Positions 1 through 64,000 of a stretch of DNA of 64,000 nt are shown in pieces. The notes below the pieces were generated by a model. It worked only from the letters and a program-made list of their open reading frames with translations. It had not been told where the DNA came from and made no database searches. The first letter of the stretch is position 1, and every line of letters begins with the position of its first letter. Made by a program: the position numbers and the translations under genes. The stretch is from Aridibaculum aurantiacum. GTDB taxonomy: Bacteria; Bacteroidota; Bacteroidia; Chitinophagales; Chitinophagaceae. Location of the stretch: positions 200,989 to 264,988 of the forward strand of contig NZ_JAFEWC010000004.1 of assembly GCF_017355875.1 (NCBI RefSeq). Direction: 5' to 3'.

Positions 1-351
1 AACAGCAGTAATGTAAAAACAACCCCGGTAACTGAAAGAAACAGGCAGATGCAACTGAATGGTGCAAGGCTGTTTTCCATACTTGCTGTTGTTTCTTTTG
101 TAGCAGGCCTGCTTTGGGGCACCGACTTGTTTGGTATGAGTATGGTTAACCTTGGATTTCATTCCATCTTCATGTTGACGTTCCTGTTTGCATTCCTTGC
201 TGTGATTTTAAGTACCAATGCAACGAGCCAGGTGCAACATGAAAAAGCATACGATTTCGATCCAACTGTTTTTGAAACTGATTCAAAATTCACACTGGGC
301 GCTATGGGTATCGTTGTCATTATTGTTAGCCTTTATGCGTACTTCTGGTAA
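1..351 (+). CDS. C-terminal end of a probable sodium:solute (sugar) symporter, cut by window edge
   Basis: The reading frame is open from base 1 with no stop, so the ATG at 49 is very unlikely to be the true start and the gene begins before the window. The visible part holds three hydrophobic stretches, roughly from LFSILAVVSF, from FHSIFMLTFL and the last 18 residues ending LYAYFW, separated by a polar loop. Small gene length, a late polar linker and three final helices resemble the end of SSS-family sugar symporters; this is family resemblance only. Its position before a sugar-type Nudix regulator and the rhamnose genes fits sugar uptake. A C-terminal piece of another multi-helix transporter cannot be excluded. 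Confidence 0.55.
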   Translation, partial: NSSNVKTTPVTERNRQMQLNGARLFSILAVVSFVAGLLWGTDLFGMSMVNLGFHSIFMLTFLFAFLAVILSTNATSQVQHEKAYDFDPTVFETDSKFTLGAMGIVVIIVSLYAYFW

Positions 352-404
352 TCTATTCTTATTGCTAAAACACCAGGTACAATTACTAAACCAGCAAACA
401 ATTA

Positions 405-1097
405 TTGACTGCCCTTTCTATATATCAACAACACGATAGGCTGCTGGTAGCAGTTGACTGTATCATCTTTGGCTTTGACGGGCAGCAACTCAAGGCGCTG
501 CTCATCAAGCGGAGCTTCGAACCAGAGATAAACAAGTGGTCGTTGATGGGTGGATTTGTACAACAAGATGAAAGTGTAGATGCTGCGGCTGTCAGGGTAT
601 TGCAGCAACTAACAGGACTTGAGAATATATATATGGAACAACTCGGCTGCTATGGTGAAGTAGATCGGGATCCTGCCGGCCGGGTTGTTTCTATTCCTTA
701 TTTTGCTCTTATAAAAATAGATGAACACGAAGAAGAGCTATTGGAAAAGTTCAATGCGAAGTGGTATGCTCTGGATAAAGTGCCAAAGCTCATCTTTGAT
801 CATAATAGAATGATGAACCAGGCAATTGAACGTTTGCAACTGAAAGCATCAACACAACCTATAGGGTTTGAACTACTGCCTGAAAAATTTACCCTCACAC
901 AACTGCAGAACCTGTATGAGGCAATCTTTGAATCATCTTTTGACAAACGAAACTTCACACGAAAGATCAACTCACTGGGTATACTGCAAAAGCTGGATGA
1001 AAAAGAAAAAGTGTCTTCTCGTAAAGGAGCATTTTACTATTTATTCGACAGGGATAAGTACAACAAGCTGCAGCACGAGATCAAGAAGTTTATTTGA
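405..1097 (+). CDS. Nudix-type transcriptional regulator (NrtR/AraR-like), probably sugar-responsive
   Basis: The 230-residue protein has an N-terminal Nudix fold (about residues 10-140) and a C-terminal winged-helix region (about 150-230), the layout of NrtR-family regulators, which in Bacteroidota include sugar regulators such as AraR. The Nudix box spans about residues 50-72 but its catalytic glutamates are lost: the R-E pair reads R64-V65 and the E-E pair reads Q68-L69. It should therefore bind a ligand rather than hydrolyse one. The frame opens after a stop at 387 and contains no early ATG, so translation probably starts at the TTG at 405. It lies 53 bp after the symporter gene and upstream of rhaEW. 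Which sugar it senses is not shown by the sequence; rhamnose or arabinose are the obvious candidates. Confidence 0.8.
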   Translation: MTALSIYQQHDRLLVAVDCIIFGFDGQQLKALLIKRSFEPEINKWSLMGGFVQQDESVDAAAVRVLQQLTGLENIYMEQLGCYGEVDRDPAGRVVSIPYFALIKIDEHEEELLEKFNAKWYALDKVPKLIFDHNRMMNQAIERLQLKASTQPIGFELLPEKFTLTQLQNLYEAIFESSFDKRNFTRKINSLGILQKLDEKEKVSSRKGAFYYLFDRDKYNKLQHEIKKFI

Positions 1098-1467
1098 TGT
1101 TGCTTCTTCTCAGGTTAGATCCTAAGAATTCATCGAGTAAACAGCATATTCACCGACCGTAAAAATCATAACACTAAGTTCTTCGGGTTTATTTAAGCTT
1201 TAAAACATCTCGCAATTAGCTTTGCAAACAATTGTCTATAAAGACTATCAACAACATAGTGCTGGCTATATTACTAGACACAGAATAATCATATTGTTTA
1301 ACCTGCTACCCTATAACATGATAGTGCATGATGGACAATTATCCACATGATGTTAGTTTAGGTTGAATTTTTGTTGCTATATGAATTCTTCCTTCAAGTT
1401 TCAACTGCCTGGTGAGTTCTGTAGTTCAGCCAAAATATTAGAAAATCAACTTTTAAAATAGAATTGT
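1098..1467 (+). promoter_or_regulatory. 370-bp gene-free region carrying the rhaEW promoter
   Basis: No convincing coding frame or terminator is visible. A TAGCTTTG at 1217-1224 fits the Bacteroidota -7 consensus TAnnTTTG, but I see no clear -33 partner. Just after it lies an imperfect palindrome (about 1231-1247, GTCTATAAAGAC core). Three copies of CATGAT occur within 35 bp (1317-1322, 1327-1332, 1346-1351). Any of these could be an operator for the neighbouring Nudix regulator; none is proven. The region is AT-rich throughout. Confidence 0.35.
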
Positions 1468-3594
1468 ATGTCGACACAAGCTGCAACAACAACTTTTAAT
1501 CACGTCAGCTACTTGTGGGATGATGAAAAAGCAGCATCGCTTGCCGGTGATGAAGTAGGATTGCTTATTTATCGCTCCAATTTATTAGGCGCAGACCTTC
1601 GCTTAACCAACTATGGCGGAGGCAACACCTCTTGCAAAGCCGAAGCAAAGAACCCTTTAACCGGTGAGCCAACAGAAGTTATGTGGGTAAAAGGTTCCGG
1701 TGGTGACATCGGTACACTTAAGAGAAGCGGGCTGGCGGCATTGTATGTTGACCGCCTTCGTGCACTGGAGAATGTGTATCGTGGTATAGAGCACGAAGAT
1801 GAAATGGTGGAACTATTCAACCACTGCATCTACGATCTTTCTTCTAAGGCGCCTTCTATTGATACGCCTTTACATGGCTTTCTTCCTTTTAAACATATTG
1901 ACCACCTGCACCCGGATGCGGCAATTGCAATTGCTGCAGCCAAAGATGGTGAGCGCATCACGCAGGAATTGTTCAATGGAACAATAGGTTGGGTAAACTG
2001 GCAAAAGCCGGGCTTCGACCTTGGACTGCAACTGCGCCAGTGCCTGCAGGAAAACCCGGGCATCCGCGGTATCATGTTAGGCTCTCACGGTTTATTTACC
2101 TGGGGCGACACAGCTTACGAATGTTATATCAACACGCTTGAAGTAGTAGAGCGTTGTGCACAATATATAGAGGACGCCGTAGCCAATAAAGGCCAGGTTT
2201 TTGGTGGAAGCAAATTAGAAGCTTTGCCAAAAGAAGAACGTCTTGAAAAAGCAGCTGCTTTGGCACCGGTTCTACGTGGCTTCTGCTCAAGCCAGCAAAA
2301 GATGATCGGTCATTTTACGGATGACGACCGCGTGTTGCAATACATCAACTCAAACGATTTGGACAGGTTGGCGCCGCTGGGCACCAGTTGCCCTGACCAC
2401 TTCCTGCGTACGAAGATCAGCCCGCTAGTATTGGACATTACTGCTGTTGACGATCTGAACGATGTAGCCGCTATTAAAGAAAAGCTGGCGCCGCAGTTTG
2501 AAGCATACCGCCAGATGTACACCGAGTATTACAATACCTGCAAGCACGATAACAGCCCTGCTATCCGCGATGCTAATCCTGTGGTGATTTTGTTCCGTGG
2601 CGTAGGTATGTTCACATTTGCAAAAGACAAACAAACAGCGCGTGTAGCTGCTGAGTTTTATATCAATGCCATCAACGTAATGCGCGGTGCAGAAGCCATT
2701 TCTGAGTACACTTCGCTGCCACGCCAGGAGGCTTTCAATATTGAATACTGGTTGCTGGAAGAAGCAAAGCTGCAGCGTATGCCAAAGCCTAAGCCACTTT
2801 CAGGACGCATAGCACTGGTAACCGGTAGCGGTGGTGGAATAGGAAAAGCTATTGCTAAAAAGTTTGCTGAAGAAGGTGCATGTGTTATCATCAACGATAT
2901 TAACCAGGAGCGCCTGCAGGAAACCATGGACGAGTTCCAGAAGGACTTTGGCCGTGATACTGCTGCTTCTACCTTACTTAATGTAACCGACGAACCCTCT
3001 ATTGTACAAGCACTGAAGAATGCAGTACTTGCTTTTGGTGGTGTTGACATCATTGTGAACAATGCTGGTATCAGCTTGTCGAAAGCGCTTACCGACCACA
3101 CTACCGAAGATTGGGATAAGGTGTACGATATACTGGTGAAAGGACAGTTCATGGTATCGAAAGAAGGCGTGAAGGTGTTGCGCAAGCAAAACCTGGGCGG
3201 CGATATCATCAATGTAGTTTCAAAAAATTCTGTTGTAGCTGGGCCTAACAATGCGGCTTATGGTTCTGCTAAAGCTGCTCAGGCACATCTTACACGTTTG
3301 CTGGCAGCAGAGCTGGGTGGCGATAAGGTGCGTGTGAACACAGTAAATCCTGACGCGGTGATTGCCGGCTCTAATATTTGGGCAGGTGGCTGGGCTGAAG
3401 GTCGTGCAAAAGCTTACGGTATCACCGTAGAAGAGCTGCCGGCTTATTACGCCAAGCGCACACTGATGAACGAGGTGATACTACCAGATGATATTGCCAA
3501 TGCATGCTTTGCTTTTGTAGGCGGGCTGCTTAGCAAATCAACAGGTAATGTACTGAATGTAGACGGTGGTGTAGCCGCTGCATTTGTGAGATAA
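1468..3594 (+). CDS. rhaEW: Bifunctional L-rhamnulose-1-phosphate aldolase / L-lactaldehyde dehydrogenase
   Basis: This 708-residue fusion splits L-rhamnulose 1-phosphate into dihydroxyacetone phosphate and L-lactaldehyde and oxidises the aldehyde to L-lactate. The N-terminal half (to about residue 430) is a class II aldolase: NYGGGNTSCK near 48-57, WVKGSGGDIG near 73-82, a histidine cluster at H136, H143, H146 and H148, and GSHGLFTWG near 205-213. The C-terminal half is a short-chain dehydrogenase with TGSGGGIG near 450-457 and the YxxxK pair Y598/K602. Length matches the family of aldolase/short-chain dehydrogenase fusions. The ATG at 1468 gives a complete aldolase domain. It leads the rhamnose block with rhaI and the FGGY kinase, and lactate formed here can enter LutABC encoded nearby. 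Confidence 0.93.
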   Translation: MSTQAATTTFNHVSYLWDDEKAASLAGDEVGLLIYRSNLLGADLRLTNYGGGNTSCKAEAKNPLTGEPTEVMWVKGSGGDIGTLKRSGLAALYVDRLRALENVYRGIEHEDEMVELFNHCIYDLSSKAPSIDTPLHGFLPFKHIDHLHPDAAIAIAAAKDGERITQELFNGTIGWVNWQKPGFDLGLQLRQCLQENPGIRGIMLGSHGLFTWGDTAYECYINTLEVVERCAQYIEDAVANKGQVFGGSKLEALPKEERLEKAAALAPVLRGFCSSQQKMIGHFTDDDRVLQYINSNDLDRLAPLGTSCPDHFLRTKISPLVLDITAVDDLNDVAAIKEKLAPQFEAYRQMYTEYYNTCKHDNSPAIRDANPVVILFRGVGMFTFAKDKQTARVAAEFYINAINVMRGAEAISEYTSLPRQEAFNIEYWLLEEAKLQRMPKPKPLSGRIALVTGSGGGIGKAIAKKFAEEGACVIINDINQERLQETMDEFQKDFGRDTAASTLLNVTDEPSIVQALKNAVLAFGGVDIIVNNAGISLSKALTDHTTEDWDKVYDILVKGQFMVSKEGVKVLRKQNLGGDIINVVSKNSVVAGPNNAAYGSAKAAQAHLTRLLAAELGGDKVRVNTVNPDAVIAGSNIWAGGWAEGRAKAYGITVEELPAYYAKRTLMNEVILPDDIANACFAFVGGLLSKSTGNVLNVDGGVAAAFVR

Positions 3595-3598
3595 TTGC

Positions 3599-3736
3599 TT
3601 TAGCCGCTAAGACGCAAAGTCACCAAGTGACGCAAAGTTTTACGGTTTGATGTGTAACTGAAGTTTCACACTTTTATACAGATTAAAGAAGAAAAATCTT
3701 AGCGCTACTTAGTGCCTTTGTGCCTTTGTGGCCAAT
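3599..3736. repeat. Imperfect inverted repeat, AAAGGCAC-type, copy 1
   Basis: Left arm begins GCCGCTAAGACGCAAAG (from about 3602) and right arm ends TTTGTGCCTTTGTGGCC (to about 3734); the right arm reverse-complemented reads GGCCACAAAGGCACAAAG and resembles the left arm. It fills the 162-bp gap between rhaEW and rhaI and stops about 20 bp before the rhaI start. A related element sits at 33630-33705 before the YhcH-family gene. It looks like a dispersed hairpin element rather than a terminator, since no T-run follows. Confidence 0.55.
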
Positions 3737-3756
3737 AAAATAAAAAACAGCTTGCC

Positions 3757-5031
3757 ATGCCAGTTGAAAAATATAGGATAGAGGAGCTCAACCACGAGCA
3801 ATCACAGGAGCATAAAAGACAATTTGATTATGTAGCCGCGTCGGTGCGTAACGTGGAAGATGTACTGCAAAAGCTGCAGGATTTCCAGGTAGCAATACCA
3901 AGCTGGGCGCTGGGTACAGGCGGTACACGCTTTGGTCGTTTTTCTGGTGGTGGCGAACCACGCAGCCTTGAAGAAAAGATCGAGGACGTAGGACTGCTGC
4001 ACCAGCTCAACCAATCGAGCGGTGCTATTTCATTGCACATTCCATGGGATATTCCTACCAATGTTGCTTCTATCAAAGCATTGGCTGCACAACATGGTCT
4101 TCGTTTCGATGCGGTGAACTCAAACACTTTCCAGGACCAGCCCGACCAGCAGCACAGCTATAAATTTGGCTCGCTTCAGCATGCTGATAAAGCTGTACGT
4201 AAGCAAGCAATTGAACACAACATAGAAGTGATAAAGCACGGTGTTGAGCTGGGCTCTGATTCACTTACTGTATGGCTTGCGGATGGTTCAAGTTTTCCCG
4301 GACAACTGAACTTCAGGAAAGCATTCCAGAACACACTGGAGAGCCTGCAGGAAATTTATGCAGCACTACCAGAAGACTGGAAAGTGTATGTAGAATACAA
4401 AGCATTCGAGCCAAACTTCTACTCAATGACAGTGGGCGATTGGGGACAGTCGCTGCTGTTTGCTAACAAGCTGGGTCCAAAAGCATATACATTGGTTGAC
4501 CTTGGTCACCACCTGCCAAACGCCAACATCGAACAGATCGTTTCGCTGTTGCTGATGGAAGGTAAGTTGGGTGGTTTCCATTTCAATGATTCTAAATATG
4601 GTGATGATGACCTGACCGTAGGAAGCATCAACCCTTACCAGCTGTTCCTCATTTTCGTGGAGCTGGTGGAAGGTATGAATGCAAAAGGTATGAACCACGC
4701 TACCGACCTCGGTTGGATGATAGATGCTTCGCACAACATTAAAGATCCACTGGAAGATCTGCTGCAATCTGTTGAAGCCATTCAAATTGCTTACGCACAG
4801 GCACTGCTGGTAGATGCAGCGGCATTGGATGCAGCACGCCAGTCAAATGATGTAACACAGGCGCAGGAGATACTGCAAAATGTATATCGTTTAGACGTAA
4901 GACCATTGGTAGCCGAAGCAAGACTACGTGCCGGTGGTGCCTTGCAACCACTGAAGCTTTTCCGCCAGTTGAAGCTGAGAGAACAACTGATCAGCCAAAG
5001 AGGATTGAAAACAGTAGCGACCGGACTTTAA
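3757..5031 (+). CDS. rhaI: L-rhamnose isomerase (RhaI, TIM-barrel type)
   Basis: The 424-residue protein interconverts L-rhamnose and L-rhamnulose, the first step of rhamnose breakdown. It belongs to the xylose-isomerase-like TIM-barrel type known from Pseudomonas stutzeri rather than the E. coli RhaA type. Candidate metal ligands are visible in the expected order: E213 in YVEYKAFEP, D248 and H251 in LVDLGHH, H275 in GGFHFND, and D283/D285 in YGDDDL, with a later aspartate in GWMIDASHN. The gene lies 162 bp after rhaEW, separated by a repeat element, and only 10 bp before the kinase gene. Signal peptide is absent, as expected for a cytoplasmic enzyme. Confidence 0.92.
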   Translation: MPVEKYRIEELNHEQSQEHKRQFDYVAASVRNVEDVLQKLQDFQVAIPSWALGTGGTRFGRFSGGGEPRSLEEKIEDVGLLHQLNQSSGAISLHIPWDIPTNVASIKALAAQHGLRFDAVNSNTFQDQPDQQHSYKFGSLQHADKAVRKQAIEHNIEVIKHGVELGSDSLTVWLADGSSFPGQLNFRKAFQNTLESLQEIYAALPEDWKVYVEYKAFEPNFYSMTVGDWGQSLLFANKLGPKAYTLVDLGHHLPNANIEQIVSLLLMEGKLGGFHFNDSKYGDDDLTVGSINPYQLFLIFVELVEGMNAKGMNHATDLGWMIDASHNIKDPLEDLLQSVEAIQIAYAQALLVDAAALDAARQSNDVTQAQEILQNVYRLDVRPLVAEARLRAGGALQPLKLFRQLKLREQLISQRGLKTVATGL

Positions 5032-5041
5032 AACAGGAAGC

Positions 5042-6427
5042 ATGTTAGCCACACCCGTAATAGCTGTATTTGATGTTGGAAAAACCAACAAAAAGCTTTT
5101 CCTGTTCGATAAGCACTACAAGATCGTTTACGAGCGATCAGCACGTTTTATTGAAACCGAAGATGAAAATGGTTTTCCATGTGAGAACCTGGAAAGCCTG
5201 AAGCAGTCGGTATTTGATGCACTGCACGAAATAGAAGGTAAAGAAGAGTTTGATGTAAAAGCTATCAACTTTACTACCTATGGTGCCAGCTTTGTATACA
5301 TTGGTGAAGACGGGGAGCCGGTAGCTCCTTTATATAATTATCTAAAGCCATACTCACCGGAGTTGCTCAAGCAGTTTTACAGCACCTATGGAGGCGAGGA
5401 AAAATTTTCAGAAGAAGCTTCTTCGCCTGTGCTGGGAAACCTGAACTCGGGTATGCAGCTGTATAGGATGAAGTACGAGCAACCAGAAGTGTATGCAAAG
5501 ATCAAGTATGCATTGCACCTGCCGCAGTACATGAGTTATCTCATAACCGGGCAGGTGTTTGCTGATATAACCAGTATCGGCTGTCACACCAATCTTTGGA
5601 ATTTTACTACCAACGATTACCATGAGTGGGTGTACAAAGAAGGTGTGATAGAAAAGCTGCCGCCTATTGTTGCATCCAACTTCACCGTCCCTTCTAATTT
5701 CAATAAGGAGATAAAAGTGGGTGTTGGCCTGCATGATAGTTCAGCTGCACTTATTCCTTACCTGTCTTCTATACATACACCCTTTGCACTTATCTCCACC
5801 GGTACCTGGTGCATTACATTGAACCCGTTCAACGATACACCACTTACCAGCCAGGACCTGCAAATGGATTGTTTGCGCTACATGCAGTTTAAGGGTAAGC
5901 CGGTAAAGGCTTCAAGGATTTTTGCAGGTAATGAACACGAAGAGCAGGTGAAGCGTATCGCTGAACACTTCAACCAGAGTCCTTTAAAGTATCGTACGAT
6001 GCCTTTCAATGCGGAAGTGATGGAAACACTGCAGCAAAAAGTAGATACACCCGCACAAACTGTCTCAGACGCACTTATCAAACAATCGGCCTTTCCATCA
6101 AGAGAATTGGGCATATTTGATACCGATGAAGAAGCCTACCATCAACTGATGCAGGATATCATTAACCAGCAATTTGCCTCTACCAATCTTGTGCTGCGCG
6201 GAAGCGAGGTTTCAAGAATTTTTGTGGATGGCGGTTTTAGTAAGAACGATATCTACATGAACCTGCTTGCTGCAGCATTTGCAGGCAAAGAAGTATTTGC
6301 TGCTTCTGTAGCGCAAGCCACAGCACTGGGCACTGCACTGGCAATGCACGATAGCTGGAACAATCAACCTATTCCTAAAGACCTGATAGAACTAAAATAT
6401 TTTGCAGATCATGAAGTGATCTCATGA
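5042..6427 (+). CDS. FGGY-family carbohydrate kinase, probable L-rhamnulokinase
   Basis: The 461-residue protein starts with the ATP-binding phosphate-1 motif of FGGY kinases (IAVFDVGKTNKK) and carries a second ATPase motif near residue 395 (IFVDGGFSKND), followed by an alanine-rich helix typical of this fold. It would phosphorylate L-rhamnulose to L-rhamnulose 1-phosphate, filling the only step otherwise missing between RhaI and RhaEW. The specificity is inferred from context, because FGGY kinases of this branch also act on fuculose or xylulose and the protein is not a close RhaB type by eye. It follows rhaI by 10 bp and is surely co-transcribed. Confidence 0.85.
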   Translation: MLATPVIAVFDVGKTNKKLFLFDKHYKIVYERSARFIETEDENGFPCENLESLKQSVFDALHEIEGKEEFDVKAINFTTYGASFVYIGEDGEPVAPLYNYLKPYSPELLKQFYSTYGGEEKFSEEASSPVLGNLNSGMQLYRMKYEQPEVYAKIKYALHLPQYMSYLITGQVFADITSIGCHTNLWNFTTNDYHEWVYKEGVIEKLPPIVASNFTVPSNFNKEIKVGVGLHDSSAALIPYLSSIHTPFALISTGTWCITLNPFNDTPLTSQDLQMDCLRYMQFKGKPVKASRIFAGNEHEEQVKRIAEHFNQSPLKYRTMPFNAEVMETLQQKVDTPAQTVSDALIKQSAFPSRELGIFDTDEEAYHQLMQDIINQQFASTNLVLRGSEVSRIFVDGGFSKNDIYMNLLAAAFAGKEVFAASVAQATALGTALAMHDSWNNQPIPKDLIELKYFADHEVIS

Positions 6428-6498
6428 TCTACTAACTGGTAGTGAGTAAAAGATGAAGCACCAGTTTCTTTCATCGAAGCTCATTTATAAAATGAAAG

Positions 6499-9258
6499 AT
6501 GAAAGCTTTTCTAACTATACTTATTATTGGTCTTGTTTTTTGTAATGAGCTGCACGCGCAGAAAGTACAAGGTACGCTTAAGGGTAAAGTACAAGACTCA
6601 ACACAACTACAAGTTTTAAAAGATGCTACCATCACTGTATACCGTACAAAGGACTCAGTGGTTGTAGCATCTTCTCTTTCTAAAGAAGATGGAGATTTCC
6701 AGGTAGACAAACTTCCTTATGGTGAATACACCTACAACATTTCTTTTTACGGGTATGCTGAGGTAGAGCAGCAATTTAAAATTGACGCCGAGCAACCGGT
6801 TCACGATGCAGGTAAGATTTTCCTGCTAAATAAGATTAGCTACCTGGATGAAGTAATTGTGCGGACAGCACCCGTTTCCATAAAAGGTGATACTACAGAA
6901 TTTACAGCCGGTGCTTTTAAAACCATACCTAATGCTTCTGCCGAAGACCTGCTGAAGAAACTGCCGGGGGTAGAAGTAGATCGTGATGGAACAGTAAAAA
7001 CACAAGGAGAACCAATAACCCGTGTTCTGGTAGATGGTAAAGCGTTTTTTGGTAATGATGCTAAAATGGCAACGAGAAATCTTCCTGCAGATGTAATAGA
7101 TAAAGTGCAGGTTATAGATGCACTCAGCGAACAAAGCGAGTTCAATGGCTTTGATGACGGACAGCGTATCAAAACCTTGAACATTGTAACAAAAAAAGAC
7201 AAACGCAAAGGCGCATTTGGTAAGGGTAGTGTAGCAGCAGGTAATGAAGGTAGGTATGCTGCATCGGGTAATGTGAACTACTTCAACGGCAACCAGCAGG
7301 TTTCGGTTTTTGGTCAATCCAACAACGTGAACAACCAGAGCTTCCAGGGTGATGATGGTGGCGGAGGTAGAGGCAGAGCCGGTATAACAACTACATTGGC
7401 CGCAGGTGCTAATTACAATGATCTATGGTCGAAAAACACTAAAGTAAACGGTAGCTATTTTGTAAACAGGATCAGGACAGAGAACAACCGCGACAGGTTT
7501 AGAGAAACATTTGTAGCAAATGATTCCTCTTTGTTTAGATCTAACATCAACCAGATCTCCACAACAAATATCAACCACCGCCTCAACTTCGAGATAGACC
7601 AGAGGTTTGGAGAACAGACATCTATCTTATTCAGACCTTCTGTTAGTTTGAATGAAGGTGGCAACAATAATCTTTCTTATTCACGAACTACAAAGGGACG
7701 AGCCTTAGAATTGAATAATGTAGCCTCTACAGTTGGATCAGAAAGTTTTGGCTACAATACCAATAATAGCCTGTTACTTAGGCACAGGTTCAAAAAGCAG
7801 GGAAGATCTTTTAGCGTTAACCTTACACATGCGGCTAACAGCAACGATGCAGATGGAACGAACTATAGCATCAGCAGTAGCTCCAGCAGGGGAAATGATA
7901 CCATCAACCAGGTATCAATGAACAACAGGGGCGGTAACAGCTTTGGTTCTAATCTATCATTTACAGAAAGAATAAGTAGTAAATCTCAACTGGAACTTAA
8001 CTATAACTACAACTTCAACGAGAGCTTTTCTGACCAGCAAACCTTTAGGTTAAACAGGTTCACCAACAAGCATGATGTAGAAGTGAACAACCTCACCAAC
8101 AAGTTTGAGAACAGCAATCAAACGCATCGTGGAGCGGTGAACTATCGTGTACAAATGAGCAGGATGCTTTCTTACACTGTAGGATTTGCTGTTCAAAATG
8201 CAAACCTGGTAAGCAATAATATTTCAAAGGAGCGGTACCAATCGTACTCGTTCAATAACTACTTTCCTACGGCAAGTTTGCAGTACCGAAAAGGCAGAAC
8301 CCTCAACCTGAGATTTAACTACAGGGGAAGCACCCGCCAGCCAAACATCAACCAATTGCAGGATGTAGTAGACAATGCAAATGTGCTAAACATAAGAAGC
8401 GGAAACCCGTTGCTACGCCAGGAGTTTCACAACAACATGGTGCTGAATTTTACAACCTATAGTACTGCCCGCCTTAGCAGCTTTGGTGTAAACCTGAATG
8501 CGAATATGATCTCTAATAAGATCTCAAATACAAATACCATCAACACGACCGGTGATACCATCATAGTGGATGGATTTAAACTTGGTCCGGGTGCACAATT
8601 CTCGAAGCCGCAAAACCTGAATGGAGCTTACAACCTGAACGGTAACATTAACTATAGCTTCCCGCTAAAGAACCCAAAGTCTACCATTAGTCTGAACACA
8701 CGGTTTAGCCATGGCAGAGATGTAAACCTGGTAAACAGCACAGAGACGTTTATTAATAATTACACTATTGGACAAACGGTGCGTTTAACAATGAACCTGA
8801 AGGAGCGCTTCGACCTGAACTTCGCCAGCACCTCTACTTTTAACTTTGTCCGCTATTCATTGCAGGCAGAAAGAAACGGTGATTTTTTCCAGCAGCAGTT
8901 ATCGGTAGAACCTACTTATGTAACAAAGGATGGTTGGTTGGCTTCAGTTGATTTTGATTACCTGCTAAACAGGGGACAATCTGCCGGCTTCAACCAGGGC
9001 GTGCCTTTGGTGAATATGGCTATTGCAAAAACATTTTTGAAAGCAAAACGCGGCGAACTGAGGCTGAGTGTTTTTGACCTGCTAAATATGAACCAAAGCC
9101 TTACCCGTAACGTAGAGCAGAATTTTATTGAAGATGTACGGACACAGGTGCTTACCCGCTATTTCTTGCTTAGCTTCACTTACAATTTAAGGAGGTTTTC
9201 AGGAGGAGGTGGCGGCAGACCATCTATGGGAGGAAGGAGAAATACAGTGGGACAATAA
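6499..9258 (+). CDS. Outer-membrane beta-barrel protein, TonB-receptor-like (OMP_b-brl_3 type)
   Basis: The 919-residue protein has a signal peptide (MKAFLTILIIGLVF...HAQ), a carboxypeptidase-regulatory-like domain at about 25-110, a plug-like segment with GDTTEFTAGAFK and LLKKLPGVEVDRDG (about 130-175), and a long barrel ending in a strand that finishes YFLLSFTYNLRRF, followed by a glycine-rich tail. This is the layout of the outer_membrane beta-barrel family 3 found widely in Bacteroidota; it is related to TonB receptors but is not SusC. It sits between the rhamnulokinase gene and lutA in the same direction, with lutA only 9 bp downstream. A close paralogue lies at 47497-50319 next to the pectin genes. 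A role in uptake of rhamnose-containing material is inferred from context. Confidence 0.85.
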   Translation: MKAFLTILIIGLVFCNELHAQKVQGTLKGKVQDSTQLQVLKDATITVYRTKDSVVVASSLSKEDGDFQVDKLPYGEYTYNISFYGYAEVEQQFKIDAEQPVHDAGKIFLLNKISYLDEVIVRTAPVSIKGDTTEFTAGAFKTIPNASAEDLLKKLPGVEVDRDGTVKTQGEPITRVLVDGKAFFGNDAKMATRNLPADVIDKVQVIDALSEQSEFNGFDDGQRIKTLNIVTKKDKRKGAFGKGSVAAGNEGRYAASGNVNYFNGNQQVSVFGQSNNVNNQSFQGDDGGGGRGRAGITTTLAAGANYNDLWSKNTKVNGSYFVNRIRTENNRDRFRETFVANDSSLFRSNINQISTTNINHRLNFEIDQRFGEQTSILFRPSVSLNEGGNNNLSYSRTTKGRALELNNVASTVGSESFGYNTNNSLLLRHRFKKQGRSFSVNLTHAANSNDADGTNYSISSSSSRGNDTINQVSMNNRGGNSFGSNLSFTERISSKSQLELNYNYNFNESFSDQQTFRLNRFTNKHDVEVNNLTNKFENSNQTHRGAVNYRVQMSRMLSYTVGFAVQNANLVSNNISKERYQSYSFNNYFPTASLQYRKGRTLNLRFNYRGSTRQPNINQLQDVVDNANVLNIRSGNPLLRQEFHNNMVLNFTTYSTARLSSFGVNLNANMISNKISNTNTINTTGDTIIVDGFKLGPGAQFSKPQNLNGAYNLNGNINYSFPLKNPKSTISLNTRFSHGRDVNLVNSTETFINNYTIGQTVRLTMNLKERFDLNFASTSTFNFVRYSLQAERNGDFFQQQLSVEPTYVTKDGWLASVDFDYLLNRGQSAGFNQGVPLVNMAIAKTFLKAKRGELRLSVFDLLNMNQSLTRNVEQNFIEDVRTQVLTRYFLLSFTYNLRRFSGGGGGRPSMGGRRNTVGQ

Positions 9259-9267
9259 ATAAAGAAA

Positions 9268-10059
9268 ATGAAGGTTGCGCTTTTTATTCCATGCTATGTT
9301 GACCAGTTTTACCCGCAGGTAGCTATTGCTACTATGCAATTACTACAAAAGTTTGGCTGCGAGGTTACTTACCCGCTTGATCAGACTTGTTGTGGCCAAC
9401 CAATGGCCAATGCAGGTTACGAACATCTTACAGGCTCGTGCAATAAAAACTTCATCAACAATTTTAAAGATGCTGATTATATAGTTGGCCCAACGGGAAG
9501 CTGTGTAACACATATAAAAGATCACCTGCACGATGATGCGCAGGAAGCAGCAGCCACACATATCCGCAAGCATGTGTACGAGCTTACAGAATTCATGGTA
9601 GATGTGTTGAAAGTAGAACACATAGATGCATACTTTCCGCATAGGGTAGGGATGCACCAAAGCTGCCATGGTTTACGCATGCTTCACCTGGGTTCTATGT
9701 CAGAAAAAGTAACACCACATTTTTCAAAGGCCGAACAACTACTACAGCATGTAAAAGGACTGGAGCTTTCTTATCCTACCCGCACAGATGAATGCTGTGG
9801 CTTTGGCGGTACGTTTTGCGTTACCGAAGAAGCAGTATCAGTACGGATGGGTAAAGACAGGATAGAGGATCACAGTGTGAATGATGTAGAATATATAACC
9901 GGTGGCGATATGAGTTGCCTGATGCACCTGGAAGGCATTTTGAAAAAGCAACGGAGCCACGTGAAGGTGATACATTTAGCCGAAATACTCAACGCCAACG
10001 TTGCAGATAAACTACCGGGGAAAGAAGCAGGTAAGCAGCAGGAGGTGGTAAATGCATAA
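9268..10059 (+). CDS. lutA: LutA, iron-sulfur subunit of L-lactate utilisation complex
   Basis: The 263-residue protein has two cysteine-rich CCG domains: DQTCCGQPMANAGY near residues 38-51 and TDECCGFGGTF near 173-183. These bind iron-sulfur clusters in LutA/YkgE and heterodisulfide-reductase-like proteins. With LutB and LutC it oxidises L-lactate to pyruvate. Here it ends the rhamnose operon, 9 bp after the barrel protein gene, which fits the production of L-lactate by RhaEW. Its usual partners lutB and lutC are 14.4 kb away, on the far side of the arabinan locus. Length and motif spacing are normal. Confidence 0.92.
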   Translation: MKVALFIPCYVDQFYPQVAIATMQLLQKFGCEVTYPLDQTCCGQPMANAGYEHLTGSCNKNFINNFKDADYIVGPTGSCVTHIKDHLHDDAQEAAATHIRKHVYELTEFMVDVLKVEHIDAYFPHRVGMHQSCHGLRMLHLGSMSEKVTPHFSKAEQLLQHVKGLELSYPTRTDECCGFGGTFCVTEEAVSVRMGKDRIEDHSVNDVEYITGGDMSCLMHLEGILKKQRSHVKVIHLAEILNANVADKLPGKEAGKQQEVVNA

Positions 10060-10063
10060 AAGA

Positions 10064-10100
10064 AAGCGGTGGTATTGATTGTACCACCGCTTGTTTTTTT
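10064..10100 (+). terminator. Rho-independent terminator after lutA
   Basis: Perfect 11-bp stem AAGCGGTGGTA (10064-10074) pairing with TACCACCGCTT (10082-10092), a 7-nt loop, then G and seven T. It follows the lutA stop by a few bases and ends the plus-strand rhamnose transcript. The convergent GH51 gene ends 145 bp beyond it. Confidence 0.92.
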
Positions 10101-10244
10101 AGTATTCAAGTTGTTTATCCAGCTCAGATTAATGTTTGAAAAGATTTCCGCCTTACCTGCTCATCTACTCTAGAACTATACACCTCTCATATTCTTGACA
10201 AAACAAGTACTGAAGTTTCATCAACTCCAATTGGAGCAATCACT

Positions 10245-12266
10245 TTATTCCATCTTGCCTGCTTTCTTAAAGCTTACAAGATCGAGATGTTTGACGCGAA
10301 TAACATTTACAGAATGCGGTGCAAGGTTCACCTTCAGGCTTTTTCCACTAGCCTTCCACTGCTCTTCTACAGGCACAATAGCTAAAGGTTCTTTCAATGA
10401 ATTCTCAACATCAAGTCCACTGGCTTTCATCACATAATGTCTTGCATTCCCGGAAAGCTTACTTACACCGTCCAGCTTTATCTCTTGCTGCAGTCCGTTG
10501 GCTGAAACGTTGACCAGTTTTATGATAAGCTCATTGGTTGTCTTATCAACAGATGCTGAAGCATACAAGCTATCCTGGCCAGCCAGCGGTGCATTGTTTT
10601 TAAGAATAGGAACGATATGCGTACCTCTGTTAGTTGAAAACATTTTTTGTACATAGTAGTTAGGTGTGCCCACTACATGCAGGTTGTCTATCCAGATCAT
10701 ATCAGGCGTCCACTGCCAACCATCTACGTGTGCAAACAATGGTGCGTATGATGCCATTACCACTACGTCAGCATTCCTTTCAAGCCCGGTCATAAATGAA
10801 GCCTCTGCAAGTGCTGCACGCCAGTTATTCTTGTTGTGGATGCTTACTGTTTTGTCACTCTGTGCGGCATACTCACCGGCAAATACTTTAGAGCCATTCC
10901 TGTCGTAGTTGTCGTAGCGGGCTGCATTTTGCAGGAACCACTCCGGGCGACGATAGTAATGTTCATCAATGATGTCAGCATTCATCTTTCTCAACTGGCC
11001 GTTCAGGTAATCGAAACGTTCTCCATCAGGATCAGTACCTGCTGAAGTGATGAGCTGCATCTTTGGATATTTCTCCTTGATGGCTTTGGTAAACACCTGG
11101 AGCCGGTCGATGTATTGTGGTCCCCAGTTCTCATTGCCTATGCCCAACAGTTTTAGATTGAATGGCTCAGGATGTCCCATCTGTGCACGCACCTTACCCC
11201 ATTTAGTAGATGCATCGCCATTGGCAAATTCTATTAAGTCGAGTGCGTCTTGTACATAAGGATCCAATTGGTCCAGAGGTACCATCTCTGCTGTATTGAA
11301 CTGGCAGGCCATACCACAGTTTAAAATTGGCAGTGGCTCTGCACCTATATCTTCAGCCAATTGGAAATATTCGAAGAAACCAAGTCCAAAAGTTTGGAAG
11401 TAATCCGGCGTTGGCCGATGTGCAAATTCAAAATTCCAGCGGTTGATCAGCAACTGGCGTTCTTCTATTGGGCCAATCGTTTTCTTCCATTGATAACGCT
11501 GCGAAAGATCATATCCCTCTACAATACAACCTCCGGGAAAGCGAAGGAAACCAGGCTTTAGGTCAGCGAGCATTTGCACCATATCGGCACGCATACCACC
11601 CTTACGGCCTTTCCATGTATCGCCAGGAAACAACGAGATCATATCAAGATCCATTTGGCCGCTACCTTCGAACCAAACAGCTAAAGTGCCTTTGGGCTCT
11701 GTTGCTGTTGCTTCCAAACTGGCTTCAAGCTTTCTCCACTCCTTTCCTGTGGCTACTGGCGAAATGGTCGTTTTTCCTATCACTTCGTTCTTTGCATTCA
11801 ACAGCTCCACGTGCACCTTCACCCCGGCAGCAGGCTGCCTGTACAACATTGAGAAGTCGTAGCGCAAGCCTTGCTTGATGCCCATCCCGCGAAATCCTTC
11901 GTTTATGATCCCAAAATCGCCTTTTGCTGTATGGTTTGGATTTACCTGGATGAAACGTGGGTTGTTGGTTTGTTTGTCCTGGCGGTTCAATATCAATAGG
12001 TCTCCTTCTTTTCTTTCCTTTCCTTTAAAGGTCCAGCCAGCTAATGGTTTCAAAAATTCAAAGGAGCGGTTCTTCACCAACTCGGCGTATATACCACCAT
12101 CTGCACTCATATTGATGTCTTCAAAAAATACTCCCCACATAGTGGGTTGTATATCTGCCTTCAACTGGTTTGCCTTTACAACGATGGTATTATTTTGTGC
12201 CTGTGCAGGCATAATACATACAGAAGCCACAAAAGCAGCAACTACGGAAATGTTTTTCACTAGCAT
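10245..12266 (-). CDS. Secreted alpha-L-arabinofuranosidase, GH51 (long form)
   Basis: The 673-residue enzyme releases terminal arabinofuranosyl residues from arabinan and related polymers. A signal peptide precedes AQAQ at about residue 21-24. A carbohydrate-binding-like beta region (about 75-215) interrupts the N-terminal part, typical of the long GH51 form. The acid/base is E379 in GIGNENWGP and the nucleophile is E465 in VFAGEYAAQ; FPGGC near 243-247 is also typical. The last part (about 530-660) forms the beta-sandwich. It is the last gene of the minus-strand arabinan operon, 102 bp after the GH43 gene. Its substrate range cannot be read from sequence. Confidence 0.92.
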   Translation of the reverse strand: MLVKNISVVAAFVASVCIMPAQAQNNTIVVKANQLKADIQPTMWGVFFEDINMSADGGIYAELVKNRSFEFLKPLAGWTFKGKERKEGDLLILNRQDKQTNNPRFIQVNPNHTAKGDFGIINEGFRGMGIKQGLRYDFSMLYRQPAAGVKVHVELLNAKNEVIGKTTISPVATGKEWRKLEASLEATATEPKGTLAVWFEGSGQMDLDMISLFPGDTWKGRKGGMRADMVQMLADLKPGFLRFPGGCIVEGYDLSQRYQWKKTIGPIEERQLLINRWNFEFAHRPTPDYFQTFGLGFFEYFQLAEDIGAEPLPILNCGMACQFNTAEMVPLDQLDPYVQDALDLIEFANGDASTKWGKVRAQMGHPEPFNLKLLGIGNENWGPQYIDRLQVFTKAIKEKYPKMQLITSAGTDPDGERFDYLNGQLRKMNADIIDEHYYRRPEWFLQNAARYDNYDRNGSKVFAGEYAAQSDKTVSIHNKNNWRAALAEASFMTGLERNADVVVMASYAPLFAHVDGWQWTPDMIWIDNLHVVGTPNYYVQKMFSTNRGTHIVPILKNNAPLAGQDSLYASASVDKTTNELIIKLVNVSANGLQQEIKLDGVSKLSGNARHYVMKASGLDVENSLKEPLAIVPVEEQWKASGKSLKVNLAPHSVNVIRVKHLDLVSFKKAGKME

Positions 12267-12368
12267 GATTAATCTTCTTTTAGTTCTATTACCTCTTTTT
12301 GTTGAGTGATGGATGTTCCATTACCAGGCGGTATACAGCCGCCAGTCTTCTATCATGTGTTGTATATA

Positions 12369-13853
12369 TCATTTCTTCTTACCCCAGATAGCAGTCCCTT
12401 GGTTGTTGAGGCCCGAGAAGATGATGGTTGGTTTTTTGTTTTCCCAATCCCTTCCTTTTTGTACAAAAACTTTATCAGTAAAGCCATTGCTCCACTTCAG
12501 TTCTAACCAAGGCGCGTTGTAGGTCCACCTACTGTTGGCATCACCATTCAGGGTGCCATTGGCAGCTATGGTTAGTGAAACAGCTGACTGTAGATCGGGT
12601 GATGTTTGTTCGTTAGCATAACCTGGCACAACACGATATCCAAATATGATCTGCTCCCAGTTGCCAGCCAGGCTATCTGCGGCTACGGTACTGTTGTCTT
12701 CCCAGGCATAACGCTGTGGCGATACAACCGGCCACCCATCTTGTGTCCAGAAGATCTTACGAACATGAAGGTTCATAAAAAACCTGTTGACTGTAGGCCT
12801 TGCCTGTGAGGCATAGAAGTAATTGTTGCTTCCATCGGTGAATACTGCATTGTGCGATACTCCCTGGTAGCCACCATGCCCCATGAACTGGTAAGGTGCA
12901 ATGATCATTGGTCCGTGATCTATGTTGGTATTGGCATCTATGCCATTGAAGTCGTAGAAAGGTCCCATAGGATTATCTGCCCTGCATACGCGGGTATTGT
13001 ATTTTGTTTCCAGCCAATCGTATGCAATGAACATGTAGTATTTATTCAGCGTAGGATTGTAGATAACCTCTGGTCCTTCAATGTTACCATTGTACCTGCC
13101 ATTGGTGAAACCGCGGTTCGCTACCCGTGTGCCTTTATCGCCGGGAGAGAGGGCAAGACCAGTAGCCGGGTTAAGCTTCAAAACATAGATACCATCCCAT
13201 GCAGAACCATAATACATGAATTGTTCGCCGGCAGCTGTAGTGATGACTGCTGGATCAATAGCATTTGTCTGCCTGCTGTTGTCATCAGTTGATGTTACTA
13301 CCAAACCTTTCTCTGTCCATGGGCCTTCAGGATTGGCGGATGTAGCCAGGCCAATTACGCTTAATCGTGGTGTAGGTGAAGACAGCGAGTAGTACAACCT
13401 GTATTCATTTCCTACTTTCAACGCGTATGGCGCCCACAAACTATTGAAAGGTGTGCCGCCTTTAGATTGTATGAACTGTGCACCCTGCGCAGGAAGACCA
13501 TTGAATACCCACCCGATATACTTCCAGTCTACCAGGTCCTTTGATCTTCTTATTTGCAAACCAGGTCTTACATCTACACCATAAGCGGCATCTGTACTAT
13601 AGCAATAGTAGTAGTCGCCAAACTTCTGGATAGACGGATCGTGCACATTATGCGAGCCCCAACGCAGGTAGCTGGAAAAGGGCGCTACATCTTCGTAGTT
13701 GTCTTTTATGGAATTAAGATCAAATGGAGTGGTTATGGGAACTGTAGGTTCCTGGCCAGAAGAGGCCGCTTCTTTTTTGCATGACACGGATCCTAGCAGG
13801 AAGAATGGCAGTACGAAGAAGGAAGCTATTGTTGAGACTTGATTGTTAGCCAT
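12369..13853 (-). CDS. Lipoprotein arabinan endo-1,5-alpha-L-arabinanase, GH43
   Basis: The 494-residue protein has a lipoprotein signal with Cys25 in LLGSVSCKK. The five-bladed propeller of GH43 shows the catalytic triad: base D72 in HDPSIQKFGDYY, pKa-setting D200 in NAIDPAV, and acid E259 in GNIEGPEVIYN. HGGYQGVSHNAVF further on matches the substrate cleft of endo-arabinanases. The C-terminal stretch (about 385-494, ending IFSGLNNQGTAIWGKK) is a small beta domain common in extracellular arabinanases. It is 10 bp downstream of the shorter GH51 gene in the same operon. Backbone cleavage of arabinan is the most likely activity; an exo-acting GH43 is the alternative. Confidence 0.9.
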   Translation of the reverse strand: MANNQVSTIASFFVLPFFLLGSVSCKKEAASSGQEPTVPITTPFDLNSIKDNYEDVAPFSSYLRWGSHNVHDPSIQKFGDYYYCYSTDAAYGVDVRPGLQIRRSKDLVDWKYIGWVFNGLPAQGAQFIQSKGGTPFNSLWAPYALKVGNEYRLYYSLSSPTPRLSVIGLATSANPEGPWTEKGLVVTSTDDNSRQTNAIDPAVITTAAGEQFMYYGSAWDGIYVLKLNPATGLALSPGDKGTRVANRGFTNGRYNGNIEGPEVIYNPTLNKYYMFIAYDWLETKYNTRVCRADNPMGPFYDFNGIDANTNIDHGPMIIAPYQFMGHGGYQGVSHNAVFTDGSNNYFYASQARPTVNRFFMNLHVRKIFWTQDGWPVVSPQRYAWEDNSTVAADSLAGNWEQIIFGYRVVPGYANEQTSPDLQSAVSLTIAANGTLNGDANSRWTYNAPWLELKWSNGFTDKVFVQKGRDWENKKPTIIFSGLNNQGTAIWGKKK

Positions 13854-13863
13854 TTTCTCTTGT

Positions 13864-15408
13864 TTATTTTAGTTCTAAAACTATTACCGAAGCAGGAGGC
13901 ATCTTCACCTGCAGCATGTTTCCTTTAATGCTTGCACCGGTAAAGGCAACGGGCTTTATCTTATCAGCATTATCAAAAGTGTTATGATCCTGCAGGTTTT
14001 TGGCAGCCAGTATTCTTCCTTTTACAGAAGAAAATTTAGCATCACGTATATCTATAGAAACATCTTGTGATGCAGCGGGATCTATGTTCACCAACGAGAT
14101 GTGCGTACGACCTATAGAGTCTTTGGAGGCTGATGCGGAAACAGCAGCAAGCTTCTCTCCACCAAGTACATAGTCTTTGCTTGTTATGTCAAGCGGCAGC
14201 AGCTTTGCATCCTGGTGCACATTATACATTTCCAGTACGTGGTAAGTTGGTGTCAGCAACATCTTTTCACCATTGGTAAGAATAACGGATTGCAGCACAT
14301 TTACTGTTTGTGCCAGGTTGGCCATGCGCACCCTGTCGCTATGGTTATTAAAAATGTTGAGCGTAGTACCTGCGATCATAGCATCACGCATCGTGTTCTG
14401 TTGATAGAGGAATGCAGGATTGGTTCCTTTTTCTACTTCGTACCAACCACCCCATTCGTCTACTACCAAAGCCACTTTTTTTGCAGGATCATATTTATCC
14501 ATGATGGCCGAATGTTTCCGGATAAGCGTATCCATGAACAACGCCGTCTTCATGGTTTTGAAATACTGTTGTTCATTGAAGTCAACTGCATCACCTTTCT
14601 TCGTCCATTCCACAAAAGAATAATGATGCAAGGCAACGCCCTCCAGCATTTGAACAGGTATGTTTTTCATTAGAACCTCTGTCCAGTTATAATCTGCTGA
14701 GTTAGCCCCGGAAGCCACTCTAAAGATGCCGCTGCTATTGGTCCAGTCGGTCATAAAGGTGGCGTACTTGCGATAGAGATCTGCGTAATAATCAGGTTTC
14801 ATATTACCACCACAGCCCCAGGTCTCGTTACCTACACCCCAGAATTTTACATTCCATGGCTTGTCCCTGCCGTTTTGTTTGCGCAGGTTCGACATAGGAC
14901 TTTCGGTAGAATAGTTAACGTACTGCACCCAGTCTATCAGTTCCTGTACCGTACCGCTGCCTACGTTTGCAGCCAGGTAAGGCTCTGTATTCAACAGCTC
15001 ACACATGTTTAGGAAATCATGCGTGCCGAAGCTATTGTCTTCTGTCACGCCACCCCACCAAGCATTTACCATCTTCGGCCTGTCTTTCTTGCTACCAATG
15101 CCATCTTTCCAATGGTAGGTATCGGCAAAACAGCCACCCGGCCAGCGTAGGTTGGGGATCTTAAGAGCCTTCAATGCGTTTACTACATCATTACGAACAC
15201 CAGCGGTATTGGGTATGCGTGTATTTCCTTCGCCTACATAAAAACCATCGTAGATACACCTGCCAAGATGCTCTGCGAAATGTCCATAGATATGCTTGCT
15301 GATGGTATTCTGAGACTTTCCCGCATGTAGCACCAGCGTGTTTGTTTGTCCTATTACCGAGGCAATTATTATCCCTTTGAACAAAGCCAGCGCAAAAACC
15401 TTCTTCAT
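13864..15408 (-). CDS. Secreted alpha-L-arabinofuranosidase, GH51 (short form)
   Basis: The 514-residue enzyme has a signal peptide (hydrophobic to about residue 20) and the compact GH51 layout without an inserted binding domain. The acid/base is E195 in GVGNETWGCGG and the nucleophile is E318 in VVDEWGGWYE; LRWPGGCFADTYHW near 87-100 is a family signature. It probably trims arabino-oligosaccharides made by the neighbouring GH43 enzyme. It follows susD after a 124-bp gap that contains a terminator-like hairpin, and precedes the GH43 gene by 10 bp. Confidence 0.93.
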   Translation of the reverse strand: MKKVFALALFKGIIIASVIGQTNTLVLHAGKSQNTISKHIYGHFAEHLGRCIYDGFYVGEGNTRIPNTAGVRNDVVNALKALKIPNLRWPGGCFADTYHWKDGIGSKKDRPKMVNAWWGGVTEDNSFGTHDFLNMCELLNTEPYLAANVGSGTVQELIDWVQYVNYSTESPMSNLRKQNGRDKPWNVKFWGVGNETWGCGGNMKPDYYADLYRKYATFMTDWTNSSGIFRVASGANSADYNWTEVLMKNIPVQMLEGVALHHYSFVEWTKKGDAVDFNEQQYFKTMKTALFMDTLIRKHSAIMDKYDPAKKVALVVDEWGGWYEVEKGTNPAFLYQQNTMRDAMIAGTTLNIFNNHSDRVRMANLAQTVNVLQSVILTNGEKMLLTPTYHVLEMYNVHQDAKLLPLDITSKDYVLGGEKLAAVSASASKDSIGRTHISLVNIDPAASQDVSIDIRDAKFSSVKGRILAAKNLQDHNTFDNADKIKPVAFTGASIKGNMLQVKMPPASVIVLELK

Positions 15409-15432
15409 ATTTTCTACTACATGTTTTCCATT

Positions 15433-15490
15433 AAAAAAGCCAGGGACATTGACTTATAACTGCTTGCTCCGACAAGTCAAGCCCTGGCTT
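15433..15490 (-). terminator. Two-tier hairpin with T-run between susD and the GH51 gene (attenuator-like)
   Basis: Arms CCCTGGCTT (15482-15490) and AAGCCAGGG (15437-15445) pair perfectly; a second inner stem pairs AAGTCAA (15474-15480) with TTGACTT (15449-15455). Read on the minus strand the outer stem is followed by six T (15433-15438 overlap the stem base). It looks like a functional terminator placed inside the operon, and could lower enzyme-gene expression relative to susCD. Confidence 0.7.
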
Positions 15491-15532
15491 ATACCTTATG
15501 TTACCTTCTTGCTTTATCTGTTTATTTAAATC

Positions 15533-17107
15533 TTAATAACCGGGGTTTTGCTTGTAACCCGGGTTCAGATCTATCTCTCTCTGTGGCAGAGGGAAATATT
15601 CACGGCCCGGAGCATACGTGTTGAATTCCGGATCTCTTTGTTTTAGCAATGCCAGCTTAGAAGGGTCCTGTAACCATCCCCAGCGACGGATATCATCAAA
15701 ACGATGACCTTCCTGGCTGAACTCCAGCAAACGCTCATGCGCCAGCTGATCGCGCATTTGTGCTTGTGTCATGTTAGGTTTTACGGTAGCAAGGTTTGGA
15801 AGATTTACACGGCTGCGCACTTGTTGTATGATGGGATAAGCTGCATTGGTTTGTCCCATCTCATTCAGGCATTCAGCATACATCAGCAATACATCTGCAT
15901 AACGCATGATGCGTTCGTTGATACCAGAACGCCAGTCAAATTCATCAGGCCTGTTGCCAAGGTAGTTCTGGTATTTCTTGCAGTACAGGTCGTTACGATC
16001 TGCAGCATTGTTAGCATAATGCGCCTGGAAAGTAGTCTGGTACATTGGTGTGGTGGGAAGCTTGGTATCTACTGTATCATTGTAAAAAATGGTTGACAGT
16101 AAACGCGGATCCACCTTATTGTCTACAGTTTTTTCGAGACGGAAATCATTCAATACAGTACGTGTAGGCTGTACGTCTGTCCAGCCAAAGCCACGTGGTG
16201 CATAAGTGATGGCACGGGCAGATGTTTTACCCCAACCTGGTTGCGGAGGTCCGCCCCAGCCTAAGTCTCTGCCGCCTGCATCTCTTGAAAATTGTACTTC
16301 AAAAAGTGACTCAGAATTGTTCTCACTTACTTCAGTAAAATTGTCACGGTAGTTAGGCACCAGGCTATACAAGTTCATATCCATGATCGCTTTGAACTGT
16401 GCTGCCGCTTCTGTATACTTTTTGTTGAACAGGTATGCCTTTCCAAGAAAAGCCATTGCAGCTCCTTTGGTCGCACGACCAAGATCGCCTTTGTCAGGTC
16501 CTGTTAGTGTAGCATATCTCGCCGGAAGCATTTCTGCAGCTTTGGTAAAATCGCTGATCACCTGGTTCCAGCCTTGCTCTGGTGTGGACTGAGGTATCTT
16601 ATAACTTCCAATTTCGCTTGCTGTTGTTAAAGGAAGCGGCACATTACCCCAGAAGTTTACCAGGTGGTAGAAATACAAACCTCTCAGGAAATATGCCTGC
16701 CCTAGCAAACGGTTTTTAAGTGCCTGGTCCATCTCAATACCCGGAACATGTTGCAACACCTGGTTGCAACGGAACACGCCCTGGTAGTAGGTTTCGTATG
16801 CCCATCCGTAAATTGCATCATTGCCTGGTTGTAAAGCAAATTTTCCTGAATTGTACATCTGGTCCCATGGGCTGTTGCTTCTGCAATCATCGGCCCTTGT
16901 GTCGAGCATCAATGGCGTACAGCGCATATAACCACCATCGGGTAATAAGCTGCTATAAGCTGCGTTCACGCCTTTCATAGCATCATCCTGTGTCTTCCAG
17001 AAGCTTTCTGAAGTTTGTTGATTTGGATTTACCTGGTCAAGTTCTTTGCGGCAGCCTGCCAGCATGCCGGCAGCCAGTATTATGTATAGAAGTTTGTTCT
17101 GTTTCAT
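15533..17107 (-). CDS. SusD/RagB family glycan-binding lipoprotein
   Basis: The 524-residue outer-surface lipoprotein caps the neighbouring SusC channel and binds oligosaccharide. The lipobox is clear (AAGMLAGC, Cys19). The typical N-terminal SusD-like segment is seen near residues 26-60 (DQVNPNQQTSESFWKTQDDAMKG), TPR-like helices follow, and the C-terminus has the family ending (ERLLEFSQEGHRFDDIRRWG, then PLPQREIDLNPGYKQNPGY). It starts 21 bp after the susC stop. Since all enzymes downstream act on arabinan, arabino-oligosaccharides are the likely ligand; the ligand is inferred from these neighbours only. Confidence 0.95.
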   Translation of the reverse strand: MKQNKLLYIILAAGMLAGCRKELDQVNPNQQTSESFWKTQDDAMKGVNAAYSSLLPDGGYMRCTPLMLDTRADDCRSNSPWDQMYNSGKFALQPGNDAIYGWAYETYYQGVFRCNQVLQHVPGIEMDQALKNRLLGQAYFLRGLYFYHLVNFWGNVPLPLTTASEIGSYKIPQSTPEQGWNQVISDFTKAAEMLPARYATLTGPDKGDLGRATKGAAMAFLGKAYLFNKKYTEAAAQFKAIMDMNLYSLVPNYRDNFTEVSENNSESLFEVQFSRDAGGRDLGWGGPPQPGWGKTSARAITYAPRGFGWTDVQPTRTVLNDFRLEKTVDNKVDPRLLSTIFYNDTVDTKLPTTPMYQTTFQAHYANNAADRNDLYCKKYQNYLGNRPDEFDWRSGINERIMRYADVLLMYAECLNEMGQTNAAYPIIQQVRSRVNLPNLATVKPNMTQAQMRDQLAHERLLEFSQEGHRFDDIRRWGWLQDPSKLALLKQRDPEFNTYAPGREYFPLPQREIDLNPGYKQNPGY

Positions 17108-17128
17108 ATGTCTCGTTTTGGGTGGTAA

Positions 17129-20100
17129 TTAAAAGGACAACTGTGCGCCTACGGTTATTGTTCTTGGATTAGGGAAAGAGCCGATGTCGAATCCACGGCT
17201 AAACAAACCATCACTCATGAAGTCCGGATCGTAGCCTTTGTATTTGGTGAATGTCACCACGTTTTGACCTGAAACATAGAACCTCGCGTTCTTCACAGTA
17301 CGGTGTATACGCAGCTTGCTCACGTTTACAGTATAACCCAATTGAAAGTTCTGAAGTCTTACATATGAACCATCCTGCAGGAAGCGGTCGGAAGCCCTTG
17401 CATTACCATTAGGATCACCGATCACAGGACGTGGAATATTGGTGTTTGTATTGGTAGGCGTCCAGAAGTTCAGCATGTCTGTGTGGTGGTTGTTATACTG
17501 TCCCAGCATCAGGTCGCGGTAGATACCATTGTATACTTTGTTGCCCGCACTTCCTTGCCAGAACATAGAAAAGTCGAACTGGCCATAGCCCAGCGAAAGG
17601 TTGAGACCGTAGTAGATATTAGGTATAGAACGCCCAAGGTAAATACGATCGTCATCGGTGATCTTTCCGTCTTTGTTGGTGTCCTGGAACTTCACATCAC
17701 CAGGAGCTGCATTGATCTGCGTTGGCGATTTTGAAACATCGTCTGCATCACGGAAGATGCCGATCATTTTATAGCCATACAATTCACCTACAGAACGTCC
17801 TACTTCTGTTTTACTTGCAGCGCCATAGATAGGGTTATCATTAGGTCCTAATTTCAGCACCTTGTTATCCAGTGTGTGCACATTACCATTTACGCTATAG
17901 GTAAGTTTTCCTCTTGAGCCATGGTATTGCAGGCTCATCTCTACACCGGTGTTAAGCGTAGATGCCGCATTTGTTCTTACATCCCATGGAAATGAACCGA
18001 TGGATAAAGAGATAGGTACACGTGCTAACAGATCTTCTGTTTTATTCCTGTAGTATTCAGCTGTGAAGATGAGCTTGTCTTGCAACAAACCCAGGTCAAG
18101 TGCCACGTTGGTTGTTTTCTTTCTTTCCCATTTCAAGCCCGGATCTACCAAAGAAACAACGGTTGCACCCGGAGCTAGCGTATTACCAAACAAGTAGCTG
18201 GCATTAGGGTTAATGAATGATTGGTATTCATAAAATTCAATGTCCTGGTTGCCCAACTCACCATATCCACCTCTCAGTTTCAATGAGCTGATAACAGTAG
18301 GAAGCTTGATGAACTTTTCGTTGTGAATATTCCATGCTGCAGCTACAGAAGAGAAGTTGCCCCAGCGCAGATCAGGGTTGAACCTAGAAGTTCCATCTCT
18401 ACGGAAGTTAAAGGTGAGTAAGTAGCGACTGTCGAAGTTGTAGTTGGCTCTTCCAAAGAAAGAAGAAAGTGTAGCAGTACCTGAACCACTTGCCAGTGTT
18501 TTGGAAGCTGGATCTGCAATGGCACTGAACGTATAAAAATAAGGCTCTGGCAAACCTACGCCACTTGCATTGGTCCAGCTGTTCCTAAATTTCTGGAATG
18601 CCTGGCCGGCCAGCAGGTCTACTTTATGACGACCTTTTTGGAAGTTATAAGTAAGGGTGTTTTCTACCATAGAAGTTATGTCGGCACCTTTACCTTCAAA
18701 CATGAACGACTGTGTGTTGATGTAGTACCAGCCGAGATCGTACGTTGGTTCAAAAGCAAAGTTCCTGAAGTCTGTACGGTCGTAGCTCAGGTTGATCTTA
18801 TACTTCAGGTTCTTAATAGGCTCTATCTCGCCCCAGAAGTTTCCTAATGCCCTGTTGCGGTCACTGGTATTTTGCAGCAGGTTATTCATACCAATCACGT
18901 TCAGGCTAATGGCACGCTGTGTAGCATTGTCGCTTCCACCATAACCACGCAGCCTGTTAGGATCGTGAACCGGCATGGTAGGTATGGCTGTAACCAGGCT
19001 GGTAACAGCGCCACCAAATACAGCATGAAACTGCATTCCATTAAAAGGATTTACTTTCTCTGATTTTGTGTAAAAAATCTTTGAACCATAGCTGAAGATG
19101 CCTTTGCGGCCGGTAAGACCGGCATTAATTGTATAACGCTTATAGTTCTGAGGTCCGCGGTAAGTGCTGCTCTGGTCGAAATAACCAACGGAAGCATTGT
19201 ATGCCGCAGACTCGTTACCGCCAGCAAACCGGATATTATGATCCTGGATGACACCGGTTTTGAAACCTTCTGCCTGCCAGTCAGTATTTACATTGTTGAT
19301 GAAACGTGGGTTGGTAGGATCGTTTCCTGGTGCAATGGCTAATCCAGCATTTAGCTCAGCTGTATTAGTTATTTTTCTATAACCTGCAGCATCGGTAACA
19401 GATAGTTTTCGTGGCACATTCTGCACACCAGCATAGCCGGTATAATCTACTTTTAGTTCACCCACTTTAGCTTTTTTGGTAGTGATAACCACCACACCTG
19501 CATAGGCACGTACACCATAGATAGCGCCGGCAGATGCATCTTTCAACACCTGTATGCTTTCAATGTCGTTGGGAGAAAGATCAAAAGGATTGTTCATTTG
19601 AACACCATCTACAATGAACAACGGATTGTTGTTACCAAAGGTGCTGATACCCCTGATCTTCATCTGTACAAACCCTCCTGGCTCACCCGAACCATGTACA
19701 GTTACACCCGGCGCCTGCCCCTGTAGCATCCTGGCCACATCGTGTGTTACGGTCTTTTTTGCCTCACTTACGTTCACCACTGATACGGATCCGGTAAGGT
19801 CTTTTCTCCTTTGGGTTCCGTAACCAACCACTACTACATCATCCAGCAGGGATGCGGTAGGTTGCAATTGAACAGTGATGGCATTGTTTCCGCGCAAGGT
19901 CACTTCCTTCACTGTGAAGCCTACACCGCTAATGACCAGTGTAGCACCCGGGGCGGCTTCAATGGTAAATGAACCATCAGCAGCAGTATAGGTTCCTTGC
20001 TTTGAACCTTTAACTGTAACAGATGCTCCTTCTACGGGAACTGAGGCATCTGATAAAACAACCCCTTTAAATGTTTTTTTTGTGTTTTGCTGCGCATGAG

Positions 20101-20194
20101 CAGAAGGAATAACGAGCTGTGATAGCGTGATGAGGAGTAAGAAAATACAGCCATTCACTAGCCGTTTGCAAGGCAATGTTAGTTTCATAAGCAT
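17129..20194 (-). CDS. SusC/RagA family TonB-linked outer-membrane transporter
   Basis: The 1021-residue protein imports oligosaccharides across the outer membrane using TonB energy. It has a signal peptide ending near SAHAQQ, a carboxypeptidase-regulatory-like domain (about 40-115), a plug with VVVGYGTQRRKDLTGSVSVV near 121-140 (a SusC hallmark), VQIKIRG-like and LFIVDGVQ motifs near 175-200, and a long barrel ending PRTITVGAQLSF. Two start codons lie six bases apart (20194 and 20188); the second, MKLTLPCK, is equally possible. It heads the arabinan operon and is divergent from the sensor kinase gene, with a 151-bp shared regulatory region. Confidence 0.95.
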   Translation of the reverse strand: MLMKLTLPCKRLVNGCIFLLLITLSQLVIPSAHAQQNTKKTFKGVVLSDASVPVEGASVTVKGSKQGTYTAADGSFTIEAAPGATLVISGVGFTVKEVTLRGNNAITVQLQPTASLLDDVVVVGYGTQRRKDLTGSVSVVNVSEAKKTVTHDVARMLQGQAPGVTVHGSGEPGGFVQMKIRGISTFGNNNPLFIVDGVQMNNPFDLSPNDIESIQVLKDASAGAIYGVRAYAGVVVITTKKAKVGELKVDYTGYAGVQNVPRKLSVTDAAGYRKITNTAELNAGLAIAPGNDPTNPRFINNVNTDWQAEGFKTGVIQDHNIRFAGGNESAAYNASVGYFDQSSTYRGPQNYKRYTINAGLTGRKGIFSYGSKIFYTKSEKVNPFNGMQFHAVFGGAVTSLVTAIPTMPVHDPNRLRGYGGSDNATQRAISLNVIGMNNLLQNTSDRNRALGNFWGEIEPIKNLKYKINLSYDRTDFRNFAFEPTYDLGWYYINTQSFMFEGKGADITSMVENTLTYNFQKGRHKVDLLAGQAFQKFRNSWTNASGVGLPEPYFYTFSAIADPASKTLASGSGTATLSSFFGRANYNFDSRYLLTFNFRRDGTSRFNPDLRWGNFSSVAAAWNIHNEKFIKLPTVISSLKLRGGYGELGNQDIEFYEYQSFINPNASYLFGNTLAPGATVVSLVDPGLKWERKKTTNVALDLGLLQDKLIFTAEYYRNKTEDLLARVPISLSIGSFPWDVRTNAASTLNTGVEMSLQYHGSRGKLTYSVNGNVHTLDNKVLKLGPNDNPIYGAASKTEVGRSVGELYGYKMIGIFRDADDVSKSPTQINAAPGDVKFQDTNKDGKITDDDRIYLGRSIPNIYYGLNLSLGYGQFDFSMFWQGSAGNKVYNGIYRDLMLGQYNNHHTDMLNFWTPTNTNTNIPRPVIGDPNGNARASDRFLQDGSYVRLQNFQLGYTVNVSKLRIHRTVKNARFYVSGQNVVTFTKYKGYDPDFMSDGLFSRGFDIGSFPNPRTITVGAQLSF

Positions 20195-20230
20195 TAAATC
20201 GTTTAGTGGTAAATGCAGAATAAGCTACCG

Positions 20231-20258
20231 ATGTGAAATTGGTCAGATCATTTCACAT
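20231..20258. promoter_or_regulatory. Perfect 9-bp palindrome between susC and the sensor kinase gene
   Basis: ATGTGAAAT (20231-20239) and ATTTCACAT (20250-20258) form perfect inverted arms separated by 10 bp. The element lies midway in the only divergent promoter region of the arabinan locus and has no T-run, so an operator for a dimeric regulator is likelier than a terminator. The AraC-type response regulator encoded at 23574 is the obvious candidate, although AraC proteins usually prefer direct repeats. Confidence 0.5.
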
Positions 20259-20345
20259 TACTTCTCCTTCTAGTGTCATTATTTCAACCGAAAGTCTCAA
20301 TAAGCAAAAAGCCATAGATGAATTTTAAAACCAGCATGAGGTGCT

Positions 20346-20747
20346 ATGGTCATTTCCCTAACTTTAACTCTACCAGAAACCTCACGATTGTCCATTCCCA
20401 AGACCATACTACAGGTAGTGATCATGCTGATGCTATGTAGCAGTGGATGGGCGCAGTCGTACTATTTCAAACATTTCCAGGTAGAGAATGGGTTATCTAA
20501 CAACGCGGTTGTTTGTAGTATACAAGACAAACTTGGTTTCTTGTGGTTTGGCACCAAGGACGGGCTGAACAGGTTTGATGGTTATACTTTCAAAACTTTT
20601 AGAACCGATGCTAACAATCCCGGCAGCATCGGCAGCAACTTCATTCATACATTGTATGAAGACCCAAGGGAAATATGTGGGTGGGTACTGAAGCAGGTTT
20701 ATATAAATACGATCCTAAGTCAGAAAGCTTTCACTTGCTTGATGTAA
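20346..20747 (+). pseudogene. N-terminal fragment of the arabinan-locus sensor kinase, cut by a frameshift
   Basis: The frame encodes a signal peptide (hydrophobic near residues 20-36, ending SGWAQ) and the first beta-propeller (Reg_prop) repeats: FQVENGLSNNAVVCSIQDK, FLWFGTKDGLNRFDGYTF and GSNFIHTLYEDPR. After EDPR (base 20669) homology jumps to another frame, where the next repeat unit continues as MWVGTEAGLYKYD from 20675. Adding one G to the GGG run at 20668-20670 restores a continuous reading EDPRGNMWVGTEAG. The residues after EDPR in this frame (to 20747) resemble nothing. It is either a real inactivating mutation or a sequencing or assembly error in a homopolymer. Confidence 0.85.
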
Positions 20748-23599
20748 AGATCAATTTTACCGTGAACCAGCTGGTGGTTGACCAGGAAGAAAACCTATGG
20801 CTAACGTCGGGGTTAACGCTGTATAAATACTCTTTCAACAAAAAGACATTAACCCCTTACGCACCTCAGCAATATTTTGAAGCTACAGCAATATGCACAG
20901 CGCCAGGTGGAACTTTATGGGTTTCTACCTCTAATGGTTACCTGGCAAGGTATGAGCGCGCAACCAACAGTTTCACCACTTTCGATCTTTTTCCGAATTC
21001 AAAGGCTACGTACAAGTGGATACAAAAAATAAAGGCTACAGGTAACGGTGAAATACTAGTGGGTACTGGTAACGCAGGTGTTAAGGTTTTTGATACGCGC
21101 AGGCTTAGCCACTACAATCTTGATCTAAATATTACCAACAGCGTCGATTTGTTTGTCAGGGACTTTTTAGAAACATCGACCAATGAATTATGGATAGGAA
21201 CCGAGGCAGGCATATTTATCTATAACAGGCAGACCAAAAGCACAGTCAACCTAAAGAAACGTTACAACGATCCGTACACCATTTCTGACAATGCCATATA
21301 TACATTTTGCAGGGACAAAGAAGGTGGTATATGGGCAGGTACATACTTCGGCGGCATCAACTATTATCCATCTCCTTTTACTCCATTTAAAAAAGACATT
21401 CCGCGTATCGGCGAAAATTCTTTGAGCGGAAATGTGATAAGGGAAATAACAGAAGATAAGTTTGGAAACCTGTGGATTGGTACTGAAGATGCAGGCTTGA
21501 ACAAGCTGGATAAAGTAACAGGGAAGTATATAAACTATACAGCTTCAGGCGCCAGTGATGCATTGTCTTATTCTAATATTCATGGACTGCTGGCCACAGG
21601 CAATGAACTATGGATAGGAACATTTGAACATGGCCTGGATATACTGGATATAAGAACAGGAAAAGTGGTACGGCATTATGGCGCATCCGCCGGAAGCTCG
21701 CTCAAAAGCAACTTCATTTATACGATATACCAGGCACCAGGTGGTGAGATAATGATAGGCACCACTATTGGTATTTATGTATACAATGCTGCTAAAAAAG
21801 ATTTTGAAGCAATGCCTGGTATGCCGCTGTACAATTGGTATACATCTATTGTAAAAGATGCAAATGGCATAATATGGTCGGGCACGTATGGCAACGGCAT
21901 AAACTACTATGACAGCAAAACCGGCCATACAGGAAACTTCCGGTTTAGTGCTACAGACGGCAATAGCTTAAGCAGCGACCGCGTCAATTCTATTTTCGAG
22001 GACAAGGACCATGCTCTATGGTTTGCTACGGAAGATGGTTTGTGTAAATGGAATCCAGCTAAGAAAAATTTTAACCGTTACACCACCGACAATGGCTTAC
22101 CCAGCAACTTTATCATTAGCATCTTACAAGATGATGATAAGAAGCTCTGGATAAGTACAACCAAAGGACTTGTATCCTTTGATCCGTCGGTGGAAAAAAT
22201 ACAGGTCTTCACAAGTGCCAATGGTTTGATATCTGACCAGTTCAATTTCAGCTCAGCTTACAAAGACGCTGGCGGAAGAATGTACTTCGGTAGTGCCAAA
22301 GGCATGATCTCTTTTCATCCTAGAGAGTTTCGGCACAACACCTATGATCCACCTGTGTATATCACAGGCTTCCAGGTAAACCATAAAGATCTTGCTGTAG
22401 AAGCGGAGCAATCGCCGCTGAAGAGTGCCATCAGTTTCACTGAAAAAATAAAGCTTGATTACGATCAATCAACCTTCAGCATCGACTTTGCTGCACTAAG
22501 TTTTACAGCACCTGAAATGCTGGAGTATGCTTACAAACTACAAGGGCTCAACAATGATTGGACATACCTGAAGACCAACCGTAAAGTTTACTTTACTAAG
22601 CTGGCACCCGGCAGGTATACGTTTATGGTGCGCGCCAGGAATAGCAGCGGTGTATGGAGTAAAGATGACACTCGACTTGTGATAGAAGTGCTACCGCCGT
22701 GGTGGGCGAACAACTGGGCCTATGCGGCTTATGCATTGGCTATTTTAACGATCATCTTTTACCTGCTATATAGCTATCACAAAACCACAGAAGAGAAAAA
22801 CAGGAGGAAGATAGAGCTGCTTGAGATAGCAAAAGAGAAAGAGATCTTCACGGCTAAAATTGATTTTTTTACCAATGTAGCACATGAGATACGCACACCG
22901 CTAACACTGATAAAAGGGCCACTAAAAAAAGTGATACGAATAGCTGGTGGAATAGAGGAGTTACAAAAAAGTCTAAGCATCATGGAGCGCAATACCGACA
23001 GGTTGGTTGATCTTACCAACCAGCTGCTCGATTTCAGGCAAACAGAGATCAATGGATTTGGACTTTCCTTTGTTCATTATAACATCAACGAATTGCTGCA
23101 CGATGCCTTTCAAAGCTTTACGGAGCTGGCGGAAGAAAAAGATCTTCAGTTTAATATCCACCTGCCTGCTGAACCGGTATACGCATATATAGACGCAGAA
23201 GGCATGAACAAGATCGTTTACAACTTATATGGTAACGCGGTAAAATATGCTTGCAGTAAGATTGACGTCCGGTTATTTCCCCATCCCACCGATGAGGCTT
23301 ACTTTGTTGTACAGGTAGCGAATGACGGGTACATCATTCCGCCAGAACTAAAAGACAAAGTGTTCGAACCATTTTTCCGAATAAAAGAAACAGATCATAT
23401 CAAAGGCACCGGTATAGGCCTTGCACTTTCCAGGACATTGGCACAGCTTCACAAAGGCGAGCTGGTACTGGAAGATCCACAGGATGGGATGAATATCTTT
23501 CAAATGGTATTACCTTACCACCAGCAGATAGAGTTCAACCTTTCTGCTGATAAAAAAATTAGAAAAAGAGCAGATGAAACCGAACATATTGGTAGTTGA
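20675..23599 (+). CDS. Reg_prop sensor histidine kinase of the arabinan locus (frameshifted, main part)
   Basis: The 974-residue frame holds most of a hybrid-two-component-type sensor: many Reg_prop repeats of the form LWIGTxxGL (to about 560), a Y_Y_Y domain (about 580-665), a membrane helix (WAYAAYALAILTIIFYLLY, about 685), a HisKA domain with phospho-histidine in TNVAHEIRTPLTLIKG, and a HATPase with N-box YNLYGNAVKYA and GTGIGLALSR. The first propeller repeats and the signal peptide are in another frame upstream (20346-20674), so the natural protein is about 1,080 residues. Such sensors bind oligosaccharides in the periplasm and switch on the neighbouring susCD operon. Unlike a full hybrid sensor it stops after the HATPase; the receiver and AraC parts are a separate gene overlapping by 26 bp. 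Confidence 0.88.
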   Translation: MWVGTEAGLYKYDPKSESFHLLDVKINFTVNQLVVDQEENLWLTSGLTLYKYSFNKKTLTPYAPQQYFEATAICTAPGGTLWVSTSNGYLARYERATNSFTTFDLFPNSKATYKWIQKIKATGNGEILVGTGNAGVKVFDTRRLSHYNLDLNITNSVDLFVRDFLETSTNELWIGTEAGIFIYNRQTKSTVNLKKRYNDPYTISDNAIYTFCRDKEGGIWAGTYFGGINYYPSPFTPFKKDIPRIGENSLSGNVIREITEDKFGNLWIGTEDAGLNKLDKVTGKYINYTASGASDALSYSNIHGLLATGNELWIGTFEHGLDILDIRTGKVVRHYGASAGSSLKSNFIYTIYQAPGGEIMIGTTIGIYVYNAAKKDFEAMPGMPLYNWYTSIVKDANGIIWSGTYGNGINYYDSKTGHTGNFRFSATDGNSLSSDRVNSIFEDKDHALWFATEDGLCKWNPAKKNFNRYTTDNGLPSNFIISILQDDDKKLWISTTKGLVSFDPSVEKIQVFTSANGLISDQFNFSSAYKDAGGRMYFGSAKGMISFHPREFRHNTYDPPVYITGFQVNHKDLAVEAEQSPLKSAISFTEKIKLDYDQSTFSIDFAALSFTAPEMLEYAYKLQGLNNDWTYLKTNRKVYFTKLAPGRYTFMVRARNSSGVWSKDDTRLVIEVLPPWWANNWAYAAYALAILTIIFYLLYSYHKTTEEKNRRKIELLEIAKEKEIFTAKIDFFTNVAHEIRTPLTLIKGPLKKVIRIAGGIEELQKSLSIMERNTDRLVDLTNQLLDFRQTEINGFGLSFVHYNINELLHDAFQSFTELAEEKDLQFNIHLPAEPVYAYIDAEGMNKIVYNLYGNAVKYACSKIDVRLFPHPTDEAYFVVQVANDGYIIPPELKDKVFEPFFRIKETDHIKGTGIGLALSRTLAQLHKGELVLEDPQDGMNIFQMVLPYHQQIEFNLSADKKIRKRADETEHIGS

Positions 23600-24344
23600 T
23601 GACAACGAGGATATCCTGGAATTTTTGAGCGATGAGCTGAACGAGAAATACCAGGTGACCACTGCACTTAATGGCAACGCTGCTTTAGCTGTTATGAAAG
23701 AAGCCGCTATCCAACTTGTGGTAAGCGATGTGATGATGCCTGAAGTAGATGGCTTTGAATTATGTAAAAAGATCAAATCTGACTTTGAACATTGTCATGT
23801 GCCAGTGATACTACTCACCGCTAAGAACACTTTACAATCTAAGATACAAGGGCTTGAACATGGCGCCGATGCCTATATAGAAAAGCCGTTCGATATAGAA
23901 TACCTGGCGGTGCAGATAGCAACGCTTATCTCTAATCGTAATAAGGTAAGAGAGTACTTTATCCAGTCGCCATTGGTGCATATAAAGAGCATTGCCCACT
24001 CCAAGTCCGATGAACTGTTTCTTGAAAACTTAAACCAGGTAATTTTTGACAACCTGGATGAGCCAGAGCTGGATGTAGACAACCTGGCAAAGTACATGAA
24101 TATGAGCCGGCCAACGCTTTTCAGGAAGATCAAGCTGGTGGCAGATCTTACACCACATGAACTTATCAATCTTACCCGCTTACGTAAAGCAGCAGAACTG
24201 CTGGCTGAAGGCGATTACAAGATCTACGAGATTTCAAACATGGTAGGGTATAACTCGCAGACGATCTTCGGTAGAAACTTCTTTAAGCAGTTTGGCTGTA
24301 CACCTACAGAATACCAGAAGAAAAACCAGGCAGTAAAAAAATGA
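23574..24344 (+). CDS. Response regulator with AraC-type DNA-binding domain
   Basis: The 256-residue protein has a receiver domain (about 1-120) with the acidic pair in VVDDNEDIL, phospho-acceptor aspartate in VVSDVMMPEVDG, the threonine in ILLTAKN and lysine in YIEKPFD. The C-terminal AraC domain (about 150-250) has two helix-turn-helix units, including LDVDNLAKYMNMSRPTLFRKIK and ISNMVGYNSQTIFGRNFFKQFG. It should be phosphorylated by the sensor kinase encoded just upstream, whose gene overlaps it by 26 bp in a different frame, and activate the arabinan operon. In many Bacteroidota these domains are the C-terminal end of one hybrid protein; here they stand alone. Confidence 0.92.
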   Translation: MKPNILVVDDNEDILEFLSDELNEKYQVTTALNGNAALAVMKEAAIQLVVSDVMMPEVDGFELCKKIKSDFEHCHVPVILLTAKNTLQSKIQGLEHGADAYIEKPFDIEYLAVQIATLISNRNKVREYFIQSPLVHIKSIAHSKSDELFLENLNQVIFDNLDEPELDVDNLAKYMNMSRPTLFRKIKLVADLTPHELINLTRLRKAAELLAEGDYKIYEISNMVGYNSQTIFGRNFFKQFGCTPTEYQKKNQAVKK

Positions 24345-24512
24345 TACTTTAAATTCTTTGTGTCTACTGCACCGCCAGTTTCCTTGCTTGGCTTACATTA
24401 GAGGAATCAAAGGTTGTTACCAGTAAGAAAACAAGCAAACAACCGGCACATACTATACAGGAACGAGGGGAAAAGAAACAGTTTGAAAACAGATAACCAG
24501 GAATAGATTTCA

Positions 24513-25886
24513 ATGACAACCGAAACCCACAGCAAAGCAGCCAGCGCCTTTCTGCAAGACGAGGAGCGCAGCAAGTGGCACGATGATACGCTATGGTTTG
24601 TGCGTGCAAAGCGAGATAAAGCGGCTAACAAATTACCGGGATGGGAAGCATTGCGTGATGCAGCAGCAGCCATCAAAGAGCATACACTTTCCAGGCTTGA
24701 TGAATACCTGGAAGAATTTGAAGCCAATGCCATTGCTAATGGTGTAAAAGTGCATTGGGCCAATGATGCAGCAGAACACAATTCCATTATCTATTCTATA
24801 CTCCAGGAAAATAATGCGAAGCGGGTTGTAAAGAGCAAGTCGATGCTTACGGAGGAATGTGCTTTAAACCCATACCTGCAATCAAAAGGAGTAGAGGTAG
24901 TAGACACCGACCTGGGTGAATTCATTGTTCAACTACGTGATGAGCATCCAAGTCATATTGTACTTCCTGCCATTCACCTGAAGAAGCAGGATGTAAGCGA
25001 TACTTTTCATCAGCATCTTCACACAGAAAAAAATAATAAAGACGAGGTATACCTGACACGTGCAGCCCGCAGTTTTTTGCGTGAGAAATATCTTACAGCA
25101 GATGCCGCTATTACAGGTGTCAATTTTGCCATTGCAGAAACGGGCGGTATTGTAGTATGTACCAATGAAGGCAATGCAGATTTTGGCGCTAATGCTAACA
25201 AGGTTCACATCGCCTGTATGGGTTTTGAAAAGCTTATTCCAAAGCTTGATCACTTATCTGTTTTTTTAAGATTACTTGCACGTAGTGCTACAGGCCAGCC
25301 AATCACTACTTATTCAAGCCATTTTAGAAAGCCAAAGCAAGGGCAACAAATGCACTTGGTGATAGTGAACAATGGCCGTGCAAATCAATTGAGTAAACCT
25401 GCATTTCGCAACTCATTAAAATGTATTCGTTGCGCAGCTTGTTTTAATACCTGCCCTGTTTATAGAAGAAGCGGCGGACATAGTTACCATACATCTATTG
25501 CTGGTCCTATAGGTAGCATACTTGCACCAAATATGGATATGCGCAAAAATGCCGACCTGCCTTTTGCCTCTACCTTATGCGGCTCATGCACCAATGTATG
25601 CCCGGTAAAAATTAATATTCACGAACAGCTGTACGCATGGCGGCAGGTGCTTATGAAAGAAGGATATGGTGGCGCAGCCAAAACTGCTGCTATGAAATCT
25701 ATGTCTGTTGTTCTTTCTAATCCTAAACTATATAGGGTAAGTGGATCCGTTGGCCGCAGTGTAATGCGTCTTGCACCATGGTCGGTAAATAATAAGCTGA
25801 ACCCATGGTATAAGCAACGCGATCTTCCTGAACCACCTAAACAAAGCTTCAGAGACTGGTACCTGAAAAACAAAACCAATGAGTAG
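24513..25886 (+). CDS. lutB: LutB, iron-sulfur subunit of L-lactate utilisation complex
   Basis: The 457-residue protein has a LUD domain in the first two thirds and two [4Fe-4S] ferredoxin motifs: CIRCAACFNTCP near 303-314 and CGSCTNVCPVKIN near 355-367. This is the LutB/YkgF layout. Together with LutA and LutC it oxidises L-lactate, here probably from rhamnose breakdown. It overlaps lutC by 8 bp, so the two are translationally coupled. lutA is on the other side of the arabinan locus. The 168 bp before it (24345-24512) show no terminator and no recognisable gene. Confidence 0.93.
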   Translation: MTTETHSKAASAFLQDEERSKWHDDTLWFVRAKRDKAANKLPGWEALRDAAAAIKEHTLSRLDEYLEEFEANAIANGVKVHWANDAAEHNSIIYSILQENNAKRVVKSKSMLTEECALNPYLQSKGVEVVDTDLGEFIVQLRDEHPSHIVLPAIHLKKQDVSDTFHQHLHTEKNNKDEVYLTRAARSFLREKYLTADAAITGVNFAIAETGGIVVCTNEGNADFGANANKVHIACMGFEKLIPKLDHLSVFLRLLARSATGQPITTYSSHFRKPKQGQQMHLVIVNNGRANQLSKPAFRNSLKCIRCAACFNTCPVYRRSGGHSYHTSIAGPIGSILAPNMDMRKNADLPFASTLCGSCTNVCPVKINIHEQLYAWRQVLMKEGYGGAAKTAAMKSMSVVLSNPKLYRVSGSVGRSVMRLAPWSVNNKLNPWYKQRDLPEPPKQSFRDWYLKNKTNE

Positions 25887-26475
25887 CAGGCAGCAAATAT
25901 TAGCAGCTATCAAAGCAGCACGTCCCGAACCTACGCCACTTCCTGCAATGGATTTTGCAGGAGATAAAAATGGAATGCTGGAAGAGTACATCACCACCCT
26001 TACAGGCATAGGAGGAAATTGTATTGTAGCGGAAGACCTGCAAGTAGTGAATGATCACATTGCTGATCAGCTTGCTGCGGGAAAGCAGGTTGTGCAAACA
26101 ATAGATACATTGGCAGCTTACAATGCCGAAGCCTTCAAAGATGCAACTGCCCTTGCGCTCGAAACGGTAGATACAGCTTATGTAAAAGGAGAATTAGCGG
26201 TAGCAGAAAATGGTGCTGTATATGTTCCTGAGAAGAATATGCTGCACAGGGTATTACCATTTATCTGCCAGCATCTTGTTTTTGTAGTAAATGAAAAGCA
26301 ACTGGTACCTACTATGCACGAAGCCTATGCTACCAACATCATGAATGGAGATGACTATGGTGTTTTTATAGCGGGTCCATCTAAAACAGCTGATATAGAA
26401 CAGTCGCTGGTGATAGGTGCGCATGGTCCCTTAAATCTTACCGTTTTTATGGTACAAGACAATAAAGGCAGCTAA
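25879..26475 (+). CDS. lutC: LutC, LUD-domain subunit of L-lactate utilisation complex
   Basis: The 198-residue protein is a single LUD domain; LAVAENGAVYVPE near 112-125, HQHLVFV-like and FIAGPSKTADIEQSLVIGAHGP near 165-185 are the family signatures (nucleotide-sugar-like fold with the conserved GPS-TADIE motif). It starts inside lutB (8-bp overlap) and probably forms a complex with LutA and LutB. No metal cluster motif is present, as is normal for LutC. Confidence 0.92.
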   Translation: MSSRQQILAAIKAARPEPTPLPAMDFAGDKNGMLEEYITTLTGIGGNCIVAEDLQVVNDHIADQLAAGKQVVQTIDTLAAYNAEAFKDATALALETVDTAYVKGELAVAENGAVYVPEKNMLHRVLPFICQHLVFVVNEKQLVPTMHEAYATNIMNGDDYGVFIAGPSKTADIEQSLVIGAHGPLNLTVFMVQDNKGS

Positions 26476-26547
26476 ACCATTTGCACTTACTACAACACCT
26501 GTTGTTTATATTTATTAATAAACCGAAACAAAACCCATAAGATTCTA

Positions 26548-27687
26548 ATGAAGCAATTAATTGCATGTTTATTGTTGGCAACCGCTATTGGTGGACTAAC
26601 ATCTTGTAAAGATCAAAAAGGAACTACCATGAATGAAGAAAAAGCAAAAGCAGGTATAACAAGTAAAGATTGGGGCGAAGCCGATGGGAAGAAGGTAATG
26701 CTGTACACGCTTACCAACAACAGCGGCATGGAAGTAAAGATCACCAACTATGGCGGCATTGTTACCTCGTGGATGGCACCGGGTAAAGATGGTTCCAATG
26801 CTAATATCGTTCTTGGCTTCGATGACCTGCAAGGCTATATGGCGCCACCACCATATTTTGGAGCTATCATTGGTCGCTATGGCAATAGGATATCAAAAGG
26901 AAAATTTTCTATAGACGGACAGGAATATACTCTTGCAACAAACAATGGTCAAAACCACTTACATGGCGGTGACAAAGGCTTTGATAAAGTAGTATGGGAT
27001 GCAGCACCTGTAAATGAAAATGAACCGGCTCTCACACTTACTTACCTGAGTAAAGATGGTGAAGAAGGTTATCCGGGAAACTTAAAAGTAACTGTGAAAT
27101 ATACTTTGACAGATGCCAACGAGCTGTTGATAGAATATGATGCAGAAACAGATAAAGCTACTCCTGTTAATCTCACCAATCATAGCTATTTCAATCTTTC
27201 AGGCGATCATACCACTGGTATATTGAATCACTCGCTGATGATAGATGCAGATAAATATACTCCCGTAGATACTACACTTATACCTACTGGAGAATTAAAA
27301 GATGTAACTGGGACTCCTTTTGATTTCAGGCAATTCAAACAAATAGGAGCAGACATAGCAAAAGTAGAAGGTGGCTACGATCACAATTGGGTATTGAACA
27401 GGAAAGGAAGTGACCTGCAACGTGTAGCCGTTCTTTCAGATGCAGCAAGCGGACGCCAGTTAGAAGTTCATACCACTGAGCCTGGAATCCAATTCTACTC
27501 TGGTAACTTCTTAGATGGCACACTATCAACCAGTAATGGTAAGGCTATCAACAAACACGCAGCGCTATGTTTAGAAACGCAGCACTTTCCTGACTCGCCT
27601 AATCAACCATCTTTCCCAACCACTATACTAAAGCCGGGCGAGAAGTATCATACAGTTACTAAGTACGTGGTAACAGTAGCGAAATAG
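26548..27687 (+). CDS. Aldose 1-epimerase, lipoprotein form
   Basis: The 379-residue enzyme interconverts alpha and beta anomers of free sugars. Family signatures are YGGIVTSWMAPGKDG, GAIIGRYGNRISKGKF, NNGQNHLHGG, the catalytic histidine in NLTNHSYFNLSG and the catalytic glutamate in CLETQHFPDSPNQP. It has a lipobox (GGLTSC, Cys20), so it probably acts in the periplasm or at the outer membrane, on sugars set free by the neighbouring glycosidases. It follows lutC by 72 bp and is followed by a strong terminator. L-arabinose is a sensible substrate by context but galactose or glucose cannot be excluded. Confidence 0.92.
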   Translation: MKQLIACLLLATAIGGLTSCKDQKGTTMNEEKAKAGITSKDWGEADGKKVMLYTLTNNSGMEVKITNYGGIVTSWMAPGKDGSNANIVLGFDDLQGYMAPPPYFGAIIGRYGNRISKGKFSIDGQEYTLATNNGQNHLHGGDKGFDKVVWDAAPVNENEPALTLTYLSKDGEEGYPGNLKVTVKYTLTDANELLIEYDAETDKATPVNLTNHSYFNLSGDHTTGILNHSLMIDADKYTPVDTTLIPTGELKDVTGTPFDFRQFKQIGADIAKVEGGYDHNWVLNRKGSDLQRVAVLSDAASGRQLEVHTTEPGIQFYSGNFLDGTLSTSNGKAINKHAALCLETQHFPDSPNQPSFPTTILKPGEKYHTVTKYVVTVAK

Positions 27688-27712
27688 ACTACTTCTAAAA
27701 TAATGATTAAAG

Positions 27713-27738
27713 AAGCCGGCTTTCTGCCGGCTTTTTTT
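27713..27738 (+). terminator. Rho-independent terminator after the aldose epimerase gene
   Basis: Stem AAGCCGGC (27713-27720) with GCCGGCTT (27726-27733), five-base loop, then a seven-T run (27732-27738). It closes the lutB-lutC-epimerase transcript. Confidence 0.93.
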
Positions 27739-27910
27739 GTAGAACAGTGAGAGAAAAACTTTGGTTCTCAGGTTCAACTTTTTGTGCTTGTTTTTGTTTG
27801 GTTTTAGCAATCATGTCCATAAAACCTTAATATCTAAACAGAAGGTTTGGATGGTACTGAGGAATGCTTTTTTAGTATAAGGCATTTGCTAATCTACCCA
27901 TGAGAAACTT

Positions 27911-30004
27911 ATGTTGAACACTTTTACTATTGACATCGTACCTGGTAATGATGAGCAGCGATTAGATGCACTTTACCGGTATAAAATATTAGATGCGCCT
28001 TCAGAAGAATCCTTCAACAACCTAACTCAAATTATTGCTGATGTTTTTGATGTGCCCATTGCCCTGATCTCACTTGTAGATAAAGAGCGTGTGGTATTTA
28101 AAGGTAATGTAGGTATGCCCGGCGTGAAGAATGTAGACCGCGGCTTAAGCTTGTGCTCACTGGCTGTTTTATCCGATGGGCCAACTATTATAAATAATAC
28201 TTTAGAAGATCCATGCTTGCTTATGAACCCGCTGGTACATGGCGATTTTGGACTCAGGTTTTATGCCGGTGCACCACTGGTTACGCCTGATGGTTTCAAC
28301 ATAGGAACAGTTTGCATAGTAGATAAGAAGCCACGCAATTTCACAGATCGTGAACAGGAAAGACTACAAAGATTTGCCTCAACCGTTATGCACGAAATAG
28401 AATTGCGACTTGGTGCACGGCAGCAGGCAGAGGCTGAACAGGAGGTAAGACAAAAGAATATAGAGCTTAATGATCTTAATAAGGAGCTGCGGTTCCTGAT
28501 GGATACCATTCCACAGCTAACATGGTCAACAAATGCTGAAGGTGAAATAGATTTTGTAAACAACGGCTGGATGGACTACACAGGCCTTCGCTTCGAAGAT
28601 CTTTTAGGTAATGGTTGGCTGCAGACTATTCATCCATTAGATCAACAGGAAGTAAACAAGATCTGGAAAAGTGCAGTTGCATCAGGAAGTAATTATGAAG
28701 TTCAGTATCGCTTACGTAAAAGCGATGGCAGCTACAGGTGGTTCTTAGCCAGGGGCAACGCCATGAAAGACAGCAATGGGAAAATATTGAAGTGGTATGG
28801 CACAACTACAGATATTCATGATCAGAAGAATGCAGAGGAGGTGCTTGAAAAAAGAGTGCAGGAAAGAACAGCTGAGATAGAACTGCAGAAGACTCTATTG
28901 AATAATATTCTTACCAACTCGCCCAGCGGAATAGTTGTGTATATGCCTGTTCGCAATAACACCGGTGAGGTAACAGACTTTACATGTGTGCTGGCAAACC
29001 AGGCTGCGGAGCAATTTACCGAAATACCCAATGAGTGGCGGATGACCAAGACGCTATTGCAAATCGCGCCGCAACTAAAGGAGTCTCCACTGTTTCAAAT
29101 GGCAGTTACCGCCTTAGAACAAGGAAAAGATTTCCAGGCTGAGTATTATAATGAGCCGATCAAAAAATGGTTTTCGCTTTCGGTGGTAAAAATGGATGAT
29201 GACCACCTGATCAATGTATTTTCAGATATAACGTCAAGGAAGGAAACACAGCTACAGCTAGAGCATACCGTAGAAGAACTAAAAAGATCGAATGATGAGT
29301 TGGAACAATTTGCCTACGTGGCTTCGCACGACCTGCAGGAGCCGCTGCGGAAGATCCGGTTTTTCAACAATATGATCTCGGAAAAAGTGGTGCTGCAGAA
29401 TGATGCGGTACGTTACATTTCTAAAGTAGAAGAATCAGCCAGCCGCATGTCTGCTCTTATCATCAACCTGCTCGAATATTCCAGGCTAAACCAGTCGGGC
29501 AAGCAGTTTGAAAAAGTAGATCTTACAACGGTGGTTAAAAGAGTGGTCTCCGATTATGAACTTCTTATCCAACAAAAACAAGCTAAGGTTTCCATAGCTA
29601 CGCTTGATGTAGTAGAAGCGAACCCGCTGCAAATGAACCAGCTCTTCTTCAACATTATTGGTAACTCACTTAAGTTTAGCAATGATGATATTCCACCTGT
29701 GGTAGAAATTACATCTTGCAAGCTACCTGAAGAGCAAAAGCAACATTTCCCTCATCTAAAACAAAAAAAAGACTATCACTGCATCACCATTAGAGATAAT
29801 GGAATTGGCTTTCAGCAGGAGTATGCAAACAAGATCTTCAGCATTTTCCAACGCCTGAATGAAAGGTCAATGTATGGCGGCTATGGTATAGGAATGGCTA
29901 TTTGCAAAAAGATCATCGATGTTCACCAGGGCGCCATCTATGCAGAAGGAGAACCCATGAAAGGTGCCGCCTTCACCATCATACTACCTTACGAGCAGGA
30001 GTAA
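27911..30004 (+). CDS. GAF/PAS sensor histidine kinase (cytoplasmic, orphan)
   Basis: The 697-residue protein has a GAF domain (about 25-165), a coiled-coil linker (about 165-190), a PAS domain with PAC (about 195-315; FVNNGWMDYTG, VQYRLRKSDGSYRWF), a second PAS-like region (about 335-445), and a kinase core: HisKA with phospho-histidine in YVASHDLQEPLRKI and HATPase with N-box FFNIIGNSLKF and ITIRDNGIGF. No membrane helix or signal peptide is seen, so it senses a cytoplasmic signal. No response regulator gene adjoins it; the partner must be elsewhere. The function is not linked to sugar use by anything visible except position. Confidence 0.9.
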   Translation: MLNTFTIDIVPGNDEQRLDALYRYKILDAPSEESFNNLTQIIADVFDVPIALISLVDKERVVFKGNVGMPGVKNVDRGLSLCSLAVLSDGPTIINNTLEDPCLLMNPLVHGDFGLRFYAGAPLVTPDGFNIGTVCIVDKKPRNFTDREQERLQRFASTVMHEIELRLGARQQAEAEQEVRQKNIELNDLNKELRFLMDTIPQLTWSTNAEGEIDFVNNGWMDYTGLRFEDLLGNGWLQTIHPLDQQEVNKIWKSAVASGSNYEVQYRLRKSDGSYRWFLARGNAMKDSNGKILKWYGTTTDIHDQKNAEEVLEKRVQERTAEIELQKTLLNNILTNSPSGIVVYMPVRNNTGEVTDFTCVLANQAAEQFTEIPNEWRMTKTLLQIAPQLKESPLFQMAVTALEQGKDFQAEYYNEPIKKWFSLSVVKMDDDHLINVFSDITSRKETQLQLEHTVEELKRSNDELEQFAYVASHDLQEPLRKIRFFNNMISEKVVLQNDAVRYISKVEESASRMSALIINLLEYSRLNQSGKQFEKVDLTTVVKRVVSDYELLIQQKQAKVSIATLDVVEANPLQMNQLFFNIIGNSLKFSNDDIPPVVEITSCKLPEEQKQHFPHLKQKKDYHCITIRDNGIGFQQEYANKIFSIFQRLNERSMYGGYGIGMAICKKIIDVHQGAIYAEGEPMKGAAFTIILPYEQE

Positions 30005-30038
30005 CAGGTAAAACATTCAAATCGATTTTTACGCGCAT

Positions 30039-30068
30039 AAAAAAGCCGGGTAATCACTCACCCGGCTT
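30039..30068 (-). terminator. Terminator of the eda-exuT transcript
   Basis: AAGCCGGGT (30043-30051) pairs with ACCCGGCTT (30060-30068) over an eight-base loop. On the minus strand the stem is followed by six T (plus-strand A at 30039-30044), so it ends exuT transcription. It could also slow the convergent kinase gene, whose stop is 35 bp away. Confidence 0.88.
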
Positions 30069-30089
30069 ATCTATCATATCATAGCGGAG

Positions 30090-31568
30090 TTATTCTCCTT
30101 TGATCACTATCATTTTTGGTACTAAGCTCTTCATTACCATCCAGGCAATTAAATAAGCTACACCACATATACAGAAGATGATGAAGTAACCGGCTTCTTT
30201 ACCGGTGAAACCCATAAACTGCATTTGTGTGTCACCAGCATAAGTGAATAGCATACCTGATCCTTTGTTGATAAAGAAAGAACCGAATCCGCCTGCCATA
30301 CCACCAATACCAGTTACGGTAGCAATGGCACTTTTTGGGAACATATCACCCACAGTAGAAAAGATGTTAGCAGACCATGACTGGTGTGCCGCACCTGCAA
30401 TACCGATGATGATGATCGGTATCCAATATCCGCCGCCGCCTAATGGCTGTGCCAGTAGTGCCAGTAGCGGGAAGAATGCAAAGATCAACATAGCGCGCAT
30501 CCTGCCTTCGTACGGGTTCATACCTTTTTTGTCTACAAAGTAGCTTGGTAGCCATCCACCAATGATGGACAATAGTGTGATAGCATACAAAACAAATAAA
30601 GGTAAAGAACCACTTGCTGAGTCTATTCCATAAATGTCCTTTAGGTAAGCCGGTGTCCAGAACAGGAAGAACCACCAAACACCATCGGTCATGAATTTAC
30701 CGAAAGCAAAAGCCCATGTTTGCTTGTACTTAAAGCAATCTGCAAACGACATCTTCTTTCCTGGAGTAGCCGCTGTTATTGGTTCTGACACCTGGTCGTG
30801 CACCACGATGTCCTGCTGGATGTAGTCCAGTTCAGCCTGGTTCACCCGCGGATGTTTTTCCGGCTTGTTGTACATGAATATCCAGAAGGCCATCCATACA
30901 AATCCCAGTGCACCTATAACGATGAAAGCCATTTCCCAGCCCCAAGTATGAGCGATGAAAGGAATGGTAAGCGGTGCAGCCAATGCCCCTACCGCAGCGC
31001 CTGCATTAAAAATACTTGTTGCCAATGCACGATCTTTCTTCGGAAAGTATTCAGCAGTTGCTTTAATAGCAGCCGGAAAGTTTCCTGCCTCACCAAGGGC
31101 AAGTACAAATCGCGCAAAGATGAATAACGATACACTTGTAGATACGATCAAAGCTGTATCACCAACTGTTTCTATTGAGTGTTTTGCTCCCTCAAATCCA
31201 ACCAGCCAATTACCGGTAAGTAAACCTGAAGTAGCGATTCCGCAAAAGGCGTGGATGACAGCTCCGAATGACCAAACACCTATTGCCCATAAGAAGCCTT
31301 TCTTGGTGTCCATCCAGTCTACAAATCTTCCTGCTATCAACATTGATACAGCATAGAAGATAGAGAACAGACCGGTGATCGTTCCGTAGTGACTGTCGGT
31401 CCAATGAAACTCAGGTACCAGGAAGTCTTTCCACGTCAACGAAAGTACCTGGCGATCCAGGTAGTTAATGGTGATGGAGAAAAATAACAGTGTACAAATG
31501 GTCCAGCGATATTTGCTGACCTTATTAGTTGATGATGGTGAAGCCGTAGCTCGGGTTTCTAATGCCAT
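30090..31568 (-). CDS. exuT: Hexuronate transporter, MFS family (ExuT-like)
   Basis: The 492-residue protein has about twelve hydrophobic helices and the anion:cation symporter layout: RWTICTLLFFSITINYLDRQVLS at the N-terminus, the loop-2 motif near MLIAGRFVDWMDTKKG, and GEAGNFPAAIKATAEYFPKKDRA, which is typical of hexuronate and hexonate transporters. It would import galacturonate (and glucuronate) across the inner membrane. It lies 35 bp after eda on the same strand and is divergent from kdgK, so uptake and the last two enzymes share one regulatory region. Confidence 0.88.
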   Translation of the reverse strand: MALETRATASPSSTNKVSKYRWTICTLLFFSITINYLDRQVLSLTWKDFLVPEFHWTDSHYGTITGLFSIFYAVSMLIAGRFVDWMDTKKGFLWAIGVWSFGAVIHAFCGIATSGLLTGNWLVGFEGAKHSIETVGDTALIVSTSVSLFIFARFVLALGEAGNFPAAIKATAEYFPKKDRALATSIFNAGAAVGALAAPLTIPFIAHTWGWEMAFIVIGALGFVWMAFWIFMYNKPEKHPRVNQAELDYIQQDIVVHDQVSEPITAATPGKKMSFADCFKYKQTWAFAFGKFMTDGVWWFFLFWTPAYLKDIYGIDSASGSLPLFVLYAITLLSIIGGWLPSYFVDKKGMNPYEGRMRAMLIFAFFPLLALLAQPLGGGGYWIPIIIIGIAGAAHQSWSANIFSTVGDMFPKSAIATVTGIGGMAGGFGSFFINKGSGMLFTYAGDTQMQFMGFTGKEAGYFIIFCICGVAYLIAWMVMKSLVPKMIVIKGE

Positions 31569-31603
31569 GAAGTTGATTTTATATAGCGTGCAATCGAAAG
31601 ATG

Positions 31604-32266
31604 TTACTTTCTTACCAGTTCAATAAGTTTCAAAGAATCTTTGGTCAGTTCAGTGATCTTGCCATAATCCTTGTCCTCAAGAATCTTCTTAGTGATCAAC
31701 TTACTTCCCATACCTACTGCTGATGCACCTGCCTGGAACCATCCACGCAAGTTTCCTTCTTCAGGCTCTACTCCACCAGTGATAATGAAATTAAGACCGC
31801 TAAACAATTCGCGGATCGCACTCACAAATCCAGGACCTACTATATTTCCAGGAAAGATCTTTACCAGCTTACAACCCATGTTTTCAGCCCTGATGATCTC
31901 GGTAGGGGTCATAGCGCCTGGTACATATGGAAGGTTATTTTGCTCAGCTACTTTAGCAGCTTCCTCTACCACACCCGGGCTAATCAAATAATCAGCACCT
32001 GCATCTACAAAAGCTTTTGCCTGTTCACCATTTTTAATGGTGCCAATGCCTAAATACATTCCAGATAGTTCTGTATCGCAAACCTTGCGCAACACCTTAA
32101 AATTGTTCAATGCAGCCTCGCCGCGGTTGGTATATTCTACCGTTCTTATGCCTGCCTCGTACAATGCCTTCAATACATTAATGCTCACCTCCTCATCTTT
32201 ATTAAAGTACAATGGAAGTACGCCTTGCTGAATCGTTAGTTGCAAAATCTGCTCTTTCTTATCCAT
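31604..32266 (-). CDS. eda: 2-dehydro-3-deoxy-phosphogluconate aldolase (KDPG aldolase)
   Basis: The enzyme splits KDPG into pyruvate and glyceraldehyde 3-phosphate, the last step of galacturonate breakdown. From the ATG at 32266 the protein has 220 residues, the normal length. The Schiff-base lysine is K136 in GCKLVKIFPG and the general base is E44 in RTVEYTNRG; IGTIKNGEQAKAF and LISPGVV are also conserved. A longer frame starts at a TTG at 32302 but would add 12 residues not found in the family and run into the regulatory region. It is followed by exuT in an operon. Confidence 0.93.
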   Translation of the reverse strand: MDKKEQILQLTIQQGVLPLYFNKDEEVSINVLKALYEAGIRTVEYTNRGEAALNNFKVLRKVCDTELSGMYLGIGTIKNGEQAKAFVDAGADYLISPGVVEEAAKVAEQNNLPYVPGAMTPTEIIRAENMGCKLVKIFPGNIVGPGFVSAIRELFSGLNFIITGGVEPEEGNLRGWFQAGASAVGMGSKLITKKILEDKDYGKITELTKDSLKLIELVRK

Positions 32267-32364
32267 ATTATTTATTGATTTAAATGATGTTTCTGATACC
32301 AATGGGAAAGTTAAGTGTTCAAATGCATATGGCTTATGATAATCACCCGTTTCGGCTTTTTTTC

Positions 32365-32377
32365 TTACGCAATCGTT
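32365..32377. promoter_or_regulatory. Operator-like site TTACGCAATCGTT, copy 1 (eda/kdgK)
   Basis: The 13-bp sequence is identical to that at 47326-47338, upstream of the GH28 gene. It lies between the divergent eda and kdgK genes, 87 bp before the kdgK start. GCAATCG resembles half of a LacI-family operator, and the following ATCGAA may belong to the second half. No LacI-family gene is present in the window. Confidence 0.6.
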
Positions 32378-32414
32378 ATCGAATTTTTCTATATAGAGTT
32401 ATGAAACGCCTTGC

Positions 32415-32422
32415 TACCTTTG
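32415..32422 (+). promoter_or_regulatory. -7 promoter element of kdgK
   Basis: TACCTTTG fits the Bacteroidota -7 consensus TAnnTTTG exactly, 41 bp before the kdgK start. No clear -33 TTG is seen at the usual distance; the operator-like site at 32365-32377 lies upstream of the -7 element, where an activator or repressor could act. Confidence 0.4.
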
Positions 32423-32463
32423 GTGCACTTACAAAATAAATCAAACAATAATATCTAACAGTC

Positions 32464-33489
32464 ATGCCTAAAAAAGTTGTAACACTGGGAGAGATCATGC
32501 TCCGTTTATCTACCCCGGATTTCAAGCGATTTGTACAAGCCGATACTTTCGATGTAACCTATGGTGGTGGTGAAGCAAACGTTTCTGCTGCTATCTGTAA
32601 CTATGGTGAGCAAGGTGTTTTCGTTTCTAAAGTTCCTGACAATCCAATTGGACAGGCAGCTATCAACCACCTGCGTCGTTACGGTGTAGATACCCAATTT
32701 GTTGCCCGTGGTGGAGATCGTCTTGGTATTTACTTCCTTGAAACAGGTGCTTCTATGCGTGCTTCACAGGTAGTATACGATCGCGCTGGTGCGTCTATCG
32801 CCGATGTTGATGCAAGCGACTTCAACTGGGATGCAATTTTTGAAGGTGCTGATTGGTTCCATACTACAGGTATCACTCCTGCGCTTAGCGATAAAGCTGC
32901 TGCGCTTACCGAAGCTGCTCTAAAAGCTGCTAAAGAAAGAGGCATCACTACTTCTATCGATCTTAACTACCGCAAGAAGTTGTGGAGCAAACAAAAAGCA
33001 CAGCAGGTGATGACCAACCTTTGCCAGTACGTCGACGTTTGTATCGGTAACGAAGAAGATGCTGAAACCACACTTGGCTTCAAAGCTGGTGAAACAGACG
33101 TAACAAAAGGCGAACTGCACCTGGAAGGCTACTACGATGTTTTCAAGCAAATGAAAGAGAAGTTTAACTTCAAGTACATTGCTTCTACACTTCGCGAAAG
33201 CCACAGTGCATCAGACAACGGCTGGAGCGCACTAGTTTACGATGGCAACGATTTCTACCACACAAAAGAATACAGCGTTCGTATTGTTGACCGCGTAGGT
33301 AGTGGTGATTCATTTGCAAGTGGTTTCATCTATGGTTTGGTTACTGGTATGCCAATGGGCGAAGCTGCTGAATTCGGCGTAGCTGCATCAGCACTTAAGC
33401 ACACCATTCCTGGAGATCTTAACCACGCTACCCGCAAAGAAGTTATTGACCTGATGAAAGGTGATGCTTCCGGACGCGTTCAGAGATAA
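32464..33489 (+). CDS. kdgK: 2-dehydro-3-deoxygluconokinase, PfkB family
   Basis: The 341-residue kinase phosphorylates KDG to KDPG, the substrate of the neighbouring aldolase. The PfkB signatures are GGGEANVSAAICNYG near 34-48 and DRVGSGDSFASGF near 276-288, with catalytic aspartate D282. The start MPKKVVTLGEIMLRLSTPDF is typical of Bacteroidota KDG kinases. It is divergent from eda-exuT and followed by a terminator. A second PfkB kinase (36446-37477) lies in the same region. Confidence 0.93.
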   Translation: MPKKVVTLGEIMLRLSTPDFKRFVQADTFDVTYGGGEANVSAAICNYGEQGVFVSKVPDNPIGQAAINHLRRYGVDTQFVARGGDRLGIYFLETGASMRASQVVYDRAGASIADVDASDFNWDAIFEGADWFHTTGITPALSDKAAALTEAALKAAKERGITTSIDLNYRKKLWSKQKAQQVMTNLCQYVDVCIGNEEDAETTLGFKAGETDVTKGELHLEGYYDVFKQMKEKFNFKYIASTLRESHSASDNGWSALVYDGNDFYHTKEYSVRIVDRVGSGDSFASGFIYGLVTGMPMGEAAEFGVAASALKHTIPGDLNHATRKEVIDLMKGDASGRVQR

Positions 33490-33520
33490 TTCAAAATGGA
33501 AGATGTAAAATGAAAATAAG

Positions 33521-33553
33521 ATCCGCTTGGTGTAATGCTTAGCGGATTTTTTT
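33521..33553 (+). terminator. Rho-independent terminator after kdgK
   Basis: ATCCGCT (33521-33527) pairs with AGCGGAT (33541-33547), followed by a run of seven T (33547-33553). It ends the single-gene kdgK transcript 32 bp after the stop. Confidence 0.88.
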
Positions 33554-33577
33554 GTGACCAGCAGTTGTACTTTTATT

Positions 33578-33627
33578 GAACATCGTTGCGTCGCACACTT
33601 GTACTGAAAAAGCTTTATTCATCAATC
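33578..33627. repeat. Dispersed repeat ACATCGTTG type, copy 1
   Basis: The stretch containing ACATCGTTGCGTCGCACACT and, downstream, TTTATTCATCAATC is nearly matched at 39106-39153, where it reads ACATCGTTGTGTCACTCACT and then TTTATTCATTATTC. Neither copy is in a gene. It abuts the inverted repeat at 33630-33705, so the two may form one composite element. Confidence 0.5.
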
Positions 33628-33629
33628 TT

Positions 33630-33705
33630 GAACCACGAAGACACCAAGAACGCCAAGTAACACAAACCTTCCTGATGCTTTGTGTCCTTTGTGCCTTAGT
33701 GGTTC
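33630..33705. repeat. Imperfect inverted repeat, AAAGGCAC-type, copy 2
   Basis: GAACCACGAAGACACCAAG on the left and TTTGTGCCTTAGTGGTTC on the right form imperfect arms (outer GAACCAC/GTGGTTC perfect). It resembles the element at 3599-3736. In both places the right arm ends 15-20 bp before a start codon, here that of the YhcH-family gene. Confidence 0.6.
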
Positions 33706-33720
33706 CTAAAAGAAAAATAA

Positions 33721-34167
33721 ATGATCATCGACTCATTAACCAACGCAGAGCGCTACGCTCAACTACATCCACGTTTTGCCAAAGCATTCGAGTGGATCAA
33801 AAACCAAAATCTTGAAACCATAGAAGTGGGTAAATACCCTATTGACGGACCAGAGCTGCATGCATCCGTTTCACAAAAAGATGGCTACACCCGCGACACC
33901 GCCAAGTTCGAGTGCCACAACAACTGGATAGACATACAGGTATGTCCAACAGGCAAAGAGCAACAAGGATGGACAGCACGCGAAAGAGTAACAACACCAG
34001 CAGGTGAATACAATGCAGAGAAAGATGTTACCTTCTTCACCGACAAGCCAGAAACCTATTTCACCTTACAAGCCGGCCAGTTCGTTATCTATTGGCCAGA
34101 AGATGTACACGCACCACAAATAGGCGAGGGACCGATTAAGAAGCTGGTAGTGAAAGTGAAGATCTAA
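33721..34167 (+). CDS. YhcH/YjgK/YiaL (DUF386) family protein
   Basis: The 148-residue protein is a cupin-type member of DUF386: CHNNWIDIQVCPTGKEQQGW near 61-80, conserved histidines and glutamates of the metal site, and QFVIYWPEDVHAPQIGEGP near 117-135. Members are found in uronate, sialic acid and rhamnose gene clusters, where they are thought to act as sugar epimerases or mutarotases, but the reaction here is not established. Its position beside kdgK and the uronate operon supports a role in uronate use. The ATG at 33721 directly follows the repeat element. Confidence 0.88.
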   Translation: MIIDSLTNAERYAQLHPRFAKAFEWIKNQNLETIEVGKYPIDGPELHASVSQKDGYTRDTAKFECHNNWIDIQVCPTGKEQQGWTARERVTTPAGEYNAEKDVTFFTDKPETYFTLQAGQFVIYWPEDVHAPQIGEGPIKKLVVKVKI

Positions 34168-34179
34168 TAGGATTTTTGA

Positions 34180-34210
34180 TTTTACGGTAGTCTTCAAGAC
34201 TACCGTAAAA
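34180..34210. repeat. ACGGTAGT palindrome, copy 1 (also a bidirectional terminator)
   Basis: TTTTACGGTAGTCTT (34180-34194) and AAGACTACCGTAAAA (34196-34210) are perfect 15-bp arms with a one-base centre. It lies between the ends of the convergent YhcH-family and toxin genes, is flanked by T- and A-rich sequence, and probably terminates both. The same core recurs at 34795-34817 and 34913-34961. Confidence 0.85.
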
Positions 34211-34227
34211 TTTTCTAATTACAATTT

Positions 34228-34524
34228 TCAATCCATCCAGTAAGGCTTCCTGCTAAAATGGAAAATGGAGATTATCCTCACAAGCTTTTCCAATTCCTCG
34301 TACTCATAATGAACAGCATAAGGAAAAGAACTACAAGCCGCAGTTCTTATTGAACCAAATTTTATAGAAGCAAAAGTCGGGTTCATTTTTATCCTCTTTA
34401 TTACTTCTTCAACATCTGACTGGAACCTGTTTCCTAAGCCAGACTGTTGCTGGTTATACCATTGTTTAGCTTCCAGCATATCCTGCAATGCACCTGCAGA
34501 AAAGATTATTTTAATGCGGCTCAT
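34228..34524 (-). CDS. RelE/ParE family toxin
   Basis: The 98-residue protein has the family layout: an N-terminal strand and helix (SAGALQDMLEAKQWYNQQQSG), LGNRFQSDVEEVIKRIKMNP, SIRTAACSSFPYAVHYEY and the final IISIFHFSRKPYW. RelE members cut mRNA in the ribosome and ParE members poison gyrase; the sequence does not settle which. It overlaps the antitoxin gene by 14 bp, with the antitoxin first, as usual. It sits between the uronate genes and is bracketed by palindromic repeats. Confidence 0.88.
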   Translation of the reverse strand: MSRIKIIFSAGALQDMLEAKQWYNQQQSGLGNRFQSDVEEVIKRIKMNPTFASIKFGSIRTAACSSFPYAVHYEYEELEKLVRIISIFHFSRKPYWMD

Positions 34525-34735
34525 TCAATTTTTTGAAAAACTCTTCTTCGGATAAAGTACCTGATGGATCATCCTTCATCTGTTGTAATCTCTTTAGGCT
34601 TTCTACCTCCTGCCATTCAGGAATAGAACCTTGCAGTATCTCAATTGCATCCACCTGTTTAAGGTCTTCAAGTATAGCAGACGCATATTCCTTCTTGATC
34701 TTTATCACATATGTATTCTCGCTCATCGCACTCAT
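34511..34735 (-). CDS. Antitoxin partner of the RelE/ParE-type toxin
   Basis: The 74-residue acidic, lysine-rich protein has an N-terminal strand (YVIKIKKEYASAILEDLKQVDA) and a helical, charged C-terminus ending EEEFFKKLNEPH, as seen in small antitoxins paired with RelE/ParE toxins. Two in-frame starts exist at 34735 and 34726; MSENTYVIKIK from 34726 is as good. The 14-bp overlap with the downstream toxin gene indicates coupled translation. Assignment rests mainly on position and size, since I recognise no clear DNA-binding family. Confidence 0.78.
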   Translation of the reverse strand: MSAMSENTYVIKIKKEYASAILEDLKQVDAIEILQGSIPEWQEVESLKRLQQMKDDPSGTLSEEEFFKKLNEPH

Positions 34736-34794
34736 TTTTCTATATAAAGCTACTGAAGTTCTTTCTCAGGTTGATGTTTTACAGCTTTCTACCT

Positions 34795-34817
34795 ACGGTA
34801 GTCTCTAAGACTACCGT
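34795..34817. repeat. ACGGTAGT palindrome, copy 2
   Basis: ACGGTAGTCT (34795-34804) pairs perfectly with AGACTACCGT (34808-34817) over a three-base loop. It lies 60 bp upstream of the antitoxin start, on the far side of the toxin-antitoxin pair from copy 1. Confidence 0.8.
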
Positions 34818-34886
34818 AAAGTATCATCGTAAAACGTCACCTGCGTTAATTATCACAATCATAAACATCTGCGTTCCAAATGACAT

Positions 34887-34912
34887 AAAAAAGGAGCACC
34901 TCTTGATGCTCC
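34887..34912 (-). terminator. Terminator of the pectin/galacturonate operon
   Basis: GGAGCA (34893-34898) pairs with TGCTCC (34907-34912); read on the minus strand the stem is followed by six T (plus-strand A at 34887-34892). It lies about 50 bp after the uxaB1 stop, just beyond palindrome copy 3. Confidence 0.82.
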
Positions 34913-34961
34913 ATTAAAATGTACTACGGTAGTCTCAAATACTACCGTAGTACATTTTAAT
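34913..34961. repeat. ACGGTAGT palindrome, copy 3 (long form)
   Basis: Perfect inverted arms of 21 bp (34913-34933 and 34941-34961) around a seven-base centre; the core is GTACTACGGTAGT. It begins four bases after the uxaB1 stop codon and directly adjoins the terminator stem at 34887-34912. Confidence 0.88.
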
Positions 34962-34965
34962 TCAA

Positions 34966-36432
34966 TTATGCTACTGCTTGCTCTCCTACCAGCGTTTCTA
35001 CAGCTTGCTTCATACCGTTCTTCTCGATATTGATGAGGTGGTTTGCTACTGCTTCAGCCAGGCCTTCAACCTGGTTCAGGTCTTTCTTCCAAACCTTTTC
35101 GTAAGCCAATACTTCACGTACCAGTTCCTGTAAAGAAGCTTCGCTGCCATCGGCTTTGCTCCAAACATTCTTCATCAGCTCCAGTACATGTGCATCATCA
35201 TTCAGTGCAATGGTTTCATCTCCACGTTTTCCTTTGTAAAAAGCAATGGTTGCAGCTAAGGAGAATGACAGGCGCTGCGGAATAGTTCCCAAACGCTCTT
35301 TGTACTTCAGCACCGATGGCAATACACGTGTTTCAAACTTGCTGAATGAGTTCAGTGAGATACTCATCAGAGCGTGCTTGATAAATGGATTGCGGAAGCG
35401 ATCTATAACCTCGTTTGCAAATTGCTCCAGCTCTTCCTTTGGCAGGTCAAGCGTAGCAATGATCTCTTCAAAAATCTCGTCGCGCAGGAACTTACCTACT
35501 ACCGGGTGCTCTACTGACTCTCTTACGAAGTCGATACCATACAAGTAAGCAACAGGAACCAGTGCTGTATGTGCACCATTCAATATTCTTACTTTACGTG
35601 TACGGTAGGGAGTAAGATCATCTGCATACAGTACATCCAAACCTATAGAAGGGAAAGGCAGTTCTTTCTGCAGGTTCTCAGGCGCCTCTATCACCCAAAG
35701 ATGAAAGTGCTCACCTTCTACCACCTGCCTGTCTTCATAACCCAACTCTTCTGTTATTTCAGCTATACGCTCTTTTGGATAGCCAGGAACAATACGGTCA
35801 ACCAGTGTATTGCTGAAAGTACATGCAGTATTCAACCAGTTTACAAATCCTTCACCTAGCTGCCATTTTTCAGCCAGCAGAAGTACAATGCGCTTCAGGT
35901 TGTCAGCATTTTTTTCTATCAGTTCGCAAGGGATAATATGAACACCTTTTGCTTCATCACCATTGAAGGTTTTGAAACGGTGGTTCAACCACACGGTCAG
36001 CTTTCCTGGAAAAGATGCAGGCGGTGCATCGGTAGGCTGGTCTTTTTCATTATAAGCTATACCTGCTTCGGTAGTGTTAGAAATGATGTAGCGCATCTCA
36101 GGATTCTCAGCAGTCTGCAGGTAAGCTGCAAAATCTACATAAGGATCGATACCGCGGCTGATCACATCAATGGTTTCATGTGTGCTTTCTGCCTGGCCGT
36201 TCTTCAACCCGCGCAGGTAAAGCGTGTACAAGCCTTCCTGGTCGTTCAGCATGTTTACCATGCCCCTGTCAATTGGCTGCACTGCAACGATAGATCCGTT
36301 GAAATCTCCTTTCTTATTCAGCTCATGGAACATCCAGTCAACGAAAGCGCGCAGGAAGTTGCCTTCACCAAATTGCAGCACCTTTTCAGGATAGGTCTTC
36401 GCTGCCGGGAATACTTGTCTATTTAAAAGCAT
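34966..36432 (-). CDS. uxaB: Tagaturonate reductase (altronate oxidoreductase), copy 1
   Basis: The 488-residue enzyme reduces D-tagaturonate to D-altronate with NADH. It belongs to the polyol-specific long-chain dehydrogenases: an N-terminal nucleotide-binding start (VLQFGEGNFLRAFVDWM), the KxxxxNxxH catalytic motif in TRKVRILNGAHT, and LGYEDRQVVEGEHFHLWVIE. Length is normal. It is the last gene of the minus-strand uronate run, 13 bp after the PfkB kinase gene. A second, more distant copy lies at 40912-42432. Mannonate dehydrogenases (UxuB) are related, so specificity is inferred from the pathway. Confidence 0.9.
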   Translation of the reverse strand: MLLNRQVFPAAKTYPEKVLQFGEGNFLRAFVDWMFHELNKKGDFNGSIVAVQPIDRGMVNMLNDQEGLYTLYLRGLKNGQAESTHETIDVISRGIDPYVDFAAYLQTAENPEMRYIISNTTEAGIAYNEKDQPTDAPPASFPGKLTVWLNHRFKTFNGDEAKGVHIIPCELIEKNADNLKRIVLLLAEKWQLGEGFVNWLNTACTFSNTLVDRIVPGYPKERIAEITEELGYEDRQVVEGEHFHLWVIEAPENLQKELPFPSIGLDVLYADDLTPYRTRKVRILNGAHTALVPVAYLYGIDFVRESVEHPVVGKFLRDEIFEEIIATLDLPKEELEQFANEVIDRFRNPFIKHALMSISLNSFSKFETRVLPSVLKYKERLGTIPQRLSFSLAATIAFYKGKRGDETIALNDDAHVLELMKNVWSKADGSEASLQELVREVLAYEKVWKKDLNQVEGLAEAVANHLINIEKNGMKQAVETLVGEQAVA

Positions 36433-36445
36433 GTTGGTTTTTTAT

Positions 36446-37477
36446 TTAGTTGTTTTCAGTTAATTCATTTGCTGTACGAGAAATATTGAAAGCTTCCTGG
36501 TCGGTAGCATCGCCTACCTCTTGTAGTTTACCAAAGGCTGCGGCAGTGGCATATTCCAATACCTGCTGTGGTTCGTGCTGGTTGTATAAGCCATACACCA
36601 GGCCGGCCATAAAACAATCACCACTACCTGAACGGTCTTTTACTCCGTGGCAGGTCCACTCGGGAGAGTTGTATTGCTGGCCGTCTTTATACAACGAAGT
36701 ATAATAAAGCACATCGTTTTGCTTACTATCGAAACGGAATGTATTTGCTACCACTTTACACTTCGGGAACTTCTCCATTACTTCAATTGAAGTTGTTCGT
36801 GCGTGCTCCAGGTAAGCTTCTCTTGTTCCTTTATCGTGAATATGCTCATCTATGGCTGTTCCTAACAAAGTATTTGCAGCCCATATATTGCCCATCACCA
36901 CATCGCAATGCTCCACCAGTTTCGGCATGATCTCGATGGGCTCTTTTCCATACTTCCACAAGCGTGAGCGATAATTAAGATCAACAGATATAGTAATTCC
37001 TTTTCGCGAAGCGGCTTCCACTGCCTCCAGGCATACATCGGCTACGTTCTGGTTAAGCGCAGGACTGATGGCAGAAAAGTCAAACCACTCCACATCGTGC
37101 AGAACTTTGTCCCAGTCAATCATGCCGGTAGTTACCTCAGAAAAAGAAGAATGTTCGCGATCGTATACAACGCTGCCTTTCAGGTCGGCACCGCGCTCAA
37201 GGTAATAGACGCCAATCCTTTTTCCTGCGTAAACAATCGAAGAAGTATAAATGCCTTTGTACTCCAAGTAGTTGATCACATGCTTGCTCATGAAATTGTC
37301 CGGTAGTACCGTGCAATACTTCACCGGCACATTCCAACCGGCCAGCGCTGTAGCTACATTTAGTTCGGCGCCTCCCATGTACAATAGCATAGGATGTTTA
37401 CCCGCAGCATCTTCATGCGATGCAGGAGATATCCTCAGCAGCAGCTCACCAAAGGCCAGGACTTTTTTCTTACGCAT
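36446..37477 (-). CDS. PfkB family sugar kinase, second KDG-kinase-like gene
   Basis: The 343-residue kinase has the PfkB signatures GGAELNVATALAGWNVP near 35-51 and DRSGSGDCFMAGL near 281-293, with catalytic aspartate D287. It resembles the 2-dehydro-3-deoxygluconokinase at 32464 throughout but is clearly diverged (for example VDLNYRSRLWKYGK against IDLNYRKKLWSKQK). Position between uxaC and uxaB1 makes KDG the likely substrate; a different keto-deoxy sugar acid is possible. It is the first gene after a 165-bp gap filled with a repeat. Confidence 0.85.
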   Translation of the reverse strand: MRKKKVLAFGELLLRISPASHEDAAGKHPMLLYMGGAELNVATALAGWNVPVKYCTVLPDNFMSKHVINYLEYKGIYTSSIVYAGKRIGVYYLERGADLKGSVVYDREHSSFSEVTTGMIDWDKVLHDVEWFDFSAISPALNQNVADVCLEAVEAASRKGITISVDLNYRSRLWKYGKEPIEIMPKLVEHCDVVMGNIWAANTLLGTAIDEHIHDKGTREAYLEHARTTSIEVMEKFPKCKVVANTFRFDSKQNDVLYYTSLYKDGQQYNSPEWTCHGVKDRSGSGDCFMAGLVYGLYNQHEPQQVLEYATAAAFGKLQEVGDATDQEAFNISRTANELTENN

Positions 37478-37533
37478 GAATCGGTTTCTTGTTTGGAGTT
37501 GCTAGTTCTGGTTTAAACTTTTTGATTTTAAGT

Positions 37534-37612
37534 TGTCATGCCGACGAAGGAGGCATCCTCATAACATCAAGCGTTTCTTTTTGTATGAAACTCCTCCTTC
37601 GTCGGGGTGACA
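37534..37612. repeat. Inverted repeat with CCGACGAAGGAGG arms
   Basis: Left arm 37534-37553 (core CCGACGAAGGAGG) and right arm 37593-37612 (core CCTCCTTCGTCGG) pair at 18 of 20 positions around a 39-base centre. It fills most of the gap between uxaC and the second sugar kinase gene. I know this type as a dispersed intergenic repeat of Bacteroidota genomes, from memory. Confidence 0.75.
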
Positions 37613-37625
37613 TAATCTTCTTACA

Positions 37626-37656
37626 GATCACTGATCAACCAATCAACTGGTCAACT
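37626..37656. repeat. ATCAACTG-rich tract across the uxaC stop codon, copy 1
   Basis: The tract contains GATCAACCAATCAACTGGTC and overlaps the uxaC stop (37643-37645), so the last residues of UxaC are encoded by it. A very similar tract lies at 39213-39246 just behind uxaA. Confidence 0.5.
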
Positions 37657-39085
37657 CCTTAGCTTTCACGTTTTCATCCAAACACTGCCAGTTGAAGTAG
37701 TTCTTCGCATTGTGGAAGCAGATATCCTGCACCACTTCACCTACCCATGCAATATCATTTGGTAATTCTCCTGCTTCAATCTCTTCACCAAACAGGTTAC
37801 AAAGTATCCTGCGGAAATACTCGTGGCGAGGGAATGACAGGAAGCTGCGGCTGTCTGTAAGCATACCTACAAAACGGCTTAAGAGTCCCATGTTGCTCAG
37901 GGCATTCATCTGCTTGATCATTCCATCTTTCTGATCCAGGAACCACCATGCACTACCAAACTGGATTTTACCAGCCACCGATCCGTCGTTGAAGTTGCCA
38001 ATCATGGTTGCCATCAGTTCGTTGTCGGCAGGGTTCAGGTTGTAAAGAATGGTCTTTGTTAGTTTGTCTTGTCCTTCCAATCGGCTAAGGAACTTAGAGA
38101 GGTTGCGGCCTTGTTGAAAATCGCCAATAGAGTCCCAACCGGTGTCAGGACCTAACTGCTTAAGCATGCGACTGTTGTTGTTGCGTAGTGCACCCAGGTG
38201 ATACTGCTGTACCCAGCCTCTTTCCCAGTCCCACTCAGCAAACTGTACCAGCATAAACGATTTGAACTTTCTTCTTTCGATGTCGTTCAAATCTGTTCCG
38301 CCGCGTACTTTATCAAAAATTGCAGACACTTCCGCATCTGTATAATCTTCAGCATAAATTTCTTCCAGACCATGATCGCTTACGCCACATCCATTGGCAG
38401 CAAAGAAATCATGACGACTCTTGAGTGCATCCAGGTATTCCTGCAGCGAGCCCACACTTACGTTAGCCGCTTTTTCTATACGCCCAACATAGTTGTTGAA
38501 GTTGCCTGTATTGTCAACATTCATAGCCGTATCAGGACGGAAAGCAGGAAGGATAGGAACTTCAAAGCCATCTGCTTTTATCTGCTGGTGTTGCAGCAGG
38601 TCATCAGCAGGATCATCCGTAGTACAGATCAGCTTCACATTCATCTTGCGGATCAGGTTGCGCACAGAGTATTCAGGTGTCTGAAGTTTAGCGGTACACT
38701 CATCATATATTTCACGCGCTGTATCTGGTCCCAGCACCTTGTGCACATCAAAGTAGCGCTGAAGCTCCAGGTGCGTCCAATGGTACAGCGGGTTGCGTAG
38801 TGTGTAAGGAACTGTTTCTGCCCATTTTTCAAACTTGGCATAATCTGGCTGGTCGCCGGTGCAATAGCTTTCATCCACACCGTTGGTACGCATAGCGCGC
38901 CACTTGTAGTGGTCGCCATACAGCCATATCTGCGTCAGGTTTTCAAATTGTTTATCTTCTGCTATTTGCCCCTGCGGCAGGTGGCAGTGATAATCAATTA
39001 TTGGCATCTGCTTAGCAAACTCGTGGTAAAGCCGCTCAGCAGTTTTATTTTTCAGTAAGAAGTTCTCGTCTAAGAAATTTTTCAT
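37643..39085 (-). CDS. uxaC: Glucuronate/galacturonate isomerase (uronate isomerase)
   Basis: The 480-residue enzyme converts D-galacturonate to D-tagaturonate (and D-glucuronate to D-fructuronate), the first step after uptake. Of the amidohydrolase fold, it shows the metal ligands H33 and H35 in IIDYHCHLPQG, with ICTTDDPADDL near 150-161 and LTDSRSFLSFPRHEYFRRIL near 412-431, all family signatures. The size is normal. It lies between uxaA and the second PfkB kinase, with repeats in both flanking gaps; its last codons lie in a repeat tract. Confidence 0.94.
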   Translation of the reverse strand: MKNFLDENFLLKNKTAERLYHEFAKQMPIIDYHCHLPQGQIAEDKQFENLTQIWLYGDHYKWRAMRTNGVDESYCTGDQPDYAKFEKWAETVPYTLRNPLYHWTHLELQRYFDVHKVLGPDTAREIYDECTAKLQTPEYSVRNLIRKMNVKLICTTDDPADDLLQHQQIKADGFEVPILPAFRPDTAMNVDNTGNFNNYVGRIEKAANVSVGSLQEYLDALKSRHDFFAANGCGVSDHGLEEIYAEDYTDAEVSAIFDKVRGGTDLNDIERRKFKSFMLVQFAEWDWERGWVQQYHLGALRNNNSRMLKQLGPDTGWDSIGDFQQGRNLSKFLSRLEGQDKLTKTILYNLNPADNELMATMIGNFNDGSVAGKIQFGSAWWFLDQKDGMIKQMNALSNMGLLSRFVGMLTDSRSFLSFPRHEYFRRILCNLFGEEIEAGELPNDIAWVGEVVQDICFHNAKNYFNWQCLDENVKAKELTS

Positions 39086-39105
39086 TTTATCAGCTTTAGT
39101 TCCGT

Positions 39106-39153
39106 GAGCAACATCGTTGTGTCACTCACTTGTGCGGTTTATTCATTATTCGG
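39106..39153. repeat. Dispersed repeat ACATCGTTG type, copy 2, next to a GGAGGC/GCCTCC palindrome
   Basis: ACATCGTTGTGTCACTCACT and then TTTATTCATTATTC match 33578-33627. Directly behind it the palindrome GGAGGCCTCAGCCTCC (39152-39167) begins. The rest of the uxaC-uxaA gap holds a further tract at 39213. Confidence 0.5.
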
Positions 39154-39212
39154 AGGCCTCAGCCTCCTATATAGTTTCTGCTCTGTGCTAACACTTATGC
39201 AGTTGGTTTTTT

Positions 39213-39246
39213 ACCAATCAACTGATCAACAAATCAACTGAACAAC
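39213..39246. repeat. ATCAACTG-rich tract behind uxaA, copy 2
   Basis: The tract contains CCAATCAACTGATCAACAAA and ATCAACTGAACAAC and touches the uxaA stop codon (39248-39250). It matches the tract at the uxaC stop in sequence and in position relative to the gene end. Confidence 0.5.
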
Positions 39247-39247
39247 T

Positions 39248-40900
39248 TTACAGAGACACACCACGCTTCCAAGGAATGAAATCATCCTGCCCGTTGATAA
39301 CAGATTTAGCAGGTACTTCACCACTTGCTACTTTGATCACGTATTCCAATATTCTTTCACCAGCTTCTTCAATGGTCTCTTCACCTTCTATCACCGTACC
39401 TGTATTGATGTCGATGATGTCTTTCATTCTCTCGTACAACTTCGTATTGCTCGATACTTTCAATACCGGCGCAATCGGGTTACCTGTTGGTGTACCAAGA
39501 CCAGTTGTAAACAATACGATGTTAGCACCAGATCCAACTTCAGCTGTTGTAGACTCCACATCATTACCTGGCGTACACAATAAGTTCAAACCTGGTTTGG
39601 TTACTTTTTCCGGGTAATCCAATACATCTACTACAGGAGAAGTACCACCTTTTTTAGCAGCACCTGCACTCTTAATAGCATCAGTTATCAAACCATCTTT
39701 AATGTTACCCGGAGAAGGATTCATATCAAAACCAGAACCTGCAGCTACAGCACTCTTTGCATATTTGCGCATGATATCAATAAAGCGAATTGCACTTTCT
39801 TCGTTCACACACCTGTCGCTTATTTCTTGCTCTACACCGCAAAGCTCAGGAAACTCAGAAAGGATTACTGTACCGCCGGCTGCTACTAACAAGTCACTGG
39901 TGTAACCAATAGCAGGGTTTGCAGAAATACCAGAGAAACCATCAGAACCACCACACTCCAAACCAATGCAAAGCTTGCTGATAGGAGCTGGTTGTCTTTC
40001 AGCCTGGTTAGCTATCACCAAGCCAGCAAATGTTTGCTTCAGTGCTTTAGAGATAAGATCAGACTCCAGTCCTTCTCTTTGTTGCTCTAAGATGTATAAA
40101 GGCTTATCGAAATTAGGAGCACGTTTAGCAATCTCTTCTTCCAGCATTGGTATTTGCGCATTCTGGCAACCAAGGCTAAGAACAGTTGCTCCTGCTACGT
40201 TAGGGTGTGTGATATAACCAGCCAATAAACCACACAGTGTTTGCGCATCTTGGCGAATTCCTCCACATCCACCTTCGTGAGTGATGAATTTTACACCATC
40301 AATATTTTTAAACAGGCGCTCTGTTTTTAGTGTAGTGTTATCATCCTGGAAGTCTGCTTCCAAGATTTGCTGTACAGAAGAACCAGCAGAATACAACTGC
40401 TTCAGTTGTTGTGCAAAAGACTGGTATTTCTTAGGACGGCCATAACCAAGCTCATCTACCAGTGCTTCTTTCAATACTTCTACATTCCTGTTTTCGCAGA
40501 ATACTAAAGGAATAACTAACCAGTAGTTAGCTGTACCCACACTACCATCGGTGCGGTGAAAACCCATGAAGGTTTTTTCCTGCAGCTTCGTTACATCTGG
40601 CTTATGCCAATCTATTCTTCTTGCACCCAGCTGGAAAGGATTTGATGCATGCTTTACATTGCTGGTAGAGATACGTGCACCGGCAGGTATAGCTTCTTGC
40701 GCTTTTCCTACCAATACACCATACATATGAAGTTCATCACCTGGCTGCAGGTCAGCCTCTGTGAATTTATGTTTAGCGGGAATGTCTTCCACTACTGTAT
40801 ACGTTTGGTCATTTAGTTGTACCTGCTCTCCCTTTGCGATGTCGCGTAGGGCAACAATCACATTATCGGCAGGGTGAACCTTTAAAATGCTCTTTTTCAT
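39248..40900 (-). CDS. uxaA: Altronate dehydratase
   Basis: The 550-residue enzyme dehydrates D-altronate to 2-dehydro-3-deoxygluconate. It has an N-terminal SAF domain (about 1-85, HPADNVIVALRDIAKGEQV) and the C-terminal galactarate/altronate dehydratase domain with FITHEGGCGGIRQDAQTL near 208-225, GLECGGSDGFSGISANPAIG near 310-329, and LCTPGNDVESTTAEVGSG near 453-470. Length matches the fused form. It overlaps no gene but is 11 bp after uxaB2, so both are surely co-transcribed. Confidence 0.94.
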   Translation of the reverse strand: MKKSILKVHPADNVIVALRDIAKGEQVQLNDQTYTVVEDIPAKHKFTEADLQPGDELHMYGVLVGKAQEAIPAGARISTSNVKHASNPFQLGARRIDWHKPDVTKLQEKTFMGFHRTDGSVGTANYWLVIPLVFCENRNVEVLKEALVDELGYGRPKKYQSFAQQLKQLYSAGSSVQQILEADFQDDNTTLKTERLFKNIDGVKFITHEGGCGGIRQDAQTLCGLLAGYITHPNVAGATVLSLGCQNAQIPMLEEEIAKRAPNFDKPLYILEQQREGLESDLISKALKQTFAGLVIANQAERQPAPISKLCIGLECGGSDGFSGISANPAIGYTSDLLVAAGGTVILSEFPELCGVEQEISDRCVNEESAIRFIDIMRKYAKSAVAAGSGFDMNPSPGNIKDGLITDAIKSAGAAKKGGTSPVVDVLDYPEKVTKPGLNLLCTPGNDVESTTAEVGSGANIVLFTTGLGTPTGNPIAPVLKVSSNTKLYERMKDIIDINTGTVIEGEETIEEAGERILEYVIKVASGEVPAKSVINGQDDFIPWKRGVSL

Positions 40901-40911
40901 GATTGTAAAGT

Positions 40912-42432
40912 TTATGCTACTTGTTTTTCTGGTTGTAATTTTTGTATCGCTTCTATTATATCAGGTGCTTGTAAAGCCTGCAGCCAATTTACCACCGCTT
41001 CTTCAAAACCGGGCAGTTCTGCCAGGTTCATGCCCCACAATTCATTATCAGTTAATACGGCGTTCACTACCTGCTGTACATCGTTCAGTGCCCATTTGGC
41101 CGCATACAGTGGCGCGTTATCATCCTGTATAAGGTAGCGTTTGCCATTGGCTGTGCCATAGTACCTGCCCATGTCTTCTTTGCCATTCATGAACAAGATA
41201 TGTGCAGCAAAACCAAGCGCCATCAACTCGGGAACAGCGGATGTCTGCTGGTAGTGTTGCATCAATACCGGTACATTTCTCCGCTTCATCTTTTGCGAAT
41301 AGTGCAGGCAAATGCTTATCCAGGTATGATGCAGGTATGGGTTTCTGAATCTATCGAGCACTTGTGCAGCAAAAGCATCTATTTCATCTTTGGCTACATA
41401 ATAAGGAATGGCAGGTGCTATTTCCTCCAACATCAGCTGGCGGATGTAGCGCTCCATCACAGGGTGCTCCATAGCTTCTTTCACAGTTTCTATTCCTGCC
41501 ATAAAACATAGGCCGGATGCAAAGGTATGAACACCATTGAGCAGGCGAAGCTTTAATTCCTGGAATACTTCTATATCCTCCGCTATTATTATTCCTTTTC
41601 CTGCTTTGCTAAAAGAAAGAACTTCTTTTACTGAAGGATCAGATGACTCAATGAACCAGCCGCAGAAGCTTTCGCTTATTACCTGCAGGTTGTCTTCGTA
41701 ACCTAGTTCAGGATCGGAAGTGCGGATATCAGGAAATGCGTGGTATGGTATCAGCCGGTCTACCAGCGAATGGCAGAACTTGTTGGAGTTCTCTAGCCAA
41801 TCCATAAACGCCAGTTCCATGTCATTTATGTGTGCTAACTCCAGCATGATGGCCTCCATGCGCTGGCCATTGATCGGTATAAGTTCTGTCGGTATTATTA
41901 CAAGACCTTTTGCAGGATCGCCATTAAATACTTTATATCGCTCGTGCAAAAACGCGAGTAACATACCGGCAAAAGATGCTGGCGGATGGGCAAGAATATC
42001 ATCCTGCGAGTCAGGCGCCAGGCTTACTTCGTGCGTATCGGCAATTACTACCTGCAGGTCTGGATTGGCTGCGGTTGCAAGCACTTCATTCCACTGCTCT
42101 TTTGCATGAAGCAAACGGCTTATAGAAGCATTGATCACACGCTCCTCTACCACCTTACCATTTTCTACGCCACGCGATATTTGTGTAAATAGCAAGTCCT
42201 GTTGCTGCAGGTCAGTACTATGTACATCATAGGGGCTGTTGCTCACAATAACGATCCGGCCATTGAAAATACCTTGCTGGTTTGCTTTATCAATGAAGTA
42301 ATCTGGAATGCCACGAGAAAGAACTCCAGTACCAAACTGCAACACCTTTTCCGGCAGGCTAAAGATTTCCTTTCGCGGAAGGGTGACTGCCCCTGGATCA
42401 ATATCTGGAAGTAGTTTTTGTGACAGTTTCAT
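40912..42432 (-). CDS. Tagaturonate reductase-like polyol dehydrogenase, copy 2
   Basis: The 506-residue protein has the same layout as the uxaB1 product: VLQFGTGVLSRGIPDYFID at the N-terminus, the KxxxxNxxH motif in ELKLRLLNGVHT, and LGYEDNLQVISESFCGWFIE. The nucleotide-binding turn (GTGVLSRG) differs from copy 1 (GEGNFLRA). It lies directly before uxaA, so D-tagaturonate is a sensible substrate; D-fructuronate to D-mannonate is the alternative and would make UxaA-independent use of glucuronate possible. It starts 73 bp after the pectate lyase gene. Confidence 0.85.
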   Translation of the reverse strand: MKLSQKLLPDIDPGAVTLPRKEIFSLPEKVLQFGTGVLSRGIPDYFIDKANQQGIFNGRIVIVSNSPYDVHSTDLQQQDLLFTQISRGVENGKVVEERVINASISRLLHAKEQWNEVLATAANPDLQVVIADTHEVSLAPDSQDDILAHPPASFAGMLLAFLHERYKVFNGDPAKGLVIIPTELIPINGQRMEAIMLELAHINDMELAFMDWLENSNKFCHSLVDRLIPYHAFPDIRTSDPELGYEDNLQVISESFCGWFIESSDPSVKEVLSFSKAGKGIIIAEDIEVFQELKLRLLNGVHTFASGLCFMAGIETVKEAMEHPVMERYIRQLMLEEIAPAIPYYVAKDEIDAFAAQVLDRFRNPYLHHTWISICLHYSQKMKRRNVPVLMQHYQQTSAVPELMALGFAAHILFMNGKEDMGRYYGTANGKRYLIQDDNAPLYAAKWALNDVQQVVNAVLTDNELWGMNLAELPGFEEAVVNWLQALQAPDIIEAIQKLQPEKQVA

Positions 42433-42505
42433 CTGGCTCCTTATTATAATCGTTTGTTATTGGCTTTAATAGAAAGTGTGTTGTTTTTGAAAGGCTCTAT
42501 GAACA

Positions 42506-43564
42506 TTATTTTTTGCTGACTGCTGATTTCCATCTTGGATAATCTTTGGAAAGTAAGTCATCGGGCCAGCTGCCGTACCAGCCGTAGCCTACACGCCTTT
42601 CCACTTCTATCTCTTCCAGCTTATATTTCTTTACACCATCTCTTCCTGAGAAGAAAGGACGGTTGGTATCTATCTCGTAATACCTGGCCCATGTAACACC
42701 ATTAGGTTCTGCTACCAGTACGCGGTCGCGTCCTTTTGGTTGTGTAGGGTCGGCAATAATCTTGGCTGTATAACCCTTGATGGCAGACGCTTTTAGCCAA
42801 TCTACAGCACCGTCCACAGCTTGTATAACTTTGTCTGAAGGAGCGGGTACACGCATCAGGAATTCTACAATGCCCACCGTTTCCAAAGCTGTTAATCCGG
42901 GCAATTCATATTTACGTGCAGTAGCCGGTTTCAAGGTGATAGGATCGTATTGTGCAGCCCAACCGCTTAGTTTGTTGTTTACTACCAGCTGGGTTCGCAG
43001 GATAGATTCAACACCTTTCTCAATAGCCGCACTTGCTCTTGGTATGAAAGAAGCATTCAAGGCTTCAGTTCCATTTTTCTTTTCTACCACATCCTGCAGC
43101 AGGTTTAGCACATTGGCGATGGCGTTGTCATTGTAAGTGATCTGCCCACGGTAACCGCTATGATCAGGATAGAATTGCGGCCAGCCACCTGTTGGGTACT
43201 GCGCTTGCAGCAGGTATTCTATTCCTCTTTCTGCGGCTTGCAGGTATGCAGGATTCTGGTGCTTTTTGTACGCCTGCAGTAGTATTTTTATTTCTTTTAC
43301 TGTAGAATGGTTATCAATGGTGGCATCATTATTCTTTCCTTGCGCCAGAACCTGCTTCTTTTCCTGCTCAGAAAGCGTGACATTGTAATCTACTTTCTTA
43401 CTGTTGTAATGCTTCGACCAGCCGCCAACACTTCTTTGAAAAAGCAACACGTTATCGGCTACTTTGTCCTGCGCTATGGCTGACGTATAAAAAACAAGTA
43501 TTGCACCCATTATAGATGCACACATTGCTGCTCGTTTCAGGTATGATTTACTTTGCTTTAGCAT
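42506..43564 (-). CDS. Secreted pectate lyase, PL10 family
   Basis: The 352-residue enzyme cuts de-esterified homogalacturonan by beta-elimination. A signal peptide with a long n-region ends near FYTSAIAQ. PL10 signatures are VGGWSKHY, IDNHSTVKEIKILLQAY, YPTGGWPQFYPD, ITYNDNAIANVLNLL and WARYYEIDTNRPFFSGRDG, the last containing the catalytic arginine region. It overlaps the upstream GH105 gene by 17 bp, so translation is coupled. The products would be unsaturated oligogalacturonides, which GH105 partly handles. Confidence 0.92.
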   Translation of the reverse strand: MLKQSKSYLKRAAMCASIMGAILVFYTSAIAQDKVADNVLLFQRSVGGWSKHYNSKKVDYNVTLSEQEKKQVLAQGKNNDATIDNHSTVKEIKILLQAYKKHQNPAYLQAAERGIEYLLQAQYPTGGWPQFYPDHSGYRGQITYNDNAIANVLNLLQDVVEKKNGTEALNASFIPRASAAIEKGVESILRTQLVVNNKLSGWAAQYDPITLKPATARKYELPGLTALETVGIVEFLMRVPAPSDKVIQAVDGAVDWLKASAIKGYTAKIIADPTQPKGRDRVLVAEPNGVTWARYYEIDTNRPFFSGRDGVKKYKLEEIEVERRVGYGWYGSWPDDLLSKDYPRWKSAVSKK

Positions 43565-45464
43565 TTGCAGGTTGTTGTAACAGCCACTTCACAAGGTCCT
43601 GTGCTGCTTTATGATTTTGATATTCCAGGGGAATTTTTCTACCGTCGATGTATTCGTTGTACAGCCAGGGATCGCCTACGGCAAATACGGCACCTTTACC
43701 ATATTTAGCAACGGCTATAATATTGTCTCCACCTTCTTTTACTATGGCTTGCGCCGGGGCAGAAAGATCAAGTGTGCTGATCTCTTTCAGGAAGACTTTC
43801 TTAGCTGTTTTAAAAATTGGATTGTTGGCAGGTATGGTAATAGCGCCTTGTTCGTACACATTATTCTTTACCATGTTGCGGCCATCGTTGTTGAAACGAA
43901 TGCCAAACTTTTGCGTAAGTATGTTGATCTTATCGAGATCTGAATTACCAGCATCGTTGGTAAAAACAGCCAATACGCCGCCAGCTTTTACCCACTCAGC
44001 AATGGCTGTAGCAGATTGCTCATCCATGTAGTTAGGTTTAGCTGTTTCTTTTTCAGTATCAGGATCTATGATGATGAAAACATTTGCCTGTGCAAGATTT
44101 TGCCTGGTTGGTGCTTCTTTTAGAGTGGCAGTTTTTGCACCATTGTACTGAAACAAATCGCCCATGAGCGAGAAGCCGCTGTTGCTCATGTCATCCCAGG
44201 TGTAGTGGTAACTTCTTTCACCTACCACCGCATCTTTACGAAACTCGTTGTTGAAGTAGTTGTCCAGCAAAACCGTTTTGCCCCTGCCGATGTTCAGTTG
44301 AGGCTGTACTTCCATTTCGTTGGCTGCTTTCAAAAAAGCACCCATACCCTTTGGATCGTTGTCTATCACTTTTTCGCTCAGGTAATATTCATAGCTACCA
44401 TCACGGTATGGTTTTCCGCCCAGGCCAGATACACTAACCGTTCCTGCAAGAATGGTGTTGCCAGATGCATCTTTTTTAATGAACTGCTTCAGCATTCCCT
44501 GCCATGCCTTGTTAGCAACGGCCATGTGTTTTTGATCAAGATAACCTTTACGAACTCCTTTAGCAATAGCGTAAGTAAACATAGCTGAAGCAGATGCTTC
44601 TACATAGTTTCCTTTCTGGCCACCTTTATCCAGCACCTGGTACCACAATCCATTTTTAGGATCCTGTACTTTGGTTACCGCAACAGTAAGGCGATTTAAG
44701 ATATTCACCAGGTCCTTTCGCTGTGGGTGATTTGCAGGAAAATGATCCAGCACATCTACAAGTGCCATAGCATACCAGCCCATTGCTCGCCCCCAAAAAT
44801 TAGGAGAAACGCCTGTTTCTTTATTGGCCCATTGTTGTTCTTTTGATTCGTCCCATCCGTGGTACAGCAGTCCTGTTTTAGCATCGCGTGCATGTTTCTC
44901 CATCAGGATAAACTGGCGGGCAATTTCATTGAAAGCTGTATCATCTTTGGCCAGCAAAGCATATTCTGCATAGAAAGGCTGACCCATGTACAAGCCATCA
45001 AGCCACATTTGGTTGGTGTAGATCTTCTTGTGCCAAAAGCCGCCTTCGGTGGTGCGTGGATGGCTACGTAGCTGATCACGCAGTTGGGTAGCTGCTCTCC
45101 AGTATTTTTCTTTACCGGTAACCCTGTAAAGCAGTAACAGGATCTTGCCGTTGTTTACATGGTCTATGTTGTATTCATCAGGTTGGTAGCCTTTTATCTT
45201 GCCGCTGTTGTCTACATAAAAATCCATGCTCTTCTGGATGTAGTTGTAATAAAGCGGGTCGCCTGTTCTTTTCCAGATGCCCTCAATGCCTTTTAAGAAA
45301 ACGCCTTGGTCGTAAGACCATTTTGCAGGTTTGTCCTGTACCAGCGCAAAAGAATCTGCCCACAGCTTCATTACTGTAGAAGCCAATTGCTGGCTTACCG
45401 GCTGTTGAGCTTCTGCCAGTTGAACTACTAAAAGCGCTACTATTCCTATCAAAAGTTTTTTCAT
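43548..45464 (-). CDS. Unsaturated rhamnogalacturonyl hydrolase, GH105, with C-terminal DUF4350-like domain
   Basis: The 638-residue secreted protein (signal peptide to about residue 20) removes the unsaturated uronic acid from the end of pectin oligomers. The (alpha/alpha)6 catalytic part covers about 25-375, with the catalytic aspartate D156 in MWLDGLYMGQPFYAEY and GRAMGWYAMALVDVLD near 224-239. A second domain from about 395 to 630 (GKTVLLDNYFNNE, VFIIIDPDTEKE, GGVLAVFTNDAGNSD, YGKGAVFAVGDPWLYNEYIDG) matches a DUF4350/glutamine-amidotransferase-like fold often fused to GH105 in Bacteroidota. The role of that domain is unknown. It is 7 bp after the GH28 gene and overlaps the PL10 gene. Confidence 0.9.
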   Translation of the reverse strand: MKKLLIGIVALLVVQLAEAQQPVSQQLASTVMKLWADSFALVQDKPAKWSYDQGVFLKGIEGIWKRTGDPLYYNYIQKSMDFYVDNSGKIKGYQPDEYNIDHVNNGKILLLLYRVTGKEKYWRAATQLRDQLRSHPRTTEGGFWHKKIYTNQMWLDGLYMGQPFYAEYALLAKDDTAFNEIARQFILMEKHARDAKTGLLYHGWDESKEQQWANKETGVSPNFWGRAMGWYAMALVDVLDHFPANHPQRKDLVNILNRLTVAVTKVQDPKNGLWYQVLDKGGQKGNYVEASASAMFTYAIAKGVRKGYLDQKHMAVANKAWQGMLKQFIKKDASGNTILAGTVSVSGLGGKPYRDGSYEYYLSEKVIDNDPKGMGAFLKAANEMEVQPQLNIGRGKTVLLDNYFNNEFRKDAVVGERSYHYTWDDMSNSGFSLMGDLFQYNGAKTATLKEAPTRQNLAQANVFIIIDPDTEKETAKPNYMDEQSATAIAEWVKAGGVLAVFTNDAGNSDLDKINILTQKFGIRFNNDGRNMVKNNVYEQGAITIPANNPIFKTAKKVFLKEISTLDLSAPAQAIVKEGGDNIIAVAKYGKGAVFAVGDPWLYNEYIDGRKIPLEYQNHKAAQDLVKWLLQQPANAKAK

Positions 45465-45471
45465 CCAGTCT

Positions 45472-47124
45472 TTATTTTTCTGTTAGAACTGTTGGCTTGG
45501 CACCAAAGTCGAACAATGTCTTGTTTTTTGCTTTCGAACCGTCTGTATTCAGCAGTTTAACACCCGTTGTTTTATCGCCATATACGGCTAACAATGTTTC
45601 TGCACCTGCATTGTACCTGATGTTGTCAAGCACAATGTTCTTGCTGTTGTGCACCTGTAGCACAGGGTTCGTTTCTTTAGTTATGATGTTGGTATTGCGA
45701 ATAGTAATACCTGATCCTTCAGTCATTTCTAAACCATGCTTCGCCTGTATCACCATGTCTTCCATTACAATGTTCTTCACGTTCATCTCAGGAAGGCCAC
45801 GTACAAAAATTCCCTTTTCAGCGCCGTCCACTGCCACGTTCTTTATATATACATTTTGAAAAACAGGAGTCTCTTCAGTTACTGGTTTTGAATCTACTTT
45901 AGGAGGTTCTCTTCTTTCGCCGGCCAATGCTATTGGGTCTTTTCCTTCGTAATACATGTCGAACAAAATAGCCTCGCCTGGTATGTCTTTCATGTTGATG
46001 TTGTTGATGAAAATGTTTTCAACCACACCACCACGACCACGTGTTGTTTTGAAGCGGATACCAATATCGGTTCCAATGAACGAACAATTCTCAACAATGA
46101 TATTTTTTGCACCACCGCTCATTTCACTTCCTACTACAAAACCGCCATGAGCATTGTATACTATACAGTTTCTGATCAATACATTCTCAGTAGGCATCGC
46201 TCTTTCACGTCCCTGTGCATCGCGGCCGCTTTTTATACAAAGCGCATCATCACCTACGTCCAGCACACTATTTTCTACCACTACATTTTTGCATGACTCC
46301 AGATCTAAACCATCACCATTTTGCGCATACCATGGATTTTTTACAAGAACATTCCTGATGGTAATGTTTTCGCTCATTAGCGGGTGCAGGTTCCATGCAG
46401 CAGAATTTTGAAAGGTTACGCCATCCAATAAAATGTTTTTACACTTCGTAAGCACCAGCAGGTTTGGGCGCATAAAGTCTTTGATATGCTCGTAGTCAGC
46501 CACGGTTTTACCTGGCGTAAGCGCAAATGAATTCTTTATTTTAGAACCTTCATAAGATGATTGTGAAGGATACCAGATCCTTTTATCGTCGCTAACCACA
46601 CCACCACTTTCGGTCAACTTCTTCCAGGCCGATGCAGAAAGTTTATCCTTCTTTACCATGCGCCATTTGTCGCCGCTTCCATCTACTATGCCATGACCAG
46701 TGATGGCTATATTAACCGCATTGGTAGCAGAAATAGGAGACTGGTTGCGAACCGCTCTCAATCCTTCCCAATTCGTTTCAATCAATTTATATTGGGTGAA
46801 GTCACCTGTAAAATTCAGGAATGCATCACGCTGCAGGTGCAGGTTTACGTTGCTTTTTAGTTCTATTGGTCCTGTTAGCCATAGGCCACGCGGCACCAAT
46901 ACCACACCACCACCTTTTTTGCTGGTAGCACTTATAGCGTCATTGATGCTTTTGGTGTTAAGAGTAATACCATCGGGCTTTGCTCCAAACTTTACAATAC
47001 TTACTGTGTCTTTTTTAAATGTAGGAACTACTACAGCGGGTAGTTTAGGTGCCTTTACTGTTCCCGGGTCTTTAAAACCGCAGAGGGTAATTACCGATAA
47101 TATGGCTAAAAAAGGTCTGATCAT
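45472..47124 (-). CDS. Polygalacturonase, GH28 family
   Basis: The 550-residue enzyme hydrolyses homogalacturonan or rhamnogalacturonan. It is a right-handed beta-helix with the GH28 catalytic set: D271/D274 in NGDGLDLESC, D292/D293 in VGDDALCIKSG, H326 in HGGFVVGSE and R357/K359 in IRFKTTRG. A hydrophobic N-terminus (MIRPFLAILSVITLC) is a signal peptide; C15 is preceded by leucine, so a lipoprotein anchor is uncertain. It heads the minus-strand pectin operon, which probably runs through uxaB1 at 34966. The exact bond cleaved (exo or endo, homo- or rhamnogalacturonan) is not shown. Confidence 0.92.
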   Translation of the reverse strand: MIRPFLAILSVITLCGFKDPGTVKAPKLPAVVVPTFKKDTVSIVKFGAKPDGITLNTKSINDAISATSKKGGGVVLVPRGLWLTGPIELKSNVNLHLQRDAFLNFTGDFTQYKLIETNWEGLRAVRNQSPISATNAVNIAITGHGIVDGSGDKWRMVKKDKLSASAWKKLTESGGVVSDDKRIWYPSQSSYEGSKIKNSFALTPGKTVADYEHIKDFMRPNLLVLTKCKNILLDGVTFQNSAAWNLHPLMSENITIRNVLVKNPWYAQNGDGLDLESCKNVVVENSVLDVGDDALCIKSGRDAQGRERAMPTENVLIRNCIVYNAHGGFVVGSEMSGGAKNIIVENCSFIGTDIGIRFKTTRGRGGVVENIFINNINMKDIPGEAILFDMYYEGKDPIALAGERREPPKVDSKPVTEETPVFQNVYIKNVAVDGAEKGIFVRGLPEMNVKNIVMEDMVIQAKHGLEMTEGSGITIRNTNIITKETNPVLQVHNSKNIVLDNIRYNAGAETLLAVYGDKTTGVKLLNTDGSKAKNKTLFDFGAKPTVLTEK

Positions 47125-47448
47125 GATTACTCAGTTGTAAAAGGTTAATCAATCGAAAATGGTTGTTGTTGTTGACCACTTAGTTTACAAGCAGGTAAAT
47201 TGAAAGGGTAGAATATAAGAGGTGCCATGCGGGAACTCTCATATAACAAGCAACAAATCGCTGATAAACTTAATCAACTCTTTATCGTTACAGGCTGGAG
47301 AAAGAGCTTTTTCACACTAATTTTTACGCAATCGTTGCCGGTAACGATGTAGAAAAATGGAGGCACAAGAGATTGCTGAGGAACTGGAATTCAATAGGTA
47401 AATAAACACGGGAAGAGAAACTATCAAAACATCCTAAAGGTAAAAATG
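47125..47448 (-). promoter_or_regulatory. Gene-free promoter region of the GH28 operon
   Basis: No gene is visible in the 372 bp between the GH28 and barrel-protein genes apart from the operator-like site (47326-47338) and the terminator of the barrel-protein gene (47449-47477). I could not find a convincing TAnnTTTG element on the minus strand. The region must contain the promoter of the pectin operon, because its nearest upstream gene on the same strand is closed by that terminator. Confidence 0.45.
47326..47338. promoter_or_regulatory. Operator-like site TTACGCAATCGTT, copy 2 (GH28 operon)
   Basis: Identical over 13 bp to 32365-32377. The following TGCCGGTAACGATG holds AACGAT, the inverted form of ATCGTT, so a wider palindrome (ATCGTTGCCGGTAACGAT, 47333-47350) centres just to the right. 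It lies about 200 bp before the GH28 start. Confidence 0.6.
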
Positions 47449-47477
47449 AAGAAGCCTCACAACCTGCGGGGCTTCTT
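47449..47477 (-). terminator. Terminator after the second barrel-protein gene
   Basis: AAGAAGCC (47449-47456) pairs with GGCTTCTT (47470-47477). On the minus strand the stem is followed by CATTTTTA, a broken T-run, so it is a moderate terminator about 20 bp after the stop codon. Confidence 0.65.
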
Positions 47478-47496
47478 TAGCTAGTTCGATATTTAT

Positions 47497-50319
47497 TTAG
47501 AAGGTTCTTATCATGGTTCTTACGCCGGTATTCAAGCCGCTTTTATTCAGGCTGTAGGTAAAGCCGAGCAGGAAGTAACGCTGAAGAACATTGTACCTGA
47601 TATCTTCTATGTAGTTCTGGTTTGCATTGCGCGAAATGCCGACGTTCTGGTTCAGCAGGTCAAAAGCGCTCAACCGCAGTTCGCCTCGCTGGTTCTTCAG
47701 GAACATTTTGCTGATGGTGGCATTCCACATTGGGATAGAAGTATTAAAACCTTCGGCGCGTCCTGTGGTTTTGGTATAATTAAAGTTGTTGGTAAGAACC
47801 AATCCCATTGGCAAATAGTTGATCACTTCTACACCGTACTGCTGCAGCCAATATCGCACGTCCTGGTTTTTTTGTAATGAATAGCTGGCTTCGTTGTAGC
47901 CTGCTCTTGCAGTTGCCCGTATATCTACTTTTTTATCAATTCCAAAGTTCCAAGCTATGTTAGGTGTTATGGAAATGTTCTGGATATTGTTCCGCTGCCC
48001 GTTGATGAACGATACATTGCGCGAGTAGTTGGTAGACGCACCCACTTCTATGCTGCTCTTTAGTTTGCGGATAGGAAATCCATGATTGATGGAACCATAG
48101 GCGCTATATATTCCATTTGCATTCACCGGCCGTGTTGTCCGCACCCTTGTCAGCGGATCAATAATATCGTTGTACACAATAGCATTATTGGTGGCAGATA
48201 CATTGGCAAACACCATGAAGTTGGTACGCGTGGCAGGGTCAGCAGAAAAATAATTCAGGTTCAGGTTGTGCGAGTACTCGCGGTTAAGGGCAGGATTACC
48301 TTCCCTTATATTCAGCGGGTCGCTGATGTCGGGAATTGGTTGCAGTTGCGTTACGCTCGGCTGACGGGTGCTGGTATTGTAGTCAAGCCTGATATTTCTA
48401 TAGTTGCTAAAGCGGTATTGCACATTAGCGTTTGGTAATACATCATTGAAATCCCTGCGTATCTCTTCCAGCTTGTTTACCAGGTTTTTTTGTATTGCCT
48501 GCTGAAAGGTAGCCCCTGCACCCACCGTTAGCTTTCTGCCCTGGCTTCTGAAGTTAGTGCTACCGCCCCTGTACAGGTAGCTGTTCCTAAATTGGTTGCT
48601 CAGCAGGTCGTTCTTAATATCGTGCTTGCCGCTGGTGGTGTTCAGGTCAAAAGTGTTCCTGCTGCTGTGGCCAATGCTTTGGTTTAAAAATGCACTCAGC
48701 TCCAGCAAGGCTCTTTTACCCACAGGTTCGGTATAGGTAACGGAGCCGCCATGTGCTGTCGTCTTGGCTTCGTTATCATTTACCTGGTCCAGGTTAGTGG
48801 TATAGAATGGAAGGCCACTGTTATTGTAAAACAGGTTATTGGTTACCAATGAGCCGTCTCCACCTGTTTGGTTGATGGCAGTATTGTATTGCGCTGATAT
48901 GGTCCTTCCTTTTTTAGCTAAACGCTTCCTGTACAACATGGTGTTCCTAAAGTTGAAACCCGATGCTTCGTTGGTTGCGTTAGAAAAACCATCATTGATC
49001 TTATTAAAGCTCCTGTCGCGGCTGGTGTATAAACTGTGGTTGTTGCTATTGCTCCGTTGGTAGGTAAACAATGGCGTGATCTTTAATGAACTACTGGAGT
49101 CAAATCTTGTATCGATAATCATATTTACACGGTGCTGCTGGTTGTCGCGCAGGTTGTTACTGTTTTGTACATAGTTGAAATTGTTGCCAAGCACCAGGTT
49201 TTCCCTGTTGATAGAACGTGTAGTCAGCAGGCTCTGGTCATTGAATATATAGCTGGCGTTAACGTCTGTTTTCTTACCTATCTTATTGTTGTAGTTGGCG
49301 CCAACTGCATAGGTATTTGCAACACCTTGTGCCGTGTTTCCCATACCTGCTATTGGTAGTCCATTATCACTTTCGCCACCACCTGTGCGTATGGTTATGC
49401 CCCCGCCACCACGCATGTTGCGGGCCATGTCGCCACTAAAGCTTAATGCATCGGCAAAAGAAAACCCCTGGCGATTGGTGTTGTTGCCCATTGCCAGCAA
49501 CGACATCTGCTTTTCACCTTTGAAGCGGTTGAGGTTGAGTTGCCCGTCATAGCGGCCTTCGTTTTTGTCGCCGCCGCCGCTGGCTGTAGCCTTTCCAAAA
49601 ATGGCATTGTCCTTGTCTTTTTTCAGCTTCAGGTTTATAGAAGGTTCACTGTTGCCATCGTCTACTCCGGTGAATTCTGCACGGTCACTTTTCTTCTCAA
49701 ACACCTGTACTTTATCTATGGCATCGGCAGGAAGATTTTTTGTAGCCATCTTTGAATCACCGGTGAAAAATTCTTTTCCATTTACCAGTACCCGCCTTAT
49801 TCGTTGGCCATTTACGCGTACGGTTCCGTCTGCATCTACAGTTACACCCGGCATTTTCTTTAGCATATCTTCTACTACAGCATTGGGTTGTACCGCAAAA
49901 TTCTCCGCGTTAAACTCAAGTGTATCACCATTCACTGCTACTGGTGGACGCTTGCTCACAACGGTTACATCGCCCAGTGTTTTTAAGTCGTGCACAACAA
50001 TAGCTCCTGTATTCACTACTGTTTCGCCCTCTTTTACAGTTACTAATCGCCATGCAGGGTGATAGCCTACATATGATGCAGAAAGACGATAGTTTCCCTG
50101 CTGTATATTTTTAAGGGAAAATATTCCGGCGCTATCGGCACGGGTAAATGTTACCAGTGTGGAGTCCGCTTCTTTAACAAGCGAAATGGTAGCAAAGGAA
50201 AGTGGTTTCTTTGCCGAGGTATCCATTACCCTACCTTGAATAATGGCTTGTGCAGCAGTATCTGTAGAATAAAAACATAGTAGAACAGCCAGTAGATGTA
50301 TAATTTTCTTCATAACCAT
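47497..50319 (-). CDS. Outer-membrane beta-barrel protein, TonB-receptor-like (OMP_b-brl_3 type), second copy
   Basis: The 940-residue protein repeats the layout of the protein at 6499: signal peptide ending DTAAQA, carboxypeptidase-regulatory-like domain (about 27-110), plug-like segment with GDTLEFNAENFAV and MLKKMPGVTVDADG (about 130-170), VLVNGKEFFTGDSKMATKN, and a barrel ending RYFLLGFTYSLNKSG. The two match over their whole length by eye. It is separated from the GH28 operon by a terminator, so it is a neighbour rather than a member. Starts at 50319 and 50313 are both possible (MVMKKIIHLL). Confidence 0.85.
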   Translation of the reverse strand: MVMKKIIHLLAVLLCFYSTDTAAQAIIQGRVMDTSAKKPLSFATISLVKEADSTLVTFTRADSAGIFSLKNIQQGNYRLSASYVGYHPAWRLVTVKEGETVVNTGAIVVHDLKTLGDVTVVSKRPPVAVNGDTLEFNAENFAVQPNAVVEDMLKKMPGVTVDADGTVRVNGQRIRRVLVNGKEFFTGDSKMATKNLPADAIDKVQVFEKKSDRAEFTGVDDGNSEPSINLKLKKDKDNAIFGKATASGGGDKNEGRYDGQLNLNRFKGEKQMSLLAMGNNTNRQGFSFADALSFSGDMARNMRGGGGITIRTGGGESDNGLPIAGMGNTAQGVANTYAVGANYNNKIGKKTDVNASYIFNDQSLLTTRSINRENLVLGNNFNYVQNSNNLRDNQQHRVNMIIDTRFDSSSSLKITPLFTYQRSNSNNHSLYTSRDRSFNKINDGFSNATNEASGFNFRNTMLYRKRLAKKGRTISAQYNTAINQTGGDGSLVTNNLFYNNSGLPFYTTNLDQVNDNEAKTTAHGGSVTYTEPVGKRALLELSAFLNQSIGHSSRNTFDLNTTSGKHDIKNDLLSNQFRNSYLYRGGSTNFRSQGRKLTVGAGATFQQAIQKNLVNKLEEIRRDFNDVLPNANVQYRFSNYRNIRLDYNTSTRQPSVTQLQPIPDISDPLNIREGNPALNREYSHNLNLNYFSADPATRTNFMVFANVSATNNAIVYNDIIDPLTRVRTTRPVNANGIYSAYGSINHGFPIRKLKSSIEVGASTNYSRNVSFINGQRNNIQNISITPNIAWNFGIDKKVDIRATARAGYNEASYSLQKNQDVRYWLQQYGVEVINYLPMGLVLTNNFNYTKTTGRAEGFNTSIPMWNATISKMFLKNQRGELRLSAFDLLNQNVGISRNANQNYIEDIRYNVLQRYFLLGFTYSLNKSGLNTGVRTMIRTF

Positions 50320-50487
50320 AGTTTTGAATTGCAGGCGGTAAAACTATAGCTGCTACAGCGTAAGCACGGTTAATGAAGATTTGTGTAAGGTTAATTATTG
50401 TTAATTGATCGTCGGCTTCCTTACTTATAGATGTGGTTATGCAGAAATGAACCAACCGGTAAAGCAGGCTGCAAAGGAGTTGCCTAT

Positions 50488-50495
50488 TATCTTTG
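50488..50495 (+). promoter_or_regulatory. -7 promoter element of comB
   Basis: TATCTTTG is a perfect match to the Bacteroidota -7 consensus, ending only 6 bp before the ATG at 50502. If transcription begins at the usual distance, the mRNA would start at or next to the start codon (leaderless). No -33 TTG is obvious. Confidence 0.5.
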
Positions 50496-50501
50496 CGCGC
50501 T

Positions 50502-51224
50502 ATGCAAAACAAGCCATTCCTGTACACGTCGCTGTCACCGGCGTTGTTTCACCTTTACGATCTTTCAGATTCTGTTGTTGTGATTATAGATGTTTTCAGG
50601 GCAACGTCTACCATAGCGGCTGCTATGTACAATGGCGCTGCTAAAATTATCCCGGTAGCAGACGTAGACGAATGCAAGCGCATAGGTGCAGAACTGGGCT
50701 GTATAACAGCAGGTGAGCGTGATGGAAAGGTAATAGAAGGGCTTCAATATGGTAATTCGCCGGCAGAATATCCACGAGATTTTATTGATGGGAAAACGCT
50801 GGTGCTAACCACCACTAACGGAACTAAGCTGCTTCACATGGCGGTGGAGCGTGGTGCCGCAGAGGTGGTAACAGGTTCTTTCCCTAATCTTTCGGCAGTA
50901 TGCGAGCACCTGGTGAAATTGAACAAGAACGTGATACTTGGTTGCTCGGCATGGAAAGATCGCTTCAACCTGGAGGACACACTTTTTGCAGGTGCAGTCA
51001 TCAGCCGCATCAAAGATCATTTTACTATTCACTGCGATAGCAGCCTGATGGCTGAACAGATGTACCAGCTCCACCAACACGACATGTACCAGTTTATCCG
51101 CCATACTACCCACTGGCACCGCCTGGCAGCTTACGGTTTAGAAAAAGACCTGGAGTTTTGTGTAACAGAAGACGCCGCCAATGTGCTGGTAACGTATAAG
51201 AATGGTGAATTGGTAGCAGGATAG
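50502..51224 (+). CDS. comB: 2-phosphosulfolactate phosphatase (ComB family)
   Basis: The 240-residue protein matches ComB, a magnesium-dependent phosphatase that turns 2-phosphosulfolactate into sulfolactate in coenzyme M synthesis; the family is common in bacteria that make no coenzyme M. Signatures are VVIIDVFRATSTIAAAMYNGA near 26-46 (D30, R33), NSPAEYPRDFIDGKTLVLTT and TTNGTKLLHMA, and the conserved GCSAWKDRFNLEDTLFAGA. A longer frame starts at a TTG at 50493, but the ATG at 50502 fits the family and the promoter position. The gene stands alone; its role here is unclear, perhaps in sulfonate metabolism. Confidence 0.88.
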   Translation: MQNKPFLYTSLSPALFHLYDLSDSVVVIIDVFRATSTIAAAMYNGAAKIIPVADVDECKRIGAELGCITAGERDGKVIEGLQYGNSPAEYPRDFIDGKTLVLTTTNGTKLLHMAVERGAAEVVTGSFPNLSAVCEHLVKLNKNVILGCSAWKDRFNLEDTLFAGAVISRIKDHFTIHCDSSLMAEQMYQLHQHDMYQFIRHTTHWHRLAAYGLEKDLEFCVTEDAANVLVTYKNGELVAG

Positions 51225-51228
51225 AATT

Positions 51229-51495
51229 AAGTTGGAGGTTGGAAGTACGAAGTTGGAAGTACAAGAGAGCATTAAGTTCAAAGTCTGAAGTACAAGGTAC
51301 GGAAGCCTGGGTATAACCTGTCTATGCGTCAAATGGTACTTCTATTTAGAAAGGGTGATCACTTCATTTTCTTCAGGTGTGCGGTTAATTAAGCAGCAGC
51401 GTGCTAAAACTTTTCATGAACCTCTAACCTCCAACTTCCAACCTCCAACTTATATTTTCGTACCCCGTACTTCGTACCTCGTAATTCCCACTTCC
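51229..51495. repeat. Low-complexity inverted repeat region, AAGTTGGAAG/CTTCCAAC type
   Basis: The 426 bp between comB and the helicase gene (51225-51650) have no gene. Left units such as AAGTTGGAGGTTGGAAGTAC and GAAGTTGGAAGTAC (51229-51262) are inverted in the right part, where CTCCAACTTCCAACCTCCAA occurs within 51421-51450 and CCCGTACTTCGTACCTCGTA within 51463-51485. The degenerate AAGTTGGAAG/AAGTACGAAG units resemble a dispersed intergenic repeat type of Bacteroidota. Confidence 0.65.
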
Positions 51496-51561
51496 TCTTC
51501 ATCTTAACACAAATTTCATCAGCAGGCTTCGTTTCATTTCCTGCACTGCCTGCTTTTCCTT

Positions 51562-51569
51562 TACTTTTG
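51562..51569 (+). promoter_or_regulatory. -7 promoter element of the SWIM/SNF2 helicase gene
   Basis: TACTTTTG matches TAnnTTTG, 81 bp before the ATG at 51651. TTTC at 51537-51540 stands near the expected -33 position, an imperfect match. The rest of the leader is T-rich with no other element that I recognise. Confidence 0.42.
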
Positions 51570-51650
51570 CAAATTGGTCTTTTTTGTAATTTTTTGATGA
51601 TTGGCAGCGTTATCTATGGCCTGTCACTCTAGCACAACCTGATAATAATT

Positions 51651-54600
51651 ATGGCGTTACCGCACCTGATAAAGCATATTTATAACAATGGCACCGATGA
51701 AGTAATTCGTAGGGGTAAAAAGATCCATGCATTAGGTTATGTGGAGATGGTGGATTATGATGACCTGATGGGTGCCGTAAACTTCAGGGTGAAGGATGAC
51801 AGCTATTCCACTTTTTACAGGGTGAATGTGCTGAAGTTTAAAGATGCCTCCAATGTTTCACTGCGCTGCAGTTGCCCATACAATCTTGGCGAGATCTGCC
51901 GGCATGAAGCTGCGGCCCTTTTCCAGCTGCAAGAGCTGCTTGACAGGAATATGCTGGGCGAAAAAGACATCATTTACAACCAGAGGCACACGGTTGTAAA
52001 AATGAAGCAGCTCGACATGAAGATGATCAGGTTGCTTGCTTCACCACAGTCGTACATTACTGCCGAAGAATATTTACGCAACAACTCGGCTACCATAGTA
52101 GAGGCAAAAGATGAACGTGTAAAAGCTGAATTGGATTTTGAAAATGAGCATCATTTTGTTCTGCTTCAAAAAAATGAAGAAAGGAATTTTGATACCAGCT
52201 GTACCTGCCAGAGCGATGATAAACACCCGCTTTGTGTACATAAAGCCATTGTGCTTATACAACTGGTGACCAGGTTCGGGGTCAACTATTTTGATAGCAT
52301 TCGCAACTGGGACAAAGAAAAAAACAAGCTGCTGGAAGCGTATGGTTATTCGCTTCAAGACGATCTGAAAGGAAAATTTGAATTCGCGTATAAAGAAGGA
52401 AAACCTTTTCTGCGTGTACTTGATTCCAGCATCAAACGAATTTCTCCTGCTGTAGGTCTTCGTCCAAAACCTGAGCCTGTACCCGAAGCCTTACCCGATG
52501 TAGCAATTGCCGAAGAAAAAGAAAAGGCAGCTGCCATGAAGCTTGGGTTGGTATTCATAGAAAGTGAAGAGTACCCGCTCATACAAGTGGAAGCTGTACA
52601 AGGCGAAACAGATGAGGAAAGAAATGCTTACTCCAGTAAAGTAGAAAAGATAGAGCTGGCGCGTTTTGTAAATACAGAAGTTTTTGATGAAGATGATAAA
52701 CTGCTCGTGCAGCAGCTACGTAAAATGCAACCTGCAGAGCTGAACCGGTACCTCAACCGCAATTCGCCTTTCAGCGGTATCTGGGATAATATTATACAGC
52801 AGCATAATGATGAGCTGCCGGAGGAAACCCGTAGCCTGATAAACGAATACCTGCATCCACGTTACAAGAAGATATTTACCGACGCCAGCAAGGATTTTAC
52901 TTTCCGCTTACCTGCAAAGAAGACATTTACTACAGCAAACCTGCAAAAGGTGGTGCTGAGTGATGAGCCAGCTATTTTACAGTTCAACATAAACTTTACC
53001 AATGGCCAATACGAGGTGGCTTGTTCGGTAAAGCTGAACCACCTGGAGGTTTCCGTTTCTGAAAATGAAACTATTTCACCATTGTTCTTTGTGCACGACG
53101 ATACCTTTTACCTGTACAAGCAACCAGAAGATATACTGGTGGCCGAAAAGTTCCTTCGCTCAGGAAGTATGATTATAAAAGCAGAGGATTGGGGTAAACA
53201 ATTGAACGATTACATTCTGCCACTGGCGAAGGAGTACAATGTGCACTTCAACAACGTGAAGCGTGAAGATGTAAAAGATATAAAGCCTGAGGTAAGGCTG
53301 ATGCTGAAAGAAAAAGGTGACTATCTCGTGTTTCAGCCTGTGTTTGTGTACAAGGGCTACGAAGTAAAACCCAACGACAAAGACAAGATCATTTTGCCAC
53401 AGCAGGACAAGCTGCTGGTGATACAGCGAAACGTAGAAGAGGAAGAGGCTTTCATTAAGAAGATAGAAAACCTGCACTCGCAGTTCATTCGCCCCGACGA
53501 CTCTGGCAGCCTGGTGCTAAAAGGTGCCGATGTTCTTCGCAACAACTGGTTCTTCCTTTTTGTGGATGCAATGAAGGATATGGAAGTTCCGGTTTTTGGG
53601 TTCGATGCACTAAAGAATTTCCGTTTCAATACTTCGAAGCCATCAACAAAGATCTACATCAGTTCGCATACTGACTGGTTTGATGCTAAGGTGGAGATCT
53701 ATTTTGGCGACCAGAAAATAACAGTGGCCGATGTAAAGAAGGCGCTGGCCAATAAGCAGCAGTTCGTTCAGCTGCAGGATGGTTCGTTAGGTATTTTACC
53801 TGAAGAGTGGATAAAGAAATACTCGCTGCTGTTTAGGGTAGGTGAGGGCAAAAGCGAAAAGATGAAGCTGAGCCGCTACCACTTCAGCGTGATAGAAGAA
53901 CTATACGAGAACCGGAATGAAGAAGAACTTTTCTTCCAGCTGGAAGAGCGTTACGACAGGCTAAAGGAGTTTAAAAATATTGAAGCCATAGATGCACCGA
54001 AGCACCTGAAGCCAATATTGCGCCCTTACCAGGAAAGCGGCTTCCAGTGGCTCAACTACCTGAACGAGGTAAAATGGGGAGGCATACTTGCAGACGATAT
54101 GGGTCTTGGTAAAACCATCCAGGCGCTATCGTTCCTGCACCACCTGAAGCATAGCAATGGAAGCCTGCGTGCGCTGGTAGTTTGCCCTACCACGCTTATG
54201 TACAACTGGGAAAACGAGATCAAGAAGTTCACGCCTACGCTTACACATTATATACATCATGGTGGTGCGCGGTCCAAGCAACTGGTTACGCAAAACGAAT
54301 TTGACGTTATCATTACTACCTATGGCACTTTGCGTAGCGATATCAAATCGTTTGTTGAACCTGAATTTGATTATGTCGTATTGGATGAAAGCCAGGCAAT
54401 TAAAAATCCTTCGAGTAAGGTAACAAAGGCCGCAAGCTTGTTGAAAGCAAAGAGCAGGCTGTGCCTTAGTGGTACGCCTTTGCAGAATAATACTTTTGAC
54501 ATATTCGCTCAAATGAACTTCCTGAACCCGGGCATGCTCGGCACGATGGAATTCTTCAAACAGGAATTTGCTGTTCCAATTGATAAGTTTGGCGAGCAGG

Positions 54601-55406
54601 AGCAAAAGGAACATTTGCGCAAGCTGTTGTATCCTTTTATTCTTCGCAGAACAAAAGAGCAGGTGGCAAAAGATCTTCCGGATAAGACCGAGATGATCCT
54701 GTTTTGTGAAATGGGAGTGGAACAAAGGAAGATCTACGATGCGTATAGAAATGAGTTCAGGGATAAAATATTGGGCGTAGTAGATGCTCAAGGTATCCAG
54801 CGTTCACAATTGACCATCTTGCAAGGTCTGATGAAGCTGCGCCAAATCTGCGATAGTCCTGCTATAATGAAAGATGAAGAGAAGTTCCCTAATGTTTCTA
54901 TTAAGCTGGATGAGCTGGTGAGAGAGATAACGGAAAATATCAGCAATCACAAGGCGCTGGTGTTTTCCCAATTCCTGGGAATGCTGGCACTGATAAGAGA
55001 GAAGCTGGATGAGCTGGGAGTGAAGTATGAGTATTTTGATGGTAGCACTTCTGCACCTGACAGAGAGAAGGCTATTCAAAGTTTCCAGAATGATGACACC
55101 TGCAGAGTGTTCCTTATTTCATTGAAAGCTGGTGGTGTGGGTTTGAACCTTACTGCTGCCGACTATGTATACATTGTAGATCCTTGGTGGAACCCGGCTG
55201 TAGAGCAACAGGCGATAGACCGTACACACCGTATAGGGCAAACGAAAAACATTTTTGCATACCGCATGATATGCCGCGACACAGTGGAAGATAAAATACT
55301 TGCACTGCAGGAACGTAAACGTGCACTCGCTGCCGACCTCATTACCGATGATGCAGGCTTTGTGAAGAACCTTACGAGGGAAGATCTTGAATACTTGTTT
55401 AGCTAA
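51651..55406 (+). CDS. SNF2-family helicase with two SWIM-type zinc motifs
   Basis: The 1251-residue protein is an ATP-driven DNA translocase, probably acting on protein-DNA complexes. Two CxC...CxH SWIM motifs lie in the N-terminal part: C73, C75, C83, H85 and again C184, C186, C195, H197. The middle (about 300-770) is a poorly conserved region. The SNF2 core follows: Walker A in ADDMGLGKTIQ near 815-825, DESQ box near 911, LSGTPLQNN near 938-946, and helicase C with SLKAGGVGLNLTAADYVY and DRTHRIGQ. The length is typical of bacterial SWIM/SNF2 proteins. Some such genes sit in defence islands, but none of the neighbours here suggests that. Confidence 0.9.
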   Translation: MALPHLIKHIYNNGTDEVIRRGKKIHALGYVEMVDYDDLMGAVNFRVKDDSYSTFYRVNVLKFKDASNVSLRCSCPYNLGEICRHEAAALFQLQELLDRNMLGEKDIIYNQRHTVVKMKQLDMKMIRLLASPQSYITAEEYLRNNSATIVEAKDERVKAELDFENEHHFVLLQKNEERNFDTSCTCQSDDKHPLCVHKAIVLIQLVTRFGVNYFDSIRNWDKEKNKLLEAYGYSLQDDLKGKFEFAYKEGKPFLRVLDSSIKRISPAVGLRPKPEPVPEALPDVAIAEEKEKAAAMKLGLVFIESEEYPLIQVEAVQGETDEERNAYSSKVEKIELARFVNTEVFDEDDKLLVQQLRKMQPAELNRYLNRNSPFSGIWDNIIQQHNDELPEETRSLINEYLHPRYKKIFTDASKDFTFRLPAKKTFTTANLQKVVLSDEPAILQFNINFTNGQYEVACSVKLNHLEVSVSENETISPLFFVHDDTFYLYKQPEDILVAEKFLRSGSMIIKAEDWGKQLNDYILPLAKEYNVHFNNVKREDVKDIKPEVRLMLKEKGDYLVFQPVFVYKGYEVKPNDKDKIILPQQDKLLVIQRNVEEEEAFIKKIENLHSQFIRPDDSGSLVLKGADVLRNNWFFLFVDAMKDMEVPVFGFDALKNFRFNTSKPSTKIYISSHTDWFDAKVEIYFGDQKITVADVKKALANKQQFVQLQDGSLGILPEEWIKKYSLLFRVGEGKSEKMKLSRYHFSVIEELYENRNEEELFFQLEERYDRLKEFKNIEAIDAPKHLKPILRPYQESGFQWLNYLNEVKWGGILADDMGLGKTIQALSFLHHLKHSNGSLRALVVCPTTLMYNWENEIKKFTPTLTHYIHHGGARSKQLVTQNEFDVIITTYGTLRSDIKSFVEPEFDYVVLDESQAIKNPSSKVTKAASLLKAKSRLCLSGTPLQNNTFDIFAQMNFLNPGMLGTMEFFKQEFAVPIDKFGEQEQKEHLRKLLYPFILRRTKEQVAKDLPDKTEMILFCEMGVEQRKIYDAYRNEFRDKILGVVDAQGIQRSQLTILQGLMKLRQICDSPAIMKDEEKFPNVSIKLDELVREITENISNHKALVFSQFLGMLALIREKLDELGVKYEYFDGSTSAPDREKAIQSFQNDDTCRVFLISLKAGGVGLNLTAADYVYIVDPWWNPAVEQQAIDRTHRIGQTKNIFAYRMICRDTVEDKILALQERKRALAADLITDDAGFVKNLTREDLEYLFS

Positions 55407-55443
55407 AGCATAGCGATGGCGCAGCTTTGGTAGCAAGTTTAGG

Positions 55444-55941
55444 ATGAAGAGGAATAGAATAGTTTGGACCAGCATTGCAGGAGTGATATTGGTAGCGGCG
55501 GTCGCTGATGCTGTTCGCTATCTGCAGCCGGAAGCAAAGCCAAAACAACAGGTTCTCCCTGCAGCCACTTTCCCTGTTTCGTCAGCTACAGAAATCATTC
55601 TAGTGTACAATGCTTACGGAGGCATCTATCCGTCCATAGCTGATTTCATCAATAAAGAATTTTTTCCTGCTTCATATCCCTGCAATCTCTGCTATATAAC
55701 CTTCGGAACGTTTGCCATGAAAGATGATTGGAAAACGTTCTTGGACAGCACCGGCTTAAAGAAGAAAGAGATGCACAAAGACTACTTCAACCGGAACTAT
55801 TTACCTACAGACTTTGCCTTGCCTGCTATCCTGGTAAGTGATGGACAGCGCACACAGGTGCTGGTAAGTGCACAAGAGGTAAATGGCTACAAAACATTAG
55901 AGCAACTAAAGCAAGCAGTAGCAGCCAAGCTAACGAAGTAA
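55444..55941 (+). CDS. Uncharacterised membrane-anchored protein with CxxC motif
   Basis: The 165-residue protein has an N-terminal membrane helix (IVWTSIAGVILVAAVADAV) and a compact domain with IILVYNAYGGIYPSIADFIN near 51-70 and a CxxC pair in YPCNLCYITFG near 78-88, followed by MKDDWKTFLDSTG. I recognise the pattern as a widespread uncharacterised family but cannot name a function; the CxxC pair suggests a redox or metal role outside the cytoplasm. It starts 38 bp after the helicase gene and ends one base before the convergent TspO-like gene. Confidence 0.7.
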   Translation: MKRNRIVWTSIAGVILVAAVADAVRYLQPEAKPKQQVLPAATFPVSSATEIILVYNAYGGIYPSIADFINKEFFPASYPCNLCYITFGTFAMKDDWKTFLDSTGLKKKEMHKDYFNRNYLPTDFALPAILVSDGQRTQVLVSAQEVNGYKTLEQLKQAVAAKLTK

Positions 55942-55942
55942 A

Positions 55943-56740
55943 TCACGATCTTTTCAAAGAAGAAGAAACTGCTTTAATGATGATGGCTACCAGTAGTATA
56001 GCTATACATGCAATTGCCACAGCCACTATGTCTTCGCTACCCGCGTTACCTGCTTCATTCCTTTTAGCTATTATTCCATAAAACGCCCAGCATACCACCA
56101 GTGCATAAGCATAATTCTTACTTTTCAAAATCATCACCAGCGCCAGGAGTGCGCCTACACCAATCATGATCATGGTCCACATTGGGCTGCTGATACCAAG
56201 TGGTTGAATATTATTATCAACAAATAAAGTAGTGACATTGGCAATGGTGGCTATACTTATCCAGCCAAGGTATAGGCTGAAAGGAAGATCGAGCCATAGC
56301 TTTTGCTGCAGCGGCCGCCACGGTAGTGCCAGGTCCAGCTTGTGGTGAATAACGATCAAAGTGCTCAACATGATAAACATAATCATTACCGACAAGCCAA
56401 CTATTTCATAATGCCATGCAAATAACCATGCACCATTTGCCATGCAATTCAGAATGAAATAAGGTGAAATGGCAACTATCTTTTCTGTGGCTCCTTTGTT
56501 TTTAAAAAGAACAATAGCTTGGTAAATTATAAACCCCAGCAAGAAAGTATAGATCACACTCCAGATAGAGAAAGTGAAACCTGCAGGCGTGAACAGGTTT
56601 GGATACTGGTCGGCAAGTTCACCTGTGGTTTTATTATTAAGCGGCAGTTTTACCGCTACAATATTCATGAGGACCACAAAGGCAAAAGCAATACAATTCA
56701 GTATTGCCAGCAGCCGGTAATTGATCTTGTTGTTGTACAT
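55943..56740 (-). CDS. TspO/MBR-related integral membrane protein
   Basis: The 265-residue protein has about seven to eight hydrophobic helices. FTPAGFTFSIWSVIYTFLLG near 49-68 and SLYLGWISIATIANVTTLF near 154-172 resemble the signature stretches of the tryptophan-rich sensory protein (TspO/MBR) family, in the longer form found in Bacteroidota. TspO proteins bind porphyrins and respond to stress; the function of this longer branch is not known. It is transcribed alone and ends one base from the gene encoding the CxxC protein. Confidence 0.75.
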   Translation of the reverse strand: MYNNKINYRLLAILNCIAFAFVVLMNIVAVKLPLNNKTTGELADQYPNLFTPAGFTFSIWSVIYTFLLGFIIYQAIVLFKNKGATEKIVAISPYFILNCMANGAWLFAWHYEIVGLSVMIMFIMLSTLIVIHHKLDLALPWRPLQQKLWLDLPFSLYLGWISIATIANVTTLFVDNNIQPLGISSPMWTMIMIGVGALLALVMILKSKNYAYALVVCWAFYGIIAKRNEAGNAGSEDIVAVAIACIAILLVAIIIKAVSSSLKRS

Positions 56741-56850
56741 AAGCTATAGTAATAAGAATAAAAGATAAACAGCATTTCTAGGTTAATGTTCAGAAGGTGA
56801 AACAGGACGTAAACGTACTGCTTTAGCATTTTAATTTTCTTTAACATCTT

Positions 56851-56876
56851 AAAACTATTATCCTGGTGCCGTCGTA
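56851..56876 (+). promoter_or_regulatory. ECF-type promoter, AAAAC-N17-CGTA, copy 1
   Basis: AAAAC at 56851-56855, CGTA at 56873-56876, spacer 17. It is preceded by TTTAACATCTT and lies 22 bp before the TonB receptor start. AAC plus CGT with about 16-17 bases between is the usual form of ECF sigma promoters. The same pattern stands before 59337 and 63517. Confidence 0.6.
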
Positions 56877-56898
56877 GTTAGTTCAAACCACTGCTACT

Positions 56899-59133
56899 AT
56901 GGCCAAATGCTACACTACATTTTTTATTCTATTATCACTCCTGTTCACGGGTGCATTAAAAGCACAGAATGTGATAAACGGGCAAGTGTGGCTGGCACCT
57001 AATGAGCCTGCAGAAGGAGCCCTTGTAACAGTAAAAGATGCAGGCTATTCTTGCATGACAGATAGAGGTGGAAACTTTAAACTAGTGACACCATCTGCTT
57101 CGGCTACATTGATCATAACGCATATTGGCTATGTGCCTGCTGAATATACAGCTACGGCGCAAGGAGATAATAAAGTTTCGCTTGCAAAAGGTGTTTATCA
57201 ACTGGAAGATGTAATACTTAGCAGCGATATTAATTACAAATACTTCCACACCATTTCTAAGGTGGACCTCAATATTCGGCCGGTGCGTTCCTCGCAGGAA
57301 TTGCTTCGAACGGTACCCGGTTTATTTATAGCGCAACATGCTGGTGGTGGCAAAGCTGAGCAAATTTTTTTAAGAGGCTTCGACATTGATCATGGAACCG
57401 ATGTGCAGGTTTCCGTTGATGGGCTACCTGTGAATATGGTTTCCCATGGTCATGGACAAGGATATGCAGACCTGCACTTCCTGATACCGGAATTAGTGAA
57501 AACAATTGATTATGGTAAAGGCCCTTATTATACCGAACATGGAAATCTTAATACGGCAGGATATGTTTCATTCCAAACAATTGATCAGTTGGAGAATAAC
57601 CGCTTCCAGGTAGAAGGTGGACAGTTCAATCATTTACGTGCATTGGCAATGGTAAATATTTTACCAAAAGAAAATGCAAAGCGATCAGCCTTTGTTGCAT
57701 CAGAATTTATGCACTTTGACGGGCCATTTCAATCTGGCCAGAATTTCAACCGATTTAATTTGTTCGGGAAATATATTGAGCACATCTCAACTAATACAAA
57801 ACTTACTTTTTTAGCTTCTGCCTTCAGTAGTAAATGGGATGCATCGGGGCAGGTGCCGCAGCGTGCAATAGATCAAAAAATAATTGATCGTTTTGGTGCA
57901 ATAGATAATACAGAAGGGGGCATCACTGGTCGCTACAATGCAAGTGTTCAATTATCCTCTTTTCTAAAAAATGGGAATAGCATAGAGAGCCAGTTATATT
58001 ATTCTCGTTATTATTTCCAGCTGTATTCCAATTTCACATTTTTCTTACGCGACAGTATAAATGGCGACCAAATAAAGCAAAGTGATGAGCGTGATATAAT
58101 TGGCTTCAATACAAAATATCATATTCCATTTACCATTGGAAATACAAAATTAAAAACAACTGTTGGAGCTTCTATTCGTTACGATAAAACCTACGATACC
58201 GAATTATCTTATACACGTCAAAGGAGCTTTTTAGAACATGCAAAACTGGGAGATATAACAGAAAGTAATGCCGCCATATTCATTGATCAAAAAATACAGT
58301 ACAATCAATGGCTGGTGAATATTGGTTCACGGCTAGATTACCTGCATTTTAATTACCTGGATAAATTATCAGCAAATGCTGATGCACCACAAAACAAATC
58401 TATTGTCAGTCCTAAAATAAATGTTCAATATACATTCAATAAAAAGTTTCAAGCTTTTGTAAAAGCAGGAAAAGGATTTCATTCAAATGATACAAGAGTA
58501 GTAGTAGCCAACCAGGGAAGGCAAATACTGCCACCTGCTTATGGTGCTGATCTAGGATTTAATTTTCACCCAAATAAAAAGCTCGTATTAAATGCTGCCG
58601 TTTGGTATTTATTTCTGCAGCAGGAATTTGTATATGTAGGAGATGAAGGAATTATAGAGCCCAGTGGAAGATCTCGACGTGTTGGGTTAGATCTTTCTGG
58701 CAGGTATCAAATGACAAAATATTTATTTGCTGATGCTAATATTAATATAGCGGGTGCTCGATTGATTGATGAAGAAAAAGGTGAAGATAAAATTCCACTG
58801 GCACCAACATTTACCAGCACCGGCGGAATTACTTACGCAAACAAAACAGGCTGGAATGGAAGTATACGCTACCGATATATAAAAGATAGAGCAGCTAACG
58901 AAACAAATACTGTTATAGCAAAAGGATATTCTTTACTGGATGGAATAATTAATTATACGCACAGGAAATATGAAGTTGGATTGGCAGTAGAAAATGTTTT
59001 AAATGCCTCTTGGAACGAAGCACAGTTTGACACAGAATCCCGGTTGATGAATGAACCATCAGCTATATCCGAATTACACTTTACACCGGGAACACCATTT
59101 TTTGCAAAGATTAAATTAGCTATTATGCTGTAA
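56899..59133 (+). CDS. TonB-dependent receptor with carboxypeptidase-regulatory-like N-terminus
   Basis: The 744-residue outer-membrane receptor has a signal peptide ending LKAQ, a short carboxypeptidase-regulatory-like domain (about 25-100), a plug with VRSSQELLRTVPGLFIAQH, IFLRGFDIDHGTDVQVSVDG and VSHGHGQGYADLHFLIPEL (about 130-200), and a barrel ending FFAKIKLAIML. It is not SusC-type: no SusD gene follows. The plug sequence with HGHGQGYADL is a distinct receptor subfamily that I recognise by pattern; its ligand is unknown to me. It precedes the DUF4331 pair and shares their promoter type. Confidence 0.9.
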   Translation: MAKCYTTFFILLSLLFTGALKAQNVINGQVWLAPNEPAEGALVTVKDAGYSCMTDRGGNFKLVTPSASATLIITHIGYVPAEYTATAQGDNKVSLAKGVYQLEDVILSSDINYKYFHTISKVDLNIRPVRSSQELLRTVPGLFIAQHAGGGKAEQIFLRGFDIDHGTDVQVSVDGLPVNMVSHGHGQGYADLHFLIPELVKTIDYGKGPYYTEHGNLNTAGYVSFQTIDQLENNRFQVEGGQFNHLRALAMVNILPKENAKRSAFVASEFMHFDGPFQSGQNFNRFNLFGKYIEHISTNTKLTFLASAFSSKWDASGQVPQRAIDQKIIDRFGAIDNTEGGITGRYNASVQLSSFLKNGNSIESQLYYSRYYFQLYSNFTFFLRDSINGDQIKQSDERDIIGFNTKYHIPFTIGNTKLKTTVGASIRYDKTYDTELSYTRQRSFLEHAKLGDITESNAAIFIDQKIQYNQWLVNIGSRLDYLHFNYLDKLSANADAPQNKSIVSPKINVQYTFNKKFQAFVKAGKGFHSNDTRVVVANQGRQILPPAYGADLGFNFHPNKKLVLNAAVWYLFLQQEFVYVGDEGIIEPSGRSRRVGLDLSGRYQMTKYLFADANINIAGARLIDEEKGEDKIPLAPTFTSTGGITYANKTGWNGSIRYRYIKDRAANETNTVIAKGYSLLDGIINYTHRKYEVGLAVENVLNASWNEAQFDTESRLMNEPSAISELHFTPGTPFFAKIKLAIML

Positions 59134-59260
59134 CAGCAGGTTCAGAATGGTATACGTAGTTAATTAAATTCAGCATTATTGAATGCTTAGGGCAAGTATT
59201 GCCAATTAGTTTCCTAATCCCCTTCCATTTAAAAATACTTTAATCCTGTTTTAACATTTT

Positions 59261-59286
59261 AAAACTATTGCCGTTGATGTGCCGTA
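59261..59286 (+). promoter_or_regulatory. ECF-type promoter, AAAAC-N17-CGTA, copy 2
   Basis: AAAAC at 59261-59265, CGTA at 59283-59286, spacer 17, preceded by TTTAACATTTT; TTTAACAT(C/T)TTAAAACTATT is shared with copy 1. It lies 50 bp before the ATG at 59337 and overlaps the longer frame that starts at 59268, which argues against that earlier start. Confidence 0.6.
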
Positions 59287-59336
59287 TGTCAGCGGTGGTA
59301 TTGATAACACATTTATCATTTTCTAAAACATCATTT

Positions 59337-61094
59337 ATGAGAAAAAAAATTGTACTCCTAAATGGATGGAAGCTCTGCCTAAGCTTTACATTCATTTTGT
59401 TGTCGTTCCAGGTATTTGCCTCTTCGCATCGCGAAGCGCCATTAATATCTAACGATCCATTGGCTGATAATACAGATGTGTATGCATTCAGAAGTCCTGA
59501 TGATACAAACACTGTTACTATCATAGCCAATTTTATTCCTTTCCAATTGCCAGAGGGAGGACCTAATTATTATGACTTTGGCAAAAACATCCGCTATGAA
59601 ATACACATTAAAAACCGAACAACTACCGTAGGTGATGACATCACTTACAGGTTTACTTTTTCGCTATTCAATGAAGACACTACGACGTTCTTCAATATTC
59701 GACTGGGCAAGGAAAACCTGAAGCAACGTTTTACGCTGGAAAAGAGCACCAATGGCGGAATGAGTTTCACAACCATTCTTACCAATGGCATTGTTCCTCC
59801 TTATAACATTGGGCCTCGTTCTATTGACAGTGCAGGTATAGGATTGGGAATGAGCTATGCAGCCATCATGCAGAATGCCATCAACAACAATGTGGCTACT
59901 ACTGGCGAAAGAGCCTATTGTGGTCCTGTAGACGATCCTTTCTTTGTAGATCTTGCGGGTGCATTCGATGTAGGCAACTTCAGGCCCGAAGGCAATATGA
60001 CCAACCCGCCTAAAGATGGTTTGGCTAGGTTCAATGTGCACACAATAGCTATCAAAGTTCCAATCAGCATGTTGCAGAAAGATGGCAAGAACACTTCGCA
60101 AGCCACCAGCATTTTAGATGGTGATTTTGTGGTGGGTATTTGGGCAAGTGCCAGTCGCCAGCAAATACGCACACTGCAGGATACTTCAAGAAACTACACC
60201 GGTGATTGGGTACAGGTATCGCGCCTGGGCATGCCATTGACCAACGAAGTGGTTATACCTATTGGTGATAAGAACAAGTGGAATACCATAAGCAGCAACT
60301 CGCCTAAAGATTCATTGTTTGATAAATACCTGAAGAATCCAGAGCTCGCTCTTTACATGGATGATTCGCAGTTTGGCCAGGCTGTTCCGGCATGGTATAA
60401 CCTGCGTATCCAAAAGAACTCTCTTGGCATGTTTGATTTCAGAAACGGTAAAAAAGGATTGTTTCCTTTAAAGGGTTCTACTGCTGTTCAAAATACTGCA
60501 CTTGCTGAAAATGCTTTCGGTGGTTACCTGCTGCCTGATAGCATGAGCCCACGTGCAGTTGACCTGCTTCCCATTTTCAAAACAGGTGTTCCTAACCTTC
60601 GTCCTTACCAATTAGCTACGGGTAAAGGTGGTGATCCTTTAGCTGCAGGTAAGCCCTTCATCAACAATTTTCTTCCAACTTTTGGTGACATGTTACGGCT
60701 GAATATGGCAGTACCCGTTACACCACGTAACGATCCAGACTTCAGTTCACTGGGTTTGGTAAAAGCTGCAGTGCTTGGTCTTACAGACAGTCGTTTCAAT
60801 CAAAATGCTTCGTTACAATTCATTCCTAATATGGATGGTTTTCCTAACGGGCGCAGGCTGGAAGATGACGTAACCACCATAGAAATGCAGGCTGTATCGG
60901 GTGTGGTGCTTGCTGCCATTGGTTTGTGGTACGACGACTATAATGGAACCGGTAGTCCTGTAACGCCGCAGTTAGGAAAAGTACTTTCATTTACTGCAGG
61001 GCCAACTAAAAATGACACAACATTCCGCGCAAGCTTCCCTTATGTGCAAACGCCATGGAGAGGCTTCGATTACACAAGGAAAGAAAGGTTCTAA
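59337..61094 (+). CDS. DUF4331 family secreted protein, without sorting domain
   Basis: The 585-residue protein begins with a signal peptide ending QVFA, and the mature part starts SSHREAPLISNDPLADNTD, the DUF4331 hallmark. IANFIPFQLPEGGPNYYDFG, VSRLGMPLTNEVVIPIGDK and FLPTFGDMLRLNMAVPVTPR continue the family pattern. It stops at PWRGFDYTRKERF, just where the tandem copy continues into a linker and T9SS domain, so it lacks the sorting signal. The start at 59337 is preferred to a frame beginning at 59268, which would run through the promoter. Function of DUF4331 is unknown. The second copy follows after 20 bp. Confidence 0.9.
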   Translation: MRKKIVLLNGWKLCLSFTFILLSFQVFASSHREAPLISNDPLADNTDVYAFRSPDDTNTVTIIANFIPFQLPEGGPNYYDFGKNIRYEIHIKNRTTTVGDDITYRFTFSLFNEDTTTFFNIRLGKENLKQRFTLEKSTNGGMSFTTILTNGIVPPYNIGPRSIDSAGIGLGMSYAAIMQNAINNNVATTGERAYCGPVDDPFFVDLAGAFDVGNFRPEGNMTNPPKDGLARFNVHTIAIKVPISMLQKDGKNTSQATSILDGDFVVGIWASASRQQIRTLQDTSRNYTGDWVQVSRLGMPLTNEVVIPIGDKNKWNTISSNSPKDSLFDKYLKNPELALYMDDSQFGQAVPAWYNLRIQKNSLGMFDFRNGKKGLFPLKGSTAVQNTALAENAFGGYLLPDSMSPRAVDLLPIFKTGVPNLRPYQLATGKGGDPLAAGKPFINNFLPTFGDMLRLNMAVPVTPRNDPDFSSLGLVKAAVLGLTDSRFNQNASLQFIPNMDGFPNGRRLEDDVTTIEMQAVSGVVLAAIGLWYDDYNGTGSPVTPQLGKVLSFTAGPTKNDTTFRASFPYVQTPWRGFDYTRKERF

Positions 61095-61114
61095 ACAAAT
61101 CAAATAAGCTTTTT

Positions 61115-63379
61115 ATGAAAAAAATTATAACTCACATAGCAGCCGCTTTGGTTTGTTTACTTGTAACACAAACCACGGTAATGGCTTCTTCGCACCGCGA
61201 GGCGCCATTGATATCAACTGATCCGCTGGCCGATAATACAGACCTCTACGCATTTAGAAGTCCGACCGACTCCAGCAAGATCATTCTGATCGCCAATTAC
61301 ATTCCTTTTGAGCATCCTGCCGGTGGACCTAATTGGTACACCTTCGGAGAAAACATTAGGTACGAAATACATGTAGATAACAATGCAAATACGGCAGGGT
61401 CAGACATCATATATAGATTTACATTTTCACAGGTTAATCAAGATTCTTCTACCTTCTTTAGAATAAGATTGGGTAAGGAGAATTGGAAGACCTCTTATAC
61501 GCTTGAACGCAGCATCGACGGTGGAGCCAGCTTTCTCCCGATCATAACAAATGGAATCGTTCCTCCGCCAAATATTGGTCCGCGTTCTATAGAAAATGCA
61601 ACCGTTGGATTGGGTGCACCTAATTATGACTCGCTGATGCAGCGTGCAATTAAAATGGCAACAACCGGCGAAAAAGTATTTGCCGGTCCTATTGATGATC
61701 CATTTTTCGTAGATCTTGGTGGCGCTTTTGATCTTGGAAACTTCAGGCAGCCAGGTAGAGATGGGTTGGCAAAGTTCAACTGTCATTCCCTGGTTATTGA
61801 AGTTCCTATTTCAACGTTGCAGAAAGATAATCTACCTGTAACGGCAGCTACTAATATTCTTGATGACAGGTTTATCATAGGTGTATTTGCAAGTGCAAGT
61901 CGCCCACAGATCTACACCTTTGACTCTACTGGTGGGAATGGAACAACATCTGGAAATTGGGTACAGGTTTCGCGCCTTGGTATGCCACTTACCAACGAGG
62001 TTGTTATTCCTATTGGTCAGAAGGACAAGTTCAATGCGAACACGACCAGGAACGACAGCCAGTTCCATAAGTTCATGAAAAACCCTGAGCTTGCTTTGTA
62101 CATGGATGACTCGCAATTTGGAACTGCTGTTCCGGGATTGGCCCAATTGCGTATTCAAACAAATTCGCTTGGCCAGTTTGACTTTAGAAATGGCAAGAAA
62201 GGATTGTTCCCATTGAAAGGATCTACAGCGGTACAGGGTACAGCACTTGACGATGCTGCTTTCGGTAATTTCCTTTTACCCGATAGCATGAGCCCAAGAG
62301 CAGTAGATATTTTACCCATATTTACTACTGGCGTTCCTAACCTAAGGCCGTACCAACTAGCAACAGGAAAGCCAAGAGGTAATCCACTGGCTGAGGGTAA
62401 GCCTTTCATCAACAACTTCCTTCCAACCTTTGGTGATATGCTACGCCTGAATATGGCGGTGCCTGCAACACCAAGGAACAGTCCTGACTTTAGCTCACTT
62501 GGTTTAGTTAAAGCTGCTGTGTTAGGATTAACAGACAATCGTTTCAACCAGACCATGGCAATACAGAACATACCAAACATGGATGGTTTTCCTAATGGAA
62601 GAAGATTAGAAGATGATGTAACTACCATTGAATTGCAGGCAGTAGGCGGCGTTGTACTTGCAGCCATCGGCTTATGGTATGACGACTACAATGTAAATGA
62701 TCCTAATGCTAGCCCAGTTACTCCCCAGTTAGGAAGCACGTTAGCTTTTAATGCAGGCGTTACACAAAACGATACAACATTGAAAGCAGCCTTTCCTTTT
62801 GTTCAGGGTCCATGGAGAGGTTTCGTAGGCGCATCGTACCAGGGTGACAATCCACTGCCGGTGAACTTTGTAAACTTTACTGCTGAGAAACAACAAGAAG
62901 ATGTGATGCTACGCTGGCAGGTAAACAACGAGATAAACAATGAATACTACCACGTAGAACAAAGCCTGGATGGCAGGTCATACAAGCAGATAGGCAGAGT
63001 GAATGCAATGGCTGGAACAACCAACCAGTACTCTCACCTGCACACAAATCCTGCTCGCGATAAAGTAAATTACTACAGGCTGAAGCAAGTAGATAAAGAT
63101 GGCAGGTTCACATATTCTGCTATTCGTGCAATTAGGTTTAGCGGCAAAAACTTGCTTACTATTTCACCTAATCCTGCTACTGATGTTATAAGAGTTTTTG
63201 CATCGCAGAACAACATGAACATTCATATACTGGATGAAAATGGCAAACTGCTGATGTCGAGAAAACTAATGAACGGTTCGGTAGAAGTGAACTTAACAGG
63301 ATTGCCTCGCGGAGCTTATATGATAGTAGCCGAAAGCAACGGCGTAAGAATAGAAACTAGAAAGATCATAAAGCAATAA
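61115..63379 (+). CDS. DUF4331 family protein with C-terminal T9SS sorting domain
   Basis: The 754-residue protein has a signal peptide ending TTVMA, and the mature part starts SSHREAPLISTDPLADNTD. The DUF4331 part (to about 575) is closely similar to the upstream copy, then come a fibronectin-like linker (VNFTAEKQQEDVMLRWQVNN, about 600-675) and a type A T9SS C-terminal domain with LTISPNPATDVIRVFAS and LPRGAYMIVAESNGVRIETRKIIKQ. It is thus exported to the cell surface by type 9 secretion. The frame extends upstream to 61055, inside the first copy, but the ATG at 61115 with its signal peptide is the true start. A strong terminator follows. Confidence 0.92.
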   Translation: MKKIITHIAAALVCLLVTQTTVMASSHREAPLISTDPLADNTDLYAFRSPTDSSKIILIANYIPFEHPAGGPNWYTFGENIRYEIHVDNNANTAGSDIIYRFTFSQVNQDSSTFFRIRLGKENWKTSYTLERSIDGGASFLPIITNGIVPPPNIGPRSIENATVGLGAPNYDSLMQRAIKMATTGEKVFAGPIDDPFFVDLGGAFDLGNFRQPGRDGLAKFNCHSLVIEVPISTLQKDNLPVTAATNILDDRFIIGVFASASRPQIYTFDSTGGNGTTSGNWVQVSRLGMPLTNEVVIPIGQKDKFNANTTRNDSQFHKFMKNPELALYMDDSQFGTAVPGLAQLRIQTNSLGQFDFRNGKKGLFPLKGSTAVQGTALDDAAFGNFLLPDSMSPRAVDILPIFTTGVPNLRPYQLATGKPRGNPLAEGKPFINNFLPTFGDMLRLNMAVPATPRNSPDFSSLGLVKAAVLGLTDNRFNQTMAIQNIPNMDGFPNGRRLEDDVTTIELQAVGGVVLAAIGLWYDDYNVNDPNASPVTPQLGSTLAFNAGVTQNDTTLKAAFPFVQGPWRGFVGASYQGDNPLPVNFVNFTAEKQQEDVMLRWQVNNEINNEYYHVEQSLDGRSYKQIGRVNAMAGTTNQYSHLHTNPARDKVNYYRLKQVDKDGRFTYSAIRAIRFSGKNLLTISPNPATDVIRVFASQNNMNIHILDENGKLLMSRKLMNGSVEVNLTGLPRGAYMIVAESNGVRIETRKIIKQ

Positions 63380-63411
63380 GTTTTCTTTCAGAGTTGGGTA
63401 GTTGTTATATA

Positions 63412-63444
63412 TAACCGGTCTGAAAATGACCGGTTATTTTTTTT
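63412..63444 (+). terminator. Rho-independent terminator after the DUF4331 pair
   Basis: TAACCGGTC (63412-63420) pairs perfectly with GACCGGTTA (63428-63436), seven-base loop, then eight T (63437-63444). It separates the DUF4331 transcript from the lipoprotein gene, which therefore needs its own promoter. Confidence 0.93.
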
Positions 63445-63448
63445 ATAT

Positions 63449-63474
63449 AAAACCTTTTTCAAATTGAAAGCGTA
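63449..63474 (+). promoter_or_regulatory. ECF-type promoter, AAAAC-N17-CGTA, copy 3
   Basis: AAAAC at 63449-63453, CGTA at 63471-63474, spacer 17. It stands just behind the terminator and 42 bp before the lipoprotein ATG at 63517. It lacks the upstream TTTAACAT of copies 1 and 2 but has the same two boxes and the same spacing. Confidence 0.55.
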
Positions 63475-63516
63475 CATCAGGTGTTACAACCATCTGCTCA
63501 TACTAAAACCTTGTTT

Positions 63517-64000
63517 ATGCGTATAACATTACTCCTTCTATTTATTGTTGCTATCACTTTTATAGCATGTCAATCTTCGCCAGTAGTAACGGCGGGCACA
63601 TCAGAAACTGAAACTTCTATTCCTGCTCTTTTTGAAAGACAAGGTGAACTGGCCAAGGCTGTAGAATGGCCCAGGACTAAAGAAAAAGTTGCAGAGCTTA
63701 GGCAGAAGATAGCATCAGATCCTACCAACATAAAGCCGCGCCTGCAGATCGCAACTATCTATATCACTGAAGCGCGCATCACAGGTGAGCATCCTTACTA
63801 CTATCCGGCCATTGATAAAATATTGGACGATGTGATTGCGCTTGATGCCAATAGTTACGAGGCACTGGTGCTAAAGGCGTCAGTGAAATTGTCGCAGCAT
63901 AAGTTTAAAGAAGCATTGGCACTGGCTAACCGCGCCAAAGCCATCAACCCAAATGAAGCATATGTATATGGCATATTGGTCGACGCTAATGTGGAGCTTG
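63517..64000 (+). CDS. TPR-repeat lipoprotein, cut by the right window edge
   Basis: The frame runs open from the ATG at 63517 to the end of the window (161 complete codons). It starts with a lipoprotein signal (LLLLFIVAITFIACQS, Cys18). The following residues form paired helices with TPR character: SDPTNIKPRLQIATIYITEA, then ILDDVIALDANSYEALVLKASVKLSQHKFKEALALANRAKAINPNEAYVYG, where the alanine and tyrosine spacing is that of tetratricopeptide repeats. The total length is unknown. It probably sits in the outer or inner membrane and helps assemble a complex. It follows the DUF4331 pair with its own ECF-type promoter. Confidence 0.85.
   Translation, partial: MRITLLLLFIVAITFIACQSSPVVTAGTSETETSIPALFERQGELAKAVEWPRTKEKVAELRQKIASDPTNIKPRLQIATIYITEARITGEHPYYYPAIDKILDDVIALDANSYEALVLKASVKLSQHKFKEALALANRAKAINPNEAYVYGILVDANVEL

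Follow-up and report, generated by a model that had tools for sequence, protein, structure and literature searches.

What controls the three transcription units that occupy the right end of a 64,000-nucleotide stretch of Aridibaculum aurantiacum DNA (hereafter the window, on contig C4), and do they belong to one system? The first-pass annotation had proposed that a TonB receptor, a pair of DUF4331 proteins and a TPR lipoprotein share an ECF-type promoter and form an undescribed ECF-controlled surface system. Judging from comparative sequence analysis, the three units very probably constitute one regulon under a SigK-like ECF sigma factor that an RskA-type anti-sigma factor keeps in check.

Results

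Three units with shared promoter-like boxes

The gene identities given in the first-pass annotation hold by Pfam. All genes lie on the + strand: a TonB-dependent receptor of 744 aa (56899..59133; PF00593, PF07715, PF13715), the DUF4331 proteins D1 (59337..61094, 585 aa; PF14224, E 3.5e-126) and D2 (61115..63379, 754 aa; PF14224, E 1.5e-122), and a TPR lipoprotein (PF14559) that starts at 63517, runs through the window end at 64000 and continues to C4:265725, with 406 aa when complete. The DUF4331 pair scores 422 and 410 bits against the PF14224 profile, for a cut-off of 27, and D2 ends in a type IX secretion sorting domain (PF18962, E 5.8e-9). DUF4331, like DUF4394, is listed by Pfam as a family of unknown function, and the term 'DUF4331' is absent from the open-licence literature searched. 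Since structure prediction for DUF4331 was weak (pLDDT 60.5, pTM 0.66) and Foldseek returned no PDB match to the model at E ≤0.001 (best 0.07), we claim no fold; a profile search of PDB sequences with DUF4331 gave five antibody chains, all at E ≥0.31. For the TonB receptor the nearest NCBIfam models (hemin, B12) gave scores far under their cut-offs, and therefore no substrate is claimed.

On the + strand, AAAAC-N17-CGTA matches stand at 56851-56876, 59261-59286 and 63449-63474, one before each unit as first noted; neither strand of the window has a further match. Their distances to the start codons, announced as 22-50 bp, measure 22 (ATG 56899), 50 (ATG 59337) and 42 bases (ATG 63517) from CGTA. 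The sequence said to be common to the first two units, TTTAACATnTTAAAACTATT, does have just two perfect copies in the genome, at 56840-56859 and 59250-59269; allowing up to three mismatches adds three places, each with three. Both exact copies are on the + strand: copy 1, TTTAACATCTTAAAACTATT (56840..56859), is an A/T-rich extension on the -35 side, and copy 2, TTTAACATTTTAAAACTATT, spans 59250..59269. Three matches in the window compare with an expectation of 0.66, and at least three were found in 4 of 100 dinucleotide shuffles of it. As a regulon finder, the genome-wide search suggested for the bare pattern failed: it returned 44 matches against 118 (59+59) for the reversed control, and thus no enrichment. 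The bare pattern is uninformative genome-wide; the longer motif obtained by comparison of relatives is informative.

A probable promoter motif learned from other species

A weight matrix was trained on DUF4331 upstream regions of other species, leaving out the window genome. Its consensus is AAAWCYAAA-N13-CGTATRT, with a fixed AANCC-N16-CGTA spacing. Only 6 of the 724,954 positions of C4 reached at least 11.4 bits. Three of them belong to the window units, one to an ECF sigma gene beside rskA, and two fall inside reading frames. The predicted promoter of the DUF4331 pair (59259..59292, + strand, 19.2 bits) is the top score on the contig and that of the ECF/RskA pair ranks third. Ranks 5 and 6 go to the predicted promoters of the TPR lipoprotein gene (63447..63480, +, 11.8 bits) and the TonB receptor gene (56849..56882, +, 11.5 bits), which are weaker than the D1 site and are outscored by the two sites within reading frames (16.3 and 15.4 bits). 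Upstream of D2 there is no strong promoter site (maximum 6.4 bits).

The comparison of upstream regions in related genomes bore out the shared boxes: their spacing is conserved and they occur in one orientation only. AA[AT][AC]C precedes CGTA by 16 or 17 bases in 32/73 and 21/73 D1 upstreams, respectively (spacings counted separately), as against 0/71 and 1/71 for the internal gene D2 and 10/480 and 8/480 for other genes. At the remaining spacings, D1 upstreams gave 0/73 for 12-15 and for 18-22, seven for 11 and one for 10. Gene starts were called mechanically (first ATG/GTG/TTG) and were homology-corrected only for these spacing counts. Matrix sites of at least 10 bits were found upstream of D1 (55/73), TPR (24/65), TonB (10/47) and a small gene (6/15), the window's own genes being included in the first three sets; the corresponding figures were 0/34 for HupE, 1/71 for D2, 11/480 for other genes and 10/1460 for shuffled D1 upstreams. 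A leave-one-out test recovered 51/72 D1 upstreams. On the opposite strand, no site of at least 10 bits was present in the D1 (0/73), TPR (0/65), TonB (0/47) or small-gene (0/15) sets. Thus, a conserved, directional motif of fixed spacing stands before these genes. Two boxes, fixed spacing and gene-strand orientation are the hallmarks of an ECF promoter, and the proposal of a shared ECF-type promoter is well supported by the conserved spacing, the strand bias and the ranks that an independent matrix gives to the D1 and ECF/RskA promoters.

The site is not universal. It is absent from 18/73 D1 and 37/47 TonB upstreams (the TonB gene is mostly a later member of the cassette); at four Ferruginibacter loci it stands before an inserted PorV-like gene instead, and both Ignavibacteria loci fall under 10 bits (8.9 and -4.6). 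The median distance from CGTA to the called start codon is 56 bases, with some sites up to 165 bases away. A HupE/UreJ-like membrane protein is part of the cassette in many relatives; the window genome keeps its only HupE/UreJ_2 gene apart from the cassette, in a 3.5-kb stretch where scores peak at 1.3 bits and no site is present.

A SigK-like sigma gene beside rskA

The sigma and anti-sigma genes had been placed outside the window, possibly at 64-70 kb. Candidates for both lie on C4 outside the window, the sigma gene at 83.4 kb beyond the window end and not in the suggested interval. The sigma gene (C4:348374-348916, - strand) is followed by rskA as the next reading frame downstream (C4:347508-348374, - strand; PF10099, E 2e-19). 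Its 180-aa product has regions 2 and 4 (PF04542, E 1.1e-14; PF08281, E 4.1e-12) and no cysteines. SigK 4NQW is its top PDB sequence match (E 2.7e-20, best of 22) and SigK its top NCBIfam model, at 123.5 bits under a model cut-off of 226. The genome contains 19 Sigma70_r2 matches, 15 of them above cut-off; none of the 19 falls in the window or the following stretch to C4:292000, and there is no sigma gene among the reading frames listed for those 27 kb past the window.

A site of at least 10 bits precedes 16/52 sigma orthologs, that of the window genome included, at -56 to -92 and with a maximum of 26 bits. Control windows gave 46/1509, an unclean background: of the 47 sites of at least 10 bits listed outside the sigma upstream stretch, 27 are internal to the sigma gene (+296) and another 13 are found past rskA, 1.3-1.6 kb from where the sigma gene starts. 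Duplicates were dropped only if the upstream stretch (sigma loci) or the protein start (DUF4394 genes) was identical, so that relatedness remains in the counts.

Linkage of the sigma gene, the cassette and further genes

In some genomes the sigma, rskA, fasciclin and DUF4331 genes are linked; Taibaiella lutea and a Kapaibacterium have the DUF4331-TPR-TonB cassette at a single locus with the genes for sigma, RskA and fasciclin. Segetibacter aerophilus, too, carries the cassette, the sigma gene and rskA. A SigK-like gene is present in the fetched flanks of 5/79 named cassette loci (L082, L127, L136, L140, L141) and also adjoins the cassette of genome G070; some named loci and G handles designate one genome (e.g. 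L076 and G098, with identical hits). The sigma gene lies directly upstream of D1 in L127, L140 and G070. This is not a rule: eight genes upstream of D1 at six loci gave Nudix (2), GSHPx, ApaG, AIM24 or no Pfam match (3), and no sigma. Within one family, the sigma gene occurs in 25/26 cassette genomes versus 79/121 others (Fisher p 0.0008).

The site also precedes 20/23 genes of one fasciclin type (SKDHTTLVAAV-type), versus 1/16 other fasciclin genes; that of the window genome has a site of 22.0 bits, which the sigma factor would presumably use. Of 13 DUF4394 genes, 6 are preceded by a site as well. The regulon probably takes in a DUF4394 protein, along with two ferritin-like proteins.

Discussion

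We propose that an envelope signal would relieve the RskA-type anti-sigma factor and that the freed sigma factor would direct RNA polymerase to AAAWCYAAA-N13-CGTATRT promoters. It would then transcribe its own operon, the gene for the secreted fasciclin protein, and those for the exported DUF4331 pair, the TPR lipoprotein and the TonB receptor. The HupE/UreJ-like membrane protein would be co-transcribed where the cassette includes it, and the DUF4394 protein and two ferritin-like proteins are probable further targets. For a wider generalization the scales are evenly balanced: Bacteroidota and Kapabacteria would share a SigK/RskA-type stress regulon whose single class of ECF promoter drives the fasciclin, DUF4394 and ferritin-like genes together with a DUF4331-TPR-HupE/UreJ-TonB cassette for export and uptake, and rskA would often have a sigma-dependent promoter to itself, located within the coding sequence of the sigma gene. 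As a tentative guess, the proteins would help the stressed cell to acquire or handle a metal or cofactor at its surface.

Other readings of the motif deserve consideration. ECF promoters resemble one another, and with so many candidate sigma factors in the genome another one could read these sites, either by itself or by acting ahead of the SigK-like factor in a regulatory cascade. One such gene, L153 (C2:476 kb), has its own 15.2-bit site at -144, and in G011 the cassette has a 21.6-bit D1 site while no SigK-like gene was detected (no sigma match at E 1e-25). This alternative is nevertheless unlikely: only 3/31 loci of the L153 clade, L153 counted, have a site of at least 10 bits, as against 16/52 in the SigK-like clade, and L153 was set aside as regulator on this poor conservation; the remaining 17 sigma upstreams of the genome are all at or below 4.1 bits, and cassette linkage points to the SigK-like clade, away from L153.

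The motif could instead be the operator of a DNA-binding regulator, as sites up to 165 bases from the called start codon might suggest. A pair of boxes held exactly 16 bases apart, the lack of a palindrome, a single orientation (opposite-strand sites in 0/73 D1 upstreams) and a median distance of 56 bases from CGTA to the start codon make this very unlikely. Finally, a short pattern could match three times by chance in a genome rich in A/T, in keeping with the lack of genome-wide enrichment and with the 4/100 shuffles that equal the window. However, a matrix made without this genome ranks the window sites 1, 5 and 6 of 724,954 positions, and 55/73 D1 upstreams have the site; for D1, the sequence comparison speaks strongly against chance, which we consider extremely improbable overall.

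In the proposed regulon, DUF4331, DUF4394 and a TonB receptor would come under one switch, and several unknowns would become one testable question: to which signal does RskA respond, and what do the surface proteins handle? For mycobacterial SigK, too, the stimuli are called obscure (PMC9861118); harmless soil Bacteroidota may therefore offer a fresh setting in which to identify them. With the promoter matrix, the regulon can be annotated in other genomes. The site inside the sigma gene makes a clear prediction on feedback wiring: if it is a promoter, it would make anti-sigma without sigma, a built-in negative feedback. As for the claim of an undescribed system, the best reading is that the switch itself is of a known kind, SigK/RskA, and that its targets were not found described in the literature searched.

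How does this regulon compare with known systems? In cell-surface signalling, ECF sigma factors of the FecI/FecR kind are associated with TonB receptors. Here, too, a TonB receptor is under predicted ECF control; unlike in FecI/FecR, the anti-sigma factor is RskA-type by Pfam, not FecR, and the receptor is one target among several. PorX-PorY-SigP of Porphyromonas is described as a two-component cascade acting on type IX secretion components (PMC4800418). The present system would likewise tie an ECF sigma factor in Bacteroidota to export, D2 having a type IX sorting domain, but with an RskA-type anti-sigma factor and the targets predicted here rather than such a cascade.

A third comparison is with SigK-RskA, which PMC7509140 reports from mycobacteria and Yersinia (ECF18/ECF19; mpt83-sigK-rskA cassette), with a SigK site conserved in that cassette even in Yersinia. 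According to the same paper, two sigma cysteines are needed for full activation by RskA, and two conserved cysteines occur in 94% of ECF18 and 56% of ECF19 (PMC7509140); on these figures the pair is common, not defining, and the sigma factor of the window genome differs from that SigK in having none. The likenesses are an ECF sigma gene adjoining an RskA-type anti-sigma gene, SigK 4NQW as the best structural-database sequence match, and, as in mpt83-sigK-rskA, a fasciclin gene that several genomes carry in linkage with the two and that has a predicted site before it. In contrast to the mycobacterial and Yersinia systems, the host group here is Bacteroidota, a predicted site lies within the sigma gene, and the predicted targets include DUF4331, TPR, TonB receptor, DUF4394 and ferritin-like genes.

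Conserved boxes before the DUF4331 cassette

The first-pass annotation had placed AAAAC and CGTA boxes, 17 bases apart, before three units at the right end of the window. These matches, at 56851, 59261 and 63449, are indeed the only ones in the window on either strand, and their CGTA boxes are separated by 22, 50 and 42 bases from the start codons of the TonB receptor (56899..59133), the DUF4331 pair (D1, 59337..61094; D2, 61115..63379) and the TPR lipoprotein (from 63517), respectively. Three matches compare with 0.66 expected by chance, and at least three occurred in 4 of 100 shuffles. Searched across the 4.86-Mb genome, the bare pattern failed to stand out (44 matches versus 118 for the reversed control) and therefore proves little alone. 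The 20-base match reported between the TonB and DUF4331 units has no further exact copy in the genome. Elsewhere in the window, two neighbouring frames of 165 and 265 aa (55444-55941, plus strand; 55943-56740, minus strand) gave no Pfam match at E 0.001.

We then turn to relatives. From a search of named genomes, 79 loci were kept as the best of 405 stretches encoding a relative. All 79 carry DUF4331; a TPR gene is present in 64, a window-like TonB receptor in 46, a HupE/UreJ-like membrane gene (PF13795) in 34 and a small gene in 15, with contig ends shortening many loci. Of the 147 genomes in the window's family, 26 encode a DUF4331 relative at E 1e-20; G098 belongs to the same genus as the window genome. 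The only HupE/UreJ_2 match of the window genome lies outside the cassette, at 128 kb of the window's contig (C4), with no site in the 3.5 kb read around it.

Before D1, boxes and spacing proved to be conserved: AA[AT][AC]C stands 16 bases before CGTA in 32 of 73 upstream regions and 17 bases before it in 21, compared with 0 and 1 of 71 for D2, an internal gene, and with 10 and 8 of 480 for other genes. The two forms are a single spacing, counted from AAWCC or AAAAC. A weight matrix was trained on 55 sites from 71 D1 upstream regions, with the window genome excluded; its consensus is AAAWCYAAA, 13 mostly weak positions and CGTATRT. Sites scoring at least 10 bits precede D1 in 55/73 cases, TPR in 24/65, TonB in 10/47 and the small gene in 6/15, with 0/34 for HupE, 1/71 for D2 and 11/480 for other genes; the opposite strand of the D1, TPR, TonB and small-gene sets held no site of 10 bits. 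The ten control genes with at least 12 bits include a fasciclin gene (L082) and four PorV-like genes of Ferruginibacter (L083, L087, L101, L108; identified by Pfam, PF19572, type IX secretion, for L087 alone), which stand directly before D1/DUF4331 and bear the site in its stead. The comparison with relatives and the matrix bear out the regulatory signal that the first-pass annotation had proposed.

A SigK-like sigma factor and its predicted targets

When C4 was scanned (363,071 bases, 724,954 positions), six positions reached at least 11.4 bits: D1 (19.2), the predicted promoter of an ECF sigma gene at C4:348374-348916, minus strand (15.6), TPR (11.8), TonB (11.5) and two sites within reading frames, which rank second (16.3, above the sigma, TPR and TonB sites) and fourth (15.4, above TPR and TonB). 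The sigma gene has a neighbour that we take to be gcvH, and the gene directly after it encodes an RskA C-terminal domain. Among PDB sequences the sigma is best matched by SigK (E 2.7e-20; runner-up 2.5e-14), and SigK is its best NCBIfam model, at a score under the model cut-off. AAWCC-N16-CGTAWNT matches at six places genome-wide, including this sigma gene (reversed control, 11).

Strong sites elsewhere in the same genome stand before the genes for a fasciclin protein (22.0 bits) and for a DUF4394 protein with three matched stretches (19.0), and before a ferritin-like gene pair whose first gene has a twin-arginine-like start (14.5); the L253 gene has one of 13.5 bits. The remaining fasciclin genes read (L332, L333) lack any site of at least 9 bits. 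Across 39 distinct fasciclin stretches, at least 10 bits were reached in 20 of 23 with a SKDHTTLVAAV-like stretch versus 1 of 16 others. The same holds for 6 of 13 distinct DUF4394 genes, counting that of the window genome, and three more score 6.8-9.3 bits, with CGTT replacing CGTA. A further link of both families is seen in genome G015 (C1:2294931-2297101), where a DUF4394 match directly precedes a fasciclin match.

Upstream of the sigma orthologs, sites of at least 10 bits occur in 16 of 52 distinct cases (the window genome's counted), at -56 to -92 and with a maximum of 26 bits; the clade of another ECF gene of the window genome (L153, C2:476044) has them in 3 of 31 loci. A 15.2-bit site at -144 of L153 itself may point to a sigma cascade. 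The SigK-like sigma was found in 104 of 147 family genomes, namely in 25 of the 26 that carry the cassette and in 79 of the 121 that lack it (Fisher p 0.0008); since so many genomes have the sigma without the cassette, it must have roles beyond it. The exception, G011 (L059), has a cassette and a 21.6-bit D1 site, with no SigK-like match at E 1e-25 and no fasciclin match at E 1e-10.

Of the 79 named loci, five (L082, L127, L136, L140, L141) have a SigK-like gene within the flanks that were fetched, and one also lies beside the G070 cassette. In L082 (Taibaiella lutea), sigma and rskA are followed by two other frames, fasciclin, two DUF4331 genes, TPR, HupE and TonB, with sites before fasciclin (17.7 bits) and DUF4331 (24.5 bits). 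In L140, from a Kapaibacterium, the rskA and sigma genes point away from DUF4331, TPR and TonB; a 10.3-bit site lies in the gap, and rskA is flanked on its other side by a fasciclin gene that has no site of 9 bits. The sigma gene adjoins DUF4331 in L127 and G070, where no neighbouring gene was recognised as an RskA relative. The best explanation of the motif is a promoter that serves a SigK/RskA-type ECF regulon.

A promoter-like site within the sigma gene

Within the SigK-like gene (L192 in the window genome; orthologs L193-L222 and L225-L251), a site of at least 9 bits lies at base +296 in 33 of 52 orthologs, although the peptides encoded there differ (QNRELTENVY or KIQTGEDIVN types). Over 200 rounds of synonymous-codon resampling the count averaged 1.0 and peaked at 5, with relatedness left in. 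Likewise with relatedness left in, the internal site occurs in 5 of 16 orthologs with an upstream site versus 28 of 36 without (Fisher p 0.002); the two sites thus tend to be mutually exclusive. We read the internal site as a possible separate promoter for rskA. Beyond rskA, about 1.4 kb past the sigma start, four loci (L228, L231, L232, L234) have sites of 15.7-22.4 bits before genes that are presumably VanZ-like.

Comparison with known systems

No SigK consensus was found in the portions consulted of PMC4821874 and PMC8103513, nor a treatment of the regulon in Bacteroidota among the open-licence papers listed, judged by title and abstract start. Excerpts of other papers call the stimuli of the mycobacterial SigK system obscure and report two light-induced fasciclin genes in M. 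kansasii (PMC9861118), include a fasciclin gene in a table of Rhodobacter photooxidative stress responses (PMC7074977), and place class I anti-sigma factors in the neighbourhood of only 6% of Bacteroidetes ECFs (PMC7406223). An excerpt of PMC7509140 describes an mpt83-sigK-rskA cassette, a SigK site kept even in Yersinia and an RskA that both inhibits and activates. As far as searched, the target set and the site inside the sigma gene are undescribed; the SigK/RskA switch is of a known kind.
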